DNA of 64,000 nt from Rhodanobacter sp. OK091 (GTDB taxonomy: Bacteria > Pseudomonadota > Gammaproteobacteria > Xanthomonadales > Rhodanobacteraceae), in the NCBI RefSeq assembly GCF_900142825.1, contig NZ_FRCH01000003.1, positions 62,001 to 126,000 on the forward strand, given 5' to 3'. Position numbers and translations under genes: made by a program. Of this stretch, positions 1-64,000 are shown in pieces (positions within the stretch are counted from its first letter, which is position 1; the number at the start of each line of letters is the position of its first letter). Under the pieces are notes generated by a model, which had not been told where the DNA came from, searched no databases, and saw only the letters and a program-made list of their open reading frames with translations.

Positions 1-1
1 C

Positions 2-526
2 GAGCACTACCGCGAATTCCTGACCGGTTACGCGGCGGAACAGCGGCGTGCCGGCCGCTTCAACTGGGCGCCGAATGTGCGTCTGCGCGACGTCGCGAAC
101 TGGCTGGAGCAAGAACGGGTGGTGCCGCCGGAGAGCCGCATCTCGCTGATGGTCGCCCTGGGTTTCTTCGTGATCTGTCTGGTCAATACGATCGGCCTGC
201 TGCTGGCCAAGTTCATGCGCCGTGCGCCGGAGATCGGCGTGCGTCGCGCACTGGGTGCGCCGCGCCGGGAGATCTACCAGCAGTTCCTGATCGAGGCCGG
301 CACCGTGGGCCTGGCCGGCGGCGTGCTTGGCCTGCTGCTGACCGCGATCGGCATACTCGGCGTGGGTCTCATCTTCGATCCGGGCATCGCGCGTCTCGCG
401 CACCTGGACCTGTCCCTGGTGGCGTTGACCTTGCTGGTGGCCATTGTGGCCACTGTGCTGGCCGCGTTCTATCCGACCTGGCGTGCTGCGCAAGTGCAGC
501 CGGCATGGCAGCTGAAGTCGAACTGA
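2..526 (+). CDS. MacB/FtsX-type ABC transporter permease, A-type, 3' part only
   Basis: Partial gene: the reading frame is open from base 2, so the start lies upstream of the window. The visible part is the end of the periplasmic domain followed by the C-terminal FtsX-type membrane domain, with three hydrophobic segments and the cytoplasmic motif EIGVRRALGAPR after the first of them. It ends in QPAWQLKSN, the same ending as the complete A-type paralogue at 1842-3167. FtsX/MacB permeases pair with a cytoplasmic ATPase to move or release lipoproteins, peptides or drugs by mechanotransmission. The next gene, a B-type permease, starts 10 bp downstream, so the two are probably co-translated as a heterodimer (inference). 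Substrate unknown. Confidence 0.88.
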   Translation, partial: EHYREFLTGYAAEQRRAGRFNWAPNVRLRDVANWLEQERVVPPESRISLMVALGFFVICLVNTIGLLLAKFMRRAPEIGVRRALGAPRREIYQQFLIEAGTVGLAGGVLGLLLTAIGILGVGLIFDPGIARLAHLDLSLVALTLLVAIVATVLAAFYPTWRAAQVQPAWQLKSN

Positions 527-536
527 GGAGGCCGCC

Positions 537-1775
537 GTGATCCAGATCAAACCCATCCTCGCCGCGATGCGCCACCACAAGGCCGGCACCGTGTTGATCG
601 CGCTGCAGATCGCGCTGACCCTGGCGATCGTGTGCAATGCACTGTTCATCATCCAGCAGCGCACGGCGCGTCTCTCGCGGCCCAGCGGCGTCGAGGAAAG
701 CAACCTGTTCGTGATCCGGAGCGACTGGGCCGACAAGTCCGATCCGCAACACACTGACATACAGATGCAGGCCGACCTGCTCGCACTGCGTCAGCTGGGC
801 AGCGTGCAGGACGCTTCGCCCACAAACAGTTTCCCGCTGCGCGGCGGCGGCTGGGACAACTTCATCAAGCTGGCACCGGATCAGGTCAAGATGACCACTG
901 ATGCGGCGATCTACTTTGCCGACGAGCACAGCCTGGCGACGCTGGGCACGAAGCTGATTGCCGGGCGCAACTTCACCGCCAGCGAAATCGGCAGCCAGAA
1001 GCCGCGCGACCGGCTCTCCTCGGCCCAGGTGATCATCAGCAAGGACCTCGCGCAACGGCTGTTCCCGGCCGGATCCGCGCTGGGCAAGACGATTTACGTT
1101 TCGGCCGATGCCAACAAACCGTCGACCGTCATCGGCATCACTGACACCTTGCAGGCGCATATGCAAAGCCGGAGGACGCCGGACTATGCGTACAACGCCG
1201 TACTGATTCCGGCACGCCTGCTGGACGACGGCACGGTGTACCTGGTGCGCGCCAAGCCCGGCCAACTGGCCGCCGCCATGCATGACGCGACGAAGGCGCT
1301 GTATGCGCAGAGCCGCATGCGCATCATCGATCGCAAGGACGGCGTGATGACGTTCGCCCAGGTGCGCCAGCGCTTCTACAAGAGCGACCTCGGCATGGCG
1401 ATCCTGATGGGCATCATCAGCGTGGTGCTGCTGGCGATCACCGCCGCCGGCATCGTGGGGCTGACCAGTTTCTGGGTCGGCCAGCGGCGCAAGCAGATCG
1501 GCGTGCGCCGCGCACTTGGCGCCACGCGCGGCGACATCCTCAACTACTTCCTCACCGAGAACCTGCTGATCGGCATCGGCGGTGTGCTCGCGGGCGCGGT
1601 GCTGGCGATCGGCATCAACCTGTGGATGGTGACCCAGTTCGAAATGGCGCGGCTGTCGCTGGCCTATGTGGCGGTCGGCGTGGTCGCGCTGCTGCTGCTT
1701 GGCCAAGGTGCAGTGCTGGCGCCGGCGCTGCGTGCTTCACACGTGTCGCCGGTGGAGGCGACGCGTTCGGTATGA
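537..1775 (+). CDS. MacB/FtsX-type ABC transporter permease, B-type (pair 1)
   Basis: Encodes 412 residues. One transmembrane segment follows a short cytoplasmic N-terminus (about residues 18-38, after PILAAMRHHKAG), then a periplasmic MacB_PCD-like domain of roughly 240 residues, then three C-terminal transmembrane segments with the signature GVRRALGATR between the first and second. This is the four-helix layout of MacB-family permeases. The GTG start at 537 follows a GGAGG just upstream and lies 10 bp after the preceding A-type gene. There is no nucleotide-binding domain in the protein or a neighbour, so the ATPase must be encoded elsewhere or upstream. Role as half of an A-B heterodimer is inferred from the strict alternation in the array. 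Confidence 0.9.
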   Translation: MIQIKPILAAMRHHKAGTVLIALQIALTLAIVCNALFIIQQRTARLSRPSGVEESNLFVIRSDWADKSDPQHTDIQMQADLLALRQLGSVQDASPTNSFPLRGGGWDNFIKLAPDQVKMTTDAAIYFADEHSLATLGTKLIAGRNFTASEIGSQKPRDRLSSAQVIISKDLAQRLFPAGSALGKTIYVSADANKPSTVIGITDTLQAHMQSRRTPDYAYNAVLIPARLLDDGTVYLVRAKPGQLAAAMHDATKALYAQSRMRIIDRKDGVMTFAQVRQRFYKSDLGMAILMGIISVVLLAITAAGIVGLTSFWVGQRRKQIGVRRALGATRGDILNYFLTENLLIGIGGVLAGAVLAIGINLWMVTQFEMARLSLAYVAVGVVALLLLGQGAVLAPALRASHVSPVEATRSV

Positions 1776-1785
1776 CGGCTTGAAA

Positions 1786-1817
1786 CCCTCTCCTCCCGCA
1801 GTCGTTGGGGAGAGGGA
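1786..1817. repeat. REP-like CCCTCTCC/GGAGAGGG hairpin
   Basis: Imperfect inverted repeat: a CCCTCTCC arm and a GGGGAGAGGG arm in the 66-bp gap between two permease genes. Related hairpins occur at 9757-9793, 12380-12429, 14365-14395, 33450-33487 and 36626-36660, so this is a dispersed family. No T-run follows, so it is a poor intrinsic terminator. Confidence 0.6.
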
Positions 1818-1841
1818 GCTCAAAACCTCACGGAGAACCAC

Positions 1842-3167
1842 ATGTTCAGCTATTACCTCGAATTGGCCCTGCGCAGCCTCAAGCGCAGCCCCGGCCTGAC
1901 TGCGCTGATGGTGCTGGCGATCGGCTTCGGTGTAGCCGCGTCGATGACCACCTGGTCGGTGTTCCGGGCGGTGTCGGGCGATCCGATTCCATGGAAATCG
2001 TCGAAGCTGTTCGTGCCGCAGATCGACATGTGGGGACCGAAGGGCCGTGGCCCCGACAGCGCCGACAACGAGCCGCCGAATGCGATGGATTACACCGACG
2101 CGATGGCACTGATGCATGCGCATCGCGCCAAGCTGCAGTCGGCGATGTACCAGATCTCGCCGTCGGTGGTGCCGGCCGATGCCAGCAAGCATCCGATCAA
2201 TGTCAGCGGGCATGCGGTGTACGGCGAGTTCTTCCCGATGCTCGATGTGCCGTTTCTCTACGGCAGCGGCTGGAACGCGGATGACGATACCCAGCGCGCC
2301 GCCGTCGCCGTGATCAGCGGCAAGCTCAACGACAAGCTGTTCGGCGGCGTCAACAGCGTCGGCCGCACGCTCAGCATCGAAGGCAAGGACTATCGCGTGG
2401 TCGGCGTGCTGGGCCACTGGAATCCGCAGCCGCGCTTCTACGATGTGGTGAACACCGGCGGCTTCTCGATCGGCGTGGAGGACGTGTTCGTGCCGTTCGA
2501 GCGCGCCATCGCGATGGGCATGCCCAACGACGGCAATACCAACTGCAGCGAGATCCCCTCCGAGTCGGGTTTCGTCGGCTTGCAGCGGTCCAGCTGCATC
2601 TGGATTGCCTACATGGCGCAGCTGGACGATGCCGCTGCGGTCAGTGGCTATCGTTCCTGGCTGGATGGCTACGCGAAGGATCAGCAGACCGCCGGCCGCT
2701 TCGGCTGGGCACCGAACAACCGCCTGCGCGACGTACCGGCCTTCCTCGATCAGCAGAAGGTGGTGCCGAGCGACACCAAGGTATCGCTGCTGGTGGCGCT
2801 TGGCCTGCTGATCGTCTGCCTGGTCAACACCGCCGGACTGCTGCTGGCGAAGTTCCTGCGCCGCAGCAGCGAGATCGGTGTGCGCCGCGCGCTGGGGGCG
2901 CCGCGCTTGGCGATCTATGCGCAGTTCCTTACCGAGGCCGGCATGATCGGGCTGGCCGGAGGCGTGCTGGGCCTGCTGCTGACCGGCGTGGGCGTGGCCA
3001 GCGTGAGCTGGGTGCTGCCCAAGGACATCGCCTCGCTGGCCCGGCTGGACTTCTCGCTGCTCACGCTCACCCTGCTGGTTGCCGTCGTGGCGACCACGCT
3101 GGCCGGGCTCTATCCCACCTTCCGTGCCTCGCGCGTGCAACCTGCGTGGCAGCTCAAAAGCAATTAA
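1842..3167 (+). CDS. MacB/FtsX-type ABC transporter permease, A-type (pair 2)
   Basis: Encodes 441 residues beginning MFSYYLELALRSLKRSPG. A first transmembrane segment (about residues 18-38) leads into a periplasmic domain that includes the shared motif SGDPIPWKSSKLF. Three C-terminal transmembrane segments carry EIGVRRALGAPR. The protein is clearly paralogous to the A-type proteins at 2, 4634, 7190 and 9819 and more distantly to the B-types. ACGGAG precedes the ATG as ribosome-binding site. A 66-bp gap with a REP-like hairpin separates it from the previous pair, and 90 bp with another hairpin from its B partner. Substrate not deducible. Confidence 0.9.
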   Translation: MFSYYLELALRSLKRSPGLTALMVLAIGFGVAASMTTWSVFRAVSGDPIPWKSSKLFVPQIDMWGPKGRGPDSADNEPPNAMDYTDAMALMHAHRAKLQSAMYQISPSVVPADASKHPINVSGHAVYGEFFPMLDVPFLYGSGWNADDDTQRAAVAVISGKLNDKLFGGVNSVGRTLSIEGKDYRVVGVLGHWNPQPRFYDVVNTGGFSIGVEDVFVPFERAIAMGMPNDGNTNCSEIPSESGFVGLQRSSCIWIAYMAQLDDAAAVSGYRSWLDGYAKDQQTAGRFGWAPNNRLRDVPAFLDQQKVVPSDTKVSLLVALGLLIVCLVNTAGLLLAKFLRRSSEIGVRRALGAPRLAIYAQFLTEAGMIGLAGGVLGLLLTGVGVASVSWVLPKDIASLARLDFSLLTLTLLVAVVATTLAGLYPTFRASRVQPAWQLKSN

Positions 3168-3189
3168 CGCGCTATCCCTGTGCATGAAA

Positions 3190-3207
3190 GCGGCCATCCA
3201 TGGCCGC
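3190..3207. repeat. short perfect hairpin between A2 and B2 permease genes
   Basis: Seven-bp perfect stem GCGGCCA/TGGCCGC with loop TCCA. It sits in the 90-bp gap before the B-type gene and is followed by TCAATAAAAG, not a T-run, so termination is not expected. Confidence 0.45.
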
Positions 3208-3257
3208 ACTCCTCAATAAAAGCCGGTTCCATCAGGCAGTGCAAAAGGAACATCGAC

Positions 3258-4511
3258 ATGACTCTGCATCCCATGATCGCGGCATTGCGCCGGCACAAGG
3301 CGGGCGTAGTGCTGATCGCACTGCAGATCGCGCTGACTCTGGCGATCGTCTGCAACGCAGTGTTCATCATCGGCCAGCGCATCCAGCGAGTGAACCGCCC
3401 GACCGGCCTGGACGAGAGCAATCTGTTTCTTGTCAGCCAGCAATGGGTGGGCGCGCCCAGCGGCGACGACCCGGCCAGCGTGGACAAACTCGACAGCATG
3501 CAGCAGGCCGACCTCGCCGCGCTGCGCAGTCTGCCGGACGTGGCCTCGGTGGCACCGATCAACTCGCTGCCGCTGCTCAATTCGTCGTGGAACGGCTCGG
3601 TGGCGCTGCAGCCGGGCAAGGATCTGCGCGCCGGCAACGCACGCACGACGTATTACTTCAGCGACGAACAGGTGCTGTCCACGCTTGGCCTGCATCTGGT
3701 GGCGGGCCGGGCATTCACCGCAGCCGACGTGCAGCATCAGGCCATGCATGACCAGCGCGGGCCGTCCATCGTGATCATGACCAAGGCGCTCGCCGACAAG
3801 CTGTTTCCGAAAGGCGACGCGCTGGGCAAGGTGATCTATCTCAATGGCGATGCCGCGCCGACCACCATCGTCGGCCTGGTCGAGCGCATGCAGGTGCCGG
3901 GGGTGGGCAGCTGGACCAACAGCTTCACGTGGAATGCGACGCTGGCTCCGACCCGCCTGAACGCGAATTTCTCGCGCTACGCGATTCGCGCCAAGCCGGG
4001 CCGGCTGGCTGCCGCGATGCACGCGGCGACTCCGGCGCTGTACGCGACGAATCCGATGCGCGTACTCGACGACGACAGCGTCAAGTCATTCGCCGATATC
4101 CGTGCGGAGGCCTATCGCGCCGATGTCGGCATGGCGATCCTGATGGGTGTGGTGTGCCTGATTCTGCTGGCAGTCACCGCCGCCGGCATCGTCGGCCTCA
4201 CCAGTTTCTGGGTCGGCCAGCGGCACCGGCAGATCGGCGTGCGGCGTGCGCTGGGTGCGCGCAAGGTCGACATCCTGCATTACTTCCAGATGGAGAACCT
4301 GGTGATCGCCAGCGTCGGGGCAGTGATCGGGCTGTTGCTGGCGATCGGTCTCAACCTGCTTTTGATGAAGCACTTCGAGATGGACCGCCTGCCGGTGATC
4401 TACGTGCTGACCGGCATCGTGGTGGTGCTGGCGCTGGGGCAGGGCGCGGTGTTCGTGCCGGCCCGGCGCGCTTCCAACGTGCCGCCGGTAACGGCGACGC
4501 GGGCGGTCTGA
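3258..4511 (+). CDS. MacB/FtsX-type ABC transporter permease, B-type (pair 2)
   Basis: Encodes 417 residues starting MTLHPMIAALRRHKAG. I chose the ATG at 3258 because AAAGGA lies about 10 bp upstream and the protein then aligns with other B-type starts; the open frame extends further upstream without resemblance. Layout: one N-terminal transmembrane segment, a periplasmic domain, three C-terminal transmembrane segments with GVRRALGARK. The periplasmic part contains the B-type pattern of a small internal VAGRAFTAADV-like segment and LADKLFPKGDALGK. It forms pair 2 with the gene ending at 3167. Confidence 0.9.
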   Translation: MTLHPMIAALRRHKAGVVLIALQIALTLAIVCNAVFIIGQRIQRVNRPTGLDESNLFLVSQQWVGAPSGDDPASVDKLDSMQQADLAALRSLPDVASVAPINSLPLLNSSWNGSVALQPGKDLRAGNARTTYYFSDEQVLSTLGLHLVAGRAFTAADVQHQAMHDQRGPSIVIMTKALADKLFPKGDALGKVIYLNGDAAPTTIVGLVERMQVPGVGSWTNSFTWNATLAPTRLNANFSRYAIRAKPGRLAAAMHAATPALYATNPMRVLDDDSVKSFADIRAEAYRADVGMAILMGVVCLILLAVTAAGIVGLTSFWVGQRHRQIGVRRALGARKVDILHYFQMENLVIASVGAVIGLLLAIGLNLLLMKHFEMDRLPVIYVLTGIVVVLALGQGAVFVPARRASNVPPVTATRAV

Positions 4512-4521
4512 TTTTTGTACT

Positions 4522-4556
4522 CCCTCCCTTGCATGCAAGGGAGGGCTGGGGAAGAG
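4522..4556. repeat. 24-bp perfect palindrome with REP-like tail
   Basis: Positions 4522-4545 are a perfect self-complementary palindrome: CCCTCCCTTGCA followed by its exact reverse complement. CTGGGGAAGAGGA follows. It lies in the 122-bp gap between pairs 2 and 3, the place taken by the CCCTCTCC hairpins in other gaps. Confidence 0.6.
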
Positions 4557-4633
4557 GACTCTTCGCAAGAAGGCACCTTTTTCCCGACCTCCACCTGCAG
4601 AGCAGGAGGAATACGCAAACGACGGGGAATGCA

Positions 4634-5938
4634 ATGTTCAGCTACTACCTTGACCTGGCCCTGCGCAGCCTGCGGCGCAACAAGGCGCTCACCGCGCTGA
4701 TGGTGGTGGCGATCGCGCTGGGCATCGGCGCCAGCATGACCACGCTGACCGTGCTGCATGTGCTGTCGGGCGATCCGTTGCCGGAGAAGAGCAGCAAGCT
4801 GTTCTATCCGCAGATAGACCCGCAGGACATGGACGGCTACAAGCCGCAGGATGATCCGCCGGCGCAGGTCACCTGGCTCGACGGCATAGCCCTGCTGCAT
4901 GCCAAGCGTGGTGACCATCAGGCGCTGATGACCGGCGGCGCGGTGCCGGTGCAGCCGGCGCAGTCCTCGATCGAGCCGTTCTTCGAGGACGCCCGCTATA
5001 CCACAGCCGACTTCTTCCCGATGTTCGACGTGCCGCTGCTGTTCGGCCGACCGTGGACCAGCGCGGACGACGACAGCCATGCCCGCGTGGTGCTGATCTC
5101 GCGCAAGCTCAACGACAAGCTGTTCCAGGGACACGACAGCACCGGCCAGACCTTGCGCATGGAAGACGCGGCGTTTCGCATCATCGGGGTGCTCGACGGC
5201 TGGCGCCCATCACCGCATTTCTACGATCTCAACAGCGGCAATTATTCGGAAGACGAAGGTGTCTTCGTGCCGCTCACCACCGCGCGCGAACTGAAGTTCG
5301 GTCGCAGCGGTTCGATGGACTGCTGGGGCAAGGGCAGTGGCGGTGAGGACGATCTGGAAGCGGCGAGCTGCGTCTGGCTGCAGTTCTGGGTTGAACTGGA
5401 CAGTCCGGCCAAGGCAGCTGCCTACAAGGAATACCTGCTGCATTATTCGCAGGAGCAGAAGACGCTGGGCCGCTTCCAGCGCCCGCCGAATGTGCGTCTG
5501 CCCGACCTGATGGGCTGGCTGGATTACAACAAGGTGGTGCCGGGCGACGTGCGGCTGCAGGCGTGGCTGGCGTTCGGCTTCCTGCTGGTGTGTCTGGTCA
5601 ACACGGTGGGTTTGATGCTGGCGAAGTTCCTTCGTCGCAGCAGTGAGCTGGGCGTGCGCCGCGCACTTGGCGCATCCAAGCGCGCCGTATTCGCACAATT
5701 GCTGGTCGAGGCTGGAACGATCGGACTGGCTGGCGGCATCGGTGGCCTGCTGCTCGCGTTCGTCGGCCTGTGGCTGGTACGCATGCAGCCGTCCGACTAT
5801 GCCTCGCTGGCCAGGCTTGACCTGCCGATGTTGCTGGCCACCTTCCTGCTTGCGATAGGCGCCAGCTTGCTCGCTGGTCTGCTGCCCGCCTGGCGGGCCT
5901 GCCAGGTCACGCCCGCCCTGCAACTGAAGAGCAACTGA
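4634..5938 (+). CDS. MacB/FtsX-type ABC transporter permease, A-type (pair 3)
   Basis: Encodes 434 residues starting MFSYYLDLALRSLRRNKAL; the ATG at 4634 is fixed by homology to the other A-type starts, since the open frame runs further upstream through the previous gene. Motifs: SGDPLPEKSSKLFYPQIDP after the first membrane segment, then a periplasmic domain, then three transmembrane segments with ELGVRRALGASK. It ends in LQLKSN like the first two A-types. The B-type partner starts 1 bp after the stop codon, which implies translational coupling. Confidence 0.9.
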   Translation: MFSYYLDLALRSLRRNKALTALMVVAIALGIGASMTTLTVLHVLSGDPLPEKSSKLFYPQIDPQDMDGYKPQDDPPAQVTWLDGIALLHAKRGDHQALMTGGAVPVQPAQSSIEPFFEDARYTTADFFPMFDVPLLFGRPWTSADDDSHARVVLISRKLNDKLFQGHDSTGQTLRMEDAAFRIIGVLDGWRPSPHFYDLNSGNYSEDEGVFVPLTTARELKFGRSGSMDCWGKGSGGEDDLEAASCVWLQFWVELDSPAKAAAYKEYLLHYSQEQKTLGRFQRPPNVRLPDLMGWLDYNKVVPGDVRLQAWLAFGFLLVCLVNTVGLMLAKFLRRSSELGVRRALGASKRAVFAQLLVEAGTIGLAGGIGGLLLAFVGLWLVRMQPSDYASLARLDLPMLLATFLLAIGASLLAGLLPAWRACQVTPALQLKSN

Positions 5939-5939
5939 C

Positions 5940-7163
5940 ATGGACATCCTGCCGATTCTCTCGACCCTGCGCCGGCACAAAGTCACCGCGTTTCTGGTGA
6001 TCCTGGAAATCGCGCTGACCTGCGCCATCGTCTGCAACGCGGTATTCCTGATCAGCCAGCGGCTGGAGCGCATGCAGATGTTCAGCGGCGTGGCCGAGCA
6101 CGAACTGATCCAGATCCAGGCGGTCAGCATCGGCAAGCAGAACGATGCGGCAGCGCGTGCGCAGGAGGACCTGATCCGGCTGCGCCAGATTCCGGGCGTC
6201 ACCGGTGCGGCGCTGGTCAACCAGGTGCCGTTCACCAATAGCTCGTGGAACACTAGCGTCAAGCTCGGTCCCAACCAGAAGCAGGCCACGCTCAACGCCA
6301 CCCAGTATTTCGGCGAGAACCTGCTGCAGACCTTCGGCACCCGGCTGGTGGCCGGGCGCTATTTCAACGCCGACGAATACCTGGATTTCGAAGCCGTCCA
6401 GCGCGACCAGAAACTGCAGGCAAAGGTAGGTGTGATCGTGATCACCCAGGCGTTGGGGGAACGGCTGTGGCCTGGACAGAGTGCGCTCGGCAAGACGATC
6501 TATCTCGGCGAGACCTCGGTGCGTGTGATCGGCGTGGTGGCCGGCTTGATCCGCCCCGCGCTGTTCAATGGCGACGCCAGCGCGCAATGGTCGATGGCGT
6601 TTCCACTGCGCATGAATGTCAGCAATGCCAACCGCTACGTGCTGCGTGCGGCACCGAACGATCGCGATCGGGTGATCGCCGGCGCGGTGGCCGCGCTGCG
6701 CAAGGCTGATCCGCACCGCGTGATCATCGAGAAGAAAACGCTGGACGAGATCCGCAGCGGGTTCTTCCAGAACGATCGCGCGATGGCCGGCCTGCTGGTG
6801 GGCGTGTGCATCGCGCTGCTGGTGGTCACCGCGCTGGGCATTGTCGGCCTCGGCAGTTTCTGGGTCGCGCAGAGACGCCGGCAGATCGGCGTGCGCCGCG
6901 CATTGGGCGCGACCCGCCGCAACATCCTCAACTACTTCCAGACCGAGAACTTCCTTCTCGCCACCATCGGCATCGCACTCGGCATGGTGCTGGCCTACGG
7001 CATCAACCTGTTCCTGATGCTGCACTACGAATTGCCCAGACTTCCGGCCGTCTATTTCCCGATCGGCGCGATCGTGCTCTGGCTGATCGGGCAGGTGGCC
7101 GTGCTTGGCCCGGCGATGCGCGCGGCGGCGGTGCCGCCGGTCGTGGCGACGAGATCGGTGTGA
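5940..7163 (+). CDS. MacB/FtsX-type ABC transporter permease, B-type (pair 3)
   Basis: Encodes 407 residues starting MDILPILSTLRRHK. Same four-helix MacB layout: transmembrane segment at about residues 17-37, a periplasmic domain with VAGRYFNADEYLDFEAV, and a C-terminal FtsX domain with GVRRALGATR and the sequence FLMLHYELPRLP shared with the B5 protein. It starts 1 bp after its A partner and ends 26 bp before the next A gene; this is the only inter-pair gap too short to hold a REP-like hairpin. Confidence 0.9.
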   Translation: MDILPILSTLRRHKVTAFLVILEIALTCAIVCNAVFLISQRLERMQMFSGVAEHELIQIQAVSIGKQNDAAARAQEDLIRLRQIPGVTGAALVNQVPFTNSSWNTSVKLGPNQKQATLNATQYFGENLLQTFGTRLVAGRYFNADEYLDFEAVQRDQKLQAKVGVIVITQALGERLWPGQSALGKTIYLGETSVRVIGVVAGLIRPALFNGDASAQWSMAFPLRMNVSNANRYVLRAAPNDRDRVIAGAVAALRKADPHRVIIEKKTLDEIRSGFFQNDRAMAGLLVGVCIALLVVTALGIVGLGSFWVAQRRRQIGVRRALGATRRNILNYFQTENFLLATIGIALGMVLAYGINLFLMLHYELPRLPAVYFPIGAIVLWLIGQVAVLGPAMRAAAVPPVVATRSV

Positions 7164-7189
7164 TGCAACCCATGATTGGAGCGTGACGA

Positions 7190-8494
7190 ATGTTCGCCTA
7201 CTACCTCGAATTGGCGTTGCGCAGCCTGAAGCGCAACCGGGTGTTGACCGCGTTGATGGTGATGGCGCTCGCACTGGGCATCGGCGCCACGATCACCACG
7301 CTGACCGTGCTGCGGCTGCTGTCCGGCGATCCGCTGCCGCAGAAAAGCGCGCAGCTGTTCTATCCGCAGATCGATCCGAATGCGAAGGAGGGCTACATCG
7401 AAGGGCAGACCAAGCCTGACCAGCTCATGGCCTATCCCGACGCGATGAATCTGCTGCAAGCCCACCGCGGCACGCATCAGGCGGCGATGGCGCTGACCCA
7501 GGCCAAGGTGATGCCGAAACAGGTCAACGCACGCCCGTTCTTCAGCGATGCGGTGATGACCACGGCGGACTTCTTCGCGATGTTCGATGCACCGTTCCAG
7601 TACGGCGGCGGCTGGACCGCGGCGGACGACGATGGCCGCGCGCAGCTGGTGGTGATTGCCGGTTTCCTCAACGACAAACTATTCGCGGGCGCCAACAGTG
7701 TGGGCCGGGTTATCCGTATCAACGACCACGATCTGCGCATCGTCGGTGTGCTGAAGCCGTGGGCGCCGCAGCCGCGGTTCTATGCGCAGGATCTTGGCGG
7801 GCGCAGCTACGGCGACGGCGATGCGGTGTTCCTGCCGCTGCAGACGGCGCGCGCGATGGAGATGGGGCCGCAGGACACCGAGTGCTATGCCGCGGTGCCG
7901 GACATCCGCCACCTCGAGACGGCGCCGTGCGAGTGGCTGGGCGTCTGGGTCGAGCTCGATAGCGGAGCGGCAGTGGCCGACTACAAGACGTTCCTCGATG
8001 GCTACGTGAAGCAGCAGGTGGCACTGGGCCGTTTTCAACGCACCGAAACCTCACTGCTGGACTTGATGGGTTGGCTGCGCCAGGAACAGGTGGTGCCTGA
8101 CGACGTGCGGCTGCAGGCCGGCCTCGCGTTCGGCTTCCTGCTGATCTGCGTGGTCAATACGGTTGGCCTGTTGCTGGCCAAGTGCCTGCGCCGCTCGGCG
8201 GAGATCGGTGTAAGGCGCGCACTCGGCGCCACGCGACGCGAGATTTTCACGCAATTCATGGTCGAGGCCGGCATCGTCGGTCTGGCAGGTGGCGTGCTGG
8301 GCCTGCTGTTTGCCGAGTTGGGGCTGCTGGGCATCCGTCACCAGCCAGCCGAATACGCCAGCCTCGCGCATCTTGATACATGGATGTTCATGTTCACCTT
8401 TGTCGTGGCGCTGGTTGCCAGCCTGGTCGCAGGCATCCTGCCGGCCTGGCGCGCCTGCGTGCTGGCACCGGCCCCCCAACTCAAAGCTGCCTGA
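7190..8494 (+). CDS. MacB/FtsX-type ABC transporter permease, A-type (pair 4)
   Basis: Encodes 434 residues starting MFAYYLELALRSLKRNRVL. The A-type hallmark SGDPLPQKSAQLFYPQIDP follows the first transmembrane segment. The periplasmic domain is followed by three helices with EIGVRRALGATR. GGAGCG before the ATG can act as the ribosome-binding site. The B partner begins 7 bp downstream. Like its paralogues it has no ATPase domain, so a separate MacB-type ATPase must energise it. Confidence 0.9.
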   Translation: MFAYYLELALRSLKRNRVLTALMVMALALGIGATITTLTVLRLLSGDPLPQKSAQLFYPQIDPNAKEGYIEGQTKPDQLMAYPDAMNLLQAHRGTHQAAMALTQAKVMPKQVNARPFFSDAVMTTADFFAMFDAPFQYGGGWTAADDDGRAQLVVIAGFLNDKLFAGANSVGRVIRINDHDLRIVGVLKPWAPQPRFYAQDLGGRSYGDGDAVFLPLQTARAMEMGPQDTECYAAVPDIRHLETAPCEWLGVWVELDSGAAVADYKTFLDGYVKQQVALGRFQRTETSLLDLMGWLRQEQVVPDDVRLQAGLAFGFLLICVVNTVGLLLAKCLRRSAEIGVRRALGATRREIFTQFMVEAGIVGLAGGVLGLLFAELGLLGIRHQPAEYASLAHLDTWMFMFTFVVALVASLVAGILPAWRACVLAPAPQLKAA

Positions 8495-8501
8495 GGCCAT
8501 C

Positions 8502-9746
8502 ATGGAAATCCGTCCGATCGAATTTCGTCCGATCCTGGCCAGCCTTCGCAAGCATCGCATTCCGGCCATGCTGATCGTGCTGGAGATCGCGCTGGCCTGC
8601 GCCGTGCTGTGCAACGCCGTGTTCATGATCAGCCAGCGGGTGAATGACATCCATCTGCCCAGCGCGATCGACGAGCAGGGCCTGGTCTCCGCCACCTTGC
8701 GCGGCACCGATGACAAGCTGGTCGGCAGCGACATCCCGCGCAATCTTGCCGCGCTGCGCGGCATTGTGGGGGTGCAGCAGGCGGCCATCACCAGCAGCTT
8801 GCCGCTCAGCCACAACAACTGGGGCTGGAGTTTCGGGACGAGTCCCGATTCGGCGCTCGCCAACCGGAAGAACATCAACGTGTCGTTGTATTTCATCGGC
8901 GAGGGCGGTGACAAGACGCTGGGCCTGCACATGCTGCAAGGCCGGTTCTTCAATGCGGACGAACTCGCCGACAGCAAGTTCGACACCGCGCCGCTGCCCG
9001 AGACCCACGTGGTGGTGATGACGCGCTCCGCCGCGGAGAATTTCTGGCCGGGGCAGGCGGCACTGGGCAAAACGATCTACTCCAAACCGTACTATTACAC
9101 CGTGGTCGGCGTGGTCGACGATGTGCTGCGACCCAATGTGTATACGCAGAACACGCGCAAGTCGTACGACGCCGTGTACTTCCCGATGAGCGCCGCCGGC
9201 AGCAAAGGCGCGTTGAGCTACTACATATTGCGCGGCGCGCCGCAGGATCGCGACCGCATCATGCGCGAGGCCGAGCAGAAGCTGGCCGACCTCAATCCCG
9301 GTGCGGTCGCCAAAGGCCAGACCTACGCGGACATCCGCGAGAAGTACTTCGCGGACATGAGCAGCATGGCGTGGATGCTGGTGCTGGTGTGCGTGGTGAT
9401 GCTGGCGGTGACGGCGTTCGGCATCGTCGGCCTGACCAGCTTCTGGGTGGGCCAGCGGCGTCGGCAGATCGGCATTCGTCGTGCGGTGGGCGCCACGCGC
9501 GGCCACATCATGCAGTACTTCCAGACCGAGAACCTGCTGCTGACCACCGCTGGCGTAGTCGTCGGCATGGGGCTGGCCTTCGGCATCAATATCTATCTGA
9601 TGCAGCACTACGAAATGTCGCGCATGCCCTGGTACTACCTGCCGGGCGGTGCGCTGGCGCTGTGGCTGCTCGGTCAGGCGTCGGTATTCGGACCGGCGCA
9701 GAAAGCGGCCTCCGTGCCACCGGTAGTGGCGACGAGGTCGGTGTGA
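8502..9746 (+). CDS. MacB/FtsX-type ABC transporter permease, B-type (pair 4)
   Basis: Encodes 414 residues starting MEIRPIEFRPILASLRKH. The ATG at 8502 is 7 bp after the A partner and gives the standard B-type N-terminus; longer in-frame starts would overlap the upstream gene for 200 bp. One N-terminal helix, a periplasmic domain (with LQGRFFNADELADSKFD), then three helices with GIRRAVGATR. This signature differs from the GVRRALGA of most siblings and groups the gene with B5 (GIRRAIGATR). Confidence 0.9.
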   Translation: MEIRPIEFRPILASLRKHRIPAMLIVLEIALACAVLCNAVFMISQRVNDIHLPSAIDEQGLVSATLRGTDDKLVGSDIPRNLAALRGIVGVQQAAITSSLPLSHNNWGWSFGTSPDSALANRKNINVSLYFIGEGGDKTLGLHMLQGRFFNADELADSKFDTAPLPETHVVVMTRSAAENFWPGQAALGKTIYSKPYYYTVVGVVDDVLRPNVYTQNTRKSYDAVYFPMSAAGSKGALSYYILRGAPQDRDRIMREAEQKLADLNPGAVAKGQTYADIREKYFADMSSMAWMLVLVCVVMLAVTAFGIVGLTSFWVGQRRRQIGIRRAVGATRGHIMQYFQTENLLLTTAGVVVGMGLAFGINIYLMQHYEMSRMPWYYLPGGALALWLLGQASVFGPAQKAASVPPVVATRSV

Positions 9747-9756
9747 TCGCGTGAAG

Positions 9757-9793
9757 CCCTCTCCCCCAACGATGAAGTCGTCTGAGGAGAGGG
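9757..9793. repeat. REP-like CCCTCTCCC/GGAGAGGG hairpin
   Basis: CCCTCTCCCCC and GAGGAGAGGGAG arms around a short spacer, in the 72-bp gap between pairs 4 and 5. Same family as 1786-1817 and 12380-12429. Confidence 0.6.
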
Positions 9794-9818
9794 AGTTTGA
9801 AATCCAACGGAGCTCTAC

Positions 9819-11141
9819 ATGTTTGCCTATTACCTTGATCTGGCTTTTCGCAGCCTCAAGCGCAACAAGGTGCTCACCGCGCTGATGGTGATCGCGATTG
9901 CCGTCGGCATCGGTGCGAGCATGACCACGCTGACGGTGATGCGGCTGTTGTCGGGCGATCCGATCCCGGCTCGCAGCGCCCACCTGTTCTATGCGCAGAT
10001 TGATCCGGACCCGACTCCAGGCGACCGGAAGGAGCCGTACGACGTGATCGACTATCAGTCGGCGGTTGACCTGTGGAGCGCGCATCGCGCCGATCGCCAG
10101 ACCCTGATCATCGAAAGCCCGGTGCGCATGCGCGCACCTGATGTCAACCTGCCGGCGACGATGCCGACGATGGCGTCGATTACGGCGGATTTCTTTTCGA
10201 TGTTCGATGTCCCGTTCCAGTACGGCAACGGCTGGACCGCGGAGGACGACACCAAGCGCGCCCAGGTCGCGGTGATTTCGGCGGACCTCAACCAGAAACT
10301 GTTTGGCGGCGCCAACAGCGTGGGCCGCACCCTGCGCCTGCGCGATACCGATGTACGCATCATCGGCGTGCTGAAACCGTGGCGACCATCGCCGTTGTTC
10401 TACATGGTGGCCGGTGCCCACTACGCCAACGGCGACACTGCAGATCTCTACAGCAAGACGGAGGACGTGTTCACGCCGTTCTTCACCGGCCTCGAACTCA
10501 ACGACGGCAATTTCAGCCAGTACACCTGCTGGCATCTGCCCGATCATCCCGGCCACCTGCGGAATTCGCCCTGCGTGTGGGTGCGCCTCTGGGTGCAGCT
10601 GGGCGACAGCAGCAAGGTGGCCGCGTACAAACAGTTCCTGGACGGCTACGCGGCCCAGCAGAAAGTGCTCGGCCGTGTCGCACGACCGCAGAACACGCGC
10701 CTGCGCAGCCTGATGCAATGGCTCGACTATGAGGGCGTGGTGCCCAGCGATGTACGTCTGCAGACCTGGCTGGCGTTCGCGTTCCTGGCCATCTGCCTGT
10801 TCAACACCATCGGTCTGCTGCTGGCGAAATTCCTGCGGCGCGGCGGCGAAATCGGCGTACGCCGGGCTTTGGGTGCGACGCGGGGTGCGGTGTTCGCGCA
10901 GTGCCTGGTGGAGGCCGGCATGGTCGGGTTGATCGGCGGCTTGGTCGGCTGGCTTCTGGCCCTGGCGGGTCTGTGGCTTGTACGCCAACAGTCGGTGCCA
11001 TACGCCGATCTCGCGCACCTGGATGCGTCGATGTTCCTGCTCACATTCGTGCTCGCCATCGCCGCCAGCCTGCTGGCCGGCGTGTTGCCGGCATTGCGCG
11101 CCAGCCGGCTGCCGCTCGGCCTACAGTTGAAGACCTTGTAA
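9819..11141 (+). CDS. MacB/FtsX-type ABC transporter permease, A-type (pair 5)
   Basis: Encodes 440 residues starting MFAYYLDLAFRSLKRNKVL, with the A-type segment SGDPIPARSAHLFYAQIDP, the periplasmic MacB_PCD-like domain, and three C-terminal helices containing EIGVRRALGATR. AACGGAG upstream serves as ribosome-binding site. The C-terminus (LGLQLKTL) departs from the QLKSN ending of the first three A-types. The B partner starts 11 bp downstream. Confidence 0.9.
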   Translation: MFAYYLDLAFRSLKRNKVLTALMVIAIAVGIGASMTTLTVMRLLSGDPIPARSAHLFYAQIDPDPTPGDRKEPYDVIDYQSAVDLWSAHRADRQTLIIESPVRMRAPDVNLPATMPTMASITADFFSMFDVPFQYGNGWTAEDDTKRAQVAVISADLNQKLFGGANSVGRTLRLRDTDVRIIGVLKPWRPSPLFYMVAGAHYANGDTADLYSKTEDVFTPFFTGLELNDGNFSQYTCWHLPDHPGHLRNSPCVWVRLWVQLGDSSKVAAYKQFLDGYAAQQKVLGRVARPQNTRLRSLMQWLDYEGVVPSDVRLQTWLAFAFLAICLFNTIGLLLAKFLRRGGEIGVRRALGATRGAVFAQCLVEAGMVGLIGGLVGWLLALAGLWLVRQQSVPYADLAHLDASMFLLTFVLAIAASLLAGVLPALRASRLPLGLQLKTL

Positions 11142-11152
11142 GGAGCCTGTCG

Positions 11153-12367
11153 ATGCAAATTCAACCCATACTTGCAGCATTGCGTCGTCATCGGCTGGCC
11201 ACCTTGCTGATTGCGCTGGAGATCGCGCTGGCCTGCGCCGTGCTGTGCAATGCCTGCTTCCTGATCGCCAACCGCATTGCCCTGATCCATCTCGACAGTG
11301 GCGTGGATCAATCCTCGCTGGCGACGGTGCAGTTGACTGGCTACGAGGACAACCAGGCGAACGATCTCAATGCGCGCGTGCTGGCCGGCTTCCGCGGCAT
11401 CCCGGGCATGCAGTCGGTCAGCGTGCTCAATTCCATACCCTTCGGCGCGCGGCGCGGCACGGCGGGAATGACGCTGGATCAGGCCGGGCAGAAGTTCGGC
11501 GGCGTGGTGGAGTTTTACGTCGGTGGCCCGGGCAGCCTGAAGGCGCTTGGCGTGAAACTGGTCGCGGGTCGCGGCCCACAGATGGACGACTTCCAGGCCT
11601 TCACCGGACTGATGCCCAACAATGCATCGGTGCAGATCACGCGCGCGTTGGCCAACCATCTGTGGCCGGGAGCCGATCCTCTGGGCAAGACATTCTGGCT
11701 CGGCGACCTGCAGTACCGCGTGGTCGGCGTGATCGATCATCTGGTCAGGCCGGACCCCGGTGGCTGGCCCGGCGACAGGAAGGACTGGTCGATCTTCGTG
11801 CCGGCGCAGACGGGTGTTTTCCTTTCCGGCAGCTACCTGCTGCGCGCTGATCCGAAAGATCTGCCGCGCGTGCTGCGAGAAGCGCGCGACATGGTGCGCA
11901 AGATCGCGCCGGACGCCGTGCTCGATCAAGAAGGCAGCAAGGCCCTTGACGACCTTCGCGCCGAGGGCTTTCAGAAGGACCGCGCGATGATCGGCATGCT
12001 GGTCGGGGTTATCGCCGCGCTGTTGCTGGTCACCGCGCTCGGCATCGTCGGTCTCGCCAGCTTCTGGGTGCAGCAACGACGTCGGCAGATCGGCATCCGG
12101 CGTGCGATCGGCGCCACTCGCAACGACATCCTGCGCTACTTCCAGATCGAGAATTTCCTGATTGTCAGCGGTGGCATCGCGTTGGGCATGCTGCTGGCGT
12201 ATGCGTTGAACCTTGTGCTGATGCAGCATTACGAATTGCCGCGACTGCCGCTGTACTACCTGCCGATCGGTGCACTGATTTTGTGGGGACTGGGCCAGCT
12301 GGCGGTACTTGGCCCCGCGCTGCGCGCAGCGGCGGTGTCACCGGTGGTGGCGACGCGATCGGTGTGA
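11153..12367 (+). CDS. MacB/FtsX-type ABC transporter permease, B-type (pair 5)
   Basis: Encodes 404 residues starting MQIQPILAALRRHR, the shortest and last member of the array. AAGGAG at the end of the A gene precedes the ATG at 11153; the open frame extends 250 bp upstream inside the A gene and is rejected there. Same topology, with GIRRAIGATR in the FtsX domain and the B-type ending VVATRSV. After it comes a 172-bp gap with a strong REP-like hairpin before an unrelated gene. Confidence 0.9.
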   Translation: MQIQPILAALRRHRLATLLIALEIALACAVLCNACFLIANRIALIHLDSGVDQSSLATVQLTGYEDNQANDLNARVLAGFRGIPGMQSVSVLNSIPFGARRGTAGMTLDQAGQKFGGVVEFYVGGPGSLKALGVKLVAGRGPQMDDFQAFTGLMPNNASVQITRALANHLWPGADPLGKTFWLGDLQYRVVGVIDHLVRPDPGGWPGDRKDWSIFVPAQTGVFLSGSYLLRADPKDLPRVLREARDMVRKIAPDAVLDQEGSKALDDLRAEGFQKDRAMIGMLVGVIAALLLVTALGIVGLASFWVQQRRRQIGIRRAIGATRNDILRYFQIENFLIVSGGIALGMLLAYALNLVLMQHYELPRLPLYYLPIGALILWGLGQLAVLGPALRAAAVSPVVATRSV

Positions 12368-12379
12368 AGGCTTGAAAGG

Positions 12380-12429
12380 CCCTCTCCCCCCGGCGTCGCC
12401 CGGGGGAGGGTTGGATGAGGGGGAGAGGA
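12380..12429. repeat. REP-like CCCTCTCCCCCCGG/CCGGGGGAGGG hairpin at array end
   Basis: Strong GC hairpin: CCCTCTCCCCCCGG, short loop, CCCGGGGGAGGG, followed by TTGGATGAGGGGGAGAGG. The extended TTGG-TGAGG tail is shared with 36641-36660. It marks the end of the permease array but has no T-run. Confidence 0.6.
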
Positions 12430-12539
12430 GATGGATCGGCGACAACGGCCATTCCGATCCCTAACCATGCGGTTCAGCACGGGAAGACGAGCTTCGGGCA
12501 AGTCATAATGGGCGTTCATGACCTCGGAGAATGTGTCTG

Positions 12540-14354
12540 ATGAAAATCTTGCCGTTGCTGATCTGCGCGAGTCTGCTGGGCTCGGTGACCCTTGCCTCAT
12601 CCGTGAACGCAGCCCCGGTCGAGCAGACGGACGTGGCGACGCGGGTGCAGGCGCTGAATTCACTGCTGGCCGAGCAGTGGCAGCACACGCTGCAGAATTC
12701 GCCGGAGTTCGCCACGATCCTGGGCGACCTGCGCTACAACGACCGCTGGAGCGACTTCTCGCTGGCGCATGCGGCGGCGGAGAACAAGGTGACGGCCGAT
12801 TTCCTGAAGCGTTTCGAGGCGATCGATACCCGCGGGTTCTCCGACACCGACAAGCTCAACCAGCAGCTGATGGTGCGCCAGCTCAAGGACAGTTTGAAGA
12901 GTTACGACCTGAAGCTGTTCGAGATGCCGCTGGAGCAGATGAGCGGCGTCCATCTGCAGATAGCCGGTTTCGTCAGTTCGATCCCGTTCGACAATACCAA
13001 GGAATACGAGGATTACCTCGCACGCCTGAAGGCGGTGCCGAAGAGTTTCGATCAGGTCATCGCGTTGGCGCGGCAAGGCATGGCCGACAAGATGATGCCG
13101 CCGAAGTACCTGCTTGAAAAGGTGGTGACGCAGATCGACGGCATCGCCAGTCCGGCCGGCCTGGACAGCGCGTTCGCCGAACCGCTGAAACACTTCCCGA
13201 AGTCGGTGTCGCCGGCGGACCAGAAGCGCCTGCATGACGCGATCCTCGCCGCGATCGATCAGGACGTGCGCCCGGCCTACCGCAAGCTGGGCGAATTCGT
13301 GGCCAAGGACTACGTGCCGCACGGGCGTGCCGAGCCGGGCATCTGGGCGCTGCCGAACGGCGACGCGATCTATCGCTTCGACGTGCAGCAGATGACTACC
13401 ACCGATCAGACGCCCGAGCAGATCCACCAGCTGGGACTGGCGGAGGTCAAGCGCATCGAAGGCGAGATGACCAAGATCGCCAAGACGCAGGGTTATGCCG
13501 ATCTGGCCAGTTTTCGTGCGGCGCTGAAGAAGGATCCGAAGACCTTCGCTACTTCGCGCGAGGATATCCTCAACCGCTATCGCGGCTATCTGGCGCAGAT
13601 GCAGCCTGAGCTGCCCAAGCTGTTCGGTCTGCTGCCCAAGACCAGGGTGGTGGTGATGCCGGTGGAGCCATTCCGCGAAAAAGAGGCCCCCGGTGCCGAA
13701 TACCATCAGGGCACGCCGGACGGTTCGCGGCCGGGACAGATCTTCGTCAACACCGGCGACTTCGCGCATCGCAACGTGCTGGACATCGAATCGACCGCAT
13801 ACCACGAGGGCATCCCCGGCCATCACATGCAGATCTCGATCGCGCAGACGCTGCCCAAGCTGCCGCCGTTCCGCCAGCAGGCCGGCTACACCGCCTACAT
13901 CGAGGGCTGGGCGCTGTATGCCGAGCAGCTGGGCAAGGAGATCGGTTTCTACAAAGATCCGCTGTCCTATTACGGCCATCTCGGCGACGAGCTGCTGCGC
14001 GCCGACCGCCTGGTGCTCGATACCGGCGTGCACTACAAACACTGGACGCGTCAGCAGATGGTGGACTTCTTCCACGCGCATTCCAGCCAGGACGAGCCGG
14101 GCGTGCAGGCCGAGACCGACCGTTACGTCACCTGGCCGGGCCAGGCGCTGGCCTACAAGACGGGCGAGCTGAAGATTCTCGAACTGCGCGCTCGCGCGCA
14201 GAAGGCACTGGGCGACCGGTTCGACATCCGCGCCTTCCACGACGAGATCCTCAACGGCGGCGCTCTGCCGCTGGACGTGCTCGACAGCCGCGTCAACGAC
14301 TGGATCGCCGCGATGAAGGCCGCCAAGGCGCCGGTGCGTCCGGTGGCGAAGTAG
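12540..14354 (+). CDS. DUF885 family protein, secreted metallopeptidase-like
   Basis: Encodes 604 residues. I prefer the ATG at 12540 (MKILPLLICASLLG) over the one at 12531 because GGAGA lies at a proper distance. A signal peptide (hydrophobic core about residues 3-18, cleavage near VNAAPV) predicts export. The motif HEGIPGHH (H422, E423, H428, H429) resembles the zinc-binding HExxxGH-type site conserved in DUF885 proteins, and the size is usual for that family. The family is thought to be peptidase-like but substrates are poorly defined. It sits between the permease array and the sigma-54 regulator, 172 bp after the last permease. Confidence 0.88.
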   Translation: MKILPLLICASLLGSVTLASSVNAAPVEQTDVATRVQALNSLLAEQWQHTLQNSPEFATILGDLRYNDRWSDFSLAHAAAENKVTADFLKRFEAIDTRGFSDTDKLNQQLMVRQLKDSLKSYDLKLFEMPLEQMSGVHLQIAGFVSSIPFDNTKEYEDYLARLKAVPKSFDQVIALARQGMADKMMPPKYLLEKVVTQIDGIASPAGLDSAFAEPLKHFPKSVSPADQKRLHDAILAAIDQDVRPAYRKLGEFVAKDYVPHGRAEPGIWALPNGDAIYRFDVQQMTTTDQTPEQIHQLGLAEVKRIEGEMTKIAKTQGYADLASFRAALKKDPKTFATSREDILNRYRGYLAQMQPELPKLFGLLPKTRVVVMPVEPFREKEAPGAEYHQGTPDGSRPGQIFVNTGDFAHRNVLDIESTAYHEGIPGHHMQISIAQTLPKLPPFRQQAGYTAYIEGWALYAEQLGKEIGFYKDPLSYYGHLGDELLRADRLVLDTGVHYKHWTRQQMVDFFHAHSSQDEPGVQAETDRYVTWPGQALAYKTGELKILELRARAQKALGDRFDIRAFHDEILNGGALPLDVLDSRVNDWIAAMKAAKAPVRPVAK

Positions 14355-14364
14355 TCAACGGCAA

Positions 14365-14395
14365 CCCGCTCTCCCGAGGTCGTTGGGGGAGCGGG
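14365..14395. repeat. REP-like CCCGCTCTCCC/GGGGGAGCGGG hairpin
   Basis: Arms CCCGCTCTCCC and GGGGGAGCGGG around GAGGTCGTT, directly after the DUF885 gene. Variant of the CCCTCTCCC family; the GTCGTT spacer is shared with 1786-1817. Confidence 0.55.
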
Positions 14396-14465
14396 ATCGC
14401 GGCGGCGGTGTACGCCTGCCATCAGTCATGGCAACCTTTGCGTCCGGAGCGGCATCCATTGCCGC

Positions 14466-15821
14466 ATGTGCAGAAGAAAGATGCGAACCGTCCTGATCAT
14501 CGACGACAACCCTGCCGTGGGCGAGGCGCTCTCGCTGGCGCTGTCGTTGCACGAGATTCGCCCGCTCACCGCGCTGACGCCTGACGAAGGCATGGCGCTG
14601 CTGGAGCGCGAGGCGGTCGACGTGGTGATCCAGGACATGAACTTCACCGCCGACACCACCTCGGGCGAGGAGGGCGTGGCGCTGTTTCGCGCGATCCGCG
14701 AGCGCCACACGGACTTGCCGGTCATTCTGCTCACCGCGTGGACGCATCTGGAGACCGCGGTGGAACTGGTCAAGGCCGGTGCCTCGGATTACCTGGCCAA
14801 GCCGTGGGACGACAACAAGCTGCTGACCACGGTGGAGAACCTGCTGGAGCTGTCCGAATCCACCCGCGAGATGACCCGCAGCCGGCGCGAGCGGCGCCAG
14901 CGGCGTGAGCAGCTGCAGCGCAAATACGAACTGGACGGCCTGGTGTTCGCTTCCGAGGCGATGGCACGCACGCTGGACCTGGCCTGCCAGATCGCCCGCT
15001 CGGATGTGCCGGTACTGATCACCGGCCCGAACGGTACCGGCAAGGAGCGCATCGCGGCGATCGTGCACGCGAACTCCGCGGTGAAACGCGGCGCGTTCGT
15101 GGCGGTGAACTGCGGTGCGCTGCCAGGCGAGCTGATCGAGGCCGAACTGTTCGGTGCCGACGCCGGTGCCTACACGGGCGCGAACAAGGCGCGCGAAGGC
15201 CGTTTCGAGCTGGCCGACGGCGGCACGCTGTTCCTGGACGAGATCGGCAACCTGCCGCTGCCTGGTCAGATGAAACTGTTGCGCGTGCTGGAAACCGGCC
15301 AGTTCGAACGACTGGGCTCCGGCCGCACGCGCCAGGTCAAGGTCCGCGTGCTGAGCGCGACCAATGCCGACCTCAAGGCGATGATACGCGCCGGTACCTT
15401 CCGCGAGGATCTGTATTACCGGCTCAACGTGATCGAAGTGAACCTGCCGCCGCTGACCGAGCGCAGCGACGACATCCTGCCGCTGGCCGAATTCTTTTTG
15501 GACGGCCGCGCCGAACTCGGCGATGCCGCGCGCGAGGCACTGCTGGCTTATCCGTGGCCGGGCAACGTGCGCGAATTGAAGAACGCGATCGAACGCGCCG
15601 CGCTGCTGACCGGCAGCAACCCGATCACGCCCGAGCTGCTCAATCTGCCGCAGCATGCGGCGACCGCCGCGCGCAATCTCGATGAGCCCAGCCGCGAAGC
15701 GGTGGAGGCGGCGCTGCACAAGGCCGATGGCGTGGTCAGCCGCGCTGCGCAGCATCTGGGCCTGTCGCGGCAGGCGTTGTATCGCCGGATGGAGCGCTAC
15801 GGTCTGGCGACGCCGGCTTGA
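14466..15821 (+). CDS. sigma-54-dependent response regulator, NtrC family
   Basis: Encodes 451 residues (or 446 from the in-frame ATG at 14481, which gives the typical MRTVLIIDDN start). Receiver domain: acidic D13/D14, phospho-acceptor D57, T90, K112. AAA+ domain: Walker A GPNGTGKE at 187-194, sigma-54 contact loop GAYTGA at 234-239 (canonical GAFTGA), Walker B LFLDEIG near 255-261. A Fis-type helix-turn-helix spans about 423-445. The family activates RNA polymerase-sigma54 by ATP hydrolysis after phosphorylation. The cognate kinase gene follows 121 bp downstream. The likely regulon is the neighbouring transport array, but I found no clear TGGCAC-N5-TTGC promoter there by eye, so that is inference. 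Confidence 0.93.
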   Translation: MCRRKMRTVLIIDDNPAVGEALSLALSLHEIRPLTALTPDEGMALLEREAVDVVIQDMNFTADTTSGEEGVALFRAIRERHTDLPVILLTAWTHLETAVELVKAGASDYLAKPWDDNKLLTTVENLLELSESTREMTRSRRERRQRREQLQRKYELDGLVFASEAMARTLDLACQIARSDVPVLITGPNGTGKERIAAIVHANSAVKRGAFVAVNCGALPGELIEAELFGADAGAYTGANKAREGRFELADGGTLFLDEIGNLPLPGQMKLLRVLETGQFERLGSGRTRQVKVRVLSATNADLKAMIRAGTFREDLYYRLNVIEVNLPPLTERSDDILPLAEFFLDGRAELGDAAREALLAYPWPGNVRELKNAIERAALLTGSNPITPELLNLPQHAATAARNLDEPSREAVEAALHKADGVVSRAAQHLGLSRQALYRRMERYGLATPA

Positions 15822-15942
15822 TCCGGATCGGGCTGCGATGCTTGCCGATATCCGGATGGCGTAGAAAGATGGCCGCATCCATGGGCACCGATGGACTGCA
15901 GGTGCCATTGAGGCGAGTTTCCCCCGTCGTGGAGTACGGCCG

Positions 15943-17328
15943 ATGTGGCGTCGTTTGAGTTCCCTGCAGGGGCGGCTGACCGTCTTGCTGACCGTTGCCG
16001 CCCTGGCCGGTGCGCTGGTCTATGCCGGGATCACCCAGTGGCCGCTGCCGCAGCTGCTGCTGTGGCTGCGCAAGGATATGGCGCTGACCATTCGTGCGCC
16101 GATGCAGCTGGGTGTCTACGGTGGCCTGCTGGCCAGTCTGGTCGTGCTGCTGCCGCTGGCGTTCTGGCTGGCCGGCCGGGCGATGGCGCCGGTGAGCCGC
16201 CTGCTGCGCGCACTGGAAGGCGCGGTGGCGAGCTACCGCGACGGCGATTTCAGTTTCTCGATCGCGATCAACCGGCGTGACGAGCTGGGCGAACTGATCC
16301 GCATGCACAACGCGCTGGGACAGACTTTGCGCGAACAGCGTCAGCATCTGGTGCAACGCGAGCTGCTGCTCGACACGGTGGTGCAGAACACGCCGGTGGC
16401 GTTGGTGCTGACCGACTCGATCGGCCGCGTCGCGTACGCGAACATCGCCTCGCGGCATCTGTTCAACGAGGGGCGCAACCTGATCGGACTGGATTTTGCC
16501 GAGCTGCTGGCCGATGCGCCCGAAGTGTTGCGCAAGGCGGTGGAAAGTGGAGAGGATGCGCTGCTCAGCGTGGAGATGGACGGCAGCGAGGAAACCTTCC
16601 ATCTGTCGCAGCGCGCGTTCCGTCTGCAGGGCCGGCCGCATCGGCTGCAGCTGTTCCGGCGCATGACGCGCGAGCTGTCGCGACAGGAAGTGGCGACCTG
16701 GAAGCGGGTGATCCGGGTGATCAGCCACGAGCTCAACAATTCGCTGGCGCCGATCTCTTCGCTGGCGCATTCCGGCGCCGAACTGGCCCGGCGCGGCCAG
16801 CTCGACCGTTTGCCGGGCGTGTTCGCCACCATCAGCGAGCGAGCGCTGCACTTGCATGGTTTCATCGCCGGTTACGCGAGTTTCGCCAAGCTGCCCACGC
16901 CGCAGCCGGTGGCGGTCGCATGGCCGCCGTTCCTCGAGGGGTTGGCGTTGCATTGCCGTTACCGGCTGGCGGCACCGCCGCCGGAGCGGCCGGGCGTATT
17001 CGATGCGGTGCAGATCGAACAGGTGCTGATCAATTTGATCAAGAACGCGCACGAGGCGGGCGGTGCCGATGATGAGGTCACTCTGTCGATCCTGGAGGTC
17101 GGCAACGAGCTGCGCATCGAGGTGGCCGATCGCGGCCCCGGCATGAGCGAGACCGTGCTGGCCCAGGCATTGCTGCCGTTCTATTCGACCAAGCGTTCCG
17201 GCACCGGCCTCGGTCTGGCGCTGGCGCGCGAGATCACCGAGGCGCACGGCGGTCGCGTGCTGCTGGCCAATCGCGAAGGCGGCGGTTTGCGAGTGAGCCT
17301 GCGCTTGCCGCAGGCGGGGATCTCGTAA
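15943..17328 (+). CDS. sensor histidine kinase (NtrB/NtrY-like)
   Basis: Encodes 461 residues. Two transmembrane segments (about 11-31 and 57-79) bracket a short periplasmic loop of about 25 residues, then a HAMP-like linker (to about 135) and a PAS-like domain (about 140-240). The kinase core shows the H-box VISHELNN with H262, the N-box INLIKNAHEAGG with N368, G1 VADRGPGM (D396) and G2 GTGLGLAL (420-427). GGAG precedes the ATG. The periplasmic loop is too small for a classic ligand domain, so the signal may be sensed in the membrane or by the PAS domain. It presumably phosphorylates the regulator encoded just upstream. Confidence 0.93.
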   Translation: MWRRLSSLQGRLTVLLTVAALAGALVYAGITQWPLPQLLLWLRKDMALTIRAPMQLGVYGGLLASLVVLLPLAFWLAGRAMAPVSRLLRALEGAVASYRDGDFSFSIAINRRDELGELIRMHNALGQTLREQRQHLVQRELLLDTVVQNTPVALVLTDSIGRVAYANIASRHLFNEGRNLIGLDFAELLADAPEVLRKAVESGEDALLSVEMDGSEETFHLSQRAFRLQGRPHRLQLFRRMTRELSRQEVATWKRVIRVISHELNNSLAPISSLAHSGAELARRGQLDRLPGVFATISERALHLHGFIAGYASFAKLPTPQPVAVAWPPFLEGLALHCRYRLAAPPPERPGVFDAVQIEQVLINLIKNAHEAGGADDEVTLSILEVGNELRIEVADRGPGMSETVLAQALLPFYSTKRSGTGLGLALAREITEAHGGRVLLANREGGGLRVSLRLPQAGIS

Positions 17329-17397
17329 CGCAAGGTCGTACCCACCTTCCGATCATGTGAAGCTTCGTGGCCGCAGTGCCGCGACTATCGATCTTGC

Positions 17398-18015
17398 TCA
17401 TCCCGCTCGCTGGAACAGCGCATAGAGGAATTGCTGGCTGCTGCCGAACGGCGTCGCATGAAGTTCCAGCGTGCTGTCGATCAGCGTGAAGCCATCGCCT
17501 AGCGCGCGCACCAATCCTTCGGCGTCATAGCGCATCGTATCCAGTCCACTGCACTTCATCGGGCCGTCCGGACCGAACGTGGCGAGCACGGCATGGCCAC
17601 CCGGTTTGAGCGCATGGGCCAGCTGCCGCACGTAGTTTGCGCGCTGTGCGGCCTCGGTCAGAAAGTGGAAGACGGCGCGGTCGTGCCACACGTCGTAGCG
17701 GGCCTCCTGCAACGGCGCATCGAGAAGATCGACTGCGAGCCAGGTCACCGCATGCGCCGATTCGCCGAGGCGCTTCCGCGCAACACTCAATGCTTCCGCG
17801 GAAATATCGAGGACGCTGAGGTCGCGATAGCCGCGCGCGAGCAGATCATCGACCAGGGTCGACGCACCGCCGCCGACATCGAGCACCGCGGCGCCACGAT
17901 CGGGAGCGACACGCTCGATCAAGGCCAGCGACCTGTCCAGGTGCGGTCGGTACCAGCTGACCGCATCGGTGGCCTTGGTCGTGTAGACGGTTTCCCAGTG
18001 TTGTTGACGATTCAT
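17398..18015 (-). CDS. class I SAM-dependent methyltransferase
   Basis: Encodes 205 residues. The glycine-rich SAM-binding motif I is VLDVGGGASTLVDDL (about residues 44-58), with an acidic VLDIS at the end of the second strand and a motif near VDLLDAPL. The Rossmann core occupies most of the protein, and it has no membrane segment. The substrate cannot be told from sequence; the domain resembles methyltransferase family 25/11 enzymes. It lies 12 bp downstream of the EamA transporter on the same strand, probably one transcript. Confidence 0.85.
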   Translation of the reverse strand: MNRQQHWETVYTTKATDAVSWYRPHLDRSLALIERVAPDRGAAVLDVGGGASTLVDDLLARGYRDLSVLDISAEALSVARKRLGESAHAVTWLAVDLLDAPLQEARYDVWHDRAVFHFLTEAAQRANYVRQLAHALKPGGHAVLATFGPDGPMKCSGLDTMRYDAEGLVRALGDGFTLIDSTLELHATPFGSSQQFLYALFQRAG

Positions 18016-18027
18016 GCCGTGCCGTCC

Positions 18028-19095
18028 TCAGTGCCCATGGCGGTGATGCATGTCCGGATAGTGCGGATGGCTGTGGATCAGGGGTTCGTGTACATGGGGA
18101 TGCGTGTGCGGCTCCTCGCCGTCCCATGGAAAATCGTGCGTGTGCTGATGATGGGCGTCGTGGCGATGGCGGTGGTTGTGTACCAGCGCCTCGTGCGCGT
18201 GCTCGTGCTCGTGGCGCTCGCTCACGTGCAGCCACACCCCGATGGCCATCAAGGCGCCAGCCAACCAGAACGCTGGGTCGGCCTGTTCGGCAAACAACAT
18301 CAGCGAGAGCGCGGCACCCAGAAAAGGCGCCGTGGAAAAGTAGGCGCCGGTTCGCGCCGTGCCCAGGTTGCGCAAGGCCAGCACGAACAGCACCAGGCTC
18401 AAGCCGTAACCGAAAAAGCCGAGCACGCCGGTGGCCAGCAAGGGCCCGACGTGGGGAAAACGGTAGCCGATGGCGAGCGCGATGGTGATGTTGATCGTCC
18501 CGGCCACGCCGCCCTTGATCGCTGCAATCTGCACCGGGTCGCCACCGGCCACCGGGCGGGTCAGATTGTTGTCGATAGCCCAGCACAGGCAGGCCCCCGC
18601 CACCGCCAGCGCTCCCCACGGCACGGTGTGTACGCTCTGCCGCTGCCACGACAGCAGCACGGCGCCGGCGACAATCGCCAGCATGCCCAGGAACACGCGC
18701 CGATCCACGTTCTCGCGAAACACCACCCAGGCCAGCACGGCGGTGAGTACGCTTTCCAGATTGAGCAACAGGGTCGCTGTCGAGGCTGCGGTGTACACCA
18801 GACCCAACATCAGCAGGATGGGGCCAAGCACACCGCCGAACAGCACGGCACCGGCCAGCCACGGTGCATCCCGCCGCGTCAATGCCGCCTCGGTGATCGC
18901 CTGTCCGCGCAGGCGACGCAGCAGCATCCACACCGACAAGCCGATGCCCGATCCGGCATACAGCAAACCCGCCAGCAGCAGCGGCGGCATGCTGCCCAGC
19001 AGCGTCTTGGCAAGCGGCGTGCTGATGCCAAACAGTGCAGCCGCTGCGAGCGCCTGGAGAATGCCGTGGGCGTGGTCGGGATTCGTGAGTTTCAT
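18028..19095 (-). CDS. EamA/DMT-family transporter with histidine-rich C-terminal tail
   Basis: Encodes 355 residues. The first ~285 residues form two five-helix EamA repeats of the drug/metabolite transporter superfamily (the first begins ALFGISTPLAKTLLG). The last 66 residues contain 24 histidines, in runs such as HEHEHAHE and HRHRHDAHHQH, and should form a cytoplasmic metal-binding tail. EamA proteins usually export metabolites or amino acids; the tail suggests nickel, cobalt, copper or zinc as ligand or regulator (inference). The gene is divergent from a heavy-metal RND efflux operon with only 40-80 bp between starts, which fits metal-linked control. Confidence 0.87.
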   Translation of the reverse strand: MKLTNPDHAHGILQALAAAALFGISTPLAKTLLGSMPPLLLAGLLYAGSGIGLSVWMLLRRLRGQAITEAALTRRDAPWLAGAVLFGGVLGPILLMLGLVYTAASTATLLLNLESVLTAVLAWVVFRENVDRRVFLGMLAIVAGAVLLSWQRQSVHTVPWGALAVAGACLCWAIDNNLTRPVAGGDPVQIAAIKGGVAGTINITIALAIGYRFPHVGPLLATGVLGFFGYGLSLVLFVLALRNLGTARTGAYFSTAPFLGAALSLMLFAEQADPAFWLAGALMAIGVWLHVSERHEHEHAHEALVHNHRHRHDAHHQHTHDFPWDGEEPHTHPHVHEPLIHSHPHYPDMHHRHGH

Positions 19096-19135
19096 AAGCG
19101 CATCTTACGCGGCCCATAGGTAACTCCGGCCGGCA

Positions 19136-19564
19136 ATGCAATTGTCTAACACTTCGATGTTTGCTTACGATGATGGAATGATCCGCTCCACACCGCCTTT
19201 GCTGACCCGTCTGCGCCGCCATCGCGGCCTGTGGGTGCTGGCTGTTGCGGTGTTGCTGATCAAGCTGGTCGCGGGCTCGATCTGCCTGGGCGACAACCCC
19301 GCCGCAACGGCGCTGGCCGATGCGCAGGCGACCATCAGCGTGCTCGCCACCATGGACTCGGCGACCGCCGCTACGCCGGACGACAACGCATGTCTGCTGG
19401 GTGAAGCCGGCGGCTGCCATTGCGCGTGTGCCCATGCGCTGACCTTGGCGACCAGCGTGACGCTCTCCGTCGCGCTCATCGAGACGAGCACGGAATCTTT
19501 CCGCCTCTCCCCGGGCATGGTCCCGGCGGCGACCGGCTCGTTGCTGCGCCCCCCTATCGCCTGA
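19136..19564 (+). CDS. small membrane-anchored Cys/His-motif protein upstream of metal efflux operon
   Basis: Hypothetical protein of 142 residues from 19136; an in-frame ATG at 19178 (MIRSTPPLLTRLRRHRG, 128 residues) looks the better start. One hydrophobic segment (WVLAVAVLLIKLVAGSICLG) follows a basic N-terminus, so it is membrane-anchored or secreted. The motif CLLGEAGGCHCACAH supplies four cysteines and two histidines, a plausible metal site. A possible promoter, TTGTCT (19142-19147), 18-bp spacer, TACGAT (19166-19171), would place the transcript start near 19178. Proteins of this kind precede heavy-metal RND operons, so a sensing or chaperone role is likely but unproven. Confidence 0.6.
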   Translation: MQLSNTSMFAYDDGMIRSTPPLLTRLRRHRGLWVLAVAVLLIKLVAGSICLGDNPAATALADAQATISVLATMDSATAATPDDNACLLGEAGGCHCACAHALTLATSVTLSVALIETSTESFRLSPGMVPAATGSLLRPPIA

Positions 19565-19636
19565 AACCGCTCCGTTCCGCGATGAAACCGCCTGTGCGGT
19601 TCGTCGTCTCGTGATCGTTTTTCAGGAGATGGCTTC

Positions 19637-19912
19637 ATGTCTGTTCCACGTTCGGTGCCGATCGGCGCCGTGTGTCTGTTGTATGCGGCGATGCCCACCG
19701 CCGTACCTCTTTCCGATCCATCGCCAACGGCAGTTGCGCTACCGGCATCGTCCCCGTTGCGGGACGCGACGCGCCGCATCCGGGAAGCCAGCCCAGACAT
19801 GCGGGTCGTCCAGGCGGCTTCCGGCTCTATGCGCACCTCCGTGTCTACGGGGAGCGCTGATGTCGATCGATGCATCACGAAGCTGAGCCTTTTTCCGGGA
19901 GCTTTTTCATGA
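19637..19912 (+). CDS. small hypothetical protein translationally coupled to the efflux adaptor gene
   Basis: Encodes 91 residues (MSVPRSVPIGAVCLLYAAMP...). CAGGAGA at 19623-19629 lies 7 bp before the ATG, a good ribosome-binding site. The stop codon overlaps the start of the periplasmic adaptor gene as ATGA (19909-19912). I recognise no domain; the N-terminus could be a weak signal sequence. It may be a genuine small periplasmic protein or a leader peptide that couples translation to the adaptor. A competing frame at 19611-19886 has no such coupling. Confidence 0.45.
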   Translation: MSVPRSVPIGAVCLLYAAMPTAVPLSDPSPTAVALPASSPLRDATRRIREASPDMRVVQAASGSMRTSVSTGSADVDRCITKLSLFPGAFS

Positions 19913-21015
19913 ATTTTTCTATCCGGCGCGCGCTCGGCGCGTTTGCCCTGCTTTGTCTTGCCTCAGGTTCAGCCGTATATGCGGCTGATACCTTTCCGGT
20001 CACCGCCGCACAGATGAAAGCGCTCGGGATAACCGTGCAGCGCCTGGATCGTCCCGTCGACATCCGCGGGCCGATCTATCCGGCACGCGTGGTGCTGCCG
20101 TTGCAGCAGGAGCAGGTCATCAGCGCACCGATGGCCGGTCTGGTCGATCAGCTGCTGGTGGACGAACACCAGGCCATTACCCGCGGCCAGCCGCTGCTGC
20201 ACCTCAACAGCCCCGAGTATGGGGAACAACAACTCAATGCACTGGAAGCAGCCAACAAGGGCCGGCTTGCACAGGCGACCCTGGCACGCGAGCGCTCATT
20301 GTTTGCCGAGGGCATCATTCCGCGGCGGCGGGTGTTCGAGGCCGAAGCGGCCGCAAGCGATGCGCAAGCAAGGGTACGCCAGGCGAACGGGGCGTTGCGG
20401 CTGGCTGGCGTGGACAGTGCCGCCATCGCCGAGCTCATCCGCAGCGGTGCGCTCAAGGATGCGCTGGTCCTGCACGGCAAGAGCGCGGGTGTGGTGGTCG
20501 GCATCGATGCCAAACCGGGCCAACGGGTGGCTGCTGGGGATCCACTCATGCGGGTGGCGGACATGAGTCGGCTCTGGCTGGACATCCAGATCCCGGCCGA
20601 GCGCGCGAACGCATGGGCCAGGAATGGGCAGATCGTCGTGGCCGGCCGCAAGGCAACGGCCAAACCGCTGAGCCTGGGTGCGGTAGTCGGCGAAGGCCAG
20701 ATTCTCACCTTGCGGGCCGAGGTGACTGCCGGCGCCGATCAGTTGCGGCCCGGCGAATTCGTGCAGGCGCAGGTGCCGCTCGCCGACACACGGGGCGCAT
20801 GGACGCTGCCGCTTGCGGCGGTGGTCCGCCAGGGTGAGCAGGCCCACGTATTCGTTCGCACCGCGCAGGGGTTTGTGGCGCAGCCGGTCGAGGTGGTTGC
20901 CAGCTCGGGGCCATCGGTCAGCGTGGCAGGGCCGCTGAAGGTCGGCGACCAGATCGCGATAAGCAGCGTGATTGCGTTGAAAGCGGCCTGGCTCGGCGAA
21001 AGCGGAGGCGAATGA
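19909..21015 (+). CDS. RND efflux periplasmic adaptor (membrane fusion protein), CzcB/CusB-like
   Basis: Encodes 368 residues. I chose the ATG at 19909 (MNFSIRRALGAFALLCL) because it starts a proper signal peptide (cleavage near VYAAD) and has GGGAG upstream; an earlier in-frame start at 19870 lacks one. The protein has a lipoyl/barrel-sandwich half-motif (QEQVISAPMAGLVDQLLV), an alpha-helical hairpin (about 105-155), the second lipoyl half (SAGVVVGIDAKPGQRVAAGD) and a beta-barrel domain. It links the inner-membrane pump encoded next (1 bp gap) to the outer-membrane factor at 24392. There are no extra N-terminal metal-binding histidines as in some CzcB proteins. Confidence 0.9.
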   Translation: MNFSIRRALGAFALLCLASGSAVYAADTFPVTAAQMKALGITVQRLDRPVDIRGPIYPARVVLPLQQEQVISAPMAGLVDQLLVDEHQAITRGQPLLHLNSPEYGEQQLNALEAANKGRLAQATLARERSLFAEGIIPRRRVFEAEAAASDAQARVRQANGALRLAGVDSAAIAELIRSGALKDALVLHGKSAGVVVGIDAKPGQRVAAGDPLMRVADMSRLWLDIQIPAERANAWARNGQIVVAGRKATAKPLSLGAVVGEGQILTLRAEVTAGADQLRPGEFVQAQVPLADTRGAWTLPLAAVVRQGEQAHVFVRTAQGFVAQPVEVVASSGPSVSVAGPLKVGDQIAISSVIALKAAWLGESGGE

Positions 21016-21016
21016 G

Positions 21017-24000
21017 ATGCTTAATCGCCTGATTCAGTTCGCGCTGGCGCAGCGCCTCTTCATCCTTTTGTCGGCCGTGTTGCTCGTTGGCGCAGGTTGG
21101 TATGCCTTCCGCCATTTGCCGATCGATGCCTTCCCCGACGTATCCAGCACGCAGGTCAAGATCATCATGAAGGCTCCCGGCATGACCCCGGAAGAGGTCG
21201 AGAGCCGGATCGCCCTGCCGATCGAAGTGGAGATGCTCGGCATTCCGCACCAGCGGATCCTGCGCTCGGTCTCCAAGTACGGCCTGGTCGACGTCACTAT
21301 CGACTTCCTGGATGGCACGGACATCTACTGGGCACGCCAGCAAGTCGCCGAGCGTCTGGGCGGGATTGCCGGCGATCTGCCGCCCGGCATCAGCGGCGGC
21401 ATGGCACCGGTCACCACGCCGCTCGGCGAAATGTTCATGTTCACCGTGGAGGGCGGCGGGCTTTCGCTGGACGAACGTCGAAGCCTGCTCGACTGGGTGA
21501 TCCGGCCCGCGCTGCGCGCGGTTCCCGGTGTGGCCGACGTCAATGCGCTCGGCGGCGCGGTGCGCAGTTTCGAAGTCGTTCCCGATGCCACCCGGCTGGC
21601 GGCCGTGGGGTTGTCCACGGCGGACATCCAGCGTGCCATCGAGGCGAACAATCGCAACGATGGTGCCGGTCGGCTCGGCGAAGGCGACGAGGTGCTGCTG
21701 GTGCGCAGCGAGGGCAACGTGCAAACCATGGATGACTTGCGCGCCATCGTGTTGGGGCGCAAAGGCACTGCGCCGATTCGCCTGGGCGATGTGGCGCAAG
21801 TGCGCATGGGCGCGCTGACGCGCTACGGCGTGGTGACCAAGGACGGGCGCGGCGAAGCGGTCGAAGGGCTGGTGCTTGGCCTGGCCGGCGCGAACGCCCG
21901 TGACGTCGTGGAAGGTGTCACCACGAAACTCGATGAGCTCAAGCCCAGCCTTCCTCCCGGCGTCGCGTTGAAGGTCTTCTACAATCGCGCCCAGCTCGTC
22001 GACAACGCCGTGGGAACGGTGGCGAAAGCCCTGATCGAAGCCACCGTGCTGGTGCTGATCCTGCTGGGTGCGTTTCTGGGCAATCTTCGTGCGGCCGTCA
22101 CGGTGGCGGTAGTGTTGCCGCTATCGGCGCTGGCCACCTTCATCCTGATGCGCGTCGAGGGAATGTCGGCCAACCTGATGAGCCTCGGTGGACTCGCCAT
22201 TGCGATCGGCATGCTGGTGGACGCGGCGATCGTGGTCGTCGAGAACGTGGTGCAGCATCTGGGGCACGATCAGGTCCGCGGCAAACTGCCCCGACTGCAC
22301 ATCGTGTTTCGCGCACTGCGTGAGGTTGCCGTGCCGGTTGCCGCGGGCGTGCTGATCATCATCACGGTCTTTCTGCCGTTGCTTACCCTGGAAGGTCTGG
22401 AAGGCAAGCTGTTCGTGCCCGTCGCACTGACCATCGTGTTCGCGCTGGCCAGTTCGCTGGTGCTTTCGCTGACGGTCATTCCGGTCCTCGCATCATTCCT
22501 GCTGAAGAAGGTGTCTCACAAGGAGCCGTGGTTGCCGCGCCAGCTGCTGCGTCGATACCAGCCGGCACTGGCATGGGCACTGACCCACCAGCGCATCGTG
22601 ATCATCGCGGCGATCGTCATGCTGGTGTTTGCCGGTGGCGTGTACGCCATGGTCGGCAAGACCTTCATGCCGACCATGGATGAGGGCGACATTATCGTCG
22701 GTATCGAGAAGCTGCCCTCGGTCAGCCTGGAGGAGACCGCCGCGCTGGATCTGAAGATCCAGCAGGCACTGATGGCACAGATTCCGGAGATCACCGGTGT
22801 TGTGGCCCGCGCCGGTTCCGATGAGATCGGACTGGATCCGATGGGTCTGAACCAGACGGATACGTTTCTGGTGCTGAAGCCGCGGGCGGACTGGGCCGTA
22901 AAGAACAAGGACGCGCTGATCGACAGAATCCGGGGCGTGCTCGATCAGCTGCCCGGCATCAAGTACAGCTTTACCCAGCCGATCGACATGCGTGTGCAGG
23001 AGATGATCATCGGGGTGCGCGGTGATCTGGCGATCAAGGTCTTTGGGCCGGATCTGGCGGTCCTCAACCAGCTCGCCGGTCAGATCGAGGCGTTGGTGAA
23101 AACCGTACCGGGCAACCAGGATGTCTATACCGTTCAGAACGACGGCGTGCAGTACTTGCGGGTGATCGTCGATCGCCTGGCCAGCGGACGCTTCGGCCTG
23201 TCGGTAGAAGACGTGCAGGATGCGCTGCGCGCACAGATCGAAGGCCAGCGCGTCGGTACGGTGACCGAAGGGAACAAGCGCGTACCGATCATCGTGCGCG
23301 GTCCGGACAGCGTGAAGGTATCCCCCGCCGAGTTCGCCGCGCTGCGCATCACCACCGCCGACGGTGCCAGCGTGCCGCTGGAAACCGTCGCGCATTTGCA
23401 GCGCGACAGCGGCCCGGTAAAGATCGATCGCGAGATGGGTAGTCGTTACAGCGTCGTCATCGCCAACGTCTCCGGTCGCGATCTGGTCGGTTTCGTGACC
23501 GAGGCGAAGGCGAAGATCGCCCAGGCCGTGAAGCTGCCGACAGGCTATCGGATCAGCTGGGGTGGACAGTTCGAGAATCAGCAACGGGCCGCGGCAAGGC
23601 TATCCCTGGTCGTTCCGCTGGCCTTGGGACTGATCTTCCTGATCCTGTTCTCCACCTTCGGCTCGGTGCGCCAGTCGCTGCTGGTCCTCAGCAATATTCC
23701 CTTCGCGCTCGTCGGTGGCATCGTTGCGCTGTGGATCACCGGCGAATACCTCTCGGTACCGGCCTCCGTGGGGTTCATCGCCTTGCTCGGCATCGCGGTA
23801 CTCAACGGCGTGGTGCTGGTGAGCTATTTCAACAAGCTCCACGCCGAGGGCTTCGATCCGGTCACCTGTGTGGTGCAGGGTGCCCATCGCCGTTTGCGGC
23901 CGGTGATGATGACCGCCTCGATCACCGCCTTCGGCCTGGTCCCGCTGCTGTTTGCCAGCGGGCCGGGATCGGAGGTGCAGCGGCCTCTGGCGATCGTGGT

Positions 24001-24100
24001 CATCGGCGGCCTGGTCACGGCGACTGCGCTGACACTCTTCCTTTTGCCCATTCTCTATCTGCGCTTCGCGCACGCACGCGTGGAGGTGCGCCATGGATAA
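21017..24100 (+). CDS. heavy-metal efflux RND pump, CusA/CzcA family
   Basis: Encodes 1027 residues, the usual length for the HME-RND family: twelve transmembrane helices and two large periplasmic loops forming a proton-driven trimeric antiporter. The transmembrane helix 4 motif reads AIGMLVDAAIVVVEN, with D402 at the proton-relay position. AIG...DAA is closer to the copper/silver (HME4-like) pattern than to the DFG...DGA of Co/Zn/Cd and Ni/Co pumps, but substrate assignment from this alone is weak. It follows the adaptor gene by 1 bp and overlaps the DUF3240 gene by 8 bp, so all are one operon. Confidence 0.93.
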   Translation: MLNRLIQFALAQRLFILLSAVLLVGAGWYAFRHLPIDAFPDVSSTQVKIIMKAPGMTPEEVESRIALPIEVEMLGIPHQRILRSVSKYGLVDVTIDFLDGTDIYWARQQVAERLGGIAGDLPPGISGGMAPVTTPLGEMFMFTVEGGGLSLDERRSLLDWVIRPALRAVPGVADVNALGGAVRSFEVVPDATRLAAVGLSTADIQRAIEANNRNDGAGRLGEGDEVLLVRSEGNVQTMDDLRAIVLGRKGTAPIRLGDVAQVRMGALTRYGVVTKDGRGEAVEGLVLGLAGANARDVVEGVTTKLDELKPSLPPGVALKVFYNRAQLVDNAVGTVAKALIEATVLVLILLGAFLGNLRAAVTVAVVLPLSALATFILMRVEGMSANLMSLGGLAIAIGMLVDAAIVVVENVVQHLGHDQVRGKLPRLHIVFRALREVAVPVAAGVLIIITVFLPLLTLEGLEGKLFVPVALTIVFALASSLVLSLTVIPVLASFLLKKVSHKEPWLPRQLLRRYQPALAWALTHQRIVIIAAIVMLVFAGGVYAMVGKTFMPTMDEGDIIVGIEKLPSVSLEETAALDLKIQQALMAQIPEITGVVARAGSDEIGLDPMGLNQTDTFLVLKPRADWAVKNKDALIDRIRGVLDQLPGIKYSFTQPIDMRVQEMIIGVRGDLAIKVFGPDLAVLNQLAGQIEALVKTVPGNQDVYTVQNDGVQYLRVIVDRLASGRFGLSVEDVQDALRAQIEGQRVGTVTEGNKRVPIIVRGPDSVKVSPAEFAALRITTADGASVPLETVAHLQRDSGPVKIDREMGSRYSVVIANVSGRDLVGFVTEAKAKIAQAVKLPTGYRISWGGQFENQQRAAARLSLVVPLALGLIFLILFSTFGSVRQSLLVLSNIPFALVGGIVALWITGEYLSVPASVGFIALLGIAVLNGVVLVSYFNKLHAEGFDPVTCVVQGAHRRLRPVMMTASITAFGLVPLLFASGPGSEVQRPLAIVVIGGLVTATALTLFLLPILYLRFAHARVEVRHG

Positions 24101-24395
24101 GTACTGTTTCTCGCTGGTCTGCGTGCCAGACGTGGAAGAAAAACTTCTGGACGCCCTGTTGACCGCTTTCAACGAGGAGGTCTTCACCAGTACGCCCACC
24201 TGCAGCCATGGCACCGCGATGGGGCGGCTGAGCCCTGCCGAGCAGGTCATGGGGCGCAGCCGTTCGGTTCTGGTGCAGATCCTGGTGAGCGATCCTGAAA
24301 TGCAGACACTGCTGACTCTGCTGGCGGATGACTTCGCGGGTACGGGCATCCGCTACTGGGCTACACCGCTTGCCCTCGAAGGAGAAGTCGCATGA
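24093..24395 (+). CDS. DUF3240 family protein
   Basis: Encodes 100 residues (MDKYCFSLVCVPDVEEKLLDALL...). It is a small cytosolic alpha/beta protein resembling PII-like folds. DUF3240 genes are typically found inside heavy-metal RND operons, as here, where it overlaps the pump gene by 8 bp and the outer-membrane factor gene by ATGA. That arrangement suggests it binds the pump or a metal as a regulator; its exact function is not established. Confidence 0.85.
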   Translation: MDKYCFSLVCVPDVEEKLLDALLTAFNEEVFTSTPTCSHGTAMGRLSPAEQVMGRSRSVLVQILVSDPEMQTLLTLLADDFAGTGIRYWATPLALEGEVA

Positions 24396-25633
24396 AGGCC
24401 ATCCTGTTCGTATTGCTGATGGGTCTTTGCACGGTGGGCTACGCCATGGAGGAAGTTCCCGCGCCAGCGGACCTGCCGCCGGCCATCGCGGCGAAAACCT
24501 GGATCGCACAGGATCCGGCGGTGGTCGAGGCGCAGAGTGCGCGGACGGGGGCGGGGCATGCGGCGGGGATGCTTGCAGCTTCTCCCAATGAGTGGATCAT
24601 GAAAGGCACCGCACAGCGCAGGAATTACGCCAGCGGTCCAGCCTCGCGGGAATGGACGGCGGGATTCGAGCGCACCGTGCGGCTGCCTGGCAAGAAGAGG
24701 CTGGACCGACAGCTGGGCGATACCGGTATCGCGCTGGCTGACGCGCAACTCGGTGAAGCCATTCAAGAGGCCGCGCGTGGGTTGGTCGATCTCTGGATGG
24801 GACGCCTGAGTGCACGTCAGGCGCGCGCCTTCATGACGGAGCAGGTGCAACTGGCAAGGAGCAACCTTCAGTCGGTGCAGAAGCGCCACAAGGCAGGCGA
24901 TGCGGCGGCGCTCGACGTGAATGTGGCTGCGGCCGACCTCGCCGAGGTCGAGCAGGGCATGAGCGAGGCACTGGCCAATGAAACCAAGGCACAGGCACGA
25001 CTCAACGTCAGGTTTCCCGGCGCCGCCGATGCCGAGCCGCCCATGCTCGGCCAGCCGGTCAAGCTGGACGAGTCCGAGGTGGTCTGGAAGGATCGGGTGC
25101 TGGCAGCCAGCGATCCGCTTCGGATGGCACAACTGCGCATGGAGCAGGCGGAACTCGCGGCCTCGCGCGCACGCGCGGACCGCTTGCCGGATCCCACGAT
25201 CGGTCTGTATGCCGCGTCGGAAGCATTCAGCCGCGAGCGTATCGTTGGTGTCAATGTCTCGATGCCTTTGCCGGGCAGCTACCGAACTGAGCGGCTGGGG
25301 CAAGCGCTGACGGAAGTGGATGCCGCGCGTGCGGCGCGCGATCGTCGGCAGCGTGAGCTCGAATCGGAAATCGCGGACAGCTATACCGATGCGACGAGCA
25401 ACTACGACCGCTGGAAACTAGCGGAAGAAGGGGCGTCGAGAACCCGCCGGAATGCCCAGTTGACACAGCGCGCCTATGCCCTTGGCGAGGCCGATCTGCA
25501 GACGCTTCTGCTGGCCCGGCGCCAATCGGTGGATGCCATGCAATCGGCCCTGGACGCACGTACCGCTGCACTCCGCTCCTACTACCGGCTGCTCGTCGAC
25601 GCCCGTCTGATATGGGGCCTTGCGCGCGAATGA
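24392..25633 (+). CDS. TolC-family outer-membrane factor, CzcC/CusC-like
   Basis: Encodes 413 residues with a signal peptide (MKAILFVLLMGLCTVGYAM). The remainder is helix-rich with two TolC repeats (long coiled-coil stretches near residues 95-215 and 280-400), as expected for the trimeric exit duct of an RND system. Overlap ATGA with the DUF3240 gene shows co-translation. With the adaptor and pump genes it forms a complete tripartite metal efflux system in order B-A-DUF3240-C; many Czc operons instead begin with C. A GC-rich hairpin (about 25639-25658) without a T-run follows the stop. Confidence 0.9.
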   Translation: MKAILFVLLMGLCTVGYAMEEVPAPADLPPAIAAKTWIAQDPAVVEAQSARTGAGHAAGMLAASPNEWIMKGTAQRRNYASGPASREWTAGFERTVRLPGKKRLDRQLGDTGIALADAQLGEAIQEAARGLVDLWMGRLSARQARAFMTEQVQLARSNLQSVQKRHKAGDAAALDVNVAAADLAEVEQGMSEALANETKAQARLNVRFPGAADAEPPMLGQPVKLDESEVVWKDRVLAASDPLRMAQLRMEQAELAASRARADRLPDPTIGLYAASEAFSRERIVGVNVSMPLPGSYRTERLGQALTEVDAARAARDRRQRELESEIADSYTDATSNYDRWKLAEEGASRTRRNAQLTQRAYALGEADLQTLLLARRQSVDAMQSALDARTAALRSYYRLLVDARLIWGLARE

Positions 25634-25873
25634 AGGCAGGGCGGCGTACGGCGCCGCCCCTGATTTCGGCGCCCTTCCTTCGATGGTTGGGCTCGCTCTC
25701 GGCGATCTTTCGCGATGTCAGTACATAACGCTGTGGCGGTTGCATAAGGTGGCCGCCGCAAAGGAGACTTCGATGGGCATTTCAGGGCCACGCAAGCACG
25801 GCACCCCCATCGCGGCGGGACAGGCGCCGGCTCGCCTATACTCGAGGCCTCTTCAGGGATAAAGGGGTAGGCA

Positions 25874-26818
25874 ATGGGACAGATTCTCGCGCTGGTGATC
25901 GTGTTCGTCGTGGTGGTCGGTGTGGCCAAGCTGGTGCGCATCGTGCCGCAAGGTTTCGAATGGACAGTGGAAACATTCGGCAAATACACCCGCACGCTCA
26001 GTCCCGGCCTGCATTTCCTGATCCCGATCTACCAGGCGGTCGGGCGCAAGATCAACATGATGGAACAGGTGCTGGACGTGCCATCGCAGGACGTGATCAC
26101 CAAGGACAACGCGGTGGTGCGGGTCGACGGCGTGGTGTTCTACCAGGTGCTGGACGCGTCCAAGGCCGCTTATGAGGTGTCGAATCTGGAGCAGGCGTCG
26201 CTGGCGCTGGTGATGACCAATATCCGTACCGTGCTCGGCTCGATGGACCTGGACGAATCGCTGAGCCAGCGCGACGCGATCAACGCGAAACTGCTCAAGG
26301 TCGTCGACGAGGCGACCCATCCGTGGGGCGTCAAGGTCAACCGCATCGAGATCAAGGACATCGCGCCGCCGCGCGACCTGATCGACGCGATGGCGCGGCA
26401 GATGAAGGCCGAGCGCGAGAAGCGCGCGAACATCCTCGATGCCGAGGGTTTCCGCCAGGCGGCGATCCTCAAGGCCGAAGGCGAGAAGCAGTCGGTGATC
26501 CTTGCCGCCGAGGGCGAGAAGGAGGCCGCGTTCCGCGCCGCCGAGGCGCGCGAGCGATCCGCCGAGGCCGAGGCGAAGGCGACCACGATGGTGTCCGACG
26601 CGATCTCCGGCGGCAACGTCAACGCGTTGAACTACTTCGTCGCCAACAACTACGTCGAGGCATTGAAGGAAATGGCGAAGTCGCCGAACCAGAAAATGCT
26701 GCTGTTGCCGATCGAGGCCACCGGCATCCTCGGTTCGTTGGCCGGCATCGCCGAATTGGCGAAGGAATCGATGGGCCAGCAGCAGAAGGCGGTGGCGGTC
26801 CAGCCGCCGCTGCGCTGA
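25874..26818 (+). CDS. SPFH/band-7 domain protein (QmcA/paraslipin-like)
   Basis: Encodes 314 residues. An N-terminal transmembrane anchor (about 4-22, [16 protein letters not shown]) is followed by the SPFH/band-7 domain (about 25-185) and a long alanine/glutamate-rich coiled coil (about 180-245) typical of membrane-microdomain scaffold proteins. AAGGGGTAGGCA precedes the ATG. The NfeD-family gene follows 10 bp downstream, the standard SPFH-NfeD pairing (E. coli qmcA-ybbJ). The role is membrane organisation or protein quality control, by family knowledge only. Confidence 0.92.
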
Positions 26819-26828
26819 GGTGGATGCC

Positions 26829-27275
26829 ATGTGGGAGCTTTCCGCGCATTACCTGTGGTGGATTCTCGCGTTGCTGCTGATTGCCGGCGAAGTGTTGCTG
26901 CCGGGTTATTTCATGCTGTGGATCGGTCTGGCCGCGGCCGCGATGGGTATGGTGCTGTGGGCTGTGCCGACGCTGGGCCTGCTCGCGCAGGCCGTGCTGT
27001 TCGCGTTGCTCGCGTTCGCCTTCTGCGTCGGTTATGCGCGCTGGCTGCGTCCGCGGTTGGAGCGCCGCGCACCTGGCGACGAGCGCCTGAACCGTCGTGG
27101 CGAGCAGATGATCGGTCAGCGCTACGTACTGGTCGAGCCTATCGTCAACGGCCGCGGCAAGGCTCGCGTGGGCGATGGCCAGTGGCTGGTCAGCGGGCCG
27201 GATCTGCCGCTGGGCAGCACGGTGGAAGTGGTGGCTGTCGAAGGCACCACCTTGCAGGTGCGTGCGGCTACATGA
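26829..27275 (+). CDS. NfeD family membrane protein
   Basis: Encodes 148 residues. The ATG at 26829 has GAGGTGG 5 bp upstream, so I prefer it over a GTG at 26820. There are three hydrophobic segments in the first 75 residues, followed by a C-terminal OB-fold domain (about 95-145, MIGQRYVLVEPIVNGRGKARVGD). This is the short NfeD type without the serine-protease domain. It partners the SPFH protein encoded just upstream and overlaps the next gene by ATGA. Confidence 0.9.
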   Translation: MWELSAHYLWWILALLLIAGEVLLPGYFMLWIGLAAAAMGMVLWAVPTLGLLAQAVLFALLAFAFCVGYARWLRPRLERRAPGDERLNRRGEQMIGQRYVLVEPIVNGRGKARVGDGQWLVSGPDLPLGSTVEVVAVEGTTLQVRAAT

Positions 27276-28552
27276 GCGCAGGTGACGCCATCCGCCGGCA
27301 GCAGTTCGCCACCACAGCGCCGACGACGCGGATCGCGTTTGTGCTGGAGCTGGCGCGACGGCTGCATCAGTACGGCACTTCGGCGCCGCGGTTGGAGATG
27401 GCGGTGGCCGGCGCGGCGCAGCGGCTGGGACTGGCCGCCGATGTGTGGTCCAGTCCCACCGCGATCATCATCTCCTTTGCCGATCTGGCGCAGGGCGAGG
27501 ACGGTGTGGCGCAGACCACCCAGGTGATGCGGCTGGCCCCGGGCGAGGTGAATCTGGAGCGCCTGTGCGAGGCCGACGATATCGCCGACCGCGCGATTGC
27601 CGGCGAACTGGATCTGCGCGAGGGCTTCCGCCTGCTGCGTGCGCTGGGCCGGCCGGATACCCGCCGCGAGAAAATCGGCCTGATCGCCAGCTATGGCCTG
27701 TCCGCCGCCAGCATCGCGGCGTTGTTCCTGCACAGCTCGTGGGTGGATCTGCTGGTGGCCGGCGTGATCGGCGTGATCATCGGCGGCATCAGCATGCTGG
27801 CGGCCAACCGGCCGCGACTGGCGGTGGCCAGCGATGCGATCTGCGCGCTGGTGGCCACCGCGGTGACCATCGTGGTCAGCGCGTTCGTGGTGCCGCTGGC
27901 GATCAAGTCGGTGGTGCTGGCCAGCCTGATCATCCTGATCCCGGGCATGTCGCTGACCACCGCGGTACGCGAAATCTCCAGCCAGCATCTGGTCTCCGGC
28001 ATGGCGCGCATGGGCGGTGCGATGTCGACCCTGCTCAAGCTCACCTTCGGCACCCTCGCGGCGACCCAGCTGTGTGGGGCGGTCGGCATCACTGCCCGCG
28101 ATTTTGCCTTGCCGGCGCTGCCGACGTGGACCGATTACCCGGCGCTGCTGGTGGCGGCGATCGCGTTCGCCATCTTGTTCCGTGCGGCCAGGCGCGACTG
28201 GCCGGTGGTGATCGTGGCGGTGATCGTGGGTTATCTGGCCACTCGCTGGGGGGGCGCGATTTCCGGCTCCTTGCCGGGCGCGCCGTTTGGCGTGTTCCTT
28301 GGCGGATTTCTGCTCGGTGCCATGTCGAACATCTATGCGCGATTCGCACGTCGGCCGGGTGCGGTGGTTCGCGAGCCCGGCATTCTGTTGCTGGTGCCGG
28401 GCAGCGTCGGTTTCCGCAGCATGTCGTTTCTGCTCGAACGGGACACTTCGCTGGGCCTGGATACCGGTCTGTTGCTGCTGACCTTGCTGGTGTCGCTGGT
28501 GGCCGGACTGATGTTCGGCGATCTGCTGGTTTCGCCGCGCCGATCGCTGTAA
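27272..28552 (+). CDS. threonine/serine exporter (ThrE family)
   Basis: Encodes 426 residues from the ATG at 27272, which overlaps the NfeD stop (ATGA); the open frame continues upstream inside NfeD and is rejected. It has an N-terminal soluble part (about 1-130, with FVLELARRLHQYGTSAPRLE) and then about ten transmembrane segments: the fused ThrE plus ThrE_2 domains that in E. coli are split as YjjP/YjjB. It predicts export of small amino acids or dipeptides at the inner membrane. A bidirectional terminator follows the stop. Confidence 0.88.
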   Translation: MSAGDAIRRQQFATTAPTTRIAFVLELARRLHQYGTSAPRLEMAVAGAAQRLGLAADVWSSPTAIIISFADLAQGEDGVAQTTQVMRLAPGEVNLERLCEADDIADRAIAGELDLREGFRLLRALGRPDTRREKIGLIASYGLSAASIAALFLHSSWVDLLVAGVIGVIIGGISMLAANRPRLAVASDAICALVATAVTIVVSAFVVPLAIKSVVLASLIILIPGMSLTTAVREISSQHLVSGMARMGGAMSTLLKLTFGTLAATQLCGAVGITARDFALPALPTWTDYPALLVAAIAFAILFRAARRDWPVVIVAVIVGYLATRWGGAISGSLPGAPFGVFLGGFLLGAMSNIYARFARRPGAVVREPGILLLVPGSVGFRSMSFLLERDTSLGLDTGLLLLTLLVSLVAGLMFGDLLVSPRRSL

Positions 28553-28561
28553 GGCGAATAT

Positions 28562-28591
28562 AAAAAACGCCGGCTTTCAGGCCGGCGTTTT
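28562..28591. terminator. bidirectional intrinsic terminator between thrE-like gene and hns-like gene
   Basis: Perfect stem AAAACGCCGGC (28564-28574) with GCCGGCGTTTT (28581-28591), loop TTTCAG. A-runs and T-runs on both sides allow termination of the convergent transcripts from both strands. Confidence 0.85.
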
Positions 28592-28672
28592 CATGTGAAT
28601 CGTTGATGTGGATCACATGGGATTTACCGATGCAGTGATCCCGATTCGATGATCCGATTTGAAGCGGGACGA

Positions 28673-28996
28673 TCAGATCACCAGATCCTTTTCCTTCTTG
28701 CCGGCCTTCAGCGCGTCGTTATACCAGTGCGGACGCTTGCCGCGGCCGGACCAGGTCTGCGCCGGATTGGCGGGATTGCGGTATTTCGGGGCGACCGTGC
28801 CGGTGGTGCGCTTGGCCTTGCCGCGGGTGCTGCCGAAAATATCCTCGAAGGTATATCCCTCGGCCTTGATCAGCGCGTGTACTTTCTCGCGCAGCTTGAC
28901 GACTTTTTCCTTGCGCAGTTCGTTCTGGCGAACCTGCGCCTTGCTGATCAGATCATTCAGCTGGGTGTGATTGAGATTCTTGATATCGACGGCCAT
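28673..28996 (-). CDS. H-NS family nucleoid protein
   Basis: Encodes 107 residues. The N-terminal half is a coiled-coil oligomerisation region (about 8-50, QLNDLISKAQVRQNELRKEK). The C-terminal half carries the H-NS DNA-binding core YRNPANPAQTWSGRGKRPHW (about 72-91). This is the short BpH3/XrvA-like form found in beta- and gammaproteobacteria. It would bind AT-rich DNA and silence genes. It is monocistronic, with a GGAG ribosome-binding site and about 300 bp of relatively AT-rich upstream DNA. Confidence 0.92.
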   Translation of the reverse strand: MAVDIKNLNHTQLNDLISKAQVRQNELRKEKVVKLREKVHALIKAEGYTFEDIFGSTRGKAKRTTGTVAPKYRNPANPAQTWSGRGKRPHWYNDALKAGKKEKDLVI

Positions 28997-29300
28997 GATG
29001 AACTCCGGGGGGTGAGTATCGGCAATTAAAACGTCCTGGCCGGTGTCTGATTATTATCGGGGACGGAGCCAGACGCGCGGAAAGTTGCAGCAGTCCGGAT
29101 TCTCGCTGATTGACGGAATAGTTGTAAAGCGCAATTCATCCAGAGAAGTACGCGTTCACATTAAACCCGATTAATGGCGCCGCGGTTGATTTGAATAATC
29201 GATATTCCGGATTTCGTTGCGTCGAATGCGCAAACGGCCGTGCACGGCGGCCGTTTTTTTGGTTAATTCCGGGTTATCTCCCCAGGTTCAGCCGCGACAT
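28997..29300. promoter_or_regulatory. AT-rich intergenic region upstream of the hns-like gene
   Basis: A 304-bp gap with A/T-rich stretches unusual for this genome (for example GATTATTATC near 29048 and TTGAATAATCGATATTCC near 29190). It likely holds the promoter of the H-NS-like gene, possibly with autoregulatory H-NS sites. I cannot place -35/-10 boxes with confidence. The proS-side terminator hairpin lies at 29232-29258. Confidence 0.45.
29232..29258. terminator. intrinsic terminator hairpin downstream of proS
   Basis: Stem AAACGGCCG (29232-29240) with CGGCCGTTT (29248-29256), loop GTGCACGG-like. On the plus strand it has a strong T-run; on the minus strand, where proS ends, only TTTGCG follows, so it may work better against plus-strand readthrough. 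Confidence 0.6.
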
Positions 29301-30998
29301 TCAGGAAAGCAAGGCGAACAGCTCGTCCTGGCTGAGTGCGCGACTCTCGCCCTCGCCGCGGGCGCGATATTCCAGCGTGCCGGCGGCCAGGCCCCGTTCG
29401 CTGACCACCACGCGATGCGGAATGCCGATCAGCTCCATGTCGGCAAACATGCCGCCCGGACGCAGGCCGCGATCATCCAGCACCGTCTCGACGCCATGCT
29501 GGCACAGCGACTGGTACAGCACCTCGGCGGCCGCAGCCACTTCAGGTAGGTTCTTTGGATTGATCACGCATACCGCCAACCGCCACGGTGCCATCGCCTC
29601 GGGCCACAGGATGCCGGCGTCGTCGTGGCGCTGTTCGATGGCGGCGGCGACGATGCGGCTGACGCCGATGCCGTAGCAGCCCATGGTCATCACCTGGGGT
29701 TTGCCGGTCTCGTCGATCACGCTGGCCTTGAGTACCTCGGCATATTTCTGGCCAAGCTGGAACACATGGCCGACCTCGATGCCGCGGGCGATATGCAGCA
29801 CACCCTTGCCGTCGGGCGAGAAGTCGCCCTCGACCACGTTGCGCAGGTCGGCGATGCGCGTGATGCGCGCATCGCGCTCCCAATTGGCGCCGGTGTAATG
29901 GCTCGCATCGGCCATGCCGCCGCAGACGAAATCGGCGAGCACGGCGGCATCGCGGTCGACGATGACGGGAATCGAATCGGGCAGGCCGACGGGGCCGATG
30001 AAGCCGGGGCGGGCGCCGGTGGCGGCGAAGATTTCCTCTTCGCTGGCGAGTACCGATTGATCGGGCAGTTCAGCCAGCTTGCCGGCCTTGACCTCGTTGA
30101 TCTCGTGATCGCCGCGCAGGCATAGCGCGACCAGACCTTCGCGGCCGCGCACCAGCAAGGTCTTGATGCATTGCTGCGGCGATACCTTGAGGAAGCTGCT
30201 GACCTCGGCGATGGTTTTCTGGATCGGTGTATCGACCCGCTGCAACGGCGCCGACGAAGCCGGACGCGCGTGGGTCGGCGCCAATGCCTCGGCCTTCTCC
30301 AGATTCGCGGCGTAATCGGAGCCGTCGGAAAACGCGATCGCATCTTCGCCGGAATCGGCCAGGACCTGGAATTCATGGCTGGCATTGCCGCCGATCGCTC
30401 CGGTATCGGCCTGCACCGCGCGGAAGGTCAACCCGAGCCGGGTGAAAATGCGCACATAAGCCTGATACATCACGGCATAGGTTTCAGCCAGCGACTCCTG
30501 GGTCAGGTGGAACGAATACGCGTCCTTCATCAGAAATTCGCGCGCGCGCATCACGCCGAAACGCGGACGGATTTCATCGCGGAACTTGGTCTGGATCTGA
30601 TAGAAGTTGACCGGCAGCTGCTTGTAGCTTTTCAGCTCGTTGCGGGCGAAATCGGTAATCACTTCCTCATGGGTCGGGCCGTAGCAGTATTCCTGCTGCT
30701 TGCGATCCTTGATTTTCAGCAGCTGGCCGCCGAATTTTTCCCAGCGGCCGGTTTCTTCCCATAACTCTTTCGGCTGAATCGACGGCATCAGCATTTCGAT
30801 CGCGCCGGCGCGGTTCATTTCCTCGCGTACGACGTGTTCCACCTTGCGCAGCACACGCAGGCCCAGAGGACTCCACGTGTACAGACCCGACGCGAGCCGG
30901 CGGATCATGCCCGCTCGCAGCATCAGCTGATGGCTGGCGATTTCGGCGTCGGCGGGGACTTCCTTGACGGTGGCCAGATGGAATTGGCTGAGGCGCAT
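29301..30998 (-). CDS. proS: prolyl-tRNA synthetase
   Basis: Encodes 565 residues; I start at the ATG giving [19 protein letters not shown], the standard bacterial ProS N-terminus, 33 bp inside the longest open frame. It is a class II synthetase charging tRNA-Pro. Motifs seen: [14 protein letters not shown], motif 2 [17 protein letters not shown] and motif 3 [16 protein letters not shown]. The central insertion (about residues 225-400) is the editing domain that hydrolyses Ala-tRNA-Pro. The C-terminal anticodon-binding domain follows. Single gene, not in an evident operon. Confidence 0.96.
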
Positions 30999-31103
30999 GC
31001 GAGGCATTCCGGCATAAATGAAGACGCCCATTGTAGCGGGCTGCTGCCGTCGTCGCTGATAGCTGGGGCGACGGCAGAACCGCCGTCGCCGTGAATCGGG
31101 CTA

Positions 31104-31526
31104 TTACTTGGATTGGCAATACAAGTCGTATTGGCTCTGGGCGGCGCTGGTCTGCTGTTTGCGCTGGTCGGCGTCGAGCGCCACGGTCTTGCCATTCTGC
31201 TGCATGACCACCTGGCCGCTGCCTTGCAACGCGGTGATATTGGCTTTCAGCGAGTTGCACAGCTTGTTGCGGTTTTCCGGGTTGTCCGCCACCGGCTGGG
31301 CCGGCGCGGCGGCGGGCTGGCTGCTGCCGGCCGCGCTTGCGGCGGCAGCCGGTGTGGCCAGCGGCTCCACCGTACCGGTGGTGGTTACCTTGGAGAATTT
31401 CGTGCCCTGCGCCGGCGGCGTTTCCGAGTAATGCACGGTTCCGCTGGCGTCTGTCCACTTGTAGACCTGGGCGGTGGCCAGGGGGGCCAGCAACAGCAGC
31501 GCCACGGCGATCAGCGAACGGTGCAT
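31104..31526 (-). CDS. DUF4124 domain-containing exported protein
   Basis: Encodes 140 residues from the ATG at 31526, preceded by GGAGA; the longer start at 31538 adds four residues. A signal peptide (MHRSLIAVALLLLAPLATA) is followed at once by the DUF4124 signature VYKWTDASGTVHYSETPP. An Ala/Pro/Gln-rich linker and a basic C-terminal part end in QSQYDLYCQSK. The domain is common in xanthomonad and pseudomonad envelope proteins; its function is unknown. Two tandem 20-bp repeats lie in its 5' region. Confidence 0.85.
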   Translation of the reverse strand: MHRSLIAVALLLLAPLATAQVYKWTDASGTVHYSETPPAQGTKFSKVTTTGTVEPLATPAAAASAAGSSQPAAAPAQPVADNPENRNKLCNSLKANITALQGSGQVVMQQNGKTVALDADQRKQQTSAAQSQYDLYCQSK

Positions 31527-31540
31527 GGTGTTCTCCATTT

Positions 31541-31580
31541 CATGGGAAATCGCTAGCTTTCAAGGGAAATCGCTAGCTGT
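31541..31580. repeat. two tandem 20-bp repeats upstream of the DUF4124 gene
   Basis: Two adjacent 20-bp units (31541-31560 and 31561-31580) differ at two positions. Each contains GGGAAATCGCTAGCT with the palindrome GCTAGC. A 20-bp period places both units on one DNA face, so an operator is possible; slippage duplication is the alternative. Confidence 0.55.
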
Positions 31581-31655
31581 CTTGTTATCACTGTGTCGGC
31601 CCGGACTCAAGCAGCCGATGGTTTACACTGCGCGCATCCTGTCACGGATTGATTC

Positions 31656-32438
31656 ATGAGCGAGATCTTACCCGTACGCCCGCCCCGCCACCGGGGTATT
31701 TACCTGCTGCCGAACCTGTTCACCACCGGGGCGATGTTCGCGGGTTTTTACGCGATTATCGCCAGCATCGGCGGTCGTTACACCGAGGCGGCCGTGGCGG
31801 TATTCATTGCCGCCGTGCTGGACGGCATGGACGGGCGTGTCGCGCGGATGACCGGCACCCAGACCGAATTCGGCGTGCAATACGACTCGCTGTCCGATCT
31901 GGTCAGCTTCGGGCTGGCGCCGGCGCTGGTGATGTATACGTGGTCGCTGTCGGCGTTGCGCGATTTCGGCCCGTTGTGGGGCAAGCTGGGCTGGGCCGCA
32001 GCGTTCATCTATGCCGCCTGCGCCGCGTTGCGGCTGGCGCGCTTCAATACCCAGGTCGGCGTGGCCGACAAGCGCTATTTCCAGGGGCTGGCCAGTCCGG
32101 CGGCGGCGGCGGTGTGCATGTCGTTCGTGTGGAGCGTGGACAAGTTCGGCCTGTCCGGCAGCGAGTTCTGCTTCATCACACCGGTGATCGCAGTGGTCGT
32201 TGGCTTGCTGATGGTCAGCCGGTTCCGTTATTTCAGCTTCAAGTCGCTGCCGTTGGGCGAGCGCCAGCGCGTGCCGTTTGGCTGGATGGTCGGCGCCGTG
32301 CTGTTGATCGCGCTGCTGATCCTGGATACGCCGCGGGTGCTGTTTGCCGGTTTCACGATTTATCTGCTGTCCGGGCCGGTATGGACGGTCTGGGGCCTGG
32401 CCACACATCGGCGCCGGACGAGGCGCAATCCGGCATGA
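31656..32438 (+). CDS. pssA: CDP-diacylglycerol--serine O-phosphatidyltransferase
   Basis: Encodes 260 residues. It is an integral membrane CDP-alcohol phosphatidyltransferase that makes phosphatidylserine, the precursor of phosphatidylethanolamine. The family motif DGx2ARx8Gx3Dx3D is present as D59-G60, A63-R64, G73, D77, D81, with an extra D56. About seven hydrophobic segments. This is the membrane-type enzyme (as in Bacillus), not the soluble E. coli type. The stop overlaps the next start as ATGA. Confidence 0.93.
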   Translation: MSEILPVRPPRHRGIYLLPNLFTTGAMFAGFYAIIASIGGRYTEAAVAVFIAAVLDGMDGRVARMTGTQTEFGVQYDSLSDLVSFGLAPALVMYTWSLSALRDFGPLWGKLGWAAAFIYAACAALRLARFNTQVGVADKRYFQGLASPAAAAVCMSFVWSVDKFGLSGSEFCFITPVIAVVVGLLMVSRFRYFSFKSLPLGERQRVPFGWMVGAVLLIALLILDTPRVLFAGFTIYLLSGPVWTVWGLATHRRRTRRNPA

Positions 32439-32929
32439 ATGCGAGCCCGCGCCAGCACGCAACCGTCAGCCATCGCGATCGTGTATTGCGCGCGCTGGGC
32501 GTGACGCCGTGGGTGCGGAGAACGGCACCGGAGCTGCCGGCAGGCGCCATCGAGTCGAATCCGCCGATGGCCGATACGGACGCCGGAGTCGCCTGCGTGG
32601 TGGTGTTGCCGGAGGGTTGCAGCACGCGCGAACTCGACCTGCTGGGCCGCGCGCTCAATGCCTGCGGCGCAGCGCTGGCCCGTGCCGCGCGCGTCACGGT
32701 ACGTGGCGGCCAGCTCGCAGCAGACCTGCCCGAGGCGCGCGCCTATCTGGTGTTCGGCGAGGCACAAGCGCATGCGCTGGGACGCACATTGCCGGCAGCG
32801 GCGATGCATCAGGCGCAGATCGTGCTGGCCGATGAGCCGGCCCTGGTGCTGATCAGCGCCGGTGCCAAACGGCGGCTGTGGAGCGCGCTGCGCAATCTGC
32901 GCCGCGCGCTGGCCACAGCGGGCGGTTAG
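32435..32929 (+). CDS. candidate HolD-like protein (DNA polymerase III psi subunit)
   Basis: Encodes 164 residues, with the start at 32435 overlapping the pssA stop (ATGA). The N-terminus RDRVLRALGVTPWVRRTAPE resembles that of E. coli HolD (RDWQLQQLGITQWSLRR), and a C-terminal KRRLWSALRNL resembles HolD's ARAALWQQI helix. The next gene is rimI, and holD-rimI is the E. coli order. These three points support a divergent psi clamp-loader subunit, which bridges clamp loader and SSB. The middle is poorly conserved and the protein is longer than E. coli HolD (137 residues). Function is inferred; otherwise hypothetical. Confidence 0.6.
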   Translation: MNASPRQHATVSHRDRVLRALGVTPWVRRTAPELPAGAIESNPPMADTDAGVACVVVLPEGCSTRELDLLGRALNACGAALARAARVTVRGGQLAADLPEARAYLVFGEAQAHALGRTLPAAAMHQAQIVLADEPALVLISAGAKRRLWSALRNLRRALATAGG

Positions 32930-32934
32930 CCGTG

Positions 32935-33405
32935 ATGGTCGCGGTCATCAAACCGGTGATCCAGGTACGCGCCATGCGCGCCGAGGACCTGGCCACGGTC
33001 AGTGCGATGGAAAATATCTCCTACGACTTCCCGTGGTCGGCCGGCATCTTTGCCGATTGCGTGAAAGCCGGGCATCCGTGCTGGGTGCTGTGCGTGGATG
33101 CGGACATCGCCGGCTACGGCATCCTGTCGATGGGCGCGGGCGAGGCACACGTGCTGAACATCTGCATCGGGCCGGACTTTCGCGGCCGCGGGCTGGGCCG
33201 GCATCTGCTCGGTCGGTTGCTGGACATCGCGCGCTGGAATGGTGCGGAACGAGTGTTCCTGGAAGTGCGGCCATCGAATCCGCTGGCGAAAGCGTTGTAC
33301 GAGTCGGTGGGATTCAACGAGATAGGTCGGCGGCCGCGCTATTACCCGGCGCACGATGGGCGCGAGGATGCGATCGTGATGGCGCTGGATTTGTTGCCGT
33401 CGTAG
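32935..33405 (+). CDS. rimI: ribosomal protein S18-alanine N-acetyltransferase
   Basis: Encodes 156 residues from the ATG at 32935; an in-frame extension to 32878 overlaps the upstream gene. It is a GNAT-fold acetyltransferase. Motif A, which binds acetyl-CoA, is LNICIGPDFRGRGLGRHLL; the RimI signature region FLEVRPSNPLAKALYESVGF follows, then the YYP motif (RPRYYPAHDGREDA). It acetylates the N-terminal alanine of ribosomal protein S18. Five bp after the candidate holD gene, last of the pssA operon. Confidence 0.93.
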   Translation: MVAVIKPVIQVRAMRAEDLATVSAMENISYDFPWSAGIFADCVKAGHPCWVLCVDADIAGYGILSMGAGEAHVLNICIGPDFRGRGLGRHLLGRLLDIARWNGAERVFLEVRPSNPLAKALYESVGFNEIGRRPRYYPAHDGREDAIVMALDLLPS

Positions 33406-33449
33406 TGCGCTGCGCTACGACGATATGGACACATGCTCCTCGCGTTTGC

Positions 33450-33487
33450 CTCCTCTCCCCTCCGGGGAGAGGATTGAGGTGAGGGGG
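33450..33487. repeat. REP-like TCCTCTCCCC/GGGGAGAGGA hairpin
   Basis: Perfect stem CCTCTCCCC/GGGGAGAGG with a short TCC loop, followed by ATTGAGGTGAGGGGG. Same family and same TGAGG tail as 12380-12429 and 36626-36660. Located after rimI. Confidence 0.65.
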
Positions 33488-33541
33488 CGGGTGCTCGCGG
33501 TGCAGCTTCTAGATTTTACGGGATCAGCGCGCCTAGCTTCA

Positions 33542-33629
33542 TGTAGGAGCCCGCTTGCGGGCGATTGCTCTTGCTTCAAATCTCTCCAACCATCGGAGCA
33601 AAAGCATCGCCCGCGAGCGGGCTCCTACA
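33542..33629. repeat. REP doublet: inverted 24-bp GTAGGAGCCCGC repeats
   Basis: The 24-bp units at 33542-33565 and 33606-33629 are inverted copies with one mismatch, 40 bp apart. Each holds an internal hairpin (GCCCGC/GCGGGC) after GTAGGAGC. This is the layout of a REP doublet (REPIN), lying between the convergent rimI and valS genes. Confidence 0.75.
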
Positions 33630-33661
33630 CACATGCAAGGTGGCGGGATCCGCTCGCTTGT

Positions 33662-36505
33662 TCAGCCCAGCTTCCGCGCCTGCTCGCGCAAGGCCGTCAG
33701 CGTGGTGTTCCAGTCGGTGATGCGCTGGCGTTCCTGGACGACGACTTCGGCGGGAGCATTGGCCACGAAGTTGGCGTTGCCGAGTTTGCCTTCGCACTTT
33801 TTGATCTCGACTTCGATGCGGGTGATTTCCTTGGCCAGGCGGGTTTTCTCGGCGCCGAGATCGATCAGGCCAGCGAGCGGGATCATCACGCGCAGCGTGC
33901 CGACCACGGCCGCCGCGGCGGCCGGTTCGTCGGCTCCGGCTTCGACCCATTGCGGCGAGTCGGTGCGGGCGAGGAAGGCGATCTGGGCGGCGAACTTCGC
34001 CACGCGAGCACGATCGCCGGCGTCGCCGTCGGCGAGCAGCAGCGGGATGGTCTTGGCGGGCGAGACATTCATTTCCGAGCGGATCCTGCGGATGCCGCTG
34101 AGCACGTTCTTGAACCACTCGATCTCAGCCGTTGCCGCGTCATCCGCACCGATCTCTTCGGCGCGCGGCCATGGCCGCTGCATCAGGCTGCCTTCGGTGA
34201 GGTCGAGCTTCGGCGCCACTGACTGCCAGATTTCTTCCGTGATGAACGGGATCACCGGATGCAGCGCGCGCAGCACGCTTTCCAGCACCACCAATAAAGT
34301 GTGGCGCGTCGAGGCGGCGGCGATGGCGTCCTCACCGTTCAAGGCCGGCTTGGCCAGCTCGAGGAACCAGTCGCAGTACTCGTTCCAGACGAACTCGTAG
34401 AGCGATTGCGCCAGCAGATCGAAGCGGTAGGTAGTGAAATGCTGCTCGACCTCGCTCAGCGTCTGCTTGAGACGCGTGAGGATCCAGCGTTCCGCCTCGG
34501 TCACCGGAGCGCCTGCGGGCGCCGCGATCTCGCCTTCCGGCAGGTTCATCAGCACAAACCGCGCCGCATTCCACAGCTTGTTGCAGAACGCCTTGTAGCC
34601 TTCGGCGCGCTTGATGTCGAAGTTGATCGTGCGGCTGTAGCTGGCCAGCGCGGCGAAGGTGAAGCGCAGCGCATCGGTGCCGATCGCGGGGATGCCGGCC
34701 GGGTAATCCTTGCGGACACGCTTCTCGACTTTCTCGCGCACCTGCGGAATCAGCAATGACTTGGTGGACTTCGCCACCAGCGGCTCCAGCTCGACGCCGT
34801 CGATCAGGTCCAGCGGATCCAGCGTGTTGCCCTTGGACTTGGACATCTTCTGGCCTTCCGCATCGCGCACGATGGCGTTGATGTAGACCTCGCGGAACGG
34901 CACCTGGCCAACGAAGTACTTGGTCGCCATCACCATGCGGGCGACCCAGAAGAAGATGATGTCGAAGCCGGTGACCAGCACGGCGCTGGGCAGGAAGATC
35001 TTGTCCTGTTCCCAGTTCGCCACGACTTCGCCGCGCTCGTTCTTCACCGGACCATTCGCCGGCCAACCCAGCGTGGAGAATGGCCACAGCGCCGAGCTGA
35101 ACCAGGTGTCGAGCACGTCCTCGTCCTGGCGCAGCGCGCCGACCGGCGCGGTGGTGGCGTTGGCGCGCGCGTCCGCCTCGTCCTCGCCCACGAAGATGTT
35201 GCCGGCCTCGTCGTACCAGGCCGGAATACGATGGCCCCACCACAGCTGGCGGCTGATGCACCAGTCCTGGATGTTGTCCAGCCACTGCGTGTACGTGGTC
35301 GACCAGTTTTCCGGCACGAACTTGATTTCGCCCGAACGCACGGCATCCAGCGCCGGCTGGGTGATCGCCTGGCGGCCGCCGGGACGTCCATCGGACAGCG
35401 TGTCGGTGGTGAGGTCGACGAACCACTGGTCGGTCAGCATCGGCTCGATCACCGCGTCCGAACGGTCGCTCACCGGCACCTGCAGCTTGTGCGGTTTGGT
35501 TTCGACCAGCAGGCCGGCGGCTTCCAGATCGGCCAGCACGCGCTTGCGTGCGTCGTAGCGGTCGAGGCCGCGATATTTTTCCGGCGCGTTGTCGTTGACC
35601 TTCGCGGCCAGCGTGAAAATGGTGATCGGTGCCAGCTTGTGACGCTGGCCGATCGCATAGTCGTTGAAGTCGTGCGCCGGCGTGATCTTGACGCAGCCGG
35701 TGCCGAAATCCTTGTCGACGTAGTCGTCGGCGATGACGGGAATCTCGCGATCCGTCAGCGGCAGCTTCAGCGTCCGGCCGACCAGATGCGCGTAGCGCTC
35801 GTCCTCCGGATGCACCGCCACGGCGACGTCGCCGAGCATGGTCTCCGGACGCGTGGTGGCGACCACCACGCTTTCGTCGCTGCCCGCGCCACTCTTATCA
35901 TTGACGGGATAGCGGATCGACCACATATGCCCGTCGCGCTCGACGTTGTTCACTTCCAGATCGGATACCGCGGTGCCCAGCACCGGGTCCCAGTTCACCA
36001 GCCGGTTGCCGCGGTAGATCAATCCCGCGCGATACCAGTCGATGAATACCTTGCGCACCGCGGCCGACAGGCCTTCGTCCATGGTGAAGCGCTCACGCGA
36101 CCAGTCCGCGGCGGCACCAATGCGGCGCATCTGGTTGGTGATGGTGGAGCCGGACTCCTCTTTCCATTTCCATACACGCTCGACGAACGCATCGCGGCCC
36201 AGGTCGTGCCGCGTCTTGTCCTCGATGGCGAGCTGGTTCTCTACGATCTTCTGCGTGGCGATGCCTGCGTGGTCGGTGCCGACCTGCCACAGCGTGTTCA
36301 TGCCGCGCATGCGCTGGTAGCGCACCAGCATATCCATCACGGTCTGCTGGAAGGCATGCCCCATGTGCAGCGTGCCGGTGACGTTCGGCGGCGGCAGCAG
36401 GATGCAATACGGCTCGCCCTTGCCCGATGGCTGGAACGCGCCGCTGGCTTCCCAGCGCTCGTACCACTTCGACTCGATCTGGGCGGGTTCGAAACTCTTT
36501 TCCAT
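33662..36505 (-). CDS. valS: valyl-tRNA synthetase
   Basis: Encodes 947 residues, the normal length. A class I synthetase: HMGH at 47-50 (in [13 protein letters not shown]) and KMSKS at 553-557. Between them lie the CP1 editing domain that removes Thr-tRNA-Val ([30 protein letters not shown]) and the catalytic core. An anticodon-binding domain and a C-terminal coiled coil (about 880-945, [19 protein letters not shown]) complete it. Monocistronic as far as visible, with the REP doublet downstream and a REP-like hairpin upstream. Confidence 0.97.
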
Positions 36506-36625
36506 CGGGATTGCGCTCGGTGGCGCGCGCAGGGCGCACGCTTTGTCGTGGGTTAAAGCCGGTCATTGTACGGGGAGGGGGCTGGGCTGCCAAAAATGGC
36601 CGGCCGCAGCCTGGGTCGGTTCTTG

Positions 36626-36660
36626 CCCCCTCTCCCTCTGGGAGAGGGTTGGGGTGAGGG
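36626..36660. repeat. REP-like CCCCTCTCCCTC/GGGAGAGGGTTGGGGTGAGGG
   Basis: Stem CCCTCTCCC/GGGAGAGGG with a two-to-four-base loop, then TTGGGGTGAGGG. This is the fullest form of the family in the window; it lies upstream of valS. Confidence 0.7.
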
Positions 36661-36717
36661 TTCGGGGCTTGCGGGATGCTGGCGCTGGTCATCGCCTCAG
36701 CCCAATCTCAACCCGAG

Positions 36718-37415
36718 GTAGGAGCGATTTCAGGCGCGATGGCTTTGCGCTTGAGGGTGGGTTTGAAGCGAAGAGCTTTCGTGCGCCTACGGCGCCCGAG
36801 TTACTTTCTCTTTGTGTGGCCAAAGAGAAAGCTAACCAAAGAGAAAGGCCACCCCGCTTGGCGCTTGCCGGGCTCCTGCCCGGCAAGTCCGTGAGCCGGG
36901 GCCGGGCTTTTCGACAGGGCTCCTGCCCTGACGAAAAGGAGTCGACCTCCTTGTCGACTCCCGCTGCGCGGCCTGTCGACCCCGTCTCACCGCCGCACAG
37001 GGGCCCCGAGTAGAGCGACGCGCCTCCTGCGCGTACTGTTCAGAAGAGCTAGAGCAACAGCCAGAGCGACGCTTCGCTTCGGCTTTTCACCGAGTGCGGG
37101 CCACGATGGCCCGCTGCTCTACCCGGGGCCCCTCTGAAGCGGCGGGTGGGTGGAGGAACAGCCCGCAGGGTGGCCGGCATGGATGCCGGCCAGTTTGGCG
37201 TCAGGGCAGGATGCCCTGTCGACAAACCCCGTAACCCACCCGCGGACCTTGCGGGCACGGATGCCCGCAAGGCGCGTAAGCGGGGTGTCGTTTTCTCTTG
37301 GTTACTTCTCTTTTGGACAAGCAAAAGAGAAGTAACTCGCCCTCCGCAGGAGGGTGAACGCTCTGCACTTAATCAACAAAACGAGCCAGGGCATCGCGAC
37401 TGAAGCCGCTCCCAT
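36718..37415. repeat. ~698-bp hairpin-chain element, copy 1, with inverted REP-like ends
   Basis: Intergenic element nearly identical to 46087-46775. Inverted ends: GTAGGAGCGATTTCAGGCGC (from 36718) and the complementary ACTGAAGCCGCTCCCAT (to 37415). Inside lie a series of perfect hairpins: 36804-36831 (11-bp stem), 36864-36887 (10 bp, loop TCCT), 36907-36938, 36938-36961 (9 bp), 37172-37191 (8 bp), 37202-37218 (7 bp, loop GGA), 37248-37271 (10 bp) and 37301-37336 (14 bp). The left and right halves are roughly reverse complements of each other, so the whole is one large imperfect palindrome. Its centre (37010-37122) is inverted relative to copy 2. No credible gene inside; the open frames are under ~110 codons and differ between strands. 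Confidence 0.85.
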
Positions 37416-37607
37416 GTCCCACCCGAGAGAAAACTCTGGCGCAGCGCCAGCCGGTGCCTAGATATCGAGAGGCATCAGCACCGCGATCAGCCCGCCGAGG
37501 CGGTCGCTGCGCTTTGGTGCTTCAAAACGATCACCACCACCGTGGCGGTGATCATGTAATTGCTGATGAACCAGGCCGTGGTGCCTCCCGCGAGTGGCGG
37601 GCGCGAG
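37416..37607. other. intergenic stretch, possible membrane-protein remnant
   Basis: On the minus strand one frame reads AWFISNYMITATVVVIVLKH (about 37515-37575), a plausible membrane segment. A second frame, after a shift, continues DRLGGLIAVLMPLDI to a stop near 37457. No start codon or full domain is seen. It could be the decayed tail of a small membrane protein, or chance. Confidence 0.25.
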
Positions 37608-38363
37608 TCAGCGGGCTGGCGCGGGAAGGCCTTGCAGGAAGGCGGTGAAGCTCGCCAGGTTGGCTTGCCAGCCGCCGGGATTGCGCGCAGCGACCAGGGT
37701 CGACGCGCCGTGTACGCCGATCTTGGGCTGGTAGTGCACGATGTTGGCGCCGTGAGCGTCGCGCAGCACCTCGGCGACGTCGCTGGCCTCGTTCGGATCG
37801 GTGGTGATGTAGAACGGCAGGGTCACCTTGGCGGCTGCCTGCTTGATCTGGTTCTTGTCGTCGAAGTATTCGCCCGGCGAGAAGCTGGCGATGGCGCTCA
37901 GGCCTTGCGGGTGTTTCGCGGCCAGCACGATCACCAGCGACGAGCTGTAGGAACTGCCCACCGCGACGATGCGCGCGTAGTGCTGCGCGCGGGCCCAGGC
38001 GAGGGCGGCTTCGAGATCGGGCAGCGCGGCCACGTAATCCGCCGACGAGCCGAGCTTCGCCACAGTTTCGTTGTGGCCGCCGAACAGGTCGCCACCGGAG
38101 CGCTGGTCGATCGCGAGGGTGTCGAAGCCCAGCTTCTGCAGCGCCGGCACTACGCTGTCGTACTCGTGCCGATTCGCATGGGCCTGGTGGAACAGCAGGG
38201 CGATGCTGCGGCCGTGCGGCTGCGCCTGGCTGAGCGTGCCGTAGACAGCCACGCCGTCGCTGGTGTGCAAGGTCAGTGGTTCGCCGGCCAGCGCGAGAGC
38301 AGGCAGGCACAGCAGGATCAGACAGGTCCAGCGGATCAGGCGGGCAGGGGACATGACGTGCAT
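37608..38363 (-). CDS. exported alpha/beta hydrolase (dienelactone-hydrolase-like)
   Basis: Encodes 251 residues from the ATG at 38363, which has GAGGAG 7 bp upstream; the longer open frame would overlap hemE. A signal peptide (LIRWTCLILLCLPALALA) predicts export. The hydrolase fold is supported by LLFHQAHANRHEYD (oxyanion loop) and the nucleophile elbow GSSYSSS; this departs from the usual GxSxG by having Ser for the last Gly. An acidic residue in ITTDPNE and a histidine in GVHGAST are likely triad members. The substrate is unknown. Confidence 0.82.
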   Translation of the reverse strand: MHVMSPARLIRWTCLILLCLPALALAGEPLTLHTSDGVAVYGTLSQAQPHGRSIALLFHQAHANRHEYDSVVPALQKLGFDTLAIDQRSGGDLFGGHNETVAKLGSSADYVAALPDLEAALAWARAQHYARIVAVGSSYSSSLVIVLAAKHPQGLSAIASFSPGEYFDDKNQIKQAAAKVTLPFYITTDPNEASDVAEVLRDAHGANIVHYQPKIGVHGASTLVAARNPGGWQANLASFTAFLQGLPAPAR

Positions 38364-38439
38364 GGCGGGGCTCCTCGGGGATACCCGGCGCAGGCTACGT
38401 GAGGCGTCCGGCAAAGGCCAGCGACGGCGGTGCAGCGGC

Positions 38440-39507
38440 TCAGCGCGAGCGCAACTCGCGGCCGTAGCCGTGCACCTCGTCGACCAGCACTTTGACATGC
38501 GCGGGATCGACTTCCGGCGTGATGCCGTGGCCGAGGTTGAACACGTGGCCGGGGTGATTGCCGTAGCTGTCCAGCACGGCGCGGACTTCGCGGCGGATCA
38601 CGTCGGGATGGGCGCGCATCACCGCGGGATCGAGGTTGCCTTGCAGGGCGACCTTGCCGGCGACCACGCGACGGGCATCGGCAAGATCCATGGTCCAGTC
38701 GACGCCGAGCGCGCTGCAGCCGGTGTCGGCCATGTCGGCGAGGTGCTGGCCGGCGCCTTTGGAAAACAGGGTCACCGGGAGATCGCGGGCGTATGGGTCG
38801 GCCTTCAGTGCGGCGACGATCTGCGCCATGTAGCGCAGCGAGAACTCGCGGAACGGGGCGGGTCCGAGCAGGCCGCCCCAGGTGTCGAAGATCATCAGCG
38901 CCTGCGCGCCGGCGGCGGCCTGGGCGATCAGGTAGGCGGCGACGGCGCGCGCCAGAGTATCGAGCAACTTGTGAGCGAGCTTCGGTTCGTTCCAGCACAT
39001 CGCCTTGAGCGTGGCGAAATCCTTCGAGCCCTGGCCTTCGACCATGTAGCAGGCCAGCGTCCACGGGCTGCCGGAGAACCCGATCAGCGGCACGCGGCCA
39101 TGCAGTTCCTGGCGAATCAGCCGCACGGCGTCCATCACGTAGCGCAGCTCGCCGTCCATGTCGGGTACGGCGAGCCTGGCGATGTCGGCAGCCGTGCGCA
39201 CCGGATGCGCGAACTGCGGGCCCTCGCCCTGGGCGAACGAGAGGCCCAGACCCATCGCGTCGGGAATGGTGAGGATGTCGGAAAACAGGATCGCCGCATC
39301 GAGTTCGAAGCGTTCCAGCGGCTGCAAGGTCACCTCGCAGGCGTACTCGGGGTTCTGCGCCAGGCCCATGAAGCTGCCGGCGCGCTCGCGGGTGGCTCGA
39401 TATTCGGGCAGGTAGCGGCCGGCCTGGCGCATCACCCACACGGGCGTGGTGTCGGTGGGCTCCCGGCGCAGCGCGCGCAGGAAGCGGTCGTTCTTCAATT
39501 CGGTCAT
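38440..39507 (-). CDS. hemE: uroporphyrinogen decarboxylase
   Basis: Encodes 355 residues from [13 protein letters not shown]; the open frame extends 12 codons upstream, but this start matches the normal family length (~354). It converts uroporphyrinogen III to coproporphyrinogen III in haem synthesis. Signatures: [16 protein letters not shown] near the N-terminus and the catalytic-aspartate region [16 protein letters not shown]. The C-terminus [14 protein letters not shown] is also typical. The WGR-protein gene starts upstream with a 1-bp gap. Confidence 0.96.
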
Positions 39508-39508
39508 T

Positions 39509-39769
39509 TCAACGTCCGTAAGGGCCTTCGAGGCCCTGGGCAAACATCAGGCGAAACCCGCGCTTGAGCTGGGCATCGCGCGCTTTCTCGAACGCACTGA
39601 CCGCCTCGTCGCGCTCCAGGAACTGCTCGCGCTTCATCGTGGCGCGACCGCCCTGGGTGCCGGATTCGCGGTACAGCGTCCAGCCGCCCAGCAGATCCTG
39701 CTCCAGCGTGATCTGGACGTAGCGTGGTGCCTCGGCGCTGCCTGGCACGGTTTGCAGATAGAGGCGCAT
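39509..39769 (-). CDS. WGR domain-containing protein
   Basis: Encodes 86 residues from the ATG at 39769 ([20 protein letters not shown]). The whole protein is a single WGR domain: [25 protein letters not shown], here with W and G of the core motif and an aromatic/basic pattern. WGR domains occur in PARPs and bacterial MolR-like proteins and may bind nucleic acid; as a stand-alone protein its role is unknown. It is 1 bp upstream of hemE and likely co-transcribed. Confidence 0.8.
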
Positions 39770-39871
39770 GGATTCCGGGTGGACTGTGCGGCACGCCGCA
39801 AACCCAGTCATTCTAGAAGGCTGGCGGCCCGGTAGCGAGGGCGCTGACGTCGCAGGTGTGACGCGACCGCT

Positions 39872-40972
39872 TCAAGGCGGGCTCGTGGCCGCCTGCAGTG
39901 TCGCCAATACATCGGCTTCGGCAACCCCGCCGACAATCTCGGCGCGACCGATGCCGCGCCACAGGATCAGCCGCAGCACGCCGGCGGTGTTTTTCTTGTC
40001 CAGCCGCATCAGCGCCAGCAGTTGCTGCGCCTCCATGCCAGGTGGAATCGTCGTGGGCAGGTCGAGCTTCTCCAGCAATTTCCGCAGTCGCGCGGTATCG
40101 GCACTGCCGCTCATGCCGAGGCGTTCGGACAACTGCGCAGCCAGCAACATGCCGATCGCGACGCCTTCGCCGTGCAGCAAGGTCGTGTAGTGGCCGGCGG
40201 TTTCCAGTGCGTGGCCGAAGGTATGGCCGAGGTTGAGCAGGGCACGCTCGCCTTGTTCAGTCTCGTCGCGGGCGACCACGCCGGCCTTGTAACGCACCTT
40301 GCGCGCGATCGCCTCCAGCACAGCGGCGGAGTCGCGTGCGGCGAGCGCATCGGCGTGCTGCTCCAGCCACGCGAAAAACGGTTCGTCGCCGATCGCCGCA
40401 CCTTTGATCACTTCGGCGAGGCCGGCGCGGTATTCGCGCTCGGGCAGGGTAGCCAGCGTGTCGATATCGGCGATCACCGCGCGCGGCTGATGAAACGCAC
40501 CGGCCAGATTCTTGCCCACCGGCAGGTTGACGCCGGTCTTGCCGCCGACCGAGGAGTCGACCATGGCCAGCAAGGTGGTCGGCATCTGGATGAAGTCGAT
40601 GCCGCGCATCCAGCACGCCGCGCTGAAACCGGCCAGGTCGCCGACCACGCCGCCGCCGAGTGCAATCACGCAGGCGTCGCGGGTGGCACCCAGCTGGCCC
40701 AGCGCTTCCAGCGCGCGGCCGACATTGGCGAAGCTCTTGTGTGCTTCCCCGTCATCGAGCAGGAACGACGACCACTTCAGGCCGTGCAGTCCCTGTTCGA
40801 TGCGCGGCAGGTATAGCGGCGCCACCGTGGTATTGCTGATCACCAGCGCGTGCCGGCCGCGCAGCATGGCGCGCCAACGGGCATGCTCGGTGAGCACGCC
40901 GCTGCCGATCCACACAGGATAGCTACGCTGGCCCAGCGCGACGGTGATGGTCTGGGGTGCGGGGTTGTTCAT
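39872..40972 (-). CDS. aroB: 3-dehydroquinate synthase
   Basis: Encodes 366 residues from the ATG at 40972 ([18 protein letters not shown]). The much longer open frame covers aroK out of frame and is rejected. NAD- and zinc-dependent second step of the shikimate pathway. Seen: the NAD-binding [14 protein letters not shown], metal-ligand region [13 protein letters not shown] and [12 protein letters not shown] (zinc histidines). Overlaps the upstream aroK by 4 bp (ATGA), the usual aroK-aroB order. Confidence 0.96.
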
Positions 40973-41526
40973 GCTTTCTGCCGGGGCCATGCAGTGGATG
41001 GGCGTTGCCAGTGATGATCGATCAGTGCGATGCAGCGTTCGCTGGCGGCGGCGACGCTGCCGTGTTGGCCGGGCACGGCGAGGTCGGCGAGCCCGCGATA
41101 GATCGGCTCGCGGGTCTGCGCCATCGCCAGCAGCCGCTCGTGTCGGTTCGGCACGGCCAGCAGCGGGCGGTGGTGGTCGCGTTCCAGTCGTTCCAGTTGC
41201 TGCTCGACAGTAGTCTGCAGCCATACCACGTAGCCCCGTTCGCCGAGGTAGCTCCGATTCTGCTCGGCCAGCACGGCGCCCGCACCGGTGGCCAGCAGCA
41301 CGCCCTGGCGTTGGCTGCATTCGTCGAGCAAGGCAGTTTCGCGCTGGCGGAAGCCGGCTTCGCCCTCGATCTCGAACACGGTGCTCACGTCCACGCCGCA
41401 ATGGCGCTCGATCTCCTGATCGAGATCGACGAACGGCAGTCCATAATGCACGGCGAGCCGGCGCCCGATCGACGTCTTGCCGGCGCCGGTGGGGCCGATG
41501 ATGAACAGGTTGCACGACGGATTCAT
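40969..41526 (-). CDS. aroK: shikimate kinase
   Basis: Encodes 185 residues from the ATG at 41526. P-loop GPTGAGKTS at 11-19, the DLD substrate-binding acidic motif (VDLDQEIE), the GF(R)xxE motif FRQRETALL and the lid arginine region [18 protein letters not shown]. It phosphorylates shikimate at O3 in the shikimate pathway. Overlaps aroB by 4 bp; the divergent epimerase gene begins 32 bp away. Confidence 0.95.
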
Positions 41527-41558
41527 GGACAAATGCTAACAGGGCAGCTGCGAGGACT

Positions 41559-42395
41559 GTGGTGAGCGAACGGGTATTGCTGGCCGGTTGTGGCGACCTT
41601 GGCCTGCGCGTGGCACAGCGCCTGCTGGCGCGTGGCGATGAAGTGTGGGCGCTGCGGCGCCAGCAGCCGATGCACGATGGCGACGGCATCCACTGGTTGC
41701 GCGGTGATCTGACCCTGCCGGAAACCCTGCGCGGATGGCCGCCGGATATCACCCAGCTGGTCTATCTGCCGACGCCGGACCGGCGCGATGCCGCCGCCTA
41801 TCGCGCGACTTTCGTGGACGGCTTGCGCCATCTGCTTGACGCGCTGGGGCATGACCGCTTGCAGCGCGTGCTGTTGGTTTCTTCCAGCGCGGTTTATGGC
41901 GAACATGGCGGCGACTGGGTGGATGAAGACACGCCGCCGGCACCGCCGGGATTCAATGGCGAAGTACTGCTGGAGGCGGAGCGGTGGCTGGCCGCGCAAT
42001 CACCGGTTTCGATCGTGTTGCGGCTGGCCGGGCTGTACGGTCCCGGACGCATGCAATGGCTGGAACGTCTGCGCGCCGGGCAGGTCGTGGCACCGCGTAC
42101 GCTGCCGCACTGGGCCAATCGCATTCATGTCGACGATGCCGCAGCGGCGGTCGTGCACCTGCTGCAGCTGGACGATCCGTTGCCGCTGTATCTTGGCGTG
42201 GACAACACGCCGCTGCCGCTCGATGTGTTGTACGACCATCTGGCCGGCCTGATCGGCGCGCGACCGGCCGACGACGGCCCGGCTCCGGTCGGTGTCGGTA
42301 GCAAGCGGCTCAGCAACGCGCGCCTGCGCGCCAGCGGCTTCGTGCCGCAATGGCCGGATGCGCGCGATGGTTACGCTGCCTTGTTCGATCAGTGA
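41559..42395 (+). CDS. NAD(P)-dependent epimerase/SDR-family oxidoreductase (YeeZ-like)
   Basis: Encodes 278 residues. GTG codons at 41559 and 41562 are both possible starts, with GAGGA just upstream. The Rossmann motif is the altered [17 protein letters not shown] (GxGxxG form), as in E. coli YeeZ-type atypical SDRs. [13 protein letters not shown] supplies the catalytic Ser/Tyr pattern, though the usual YxxxK lysine is not obvious. Substrate unknown. Divergent from aroK. Confidence 0.82.
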
Positions 42396-42426
42396 AACAC
42401 CCACTCACTCACCAGGGAGAACCCGC

Positions 42427-42771
42427 ATGGCCAACACTGTTCCTCATCACCAGGTCAGCACCAGCAACGAGATTCCCGGCTACCGCATCGTGCGTTCGCT
42501 GGGCATCGTGCGAGGTATCACGGTGCGCTCGCGTAGCGTGGTCGGCAATCTCGGTGCGGCTCTGCAGACGATCGTCGGCGGCAATATCTCGATCTATACC
42601 GAGTTGTGCGAGAAGGCGCGCGAGGAGGCCTTCGAGCTGATGCTGCAGCACGCAGGCGCGATGGGTGCGAACGGCGTGGTGGCGATGCGCTACGACGCCA
42701 ACGACGTGGCCCAGGGCGTCACCGAAGTGCTGGCTTACGGTACGGCAGTGCAAGTGGAAGCGTCAACATGA
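42427..42771 (+). CDS. YbjQ family (DUF74) protein
   Basis: Encodes 114 residues from the ATG at 42427, with AGGGAGA upstream. It matches the YbjQ/heavy-metal-binding domain family throughout: [23 protein letters not shown](E)[20 protein letters not shown]. Family members form pentamers; their function is not established. Followed by the dodecin gene on the same strand. Confidence 0.9.
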
Positions 42772-42882
42772 TGTGATGACGCGGTGCGGCTTGTTGCGGC
42801 CGACGGCTGCGGCGCAGACTCGGGCTTCAGGACCGGGGAAGCGCAACGTGCCGCTCGCACGATCGAATGGGAGATTGACGCC

Positions 42883-43086
42883 ATGTCGGTAGCCAAGGTC
42901 ATCGAAATCAATGCTTCGTCCGCCAAGGGTGTGGAAGATGCCGTGCAGCACGGCTTGCGCAAGGCGGCGGAGTCGGTGAAGAACATCAAGGGCGCCTGGG
43001 TCAACGAGATCAAGGCGGTCACGAAGGACGACGGCACCGTGACCGAGTGGCGCGTCAACATGAAGGTGAACTTCATCGTCGAGTGA
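42883..43086 (+). CDS. dodecin (flavin-binding protein)
   Basis: Encodes 67 residues from the ATG at 42883, preceded by GGGAGA. A complete dodecin: VAKVIEINASSAKGVEDAV, then a helix and GAWVNEIKAV with the tryptophan that stacks on the flavin isoalloxazine ring, then VTEWRVNMKVNFIVE. Dodecins assemble as hollow dodecamers that store or buffer flavins. Confidence 0.93.
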   Translation: MSVAKVIEINASSAKGVEDAVQHGLRKAAESVKNIKGAWVNEIKAVTKDDGTVTEWRVNMKVNFIVE

Positions 43087-43142
43087 GCAGGCAGCGGCGG
43101 GGGCTTCGGAGTGCTCCCGCTTTCCCGTTCCGTTGCCCGAAT

Positions 43143-43976
43143 TCAGCCGTGACTGAGGCCGGTCACGTGACGATCGTCGTCATATTCCACACAGGTGTCG
43201 GCCAGTGCCGGCAAGGTGGCCAGCGCGTGTCGGCTGAGCCGCTCGAAGTGGGCCAGAAAGCGCTCCATCGCCGTCTCGTCCATCGCCAGTGGCGCATGTC
43301 GCGCCAGCAGATCCTGTTCCTGCTCGCCACGCCAGCGGCGCACGATCTCCCAGCTCGGCGCCTGCAACACAATCAGCGCGTCGAACTTGCGCCATAGCGG
43401 CTGGTAGCCGCGCAACTGTTTGTTGACCCAGTGCCGCCAGCTGCCGTCCGGGTCTTCCTTGCGTTCCAGTTCGTTGATTGGTCTGGCCAGTGCGGCCTGC
43501 AGCTGCGGGCGGATACCCAGCGCCCAGCCTTCCACGATCACCAGCCTCGGCGGCCGTGTGGTTCGCGGCCAGCGCGACGGTGAAAAGCGCGTGTCGCGAC
43601 CCTTGTCGAAGCGAGGATGCGTCACCGGCAGCTTGTCCGAGGCGTACGGCAATGCGGCCAGTACCGACATCAATAGTTCGATCTCATGGGTGCCCGGCAC
43701 GCCGCGGCTGCGCAACAAGGGATGTACGTCGCGCGCCAGCGCTTCACGGTCGCTGCGGGCGTAATAGAAATCGTCCAGCGAGAGTACCTCGGTGGCCCAG
43801 CCGCGGGCCTCGGCCTGGGCTTTCATCACCCGCGCCAGCGTGCTCTTGCCGCTGCCCTGCAGTCCGGACAGTCCCAGGATGTACGGGCGCCGCGAGCGGG
43901 CGATGCGCCCCGCGTACTGGTCGAGCAGATGGCCGGCGAGGGCTTCGTTCTGCATGTCTGCGTGAGACATCTTCAT
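43143..43976 (-). CDS. P-loop kinase, D-glycerate 3-kinase-like
   Basis: Encodes 277 residues from 43976; an ATG at 43970 is equally possible. Walker A SGLQGSGKST (about 36-45), an acidic LSLDDFYY motif, and a long insertion with HPRFDKGRDTRF, as in the plant-type glycerate kinase / phosphoribulokinase-like family. Such enzymes phosphorylate D-glycerate at C3. Close relatives in gammaproteobacteria are often annotated only as 'kinase', so the substrate is likely but not certain. Confidence 0.8.
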   Translation of the reverse strand: MKMSHADMQNEALAGHLLDQYAGRIARSRRPYILGLSGLQGSGKSTLARVMKAQAEARGWATEVLSLDDFYYARSDREALARDVHPLLRSRGVPGTHEIELLMSVLAALPYASDKLPVTHPRFDKGRDTRFSPSRWPRTTRPPRLVIVEGWALGIRPQLQAALARPINELERKEDPDGSWRHWVNKQLRGYQPLWRKFDALIVLQAPSWEIVRRWRGEQEQDLLARHAPLAMDETAMERFLAHFERLSRHALATLPALADTCVEYDDDRHVTGLSHG

Positions 43977-44208
43977 CCGCGGGCTACCCCGGTTCCGGGA
44001 GGTATTTCGGCTGCGGGAAGATAGCGGTGGCGGTGTGTCCCGCCAACCGACGCGCAGCGACCGTCTTCACATTTCACGGCGGAAAATGATGCCGCCCGCC
44101 GTGCGGAAGTGGTACTGGATGAATGGGGCATTGCACTATCATCGGTCAGATTCATTTGCGCCATGATGGCGCGTGTCAGCCACGATGCAAAAGGAAAGTT
44201 TCAACATC

Positions 44209-44796
44209 ATGCTCAAACCCGAGATTCTGGACACCTTCCTGCGGTTGCTGGACGAGGCCAAGGCCAGCGGCGATCGCGATCCGACGGCGATGAGCGTGGC
44301 CACCGTCGACGGCTCCGGCCGCGTCGCGTCGCGCATCGTGCTGCTCAAGGGTGCCGACGAGCGCGGCTTCCGCTTCTACACCAACTACCAGAGCGACAAG
44401 GGCGATCAGATCGAGGTTCACCCGCAGGTCGCGTTGTGTTTCCACTGGAAGCAGCTGCGCGATGGAGTCCAGGTGCGCGTGGAGGGTGTCGCACGCAAGC
44501 TGCAGGACGAGGAATCGGACACGTACTTCGCCAGCCGTCCGCGCCAGAGCCAGATCGGCGCGTGGGCGTCGCTGCAATCGCAGACGCTGCCCGATCGGGA
44601 GGCGTTCGAGCAGCGGGTGGCACGCTACGAGCAGCAGTTCGATGGCCGCGAGGTGACTCGGCCACCGCATTGGGGTGGCTACGTGGTCGAAGCGGACATG
44701 CTGGAGTTCTGGTACGGCGCCGAGTTCCGCCTGCACGAACGGGTGCGCTGGGATCGCCACGGCCAGACCTGGACCAGCCGGCTGCTGTATCCGTGA
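44209..44796 (+). CDS. pdxH: pyridoxamine 5'-phosphate oxidase
   Basis: Encodes 195 residues from the ATG at 44209 (MLKPEILDTFLRLL), chosen for AAGGAAA upstream; in-frame ATG 44185 and GTG 44173 give longer forms. FMN-dependent final step of pyridoxal 5'-phosphate synthesis. Signatures: DPTAMSVATVD, RIVLLKGADERGFRFYTNYQ (FMN phosphate site), SRPRQSQIGAWAS and the C-terminal EFWYGAEFRLHERV. The N-terminal arm of E. coli PdxH is missing, as is common. The stop overlaps the next start as GTGA. Confidence 0.94.
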   Translation: MLKPEILDTFLRLLDEAKASGDRDPTAMSVATVDGSGRVASRIVLLKGADERGFRFYTNYQSDKGDQIEVHPQVALCFHWKQLRDGVQVRVEGVARKLQDEESDTYFASRPRQSQIGAWASLQSQTLPDREAFEQRVARYEQQFDGREVTRPPHWGGYVVEADMLEFWYGAEFRLHERVRWDRHGQTWTSRLLYP

Positions 44797-45233
44797 CCAG
44801 GCCGCTGCCCGCGGAGCATGTGGCGCAGGGCGGCTTCGCCGTGCACACGCGCGGCCGCGGCTTCAGCGACATCACGGCGCAGGTGGCCGACGCGGTGGCG
44901 AGCAGCCACGTGCAGACCGGTATCGCGAACGTCTTCACCGCGCATACCAGCTGCTCGCTGCTGCTTGGCGAGAACGCCGACCCCCACGTGCGCGACGACC
45001 TCGAGCGCTGGTTTGCGCGCGCGGTCCCCGATGGCGATCCCATCTTCGAACACGATGCGGAGGGCCCCGACGACATGCCGGCGCATGTCCGTTCGATCCT
45101 CACCGGCGTCAGCCTCACGGTACCCGTCCACGCCGGCAAGTTGCTGCTGGGCACGTGGCAGGGCGTCTACCTGTGGGAGCATCGTCTCGATCCGCACCAG
45201 CGCAAGGTCACGGTGACCGTGCTGGGGCATTGA
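44793..45233 (+). CDS. YjbQ family protein (secondary thiamine-phosphate synthase-like)
   Basis: Encodes 146 residues from a GTG at 44793 that overlaps the pdxH stop (GTGA). UPF0047/YjbQ domain: TRGRGFSDITAQV, NVFTAHTSCSLLLGENAD (with the conserved His and Ser-Cys), SILTGVSLTVPVHAGKLLLG and the terminal WQGVYLWEHR. E. coli YjbQ has weak thiamine-phosphate synthase activity, but its physiological role is unsettled. Coupling with pdxH hints at a vitamin-cofactor theme. A BtuF-like gene starts 4 bp downstream. Confidence 0.88.
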   Translation: MTRPLPAEHVAQGGFAVHTRGRGFSDITAQVADAVASSHVQTGIANVFTAHTSCSLLLGENADPHVRDDLERWFARAVPDGDPIFEHDAEGPDDMPAHVRSILTGVSLTVPVHAGKLLLGTWQGVYLWEHRLDPHQRKVTVTVLGH

Positions 45234-45237
45234 GCGC

Positions 45238-46056
45238 ATGAACGGACAGGAAACTCGTTCGCCGGATCACTTTCCGCAACGCATCGTCTGCCTCACCGAG
45301 GAGCCGACCGAGGTGTTGTACGCGCTCGGCGAGGACCGCCGCATCGTCGGTATTTCCGGCTTCACCGTGCGGCCGCCGCGGGCACGCAAGGAGAAGCCGA
45401 AGGTCTCGGCGTTCATCAGCGCGAAGATCGGCGAGATCCTGAAACTCGAACCCGACCTGGCGATCGGTTTCTCCGACATCCAGGCCGACATCGCACGCGA
45501 GCTGATCAAGGCCGGCGTCGAGGTGTGGATCAGCAATCACCGCAGCGTCGACGGAATTCTTGCCTACATCCGCCGGCTGGGCGCGATGGTCGGTGCGCAC
45601 GAAAAAGCCGAGGTCTACGCCCGGCGTGCCGAACAGCACATCGCCGACATCCGCGCCGCGGTCGCGCGGTTGCCGCGGCGACCGAAGGTGTATTTCGAGG
45701 AATGGGACGAGCCGATCATCACCGGCATCCGCTGGGTGGCCGAGATCATCGGCATCGCCGGCGGCGACGACTGCTTTCCCGAGCTGGCGCGCGAGCCGCT
45801 GGCGAAACAGCGCATTCTGCCCAACGGCGACGAAGTGATGCGGCGCGCGCCGGACATCATTCTCGGCTCCTGGTGCGGCAAGCGCTTCCGGCCCGAACGC
45901 GTCGCTGCGCGGCCCGGTTGGGACACCATTCCGGCGGTGCGCAACGGCGACCTGTACGAAATCAAATCGCCGATCATTCTGCAGCCGGGACCGGCGGCGC
46001 TGTTCGATGGGCTGGACGAGATCCATCGCATCATCACGGAGTGGGCGCTGCGCTGA
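45238..46056 (+). CDS. BtuF/FhuD-type substrate-binding-like protein without signal peptide
   Basis: Encodes 272 residues. The periplasmic-binding-protein fold of the vitamin B12/siderophore class is clear: RIVCLTEEPTEVLYALGEDRRIVGI, KLEPDLAIGFSDIQADI, YFEEWDEPIITGIRWVAEII and the C-terminal AALFDGLDEIHRII. BtuF proteins are normally exported, yet no signal sequence is seen from either the ATG or in-frame upstream codons. It starts 4 bp after yjbQ. It may be a cytosolic cobinamide/cobalamin-binding protein; no transporter subunits are nearby. Confidence 0.82.
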   Translation: MNGQETRSPDHFPQRIVCLTEEPTEVLYALGEDRRIVGISGFTVRPPRARKEKPKVSAFISAKIGEILKLEPDLAIGFSDIQADIARELIKAGVEVWISNHRSVDGILAYIRRLGAMVGAHEKAEVYARRAEQHIADIRAAVARLPRRPKVYFEEWDEPIITGIRWVAEIIGIAGGDDCFPELAREPLAKQRILPNGDEVMRRAPDIILGSWCGKRFRPERVAARPGWDTIPAVRNGDLYEIKSPIILQPGPAALFDGLDEIHRIITEWALR

Positions 46057-46086
46057 GTTTTTTTGGTTTTGGGTTGTTGGTCTTTT

Positions 46087-46775
46087 GTGGGAGCGACTTC
46101 AGTCGCGATACTTTTTGGTGGTTTGAAGCGAAGAGCTTTCGTGCGCCTACGGCGCCCGAGTTACTTTCTCTTTGTGTGGCCAAAGAGAAAGCTAACCAAA
46201 GAGAAAGGCCACCCCGCTTGGCGCTTGCCGGGCTCCTGCCCGGCAAGTCCGTGAGCCGGGGCCGGGCTTTTCGACAGGACTCCTGTCCTGGCGAAAAGGC
46301 ATCGGCATCCTTGCCGATGCCCCTGCGGGCCTGTCGACCCCGTCTCACCGCCGCACAGGGGCCCCGGGTAGAGCAGCGGGCCATCCTGGCCCGCACTCGG
46401 TGAAAAGCCGAAGCAAAGCGTCGCTCTGCTGTTGCTCCGGCTCTTCTGAAAAGTGCGGGCCACGATGGCCCGCTGCTCTACCCGGGGCCCCTCTGAAGCG
46501 GCGGGTGGGTGGAGGAACAGCCCGCAGGGTGGCCGGCAGGGATGCCGGCCAGTTTGGCGTCAGCACAGGATGTGCTGTCGACAAACCCCGTAACCCACCC
46601 GCGGACCTTGCGGGCAGGGATGCCCGCAAGGCGCGTAAGCGGGGTGTCGTTTTCTCTTGGTTACTTCTCTTTTGGACAAGCAAAAGAGAAGTAACTCGCC
46701 CTCCGCAGGAGGGTGAACGCTCTGCACTTAATCAACAAAACGAGCAAGAGCCATTGCGACTGAAGTCGCTCCCAC
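46087..46775. repeat. ~689-bp hairpin-chain element, copy 2, with inverted REP-like ends
   Basis: Second copy of the element at 36718-37415, same orientation. Its ends are near-perfect inverted repeats: 46087-46109 (GTGGGAGCGACTTCAGTCGC...) against 46753-46775, one mismatch, each with an internal GCGACT/AGTCGC hairpin. Internal hairpins match copy 1 in place, but stems at 46275-46290, 46298-46321 and 46561-46577 differ by paired, structure-keeping substitutions. The centre 46368-46481 is inverted relative to copy 1. It lies between convergent genes (BtuF-like and yggT). No gene is credible inside. Confidence 0.87.
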
Positions 46776-46792
46776 ATCCCACAGGAGAAAAC

Positions 46793-47368
46793 TCAAGCAC
46801 CCAGCGCCAACCGGGTGCCCAGATCGAGCAGCGGTGCGGCGATCAGCAAACGCGCCAGCAGCAACACGATCATCACCGCCATCGGGGCGAAGTCGATGTT
46901 GCCGGCGATCAGCTTGCCATTCAACGGGCGCAGCAGCGGAGCGACAATGTTGCCGACCAGTCGCAGCAGGGGCTGCCGGCGATCGACCGCGAACATGCTC
47001 AGCAGCGACCAGCCGAAGATCAGCACCAGGTAGAACAACAGCACGAAGTCCAGCAATTCGGCCCATGCCAGCACGATCAGGCCGACCGGACGTGGCGCCA
47101 CGCCGATCAAGGCGAACAGCAGCAGCCGTTTCAGCAGCATCAGCAGCCACGCCAGCAGCAGCGCCGCCAGGTTGATCCGGCGCCAATTCGGCAGCACGCG
47201 CCGGATCGGCGCCAATACCGGGTTGGTATAGCGATAGACGAACTGGCTCAGCGGATTGTTGAAATCCGCGCGGCAGGCTTCGGCGGCAACCCGCAGCAAC
47301 AACAGCGTGACGGCGGCCTCGAACGCCAACTCGATCAACAGGGACAGCGCATTCAACACATAACTCAT
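46793..47368 (-). CDS. YggT family membrane protein
   Basis: Encodes 191 residues from the ATG at 47368, which overlaps the proC stop (ATGA). Two YggT repeats, each with a hydrophobic pair and the family motif (RYTNPVLAPIRRVLPN; VGNIVAPLLRPLNG), in an inner-membrane protein of about four to five helices. YggT proteins are encoded next to proC in many bacteria and have been linked to osmotic tolerance; the molecular role is unknown. Confidence 0.9.
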   Translation of the reverse strand: MSYVLNALSLLIELAFEAAVTLLLLRVAAEACRADFNNPLSQFVYRYTNPVLAPIRRVLPNWRRINLAALLLAWLLMLLKRLLLFALIGVAPRPVGLIVLAWAELLDFVLLFYLVLIFGWSLLSMFAVDRRQPLLRLVGNIVAPLLRPLNGKLIAGNIDFAPMAVMIVLLLARLLIAAPLLDLGTRLALGA

Positions 47369-48189
47369 GACAACTTGTCCAATTGTGCGGCCAGTTCCAC
47401 GCCGCGCCGGGTGGCGGCGGCGATGGCCCGGGCGGTGATGCGGGCCAGGCCGTCGGCGCTGAAGCTTTCCAGTGCGGCCTGGGTGGTGCCGTTCGGCGAG
47501 GTGACGCGCTGGCGCAGGATGGCGGGATCCTCGCCGCCCTCGACCAGCATGCGGCCAGCGCCTAGGCAAGTCTGTGCAGCCAGCGCGCGGGCCGTGTCGC
47601 GCGGCAGGCCTTGTGCCACCGCGGCGGCTTCCAGCGCCTCGACCAGGGCGAAGAAATACGCAGGGCCGGAGCCCGACAGCGCAGTGACGGTATCCATCAA
47701 CGCCTCATCGTCGATCCAGCGGGTGATTCCGGCGGCGTCGAGGATGTGCTGCGCCTGCGCCTTCTGCGGCGGACTGACCCGGCTGTTGGCGCACAAGCCG
47801 GTGGCGCCGGCACCTATCAGCGCCGGCGTGTTCGGCATGCAGCGGACGATAGGCAGGCCGGCGCCGAACCAGCGCTCCAGCTGATCCAGGCGCACGCCGG
47901 CAGCGATCGAGATCAGCAACGGCCGGTTGCGCTGCAAGGTATCGCGCAGTTCGGTGTGGATTGCGGGCATGATCTGCGGCTTGACCGCCAGCAGGATGAC
48001 TTCGGCCGCGGCCGCGGCAAGCCGGTTCTCGGCATAGCAGGCGACGCCGAATTCGCGACCCAGCGCATGCCGGGCTTCGGCCAGGGGCTCGGCGACGCTG
48101 ATGGTGGCCGGGGCCACGCCGGTTTTCAGCAGGCCGCCGATCAGGCTGCGTGCCATGTTGCCGCCGCCGATGAAGGCAAGTCGTGTCAT
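47365..48189 (-). CDS. proC: pyrroline-5-carboxylate reductase
   Basis: Encodes 274 residues. An NAD(P)H-dependent last step of proline synthesis. The N-terminal Rossmann motif is RLAFIGGGNMARSLIGGL; the substrate-binding C-terminal domain has TALSGSGPAYFFALVEAL and the signature region VTSPNGTTQAALE. Co-translated with yggT. The yggS gene that usually sits upstream is absent here. Confidence 0.96.
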   Translation of the reverse strand: MTRLAFIGGGNMARSLIGGLLKTGVAPATISVAEPLAEARHALGREFGVACYAENRLAAAAAEVILLAVKPQIMPAIHTELRDTLQRNRPLLISIAAGVRLDQLERWFGAGLPIVRCMPNTPALIGAGATGLCANSRVSPPQKAQAQHILDAAGITRWIDDEALMDTVTALSGSGPAYFFALVEALEAAAVAQGLPRDTARALAAQTCLGAGRMLVEGGEDPAILRQRVTSPNGTTQAALESFSADGLARITARAIAAATRRGVELAAQLDKLS

Positions 48190-48563
48190 GCAGGGTTCCT
48201 CGCGTGTCCAGACCGCGTACCTTACCGGAGCGGTGTCGTCACGCGGCAGTTTTGTGGGTATGCATGGACGCCGACACAGCGGGTTCGACGGTCCGTGCGG
48301 TGGCCGGACGATGATTTTTCGACCGGGTGCTCAAACCGGGTCGACAGTTTGCAAGTCGGGGTCTGGAAAGACTGGCCGCACAGCCGGTTGCGCGAGTAGT
48401 ATCGACGCGGCTACAGGGGGATCCAGGTAGTTCGTTCAGGTGGTTCCATGGCGCACCATGGGCTGTGGCAGGCCACGCCTGCGAATATCACCCGTCCCCT
48501 GACGTGGCACACGAATTCATGCGATCCAGACGATTGCCAGACATCGGTTGAGGGGAACGACAG
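48190..48563. promoter_or_regulatory. divergent intergenic region proC-pilT
   Basis: A 374-bp gap that must hold the divergent promoters of proC-yggT and pilT-pilU. I could not assign -35/-10 boxes with confidence and see no RNA gene or hairpin worth naming. No yggS gene or remnant is evident. Confidence 0.4.
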
Positions 48564-49601
48564 ATGGACATTGCCGAACTGCTTGCTTTTTCGGTGAAGA
48601 ACAAAGCCTCGGACTTGCACTTGTCCGCGGGGCTGCCGCCGATGATCCGCGTCGACGGCGACGTGCGCCGCATCAACATCCCCGCGCTCGAGCACAAGCA
48701 GGTGCATTCGCTGATCTACGACATCATGTCGGACAAGCAGCGGCGCGATTACGAAGAATTCTACGAAACCGACTTCTCGTTCGAGATTCCCGGGCTGGCG
48801 CGCTTCCGCGTCAATGCGTTCAACCAGAACCGCGGTGCCGGTGCGGTGTTCCGTACCATTCCGTCCGAGGTGCTGACGCTAGAGGATCTGGGCGCACCGC
48901 GCATCTTCAAGGAGCTGATCGAACAGCCACAGGGCCTGATTCTGGTGACCGGCCCGACCGGCTCGGGCAAGTCGACCACGCTGGCGGCGATGGTCGATCA
49001 CATCAACAAGAACGAATACGGGCACATGCTCACGATCGAGGATCCGATCGAATTCGTGCATACCTCGCAGAAATGCCTGGTCAACCAGCGCGAGATCCAT
49101 CGCGACACGCTGGGTTTCAACGAGGCACTGCGTTCGGCGCTGCGCGAGGATCCCGACTACATCCTGGTTGGCGAGTTGCGCGATCTGGAGACCATCCGCC
49201 TCGCGCTGACCGCGGCGGAAACCGGCCATCTGGTGTTCGCCACCGTGCATACCAGCTCGGCGGCCAAGACGATCGACCGCATCATCGACGTGTTCCCCGC
49301 CGGTGAAAAACCGATGGTGCGTTCGATGCTGTCCGAATCGCTGCGCGCCGTGGTTTCGCAGTCGCTGCTGAAGAAAGTCGGCGGCGGCCGCATCGCGGCG
49401 CATGAAATCATGGTCGGCATTCCGGCGATCCGCAACCTGATCCGCGAGGACAAGGTGGCGCAGATGTATTCGTCGATCCAGACCGGCACGCAGTTCGGCA
49501 TGCAGACGCTGGATCAGTGCCTGCAGGATCTGGTCAAACGCGGTCTGGTGACGCGTCAGCAGGCATCCAGCTATGCCAAGAACAAGGACAGCTTCAAGTA
49601 A
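48564..49601 (+). CDS. pilT: type IV pilus retraction ATPase PilT
   Basis: Encodes 345 residues, standard length. GspE/PilB-family secretion ATPase: Walker A GPTGSGKS at 130-137, Asp box/Walker B region YILVGELRDLETI, His box TGHLVFATVHTSSA, and the PilT-specific C-terminal retraction motif AIRNLIRE. It forms cytoplasmic hexamers that depolymerise the pilus for twitching motility. AGGGGAACGAC precedes the ATG. pilU follows 99 bp downstream. Confidence 0.97.
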   Translation: MDIAELLAFSVKNKASDLHLSAGLPPMIRVDGDVRRINIPALEHKQVHSLIYDIMSDKQRRDYEEFYETDFSFEIPGLARFRVNAFNQNRGAGAVFRTIPSEVLTLEDLGAPRIFKELIEQPQGLILVTGPTGSGKSTTLAAMVDHINKNEYGHMLTIEDPIEFVHTSQKCLVNQREIHRDTLGFNEALRSALREDPDYILVGELRDLETIRLALTAAETGHLVFATVHTSSAAKTIDRIIDVFPAGEKPMVRSMLSESLRAVVSQSLLKKVGGGRIAAHEIMVGIPAIRNLIREDKVAQMYSSIQTGTQFGMQTLDQCLQDLVKRGLVTRQQASSYAKNKDSFK

Positions 49602-49700
49602 GGCCGGGAGCAGGGAACCGGAGGCCGCCCGCAACGGCGATCTCCCGACTCGATTCCCGGCTCCGCATTTCCCGTTTTCCGTCTCCGAAGGAGAATCGCC

Positions 49701-50870
49701 ATGAGCGATTTCGATTTCACCTCATTCCTGAAACTGATGGTGCACAAGAAGGCCTCGGACCTGTTCATCACGGCCGGCGTGGCGCCTTCGATGAAGGTGC
49801 AGGGCCGGATCGTGCCGATCACGCAAAGCCCGCTCAGCGTGCAGCAGTCGCGCGACATGGTGCTCAACGTGATGACGCCCGGTCAGCGCGAGGAGTTCGA
49901 GAAGACCCACGAGTGCCAGTTCGCGATCTCGGCGCAAGGCGTCGGCCGCTTCCGTGTGTCGTGCTTCTACCAGCGCAACTGCGTGGGCATGGTGCTGCGC
50001 CGGATCGAATCGAAGATCCCGACACCGGAGGAGTTGAATCTGCCACCGGTGATCAAGCAGTTGGCGATGACCAAGCGCGGCATCATCGTTTTCGTCGGAG
50101 CCACCGGCTCGGGCAAATCGACCTCGCTGGCGGCGATGGTCGGCTACCGCAACCTGAACTCGACCGGCCACATCATCACGATCGAGGATCCGATCGAATA
50201 CGTGCACAAGCACGAGGGCTGCATCATCACCCAGCGCGAAGTCGGCATCGACACCGACAGCTGGGACAACGCGCTGAAGAACACTTTGCGCCAGGCGCCG
50301 GACGTGATCATGATCGGCGAGGTGCGTACGCGCGAAGGCATGGATCACGCGATCGCTTTCGCCGAAACCGGCCATCTGGTGTTGTGCACGCTGCATGCGA
50401 ACAACGCGAACCAGGCGATGGATCGCATCCTGCATTTCTTCCCGGAGGATCGTCGGCAGCAGCTGCTGATGGATCTGTCGCTGAACCTGAAAGGCATCGT
50501 GGCGCAGATGCTGATCCCCACACCCGACGGCAAGGCGCGCCGGGTCGCGGTGGAAGTGCTGCTTGGCACGCCGCTGGCGCAGGATTACATCCGCCAAGGC
50601 GAGATCCACAAGCTCAAGGAGCTGATGAAGGAATCCACCTTGCTTGGCATGAAGACGTTCGACCAAAGCCTGGTCGAGCTGTATCACGCCGGCGAGATCT
50701 CCTACGAGGACGCCCTGCGTTACGCCGACAGCTCCAACGAGGTGCGCCTGCGCATCAAGCTGGCGCAGGGCGGCGATGCGCACACCTTGTCGCAAGGCCT
50801 GGATGGCGTGGAACTGGAGGAAACGCGCGACTCGCAGAACTTCGGCGGCAGCAACCTGCTGAATCGCTGA
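49701..50870 (+). CDS. pilU: type IV pilus accessory retraction ATPase PilU
   Basis: Encodes 389 residues. PilT paralogue: Walker A GATGSGKS, Walker B region VIMIGEVRTREGMDHA, His box TGHLVLCTLHANNA. It lacks PilT's AIRNLIRE and has the longer C-terminal tail typical of PilU (ending GGSNLLNR). It assists PilT-driven retraction. GAAGGAGA is a strong ribosome-binding site. A long terminator hairpin ends the pilTU operon. Confidence 0.95.
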   Translation: MSDFDFTSFLKLMVHKKASDLFITAGVAPSMKVQGRIVPITQSPLSVQQSRDMVLNVMTPGQREEFEKTHECQFAISAQGVGRFRVSCFYQRNCVGMVLRRIESKIPTPEELNLPPVIKQLAMTKRGIIVFVGATGSGKSTSLAAMVGYRNLNSTGHIITIEDPIEYVHKHEGCIITQREVGIDTDSWDNALKNTLRQAPDVIMIGEVRTREGMDHAIAFAETGHLVLCTLHANNANQAMDRILHFFPEDRRQQLLMDLSLNLKGIVAQMLIPTPDGKARRVAVEVLLGTPLAQDYIRQGEIHKLKELMKESTLLGMKTFDQSLVELYHAGEISYEDALRYADSSNEVRLRIKLAQGGDAHTLSQGLDGVELEETRDSQNFGGSNLLNR

Positions 50871-50888
50871 GAATTTTCATCGCAAATA

Positions 50889-50930
50889 AAAACGAAGAAA
50901 GGCGCCCATAGGGCGCCTTTCTTCGTTTCT
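50889..50930. terminator. strong intrinsic terminator after pilU
   Basis: Perfect 18-bp stem (50890-50907 with 50911-50928; GAAAGGCGCCC/GGGCGCCTTTC core) and loop ATA. A- and T-rich stem ends make it potentially bidirectional. Confidence 0.88.
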
Positions 50931-51046
50931 AGGCACAGATGCATTCTGTGCTTGTGTTTCGTAACAACATGAAAATCCGGCAATTATCGCAGCGACGAAC
51001 GCCGTGCGGCTTATGAAATTAGTTGAAATATTTCGTAAAAAATTGG

Positions 51047-51075
51047 TTGACTGACGTATTTACCTGCGTTATATC
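51047..51075 (+). promoter_or_regulatory. sigma-70 type promoter upstream of TonB-dependent receptor leader
   Basis: TTGACT (51047-51052), exactly 17 bp, TATATC (51070-51075). It lies in AT-rich DNA after the pilU terminator and predicts transcription start near 51082. Confidence 0.65.
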
Positions 51076-51081
51076 TTGCGC

Positions 51082-51166
51082 CACTGTCGAGGGGAAAGTC
51101 GGCAGCAGGAGTGAAAGTCCACTTTCAGAATTCAATCGAGCCCAGTCGGCTTGAGTGGGCTTTTTT
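51082..51166 (+). ncRNA. candidate ~85-nt small RNA or attenuated leader with three hairpins
   Basis: From the predicted start to a terminator the transcript would fold into three hairpins. First, CTGTCGA/TCGGCAG (51084-51105, one G-U pair) with loop GGGGAAAG. Second, TGAAAG/CTTTCA (51112-51127) with loop TCCA. Third, the terminator AGCCCA/TGGGCT (51139-51161) followed by six T. It ends 76 bp before the receptor start, so it is either an independent sRNA or an attenuator leader. I recognise no known riboswitch class. Confidence 0.5.
51139..51166 (+). terminator. intrinsic terminator in the receptor leader
   Basis: Stem AGCCCA (51139-51144) with TGGGCT (51156-51161), 11-base loop, T-run 51161-51166. 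It lies between promoter 51047-51075 and the receptor gene, so readthrough must occur for that promoter to express the gene. Confidence 0.7.
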
Positions 51167-51242
51167 GTCTTCAATTTTTGGCGATTCATAACGAAGGCCG
51201 TCCGCGGACGCTCGTGTGAATGCTTCTATTTCGGGAGTTTAG

Positions 51243-54200
51243 ATGAGTACTTCGACGGTGTTTGGCCGGGGGAATTTGCGCCGATCGGCGCTCGCTGCTG
51301 CCTTGGGCCTGGCTTTCATAAGCACGGCAGTATTTGCGCAGTCCAATATTACCGGCGCCATTTTTGGTCAGGCGACCAATCAGCCTGGTGCGACGGTGGT
51401 TATCCAGAATCTTGATACGGGCATGACCCGTACGACCACAGTCGATGACGGCGGTCGCTACCGGCTTTCATCGCTGCCGAACGGTCGCTACAAAGTAACC
51501 CTGAGAAATCAGGGGGCCGACGTGGGCGTACGGGACAATGTGACCGTGAATATTGCTGGCGGCACCGAGGTATCTTTCGGTGCGGGCACGGCTGCTGCTG
51601 CCAAGGAACTGTCAGGTGTTACGGTAGTTGCCTCCGCATTGCCCGCGATCGACGTTTCGTCGGTCGATACGCGTACCGTGCTCACCTCGGAACAGCTGAG
51701 CAAGCTGCCGGTCGCGCGTGACATTGCCGCTGCCGCGTTGTTGGCGCCGGGCGTAGTTGGCAATGACAGCTATGGCGTGCCCAGCTTCGGTGGTGCTGCC
51801 TCGTCGGAGAATGCGTATTTCATCAACGGCTATGCGGTGGCCAACCCGCTCACCTCGATCGGTTTCAGCACGCTGCCGTTCGACGCGATCGATCAGGAAC
51901 AGATTCTGACCGGCGGCTACGGTGCCGAGTTCGGCCGCTCCACCGGCGGCGTCATCAACATCGTGACCAAGCGCGGTTCGAACGAGTGGAAGGGGGGCGT
52001 CTACACCATCTGGCGCCCGGAAGCATTGCGTGCCAATCCACGCAACAACTACTTTCCCAACACTGGCTACTACGGCAATTCCAACCCCAGTCCGCTGCCT
52101 AGCAACCACACCGACGGCACGTTGTATCAGTACCGCAACCAGAACCAGTTCTCCTATCTAACGACGGGCGTCTATTTCAGCGGTCCGTTGATCAAGGATC
52201 GCTTGTTCTTCTACGTCGACGCGGAAATGAATCGCCAGAGCGGCAACAGCGTTGCGTCGTTCTCCAACTCGTCAGCCGGTGTCAACAAGACTGGCTGGAA
52301 CGATTACACGTACAAGATCCCGCGCTGGGCCGGAAAGATCGACTGGAACATCACCGACAACCACATCGTCGAATTAACTGGTGTTTCGGACAAGACCGAG
52401 TACGACTCCAGTCGCTACTCCTTCACCTATCCGACCACCACGCACGGCACGACCAGAAACGGTGGCGTGTACACCAAGGATGGCGGTGACCTGTACATCG
52501 CTAAGTACACGGGCTATCTCACGGAGAGCCTGACGGTGTCTGCCCTGTACGGCCAGCAGAAGCTCGATCACGTGCAAACACCCGTAGGCTACGATCCCTC
52601 CTGCCCATACATCTCTTCGTCCACTACTAGTCAGGCCCCCGGGTTGACCTATGGCGCCTGCCAGCAAAGTGCGGTCAGCGCGTTGCTGTTGCCCGGCTCC
52701 AATGACAAAACCCACGGCTGGCGCTTTGATGTCGAGTATCACCTTGGCGATCACGATATCCGCCTCGGCTATGACGCGCAGAAAGCCGAGTCGCTGACAG
52801 GTTCGCAATATCCCGGCGGATACGCCTGGATCTACGGCTGGCAGTCGAACCCGACCATCGGTATCGACGCCAGTCATGGCGTCGCCTCACCAGCCTCGGC
52901 CGGCGGCTTGGGTACCAAGGGGTATTTCGTGTCCCGTGCCTACGTTACCAAGAGCGGCAACGTGAAAACCGAGCAGGCTGCACAGTTCATCGAGGACCGC
53001 TGGCAGCTCAACGACCGCTGGTTGCTCTCGGTCGGCCTGCGCAACGAGCAGTTCACCAACTTTAACGGCGCCGGGCAGCGTTACGCCGCACAGCGCCATC
53101 AGCTGGCACCGCGTCTCGGTGTTTCATGGGACGTCCTTGGCGATTCCTCGTTGAAGGTGTTTGCCAATGCCGGTCGTTACCATCTGGCAATGCCGAACAA
53201 CGTCGCGGTTCGCGGCGCAGCTGCTTCGTTGAACACCAGCGAGTATTTCACCTACACCGGCGTTGACCCCGCGACGGGCGCCCCTACCGGGCTCACCCCG
53301 GTCGCTGTGGATGCCAGCAAGGGCTACACGTGTCCGGGCGGCAATGCCATTTCGTCCAACCTCGAATGCGGCACGGCACCGGATCCGCGTACGGTGGCAG
53401 CGAAGGGCCTGAAGTCGCATTATCAGGACGAGTACATCGCTGGCATGCAGCAGCAGCTCACCCCGAGCTACAACTGGGGTGCCAAGCTGACCTACCGCAA
53501 ACTGCGCAGCGCCATCGACGATACCTGCACACCGATCCTCGGCGGACGCTGCTTCCTGTTCAATCCGGGTCAGGCGAACAGCTTCCAGATCGAGCAGCCT
53601 GACGGCAGCTTCACCACGGTGACCTACACCAAAGCCCAACTGGGCATGCCTGATCTGAAGCGCAAGTACTACGCACTCGATTTGTTCGTCGAACATCCGT
53701 TTGCCGACAAGTGGTACGGCCGCATCGACTACACCTATTCGCGCAACTACGGTAACACTGAAGGTCAGCTGGCCTCGGATCTGGATACCGGCAATGGTGG
53801 TCAGGCGGATGTGTCGACCACCCAGGACTGGGATCTGCCGCAGCTGATGGTTGGTTCGAATGGTCTGTTGCCGAACAACCGCAAGCACCAGTTGAAGGCG
53901 TTCGGCTACTTTCAGATGACCGACGAGTGGCGTTTCGGTGCGAACGTGTTGATCGCGTCGGGTCGTCCGAAGAACTGCACCAGCCACTATCCGACAGCGG
54001 ACAAAGGCCTCTATTCGGGTGCGGCCTACTGGTTCTGTGGCCTGTCTGGTTCGGGTACCGTCCCGGGGGCGGTGGATAGCAAGGGTATGCCGATCCCCTA
54101 TGCACCTGCCGGTCCCGGCTACGCGTTCTCACCGCGTGGTTCGCATGGTACGGCTCCGATGAGCTATCAGCTGAACCTCAACGTGGCCTACACGCCGAAC

Positions 54201-54383
54201 TGGCTGAACAGGAAACTGACATTGCAGGCAGACGTGATCAATGTGTTGAACCGCCAAGTGGCAGGTTCATACAACTATCGTTACGAAACCAGCTCGCGTA
54301 ATACGCCGAACCCGCTATACGGTCGTGAGCTCAATTACACCGATCCGCGTTACGTTCGTATCACCGCACGGTATGACTTCTGA
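51243..54383 (+). CDS. TonB-dependent outer-membrane receptor, Oar-like with carboxypeptidase-regulatory domain
   Basis: Encodes 1046 residues. Signal peptide (LAAALGLAFISTAVFA, about 17-32), then a carboxypeptidase-regulatory-like domain (about 35-105, ITGAIFGQATNQPGATVVIQ), a plug domain (about 130-240, with the TonB-receptor pattern GYGAEFGRSTGGVINIVTKR) and a 22-strand-type barrel ending in the terminal aromatic YVRITARYDF. Oar-like receptors of Xanthomonadales import large or unknown substrates. GGGAG precedes the ATG. Upstream lie a promoter and a hairpin/terminator leader, and downstream a strong terminator, so it is monocistronic. Confidence 0.93.
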   Translation: MSTSTVFGRGNLRRSALAAALGLAFISTAVFAQSNITGAIFGQATNQPGATVVIQNLDTGMTRTTTVDDGGRYRLSSLPNGRYKVTLRNQGADVGVRDNVTVNIAGGTEVSFGAGTAAAAKELSGVTVVASALPAIDVSSVDTRTVLTSEQLSKLPVARDIAAAALLAPGVVGNDSYGVPSFGGAASSENAYFINGYAVANPLTSIGFSTLPFDAIDQEQILTGGYGAEFGRSTGGVINIVTKRGSNEWKGGVYTIWRPEALRANPRNNYFPNTGYYGNSNPSPLPSNHTDGTLYQYRNQNQFSYLTTGVYFSGPLIKDRLFFYVDAEMNRQSGNSVASFSNSSAGVNKTGWNDYTYKIPRWAGKIDWNITDNHIVELTGVSDKTEYDSSRYSFTYPTTTHGTTRNGGVYTKDGGDLYIAKYTGYLTESLTVSALYGQQKLDHVQTPVGYDPSCPYISSSTTSQAPGLTYGACQQSAVSALLLPGSNDKTHGWRFDVEYHLGDHDIRLGYDAQKAESLTGSQYPGGYAWIYGWQSNPTIGIDASHGVASPASAGGLGTKGYFVSRAYVTKSGNVKTEQAAQFIEDRWQLNDRWLLSVGLRNEQFTNFNGAGQRYAAQRHQLAPRLGVSWDVLGDSSLKVFANAGRYHLAMPNNVAVRGAAASLNTSEYFTYTGVDPATGAPTGLTPVAVDASKGYTCPGGNAISSNLECGTAPDPRTVAAKGLKSHYQDEYIAGMQQQLTPSYNWGAKLTYRKLRSAIDDTCTPILGGRCFLFNPGQANSFQIEQPDGSFTTVTYTKAQLGMPDLKRKYYALDLFVEHPFADKWYGRIDYTYSRNYGNTEGQLASDLDTGNGGQADVSTTQDWDLPQLMVGSNGLLPNNRKHQLKAFGYFQMTDEWRFGANVLIASGRPKNCTSHYPTADKGLYSGAAYWFCGLSGSGTVPGAVDSKGMPIPYAPAGPGYAFSPRGSHGTAPMSYQLNLNVAYTPNWLNRKLTLQADVINVLNRQVAGSYNYRYETSSRNTPNPLYGRELNYTDPRYVRITARYDF

Positions 54384-54443
54384 ACGTAACGGGTAACGCG
54401 GGTTCAACCTGACATCTCGGTCGGCGCGAACCCACTCCCCCTT

Positions 54444-54473
54444 GGCCACCGGTATCTCCGGTGGCCTTTTTTT
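54444..54473 (+). terminator. intrinsic terminator of the TonB-dependent receptor gene
   Basis: Perfect 9-bp stem GGCCACCGG/CCGGTGGCC with loop TATCT followed by seven T. Confidence 0.92.
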
Positions 54474-54624
54474 ATGGTTGCTGGTTACGTTGCCGACTGA
54501 ATTCTTCAGAGCGTCGCCAAGCCTTCATTCGACCCTTTGCAAGCATGCCGATCGGATATGACGAAAGACTCAGCGTCCATACGCGGGTGGCGATGGGGGA
54601 AGCAACATGGCAAGCGTCGTATGT

Positions 54625-55053
54625 CTATTTCTCTCCAGGCGCCATGGCGCCGATGGTCAGGCCGCTGCTGTCGACGCTCTTCACTCCTTTCACAAGCTGG
54701 GCCACGCGTTCGGCATGCTGTTTTTCATCCTCTGACGAAACCTTGCCGGTCAGCGTGACTACGCCATCGTTGGTCGATATCGAGATGTTCGTGGCCTTGA
54801 TGCCTTTGGTCGTGCCGAACTCGGATTTCACTTTGGTGGTGATCCAGGCATCGGCCGCCTTGTCGGGGACGGTCCGATTTTCGGGCGACTTATGCATCGT
54901 CTGCATGTCCGGTGTCTGCATCGGGGTGGCTTCCGGCGGTGTCTGCGCCGGGGTGGCGCTCTGCGCCATGGCGTGGCCAAAGGGTACGGCCGCGAAAGCG
55001 AGTACCAGGCCGGTGGCGAGCATGCTGTTGCGGATCATCGTTGGGGTACGCAT
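54625..55053 (-). CDS. exported BON domain protein
   Basis: Encodes 142 residues from the ATG at 55053, which has AAGGAGA upstream; the open frame starts 25 codons earlier without a signal. A signal peptide (about 10-30, LATGLVLAFAAVPFGHAMA) is followed by a Pro/Thr/Met-rich linker and one BON domain (about 65-138, AWITTKVKSEFG...VTLTGKVSSEDEKQHAERVA). BON proteins (OsmY, Kbp-like) bind membranes or small ligands and are often stress-induced. Convergent with the receptor gene. Confidence 0.87.
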   Translation of the reverse strand: MRTPTMIRNSMLATGLVLAFAAVPFGHAMAQSATPAQTPPEATPMQTPDMQTMHKSPENRTVPDKAADAWITTKVKSEFGTTKGIKATNISISTNDGVVTLTGKVSSEDEKQHAERVAQLVKGVKSVDSSGLTIGAMAPGEK

Positions 55054-55243
55054 GGCAATCTCCTTGGCTGGAATGGAAGTCTGTCGGCGAGATGCCGTAG
55101 AAGCTGACTTTTGTAGGTTGCATGGCACCAGCTACAGCGTGAATGTCACGTGGCTTTGGTCCATGCAGGTTCAGCGGAAGATTACGGATGCGAAGGGAGC
55201 GTCTCCATGATGTTGACTGGGCGTTCGATGACGCTCGCAAGTC

Positions 55244-55278
55244 AAAAAAAAAGGAGCGCCGCGGCGCTCCTTTTTTTC
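55244..55278. terminator. bidirectional intrinsic terminator, A9-stem-T7
   Basis: GGAGCGCCG/CGGCGCTCC perfect palindrome flanked by a nine-A run and a seven-T run. It terminates the minus-strand lipoprotein gene ending at 55294 and can work on both strands. Confidence 0.85.
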
Positions 55279-55293
55279 GTTGAGCAATGAGCG

Positions 55294-57084
55294 CTACTTC
55301 AGGACGGTCTGACTGGTGATCACCATGCCGCTGTCGACGACGTGCATTTCCGCATTGATGCTGTCGACTCTTTCGGCCTGGGACTTCATCGCGGCAAATT
55401 GCGCCTTCGAGCGCGCCGCGTTGGCAGCGGCCTGGGCGCTGTCGTCGTTGTCGACGCTGCCGTTGATCGATGGCTCATCGCTCTTGCTGATCGCGGCGGT
55501 GGCGGCGGCCAGACTGTCGATTTTCTGTTCCATCAGTTGCAGCCAGCCCATGTACATCGCACCGGTCAGGTGCATGCGGGCCATCTGACCGGCGTCGCCG
55601 ACCGGATTTTTCAGGGTGTCGCCGAGCTTGCTGTCTTCGCCGGCACCCACGCCGAGCGCAAGCGCCTTGTCGCTCATGGCGAGCCACGCCGGCTGGCCCA
55701 GCATGCTGGTCATGTCCTTCGGCAGCGGTAGCGGTTTGCCATCGCTGGTGAGCTTCAGCTGGGTCAGTGCAGGCACCATCATCTGGCCCATCGCAAGCAG
55801 GCCGGCGGGGTTGTTGGTGCCCAGCACCAGGCGTCCGCTGAATGTCGGCGCACCGGCATTCTGGCCAGGCACCAGCGAGTCCAGCGCAATACGCAGGCCG
55901 AGCATGTCGCCGAACGGCGGGATGGCGGCCTTCTGCATGGCCGGGCCGAGCTTGGCAAAGCTGTCGTTGAGATCGATCAGTGAGGGGCAGGCGAATGGTT
56001 TGGCGACCACGGCATCGGCCTGGGCCGACCAGAATGTGCGCATCTGCGCGACCGGCAGCGCCAGGCTCATGTCGAACGGTGCGGTACCGGCGCTGCCCAG
56101 TCCCGGCAGTTCCACCTTGAGGCCGCTGAAAGCCTTGCCGATGTCGTCGGCAAGCGCCACGTCGAAACGCACGTTCTGGTGTTTGGGATCGAGCTGGGTG
56201 TAGCCGAAGCTCAGCGTCGGCACGCGGGCGGCGATGCGGGCGGCATCGGTCGCGCAACTTGGTGATGTCTGCAGCTGATTGGCCACCGGTTCGCCGGTCT
56301 TGGCCGACTCGGCTTCGGCATGTGCCTTGAGGATCGCGCCGATCAGCGGATCCTCGCCGCCGACCGCCAGCGGCAGTGCGCGGGTCAGATCCAGCTCGCC
56401 GACCAGCCAGGGCTGGTAGCCCTTGGCCTTGGCCAGCGTGGCCAGGCGACCGTCGTCCTGCAGGTTCTTCTGCGGACGATCCAGGCCCAGCGCCTGGCGC
56501 AGCAGCGCCGGCGAGGCATCGGCCGGCAACAGTGCGGCCACGGCCTGCTTGCCGACCATCGCCAGGATCATCTCGGTGCCCGAGGCGGCGAACGCATATT
56601 TGCGATAGCTCTGCTTGTCCACATTGGCGAGATCGAGTTTCTTGCCATAGGCGGTTTCCAGCCGGCTGATGAAACCCTCGAACGCCCGTGGATCACTCAG
56701 CTCGAAACGCAGCACCGGTGCCATACCCAGGCCGTACAGCGCCGAGTGGCCCTTGAGATCCAGCCCGGCACTCTGGGCAAAGGTTTCGATGGTCTTGCCG
56801 TTGAATTCGGCCCGCAATGCGCGCAGCAAGCGGGCGCCGTCGGGATCCTTCGCGGCCATGCGATCGGCGGCGGCGTCGAGCTGGGCCAGATTGGACGGCA
56901 GCTGCGCGTCGGCCTGGACGAGTAACGCTTGGCGTGTACTGTCGTCCATGATCTCCAGATTGGCCACCACATACGGCGTGTCTGCCGGTACGAACGCCAG
57001 CGGAGCATCCTTGTTCTTGTGCCCGCAGGCCGCCAGCATGATGCCGGCCAAACCCAGCGCGACATATCGCATCGTCGATCGCAT
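55294..57084 (-). CDS. large conserved hypothetical lipoprotein
   Basis: Encodes 596 residues from the ATG at 57084 (MRSTMRYVALGLAGIMLAAC). The lipobox LAAC with Cys20 predicts lipidation. The mature part begins GHKNKDAPLAFVPADTPYVVANLE; repeated patterns such as PVLRFELSDPRAFEGFISRLE and GLRIALDSLVPG suggest a soluble periplasmic domain of about 570 residues, resembling DUF3352-type proteins in style, though I cannot confirm a family. A coiled-coil-like stretch is present near the C-terminus (AQAAANAARSKAQFAAMKSQ). Monocistronic, with a terminator downstream. No function assigned. Confidence 0.78.
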   Translation of the reverse strand: MRSTMRYVALGLAGIMLAACGHKNKDAPLAFVPADTPYVVANLEIMDDSTRQALLVQADAQLPSNLAQLDAAADRMAAKDPDGARLLRALRAEFNGKTIETFAQSAGLDLKGHSALYGLGMAPVLRFELSDPRAFEGFISRLETAYGKKLDLANVDKQSYRKYAFAASGTEMILAMVGKQAVAALLPADASPALLRQALGLDRPQKNLQDDGRLATLAKAKGYQPWLVGELDLTRALPLAVGGEDPLIGAILKAHAEAESAKTGEPVANQLQTSPSCATDAARIAARVPTLSFGYTQLDPKHQNVRFDVALADDIGKAFSGLKVELPGLGSAGTAPFDMSLALPVAQMRTFWSAQADAVVAKPFACPSLIDLNDSFAKLGPAMQKAAIPPFGDMLGLRIALDSLVPGQNAGAPTFSGRLVLGTNNPAGLLAMGQMMVPALTQLKLTSDGKPLPLPKDMTSMLGQPAWLAMSDKALALGVGAGEDSKLGDTLKNPVGDAGQMARMHLTGAMYMGWLQLMEQKIDSLAAATAAISKSDEPSINGSVDNDDSAQAAANAARSKAQFAAMKSQAERVDSINAEMHVVDSGMVITSQTVLK

Positions 57085-57221
57085 GTTGATCCCCAGAGGT
57101 GGTGGAATGGTGCGGTGCACATTATGCCCGCTTGGGGACCATCGCGCTGTGGCGAGTGCCGGCCAGATGCAATCAGGCGCAACCATGGAAGGTGGCGACC
57201 TGGTTTGCCGGCTGCCGCGGC

Positions 57222-58148
57222 TCAGCGGGCCAGCACTTCGTTGAGTACGGCCATGCGCACGAACACGCCGTTGCCGACCTGTTCGAGAATCCGCGACTGC
57301 GCGCCGTCGGCCACGTCCGACGCGATCTCGATACCGCGGTTGATCGGGCCCGGGTGCATCACCAGGCAGCCCTTGGAGGCAAGCGCCAGGCGGCGCCGAT
57401 CCAGCCCGTAGTGGGCGAAGTACGCCGCTTCGTCCGGCAGATCGATGGACGTCATGCGCTCTTTCTGCAGCCGCAGCATGATCACTGCATCGACACCGTT
57501 GATGGCCTCGTCGAAATCGGTGTAGCGGCGTCCTTGCGGAACTTCGTCCGGTGCCGGCATCAGCTCGGCCGGTCCGCACAGGCGGATGTCCTTCACGCCC
57601 AGCACTCCGAATGCGTGGATGTCCGAACGGGCCACCCGCGAATGTTTGATGTCGCCGCAGATCACCACGCTGAGGTTTTCGAAGTCCGGCCGGTGCTGGC
57701 GGATCGTCAGCGCATCCAGCAGGCCCTGGGTGGGGTGCGCGTGATTGCCGTCGCCCGCGTTGATCACCGATACCCCGCTCATTGCGTGGCGGACCAGTTC
57801 GTCCGGCGTACCCGAACGCTTGTGGCGCACGATGATCGCGTCCAGATGCATCGCTTCCAGCGTGTGCAAGGTGTCGAACAGCTCCTCGCCCTTGCTGGTG
57901 GAAGACAGCCCGATGTCGAAATTGATGACGTCCGCACCGAGCCGCCGCGCCGCCAGTTCGAACGAAGTGCGGGTGCGCGTGGACGGTTCGAAGAACAGGT
58001 TCAGGACGGTTCGCCCCGCCAGCACGTCGAGCTTGCGGGTGCCATGAGCGCAGGCATCGCGCAGTGCCTCGGCGCGGTCGAGCAGGCGCTCGATCGTTTC
58101 GCGCGGAAGGTTTTCCAGGGAAGTCAGGTGGCGCAGGCGAGGGCTCAT
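57222..58148 (-). CDS. pyrB: aspartate carbamoyltransferase catalytic subunit
   Basis: Encodes 308 residues from the ATG at 58148 (MSPRLRHLTSLENLP). In-frame GTG codons at 58190 (touching the ruvX stop as GTGACTGA) and 58223 give longer forms. Carbamoyl-phosphate binding motif FFEPSTRTRTSFE, aspartate-side motif INAGDGNHAHPTQGLLD, and MHPGPINRGIEI. It makes carbamoyl-aspartate in pyrimidine synthesis. Last gene of the gshB-tonB-yqgE-ruvX-pyrB set. No pyrI regulatory subunit or pyrC follows. Confidence 0.95.
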   Translation of the reverse strand: MSPRLRHLTSLENLPRETIERLLDRAEALRDACAHGTRKLDVLAGRTVLNLFFEPSTRTRTSFELAARRLGADVINFDIGLSSTSKGEELFDTLHTLEAMHLDAIIVRHKRSGTPDELVRHAMSGVSVINAGDGNHAHPTQGLLDALTIRQHRPDFENLSVVICGDIKHSRVARSDIHAFGVLGVKDIRLCGPAELMPAPDEVPQGRRYTDFDEAINGVDAVIMLRLQKERMTSIDLPDEAAYFAHYGLDRRRLALASKGCLVMHPGPINRGIEIASDVADGAQSRILEQVGNGVFVRMAVLNEVLAR

Positions 58149-58182
58149 GGCGGCGACTCGGGAGGTGGAAGGGACGGTGTTT

Positions 58183-58635
58183 TCAGTCACCGGAGGTGTC
58201 GTCGGATGCCGCTGATCCGGCACCGCTCAGCCAGCGTTCGAGAATGACCGCTGCGGCTTCGGCATCGATGCTGGCCGCATCGCGGCGGCGTTTGAGTCCG
58301 GCCGCGCGGGCGGCGGCAAACCGCTGCGCGGCCTCCTGCGAGCTGTGGCGCTCATCGACGAAGACGATAGGCAGGCTGTAGCGCTGTTGCAGTTGCGCGG
58401 CGAAATGGCGCGCGCGTCGGCTGGCGGGTTGTTCGGCGCCATCGAGGGTCAGCGGAAGGCCGACCACCAAGGTGTCCGGCAGCCATTCCTTGCACAATGC
58501 ATCGAGCCGGCTCCAGTCCGGGCCGTCATCTCTCACCGGGACAGTGGTCAATCCCCGTGCGCTGGCGGTGAAGGTGTTGCCGATCGCCACGCCGGTCAGC
58601 CGGCTGCCGACGTCGAAACCGAACACACAGCTCAT
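58183..58635 (-). CDS. ruvX: Holliday junction resolvase-like / pre-16S rRNA nuclease RuvX (YqgF)
   Basis: Encodes 150 residues from MSCVFGFDVGSR. RNase H-like fold with catalytic acidic residues: the N-terminal D in FGFDVGSRLTGVAIG, then VVGLPLTLDG, then the VFVDERHSSQEA and DAASIDAEAAAVIL motifs. YqgF matures the 16S rRNA 5' end in E. coli. Overlaps yqgE by 4 bp (ATGA). Confidence 0.94.
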   Translation of the reverse strand: MSCVFGFDVGSRLTGVAIGNTFTASARGLTTVPVRDDGPDWSRLDALCKEWLPDTLVVGLPLTLDGAEQPASRRARHFAAQLQQRYSLPIVFVDERHSSQEAAQRFAAARAAGLKRRRDAASIDAEAAAVILERWLSGAGSAASDDTSGD

Positions 58636-59201
58636 GCGTGACCCGCGTAGCCGGACAACTGGCGTGGGTCGACCCCGACCAGTCCAGCGGCGGCGCTCCA
58701 GCGCTCTTCCAGCGGCGTGTCGAATACCACCCGGCCGCAAGCCTCGGCGGTGAGCCACGCGTTAGCCATCAGTTCCTGTTCCAGCTGGCCGGCATCCCAG
58801 CCGGCGTAACCGAGTACCATGATGGCCTGGCGCGGGCCTTCGCCGGCAGCCATCGCGACCAGGATGTCGCGTGAGGTGGTGACCGACCACTCGGTGTTGA
58901 TGCGATAGCTGGATTCCCAGTCGCCGGGCTCGCGGTGCAGGACGAAACCGCGTTCCTGCTGTACCGGGCCGCCGATCAGCACCGGCGCGTCGGCCAGTTC
59001 GCTGTCCATGCATTCGAGCTTCATCTGCGCCAGCACGTCGCCAAGCCGGTATTCGGACAGCTGGTTCACCAGCAGGCCGACCGCACCGTCCTCGTCGTGC
59101 TGGCACAGCAACGTCACGCTGCGCGAGAACGGCGGATCGGCCAGATTCGGCATGGCGATCAGGAAATGCCCGGTGAGGGTGCTCGGCGCGGTCGTGCTCA
59201 T
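58632..59201 (-). CDS. YqgE/AlgH family protein
   Basis: Encodes 189 residues. UPF0301/AlgH signature: TGHFLIAMPNLADPPFSRSVTLL at the N-terminus, GLLVNQ, VLIGGPVQQERGFVLH and IMVLGYAGWDAGQLEQELMANAW. In Pseudomonas AlgH affects alginate and virulence gene expression, but the biochemical function is unknown. Standard yqgE-ruvX coupling by ATGA overlap. Confidence 0.94.
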   Translation of the reverse strand: MSTTAPSTLTGHFLIAMPNLADPPFSRSVTLLCQHDEDGAVGLLVNQLSEYRLGDVLAQMKLECMDSELADAPVLIGGPVQQERGFVLHREPGDWESSYRINTEWSVTTSRDILVAMAAGEGPRQAIMVLGYAGWDAGQLEQELMANAWLTAEACGRVVFDTPLEERWSAAAGLVGVDPRQLSGYAGHA

Positions 59202-59258
59202 GCGGTTATTGTAAGCCCGGTCGGCGTCGAGTCGTGCAAAGAGCGGGTGAGGGCGGCG

Positions 59259-60125
59259 CTATTTGTTGCGCAATACGTCCCCAGGCAGGAATTGCCAGGT
59301 ACGGGTGATGTAGAGCTCGTCGACGTTGACATCTTTCGGCAGCGGCGGAAACGGTGCGGACAAGCGCACGATGCGCTCGGCGGCAGCGTCCAGCAGCGGA
59401 TAGCCCGAACTCTTGATGACCGTGATGTTCTTGATGCCGCCGTCGCGGTTGAGCCCGACGGTGAGCAGCAAATCGCCGTACAGCTTGCGCCGGCGCGCTT
59501 CATCCGGGTAATTGAGGTTGCCGATCCGCTGCACCCGATCCGACCAGCCGCGCATGTAGCTGGCGTAGACATATTCCTTCGTATTGGCCGAGATGAATTT
59601 CTTCTTCGGCCGCTTCGCCAGCGCCTCGGTCTGCTGGCGCAGTTCGGCGGCCAACTGGGCGATCGCCTGCTGACGCTTCAGCTCGGCCGCGGTCGGGGTT
59701 TGATCCTGCGGATCGACCTCGGTCTGCGCGGTATCGCTGGACACGCTGAAGTCGGTCGCACCCGTGGTGGTGACCATGCGGGTCGGCGTAACCGCCCGCG
59801 GCTGCGGCGTGGTGGCTTCGACCGGTTGCGTCGCGATGCCCGGATCCGGCTTGGGCAGCGCGCCGGAAAACATCTGCGATGGCCTGGCGGCGCGATCGCT
59901 CTGGCCACCGCCGCTGTTATTGGCTTGAGCCAGGAAATCGGCCTTGTCCGGCGCCTGCTGATTGGCCACATTGACCAGGGTCACGTCCAGCGTCGGCAGG
60001 CTGGGGCTGGGTTTCACAAAATGGAAAGTGATGCCCAGCAGCAGCACCCCGTGCAGCAGCAGCGAGAACAGCATGGTGGCACCGATGGGATTCGGTGCAG
60101 GAGGGGCAGTTGCCGTGGTGCTCAC
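59259..60125 (-). CDS. TonB family energy transducer
   Basis: Encodes 288 residues. One N-terminal transmembrane segment (about 18-37, MLFSLLLHGVLLLGITFHFV), a Pro/Thr/Gln-rich periplasmic spacer, a charged helix (about 145-175) and a C-terminal TonB domain (about 195-280, GDLLLTVGLNRDGGIKNITVIKSSGYPLLDAAA). It carries proton-motive energy from an ExbB/ExbD-like complex to outer-membrane receptors. No exbBD genes are in the window. Overlaps gshB by 4 bp, the position conserved in Xanthomonas and Pseudomonas. Confidence 0.9.
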   Translation of the reverse strand: MSTTATAPPAPNPIGATMLFSLLLHGVLLLGITFHFVKPSPSLPTLDVTLVNVANQQAPDKADFLAQANNSGGGQSDRAARPSQMFSGALPKPDPGIATQPVEATTPQPRAVTPTRMVTTTGATDFSVSSDTAQTEVDPQDQTPTAAELKRQQAIAQLAAELRQQTEALAKRPKKKFISANTKEYVYASYMRGWSDRVQRIGNLNYPDEARRRKLYGDLLLTVGLNRDGGIKNITVIKSSGYPLLDAAAERIVRLSAPFPPLPKDVNVDELYITRTWQFLPGDVLRNK

Positions 60126-61099
60126 GCGATACGCTTTCCGATGACGTACTGCTCGATGACATCGAACAGCTGACCGGCAATGTTAAGCCCGAACTGCGCG
60201 TCCAGTTCACGTACACAGGTCGGGGATGTGACGTTGATCTCGGTCAGATAGTCGCCGATTACGTCCAGACCGACAAACAGCAGGCCGCGCCGGCGCAGCT
60301 CCGGCGCCACCTGGGCCACGATCCAGCGGTCGCGGTCGGACAGCGGTACGCCGACGCCGCGGCCGCCGGCCGCGAGATTGCCGCGGAAATCGTCGCCTTG
60401 CGGGATGCGCGCGAGCGCATACGGCACGGGATCGCCGTCGATGACCAGGATGCGCTTGTCGCCGGCGCTGATCTCCGGGATGTATTTCTGCGCGACCACC
60501 AATTGCCGCCCCTCGCGGTGGGCATTGCCGCCTAGCAGGGTCTCAAGCATCGAGTTGAGGTTGCTGTCGCCGGCCTTGACCCGGAAGATGCCGCGGCCAC
60601 CCATGCCGTCCAGTGGTTTCAGCACCACCTCGCCGTGTTCGGCAGTGAATCTACGCAGTTCGCCCACATCACGGGCGACCAGGGCCGGCGCGATGCACTG
60701 CGGAAAGGCCAGCGAAAACAGCTTCTCGTTGCAATCGCGCAGCGATTGCGGGTCGTTGACCACCATGACGCCACCACGCTGGGCCGCTTCCAGCACCATG
60801 GTGTCGTAGATGAACTGCGCGTCGACCGGCGGGTCCTTGCGCATCAGCACTACGTCGAGTTCGCGCAGGTCGCGCCACTGCGCCGGTCCCAGCGTATACC
60901 AGTGCTGCGGATCCTCGCGCACGGCGAGAGGCGCGATCCGGGCCCATGGTGTGCCATCGCGCAGAGCCAGGTCGCCCTGCTCGAAGTAATGCAGCGAGTG
61001 GCCGCGGCGCTGGGCCTCCAGCAACATCGCAAAAGTGGTGTCCTTCGCTATCTTGATCGCGCCGATGGGGTCCATCAGCACGCCGACCGAAAGGGTCAT
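60122..61099 (-). CDS. gshB: glutathione synthetase
   Basis: Encodes 325 residues. ATP-grasp ligase joining gamma-glutamylcysteine and glycine. N-terminal domain SVGVLMDPIGAIKIAKDTTFAML, then DVVLMRKDPPVDAQFIYDTMVLE, the ATP-grasp loop VVLKPLDGMGGRGIFRV, and the C-terminal VGLDVIGDYLTEINVTSPTCVREL. First gene of the minus-strand operon continuing into tonB, yqgE, ruvX and pyrB. Confidence 0.96.
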   Translation of the reverse strand: MTLSVGVLMDPIGAIKIAKDTTFAMLLEAQRRGHSLHYFEQGDLALRDGTPWARIAPLAVREDPQHWYTLGPAQWRDLRELDVVLMRKDPPVDAQFIYDTMVLEAAQRGGVMVVNDPQSLRDCNEKLFSLAFPQCIAPALVARDVGELRRFTAEHGEVVLKPLDGMGGRGIFRVKAGDSNLNSMLETLLGGNAHREGRQLVVAQKYIPEISAGDKRILVIDGDPVPYALARIPQGDDFRGNLAAGGRGVGVPLSDRDRWIVAQVAPELRRRGLLFVGLDVIGDYLTEINVTSPTCVRELDAQFGLNIAGQLFDVIEQYVIGKRIA

Positions 61100-61449
61100 T
61101 GTGGTTCTCCGTTGGGGGTGTTTCAGTGCAGGCGGATGTCGATCGTCAGTGGGTATCTACAAGTGGATGGTCGCCGAGGCCATCTTTGGCGACAAGCGTG
61201 ACACGCGACTGTCCATCTGTGACCAGATGGTGCCAATATGGGTCACGTTGTGCATTCGACGGGCAACGCTGGCGATTATTGCTTGACAGTCTCGGCGGGC
61301 AGGCAGTAAACAACAAAGCATCGGATGATCGCCGCAGAGCGCGTATTGGGCGGTTCGTTTTCGTATTTTTTTACATGCGCACCATACGGCATGGCTGTTG
61401 CATGCAATGATTTCTATACCTGAGCTCGGGGCGGGCCGCAGGGGGAGTA
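61100..61449. promoter_or_regulatory. divergent intergenic region gshB-pilG
   Basis: A 350-bp gap serving the gshB operon and the pilGHIJ operon. It contains a perfect 7-bp hairpin CCATCTG-TGAC-CAGATGG at 61213-61230 that could be an operator or leader structure. The stretch near 61360-61385 is T-rich. No confident -35/-10 pair was found. Confidence 0.4.
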
Positions 61450-61860
61450 GTGAATTTGAACGTGAGTGCTAACGACTTGGCTGGTCTCAAGGTCATGGTC
61501 ATCGATGACTCCAAGACCATCCGCCGCACAGCGGAAACCTTGCTGAAAAAAGAGGGCTGCGAGGTGCTGACCGCGGTCGACGGGTTCGAGGCGTTGGCCA
61601 AGATCTCCGACCAGAAGCCTGCCATCATCTTTGTCGACATCATGATGCCGCGGCTGGATGGTTATCAGACCTGCGCGCTGATCAAGAACAATCCGCAGTT
61701 CCGCGCCACACCAGTGATCATGCTGAGTTCGAAGGATGGCCTTTTCGACAAGGCACGAGGTCGCATCGTGGGTGCCGAGCAGTATCTGACCAAGCCGTTC
61801 ACGCGGGACGAGCTGCTTGGTGCCATTCATCGCCATGTCAGCACGGTATCGAGCCACTGA
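61450..61860 (+). CDS. pilG: twitching motility response regulator PilG
   Basis: Encodes 136 residues from a GTG at 61450; a second GTG at 61462 is possible. Single CheY-like receiver: VMVIDDSKTIRR (acidic pocket), phospho-acceptor Asp in IIFVDIMMPRLDGY, and the lysine in YLTKPFTRDE. PilG acts in the Chp/Pil-Chp chemosensory pathway controlling type IV pilus extension and cAMP. Followed by pilH, pilI and pilJ, the conserved order. Confidence 0.94.
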   Translation: MNLNVSANDLAGLKVMVIDDSKTIRRTAETLLKKEGCEVLTAVDGFEALAKISDQKPAIIFVDIMMPRLDGYQTCALIKNNPQFRATPVIMLSSKDGLFDKARGRIVGAEQYLTKPFTRDELLGAIHRHVSTVSSH

Positions 61861-61882
61861 CTGCAGATTCTGAGGGGGAGCT

Positions 61883-62254
61883 GTGGCCACTATTCTCATC
61901 ATCGACGATTCGCCGACCGACGTGCGCGTATTCACCACGCTGCTCGAACGGGCCGGCTATCAGGTCGCCGCTGTCAGCAGTGCCGAAGAAGGCATCGAGC
62001 GCGTGCGCGCCGAATTGCCTGATCTGATCATCATGGACGTGATCATGCCTGGCATGAACGGCTTCCAGGCGACCCGCACGCTGACCCGCGATCCCGTCAC
62101 GGCGGTGGTACCGATCGTGATGATTACCACCAAATCGATGGAAACCGATCGCGTCTGGGGTCTGCGGCAAGGTGCCCGCGCGTTCATCACCAAGCCTGTG
62201 AACGAAAAAGAATTGCTGGGTTGCATCAACGATCTGTTGTCGAGCGAGACATGA
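61883..62254 (+). CDS. pilH: twitching motility response regulator PilH
   Basis: Encodes 123 residues from a GTG at 61883 preceded by GAGGGGGAG. CheY-like receiver: ILIIDDSPTDVRVF, phospho-acceptor Asp in LIIMDVIMPGMNGFQ, and ITKPVNEKELL. The MPGMNGFQATR segment is typical of PilH. It counters PilG in the Chp system, affecting retraction. The stop overlaps pilI (ATGA). Confidence 0.94.
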   Translation: MATILIIDDSPTDVRVFTTLLERAGYQVAAVSSAEEGIERVRAELPDLIIMDVIMPGMNGFQATRTLTRDPVTAVVPIVMITTKSMETDRVWGLRQGARAFITKPVNEKELLGCINDLLSSET

Positions 62255-62790
62255 GCCAGTCCGTCAATCGCACTCCTTTCGAGATTCTGGCCCGCTACGA
62301 GCGGTTGTCGCTGGCGCATGCCTCGGATACGCAGGACAAGCTGGAGGCGCCTGGGCTATGGCGCGGCATCGGCTTTCGCGTCGGCTCCCGCCTGCTGGTC
62401 AGTGGCATCGACGAAATCAACGAATTGCTTGCGGTACCGGTGCTTACTCCGGTGCCCGGAACCCAGCCGTGGCTGCTCGGCGTAGCCAACGTACGCGGCA
62501 ATCTGGTGCCGGTGGTCGATTTTGCCCGCTTCCTGTTTGGTGAGCGCACACAGCAGTCGGACCGAACCCGCCTGCTGGTGGTGCGTCAAGGTGGCGGCAG
62601 CGTCGCGCTGCTGGTGGACGAGGTGTTCGGCCAGCGCACGGTGGATGAGGAGCAGCGCCGCGAGGCCGGGCGCGAGGATGATCCGCGGCTTGCCCGTTTC
62701 GCCGAGAGCCGGGTGGGTGAGCAGCAATTGGCAATTTTCAGCATGAACCGGCTGGTGCGGGCACCGGATTTCCGGCAGGCCGCGGCCTGA
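62251..62790 (+). CDS. pilI: chemotaxis coupling protein PilI (CheW-like)
   Basis: Encodes 179 residues from the ATG at 62251, overlapping the pilH stop. CheW domain (about 50-165): GFRVGSRLLVSGIDEINELL, VPGTQPWLLGVANVRGNLVPVVDFARF, VALLVDEVFGQRTV. It couples the PilJ receptor to the CheA-type kinase ChpA/PilL, which would be encoded beyond the window. Confidence 0.94.
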   Translation: MSQSVNRTPFEILARYERLSLAHASDTQDKLEAPGLWRGIGFRVGSRLLVSGIDEINELLAVPVLTPVPGTQPWLLGVANVRGNLVPVVDFARFLFGERTQQSDRTRLLVVRQGGGSVALLVDEVFGQRTVDEEQRREAGREDDPRLARFAESRVGEQQLAIFSMNRLVRAPDFRQAAA

Positions 62791-62918
62791 CCTCGCGTCA
62801 GACCGCAGCCATGTGAAGGGCCGGCGCCAGTCAGGGTCGGAAATTTGGGGCAACCATTTCCTGGCCAGTACCCGCTCTGCGGAGCCGGCAATGTATACGT
62901 TAGACGGATGAGGTGAAC

Positions 62919-64000
62919 ATGAGCACTACAGGGGGCGTCAGCAAGGAACGCGGTTTTACTACTGCACTCATTGTCCTGCTGCTGATCGCGATCGCGCTGG
63001 CGGCGTTCGATTTCTGGCGGCTCAACATCAAGAACGATGAGGATCGCCAGGCCATCGCGCTGACCACGCAGATCCAGGTGCTGTCGCAGCAGACGGCAAA
63101 GTTCGCGCTGGAATCGGCCGGCGGCAACGTCGACTCGTTCAAGGAGCTCGAATCCACCCGCAACTCCATCGATTCAGCGGTGCAGCGGTTGAACAAGGGC
63201 GACTCGGCCACCGGCATGCAAGCCTATGCCGACAGCAACGCATCCCTTGCGGGCCGTGCAGTGAGCGCCCTGAACGACTCCTGGAAACAGCTGGACGGAG
63301 ACATCGGCAAAATCCTCTCCAACAAGGCCGTGGTGCTCGACTCCGGCCAGCGTGCCAACACCTTGTCCCAGCAGATGCCGCTGCTCAACTCGAGCATGGA
63401 GCAGGTGGTCAACATTCTGCAGCAGCGTGGTGCCAGCGCCGACCAGATGCTGGGCACATCGCGCCAGATGTTGTCTGCCGACCGAATCATCCGCCGCGTG
63501 CAGGAAGTGCTGCAAGGTGGCGATTCCGCGCAGTCGGCGGCCGATGGTTTGTCCCGTGATGCGCAGTTGTATGGCAGCGTGCTGAAAGGGTTGATCGAGG
63601 GCAGTCCCGACAGCGGCGTGAAGCCGATCGGTGACGCGAATGCACGCAAGATCCTCACCGACATGGATGCGAACTGGGGCAAGCTGGTCGACCCGGTCGC
63701 CAAGCTGGTGGCCGCTGCCGGCAACATCGCCGACGTGAAACACGCAGGCAACCAGGCCTCACTGGATTCGCAGACCGTGCTGTTGCGCGCGAACGACCTG
63801 TCCGAGCAGATCGGCAAGCTGCCGTTGCGCCGGCTGTTCCCGAACGTATGGTGGGGCCTGCTCGGCGCGATCGCCGCGGTGGCCTTCGCACTGATGCTGG
63901 TCGTCACCCTGGTCACTGAACAGCGCCGCCGTTTCGCCAGCAGTACTGAGCTGAACCAGCGCAACCAGGAGGCGATCATGCGCCTGCTGGACGAAATGGG
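62919..64000 (+). CDS. pilJ: type IV pilus methyl-accepting chemotaxis protein PilJ (5' part)
   Basis: Partial: the frame opens at the ATG at 62919 (MSTTGGVSKERGFTTALIVL) behind GATGAGGTGAA and is still open at the window end (360 codons). One N-terminal transmembrane helix (about 14-32), a PilJ-type periplasmic helical sensor (about 35-295, with QQTAKFALESA and LLNSSMEQVVNILQQ), a second helix near 308-328 (WWGLLGAIAAVAFALMLVV) and the start of the HAMP/cytoplasmic region. The signalling hairpin lies beyond the edge. It senses pilus or surface cues for the Chp pathway. Confidence 0.92.
   Translation, partial: MSTTGGVSKERGFTTALIVLLLIAIALAAFDFWRLNIKNDEDRQAIALTTQIQVLSQQTAKFALESAGGNVDSFKELESTRNSIDSAVQRLNKGDSATGMQAYADSNASLAGRAVSALNDSWKQLDGDIGKILSNKAVVLDSGQRANTLSQQMPLLNSSMEQVVNILQQRGASADQMLGTSRQMLSADRIIRRVQEVLQGGDSAQSAADGLSRDAQLYGSVLKGLIEGSPDSGVKPIGDANARKILTDMDANWGKLVDPVAKLVAAAGNIADVKHAGNQASLDSQTVLLRANDLSEQIGKLPLRRLFPNVWWGLLGAIAAVAFALMLVVTLVTEQRRRFASSTELNQRNQEAIMRLLDEM

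Follow-up and report, generated by a model that had tools for sequence, protein, structure and literature searches.

A repeated Rhodanobacter element with inverted arms of covarying hairpins and GGA loops

What is recognized in repeated intergenic sequences whose stems vary between copies and whose loops stay almost constant? The question is raised by two stretches, W1 and W2, in the window analyzed here, 64,000 nucleotides of the soil bacterium Rhodanobacter sp. OK091 (contig NZ_FRCH01000003.1, positions 62,001 to 126,000). They are two copies of one nearly palindromic repeated element, in which a small core separates two inverted arms, each about 215 bp long, and inverted REPs lie on both sides.

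Layout of the two copies

The left flanking REP of W1 (36718-36739, plus strand) is of the GTAGGAGC...GCGA type and has an imperfect stem, and the right one is at 37394-37415 on the minus strand. The REPs of W2 are located at 46087-46108 (plus strand, GTGGGAGCGACTTCAGTCGCGA) and 46754-46775 (minus strand). The spacer of a REPIN has some tens of bases, whereas about 650 bp separate the REPs in both W1 and W2.

The left (L) arm of W1 (36798-37016, plus strand) consists of the TIR hairpin, hairpin A (36864-36887, plus; loop TCCT, AGGA on the outward strand), and the long-range stem P0, in which 36892-36900 pairs with 36981-36989 (plus) and closes the junction of hairpins B, C, and H. Hairpin B (36908-36937, plus) includes the outer stem TTTTCG/CGAAAA, and hairpin C (36938-36961, plus) is the second hairpin of the original prediction. 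The core (37010-37122) is followed by the right (R) arm (37125-37338, plus) with hairpins D (37172-37191), E (37202-37218), and F (37247-37272) and the TIR hairpin (37301-37336). In W2, the L arm (46158-46374, plus) contains A (46224-46247), B (46268-46297), C (46298-46321), and H (46322-46328), the core occupies 46368-46481, and the R arm (46484-46697, plus) contains D (46531-46550), E (46561-46577), and F (46606-46631). The small hairpin after C, CGC TGC GCG in W1 (36962-36970), is one base pair shorter in W2, CC TGC GG.

The cores lie in opposite orientations: the W1 core and the reverse complement of the W2 core are identical at 99 of 115 positions, compared with 66 of 114 in direct alignment. 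The W1 L arm carries TCC loops on the plus strand, that is, GGA on the outward (minus) strand, and the R arm has GGA loops on the plus strand, which is the outward strand there; hence GGA reads outward in both arms. By sequence comparison, an arm folds into one hairpin (A or F) and further hairpins enclosed by a long-range stem.

Covarying stems, constant loops, and the biased strand

The original prediction held that compensatory changes between the copies reflect selection on stem structure. All six changed stem positions are indeed matched by their partners, with no uncompensated change in the three hairpins concerned. Between CAGGGC[TCCT]GCCCTG (36915-36930, within hairpin B) and CAGGAC[TCCT]GTCCTG (46275-46290), a single G-C pair became A-T. 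In hairpin C, GGAGTCGAC[CTCCTT]GTCGACTCC of W1 and GGCATCGGC[ATCCTT]GCCGATGCC of W2 differ at three stem positions, each compensated. In hairpin E, two pairs are altered, CAGGGCA[GGA]TGCCCTG in W1 versus CAGCACA[GGA]TGTGCTG in W2.

The covariation check proposed along with this claim was run on L arms by pair counts, shuffles, and slid controls instead of R-scape, and the claim withstood it. The alignment comprised 100 L arms (99 distinct rows), with six longer arms with insertions and the refetched W2 copy excluded. Two-sided changes occur in 23 of the 43 pairs, and 403 of 4228 pair cells are changed on both sides, versus 115.2 (sd 14.6) in shuffles and 10 cells with one-sided G-U changes. 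Since copies exchange hairpin alleles (two hairpins occur in all four possible combinations), these 403 cells do not equal 403 events. The paired fraction is 96.9%; shifting the partner by 1-3 columns lowers it to 34.8-44.2%. RNAalifold recovered the identical helices unprompted, and stem covariation is present in the R arms as well. The P0 stem, spanning about 90 nt and enclosing three hairpins, also covaries: it is paired in 89.0% of cells over all columns and in 97.1% without its one mostly unpaired column, the local stems reaching 98.0-99.8%. Six P0 stems are perfect. The notion that local hairpins are far more perfect than P0 was dropped, as the deficit of P0 comes mostly from that single column.

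On the outward strand, the loops take the form C[A(N)GGA(N)]G. Of 465 hairpin places, 428 have GGA (37 lack it) and 459 have the C-G closing pair, and the base before GGA is free (ATGGAT 93, AGGGAT 85, AAGGAT 23, ACGGAT 11). With GGA kept and any of four letters preceding it, the best-fitting reading is the one originally suggested, namely that loops are recognized and stems need only be paired. In one genome from a different family of the order, GGA loops occur in 11 of the 14 inner hairpins of four elements, these 14 representing about four distinct stems common to its elements, and the stems and linkers have diverged.

The mismatches distinguish the two strands. On the outward strand of L and R arms together, G.T outnumbers A.C 40:14 (p = 0.0005). 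The L arms give 26:9 on distinct alleles (p = 0.006), 38:11 by rows, and 20:8 when repeats of a mismatch at the same column pair are ignored; the R arms, whose GGA strand is opposite to that of the L arms, give 14:5 (p = 0.064). Unpaired L-arm columns are without bias (G>A in 88 of 3373 cells, C>T in 72 of 3482), and the stems, counted by rows, differ from them (Fisher p = 0.005). A cruder count over hairpins A-F cut by regular expression yielded 21:15 (p = 0.41) with an ambiguous orientation of hairpin B; the aligned counts are preferred, because orientation is unambiguous in the alignment. The G.T excess, together with the unbiased unpaired control, points to the GGA strand as the selected one and suggests that the folded outward strand is under selection, probably as RNA.

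Spread of the family and gene-bearing forms

The genome of OK091 contains 17 full copies with 524-559 bp between arm ends, and matches to the family were observed in all 36 searched genomes of the genus, the named relatives being mostly Rhodanobacter. Like MITEs, the elements are short, non-coding, and multicopy and have terminal inverted repeats; the short forms combine unlike arms (L/R). Inverted REP-like palindromes were recognized by eye around all 17 own copies, a few of them degenerate. A strict REP pattern was found at both ends of eight, at one end of 11, and at neither end of 35 among 54 uncut elements, mostly from relatives plus the refetched W2; 15 further elements are truncated where the contig or locus stops. 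Under a rough ORF heuristic, the genes flanking the 17 own copies are convergent in seven cases, tandem in four, divergent in three, and undetermined in three, which is not decisive. A single arm lies within the fetched stretch at 50 of 147 arm-bearing loci, and R/R forms are under-sampled because L arms were collected mainly by an L-arm pattern and the element query. Collapsed elements, for instance L186, L191, and L274, resemble hairpin-mediated deletions.

Among 274 genomes of the class, mostly one or two per family, the typed pattern of the terminal hairpin (three mismatches) matched the own genome only. The plasmid collection yielded one partial match of 61 query bases in an Aeromonas caviae record, and the phage collection no match to the element. 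No Rfam family reached its gathering score in the window; at a relaxed threshold, six weak matches, all under gathering, fall in 36400-47200.

At 14 loci, more than 1 kb separates the arms; here the arms are alike and genes lie inside. One interior holds a Pycsar system, and some of the cargo is anti-phage genes. PADLOC at E below 1e-20 matched seven of 20 cargo proteins and none of 10 window proteins (best 7e-5), a suggestive defense enrichment; the genes of loci L060 and L097 were covered by the Pfam scan only, and some smaller ORFs lay outside the scans. No transposase family is present among the Pfam hits of the 20 cargo proteins, and a parent element was likewise not found. One site has two interiors: the own copy c11 (L/R) occupies the position where a relative has L-genes-L. 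The arms may thus, more tentatively, act as recombination handles by which interiors, an empty core or genes, are swapped at fixed sites. Another site (S2) was dropped as same-site evidence, its right flank being obtained in only one of 30 loci. Integron cassettes lie between attC sites in direct orientation; since the arms are inverted around all 14 interiors above 1 kb, identity with attC was rejected. Directly oriented adjacent arms occur three times, 275-387 bp apart.

Candidate readers of the loops and related systems

The CsrA-type motifs given in the available text of a review (PMC7652899) are the CsrB repeat CAGGA(U/A/C)G, the RsmE hexaloop ANGGAN, and the SELEX consensus RUACARGGAUGU. 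As in CsrA/RsmA-sequestering RNAs, ANGGAN/AGGAN-type GGA loops closed by C-G occur several per arm, the outward arm having three to four GGA hairpins (A, B, C or D, E, F, often with a core hairpin), and a CsrA gene is present in the host genome. We infer that the outward strand functions as RNA, with CsrA/RsmA probably being the recognizing factor. The inverted layout means that RNA made across the element, or running out of an internal gene, would always finish in one arm and carry that arm's C[A(N)GGA(N)]G hairpins, three or four in number. No promoter-like site was found in W1 or W2, so that transcription would need an outside start or internal genes. As the hairpins match published sites, the arm RNA would most likely be bound by CsrA/RsmA dimers, and could then titrate CsrA/RsmA or mark and stabilize the transcript 3' end. 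To the whole explanation, in which the outward arm RNA is folded, its loops are read by CsrA/RsmA, and the arms also serve as recombination handles, we give roughly even credence.

Several features fit CsrA/RsmA reading less well. One-sided G-U changes are fewer than expected of ordinary RNA, the stems of 6-10 bp exceed most SELEX ligands, and both arms are maintained although one strand is enough. Very stable stems may hinder CsrA, according to the available text of the same review, and in Xanthomonas RsmU, both RsmA binding and function persisted after all four GGA motifs were changed, as described in the available part of PMC7694677.

The main competitor, in our opinion rather unlikely, assumes that a transposase or recombinase, of the RAYT type or not, reads the hairpin arms as single-stranded DNA, with the loops as DNA recognition marks. 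It would account for the inverted REP-like palindromes, in a few cases degenerate, seen by eye at each of the 17 own copies and for the scarcity of G-U intermediates, and a one-strand bias is also possible for a single DNA strand. GTAG REPs are hypothesized to be moved by RAYTs in the available text of PMC3733652, and a single RAYT-like locus in the genus, L226, sits among the same REPs. However, these REPs are near only one of 30 examined Y1-transposase loci (30 of 96 matches in 45 genomes), the sole Y1 transposase of the own genome (L071) has none nearby, and by the strict pattern 35 of the 54 uncut elements are REP-less, 11 one-sided, and eight two-sided. Further, several gene-bearing elements sit among other palindromes, the 20 cargo proteins are without a transposase family in Pfam hits, and the loops agree with a known RNA motif.

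An improbable variant retains structured RNA with a loop reader other than CsrA, or with no specific loop reading, as in a bidirectional terminator or 3'-end stabilizer. The outward-strand bias and the intergenic placement (seven convergent, four tandem, three divergent, and three undetermined of 17) suit it, but terminator-like sites number two in W2 (1.1 in shuffles) and none in W1 (1.0 in shuffles), the plain version has no need of A(N)GGA(N) loops, and the gene context looks divergent at three sites. Finally, stems could be perfected neutrally, by quasi-palindrome template switching or arm conversion in a young family whose loops are conserved by youth alone. One-sided changes are almost absent, alleles recombine among copies, and the collapse of L186, L191, and L274 looks like hairpin-mediated deletion, as this would predict. 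Yet the loop constraint is position-specific, GGA being fixed while N is free; GGA loops occur in another family despite diverged stems and linkers; P0 covaries (97.1% paired without one column) though local correction should act less there; and the strand bias is missing from unpaired columns. We regard a purely neutral origin as highly improbable. Conversion between arms, named with the original prediction as an alternative that would refute it, may like template switching help to keep stems perfect; alone, it cannot yield the one-strand excess of G.T over A.C, and template switching leaves loops and strand bias unexplained.

Returning to CsrA/RsmA reading, we tentatively propose, as a possibility short of probable, a new type of mobile element, whose ends would be inverted, orientation-independent CsrA/RsmA-binding arms that couple expression of the interior, often anti-phage, to a global regulator or titrate this regulator from dozens of genomic copies. 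Among the open PMC papers listed for CsrA with REP/MITE, REPINs with cargo or defense, and Rhodanobacter repeats, none describes such an element in its available text. If the arms bind CsrA/RsmA, dispersed repeats long held to be inert palindromes would be regulatory RNA, and a repeated element would provide CsrA decoys in the very order of Xanthomonas, for whose sequenced genomes the available part of PMC7694677 reports no significant homolog of CsrB, CsrC, or RsmV-Z. Whatever the role of CsrA, the family offers a natural experiment in which fold and loop are selected and stems are free, and it flags gene cassettes, Pycsar and several uncharacterized genes, worth defense screening.

Several known kinds of element and RNA come close to the family. 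With REPINs and the GTAG/CGTC REPs with RAYT (available text of PMC3733652) it shares hairpins, intergenic location, and, in the own genome, inverted bounding REP-like palindromes; it differs in the insert of about 650 bp, the folded arms, GGA loops, and gene-bearing forms, and by the strict pattern such REPs were not found at most copies in relatives, the RAYT link being seen at one locus only. The MITE-like intergenic repeats of Pseudomonas fluorescens (available text of PMC2718517) are also short, non-coding, multicopy, and intergenic with inverted arms and a core, whereas here a multibranch arm fold has one loop motif, and short L/R forms stand beside gene-bearing L/L forms. Tn7-like and other defense-carrying transposons (available text of PMC8649781) likewise hold anti-phage genes between inverted ends, but here no transposase was recognized inside and the ends are hairpin arrays. 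Several GGA-type hairpin loops are common to CsrB, RsmZ, and Xanthomonas RsmU (available text of PMC7694677 and PMC7652899); in the present family, which scores below Rfam gathering, the candidate CsrA sites belong to an intergenic repeat with many copies per genome and come in inverted pairs.

Organization of the element family and its flanking palindromes

Each copy is an imperfect palindrome in which a left arm (L) and a right arm (R) enclose a core. The two copies in the window, W1 (36798..37338) and W2 (46158..46697), are about 540 bp long from arm end to arm end, and W1 matches its own reverse complement at 72%. By the designations coined in this analysis, the L arm contains hairpins A, B, C, and H and the long-range stem P0, and the R arm contains hairpins D, E, and F and the long-range stem P0'. 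The cores of W1 and W2 lie in opposite orientations (99/115 inverted against 66/114 direct). The host genome (4.42 Mb) holds 17 full, aligned copies besides partial ones, with the core in one orientation in six, in the other in ten, and uncalled by the script in one.

With the best ten candidates per genome scored, at least one family match was found in all 36 searched genomes of the genus, one of which (G035) has a single weak match, and in five of the 24 genomes searched from the rest of the order. The L-arm motif occurs in 95 stretches, the named records being mostly Rhodanobacter, with two Dyella. In Aeromonas caviae (NZ_AP026896.1, 395887-395944), the terminal hairpin has an isolated match at 87%, covering 61 query bases.

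By eye, inverted REP-like palindromes, a few of them degenerate, flank 17/17 host copies. Under a strict pattern, the same REP type was found at both ends of 8, at one end of 11, and at neither end of 35 of the 54 uncut elements, mostly from relatives; several elements lacking strict-pattern REPs sit among different palindromes. The gene-bearing loci L147, L151, and L059 are flanked by another set of palindromes (GTCATTCC...GGAAT-like) that look similar to CGTC-type REPs. One relative's locus (L226, 1225-2128) carries a Y1 (RAYT-like) transposase gene among several pairs of GTGGGAGC REPs, the sole such case among the 30 loci checked for a Y1 gene among element-bounding GTGGGAGC REPs. In the host genome, a lone Y1 transposase with adjoining Rhs-looking sequence (L071, C4:1155-4481) apparently lies, by eye, between its own inverted repeats.

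Conserved fold and strand asymmetry

The original prediction of compensatory stem changes between the two copies holds on rereading the sequence. The three hairpin pairs (36915-36930 and 46275-46290, 36938-36961 and 46298-46321, 37202-37218 and 46561-46577) differ as described, and all six differing positions have a matching partner change; a fourth hairpin has one base pair fewer in W2 than in W1. The covariation extends to 100 aligned L arms from the host and related genomes, analyzed for hairpin A and for a junction of B, C, and H closed by P0. Standard pairs occupy 96.9% of 4228 cells, compared to 86.7% in shuffles and 34.8-44.2% with a slid partner. Both sides are changed in 403 cells against 115.2 in shuffles (0/500 as high), at 23 of 43 pairs; these counts are inflated by relatedness, which the slid control retains. 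Counting against this, further pair types are not in excess in the same arms (41 versus 39.0 shuffled, 121/500 as high). RNAalifold recovered identical helices. P0 columns 104/196 form no pair in 74 of 99 rows, and without them pairing reaches 97.1% in P0 and 98.0-99.8% in the remaining stems. The 51 R arms contain 198 two-sided-change cells in stems D, E, F, and P0' (62+2+46+58+30), two mostly unpaired positions being omitted. The numbers of distinct perfectly paired stems are 5 for A, 6 for P0, 1 for outer B, 7 for inner B, 11 for C, and 3 for H in the L arm, and 6 for D, 2 for outer E, 3 for inner E, 8 for F, and 3 for P0' in the R arm. Because hairpin alleles are exchanged by recombination between copies, the cells counted outnumber the independent events.

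What reads as a G.T mismatch on one strand reads as A.C on its complement. On the strand carrying GGA in the loops, which reads out of the element at both ends, the G.T:A.C ratio in L arms is 26:9 in distinct alleles (p=0.006), 38:11 by rows (p=0.00014), and 20:8 with each mismatch taken once per column pair. The R arms carry GGA on the opposite strand to L, and there the ratio is 14:5 (p=0.064) and 19:6 (p=0.015), and both arms pooled give 40:14 (p=0.0005); a cruder earlier count was 21:15. Mutational bias would appear in unpaired columns too, but G>A and C>T changes there number 88/3373 and 72/3482 cells in L arms, and 11/1834 and 8/1117 in R arms (L stems by rows versus unpaired columns, p=0.005). 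Judged from these substitution patterns, the outward strand is folded and under selection. The simplest reading is that this strand acts as RNA, though selection on one ssDNA strand is also possible.

Gene-bearing forms and site variation

Among inward-facing pairs with both arms above 100 bits, the arms are 109-373 bp apart in 35 L/R pairs, 135-3900 bp apart in 14 L/L pairs (more than 1 kb in 10), and 1955 bp apart in the single R/R pair. Thus spacing above 1 kb occurs in 0/35 L/R pairs against 11/15 like-armed pairs (p=4e-8). Near-perfect palindromes with a short spacer are unstable, which is the likely reason that closely spaced arms have to differ from each other. Three further L/L loci in which one arm is partial (L086, L093, and L151) bring the loci with an interior above 1 kb to 14, and the arms are inverted in all of them.

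The cargo includes PycTIR, PycC, and PDC-S52 genes (L067), an AAA_13/PDC-S06 gene (L085), type I methylase and specificity genes with a PIN gene (L086), a CAP12-TIR/PDC-S35 gene (L147), and, in Dyella, a DUF5131 gene with a weaker PDC-M30A/M41A-like partner (L151). Other loci carry a NERD gene (L059), SDR and AraC genes (L060), DUF2254 (L142), or an ice-binding-like ORF (L097); the cargo genes of L058, L061, L062, L064, and L093 gave no match. PADLOC defence families were matched at E<1e-20 by 7/20 cargo proteins, spread over 5 of 12 scanned loci, and by 0/10 control proteins from the window.

At the site of the gene-bearing element L062, 30 loci were compared, nine of them unreadable. An L/R element occupies six, including the host copy c11; in one locus (L279) the whole element is flipped relative to the same-site copies of other genomes, and another (L256) is the gene-bearing element itself. 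Three have one arm or a fragment, and the others have tips, REP-like pairs, or neither. In relatives, the W2 site is either empty or occupied by a full element, a remnant, or, in L172, a pair of REPs. Five elements (L186, L191, L178, L274, and L283) have collapsed to their outer tips, or to arms reaching only as far as hairpin A, as if by hairpin-mediated slippage deletion.

Loop motif and possible CsrA/RsmA binding

A transcript traversing the element in either direction would have the far arm at its end, with the GGA hairpins correctly oriented, and the mRNA of a gene inside would likewise end in such an arm. No promoter-like sites were found within W1 or W2. Our best-supported guess is that the arm RNA binds dimers of CsrA/RsmA, for which the host has a single CsrA gene; possible outcomes would be CsrA titration, 3'-end protection, or cargo regulation. 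In a published study, the Xanthomonas RNA RsmU, which sequesters RsmA and has three to four GGA motifs, lost neither binding nor function with all four motifs changed (PMC7694677), which calls for caution in motif-based claims.

At hairpin positions A-F, the loop-closing pair is C-G at 459 of 465 places and GGA lies within the loop at 428, one further place being skipped and a few of the 465 being spurious pattern matches. The commonest loop lengths are 4, 5, and 6 bases, and N in ANGGAT hexaloops is T in 93, G in 85, A in 23, and C in 11. In four elements from one genome of another family of the order, 11/14 inner hairpins with 7 bp or more have GGA on one strand (4/5, 3/5, 2/2, and 2/2 per element by our own classification); these elements have diverged linkers and stems, and they share about four distinct stems. 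Among known ligands, as described in a review, the CsrB repeat is CAGGA(U/A/C)G, the RsmE-bound hexaloop is ANGGAN, in which both N positions vary, and the SELEX consensus is RUACARGGAUGU (PMC7652899).
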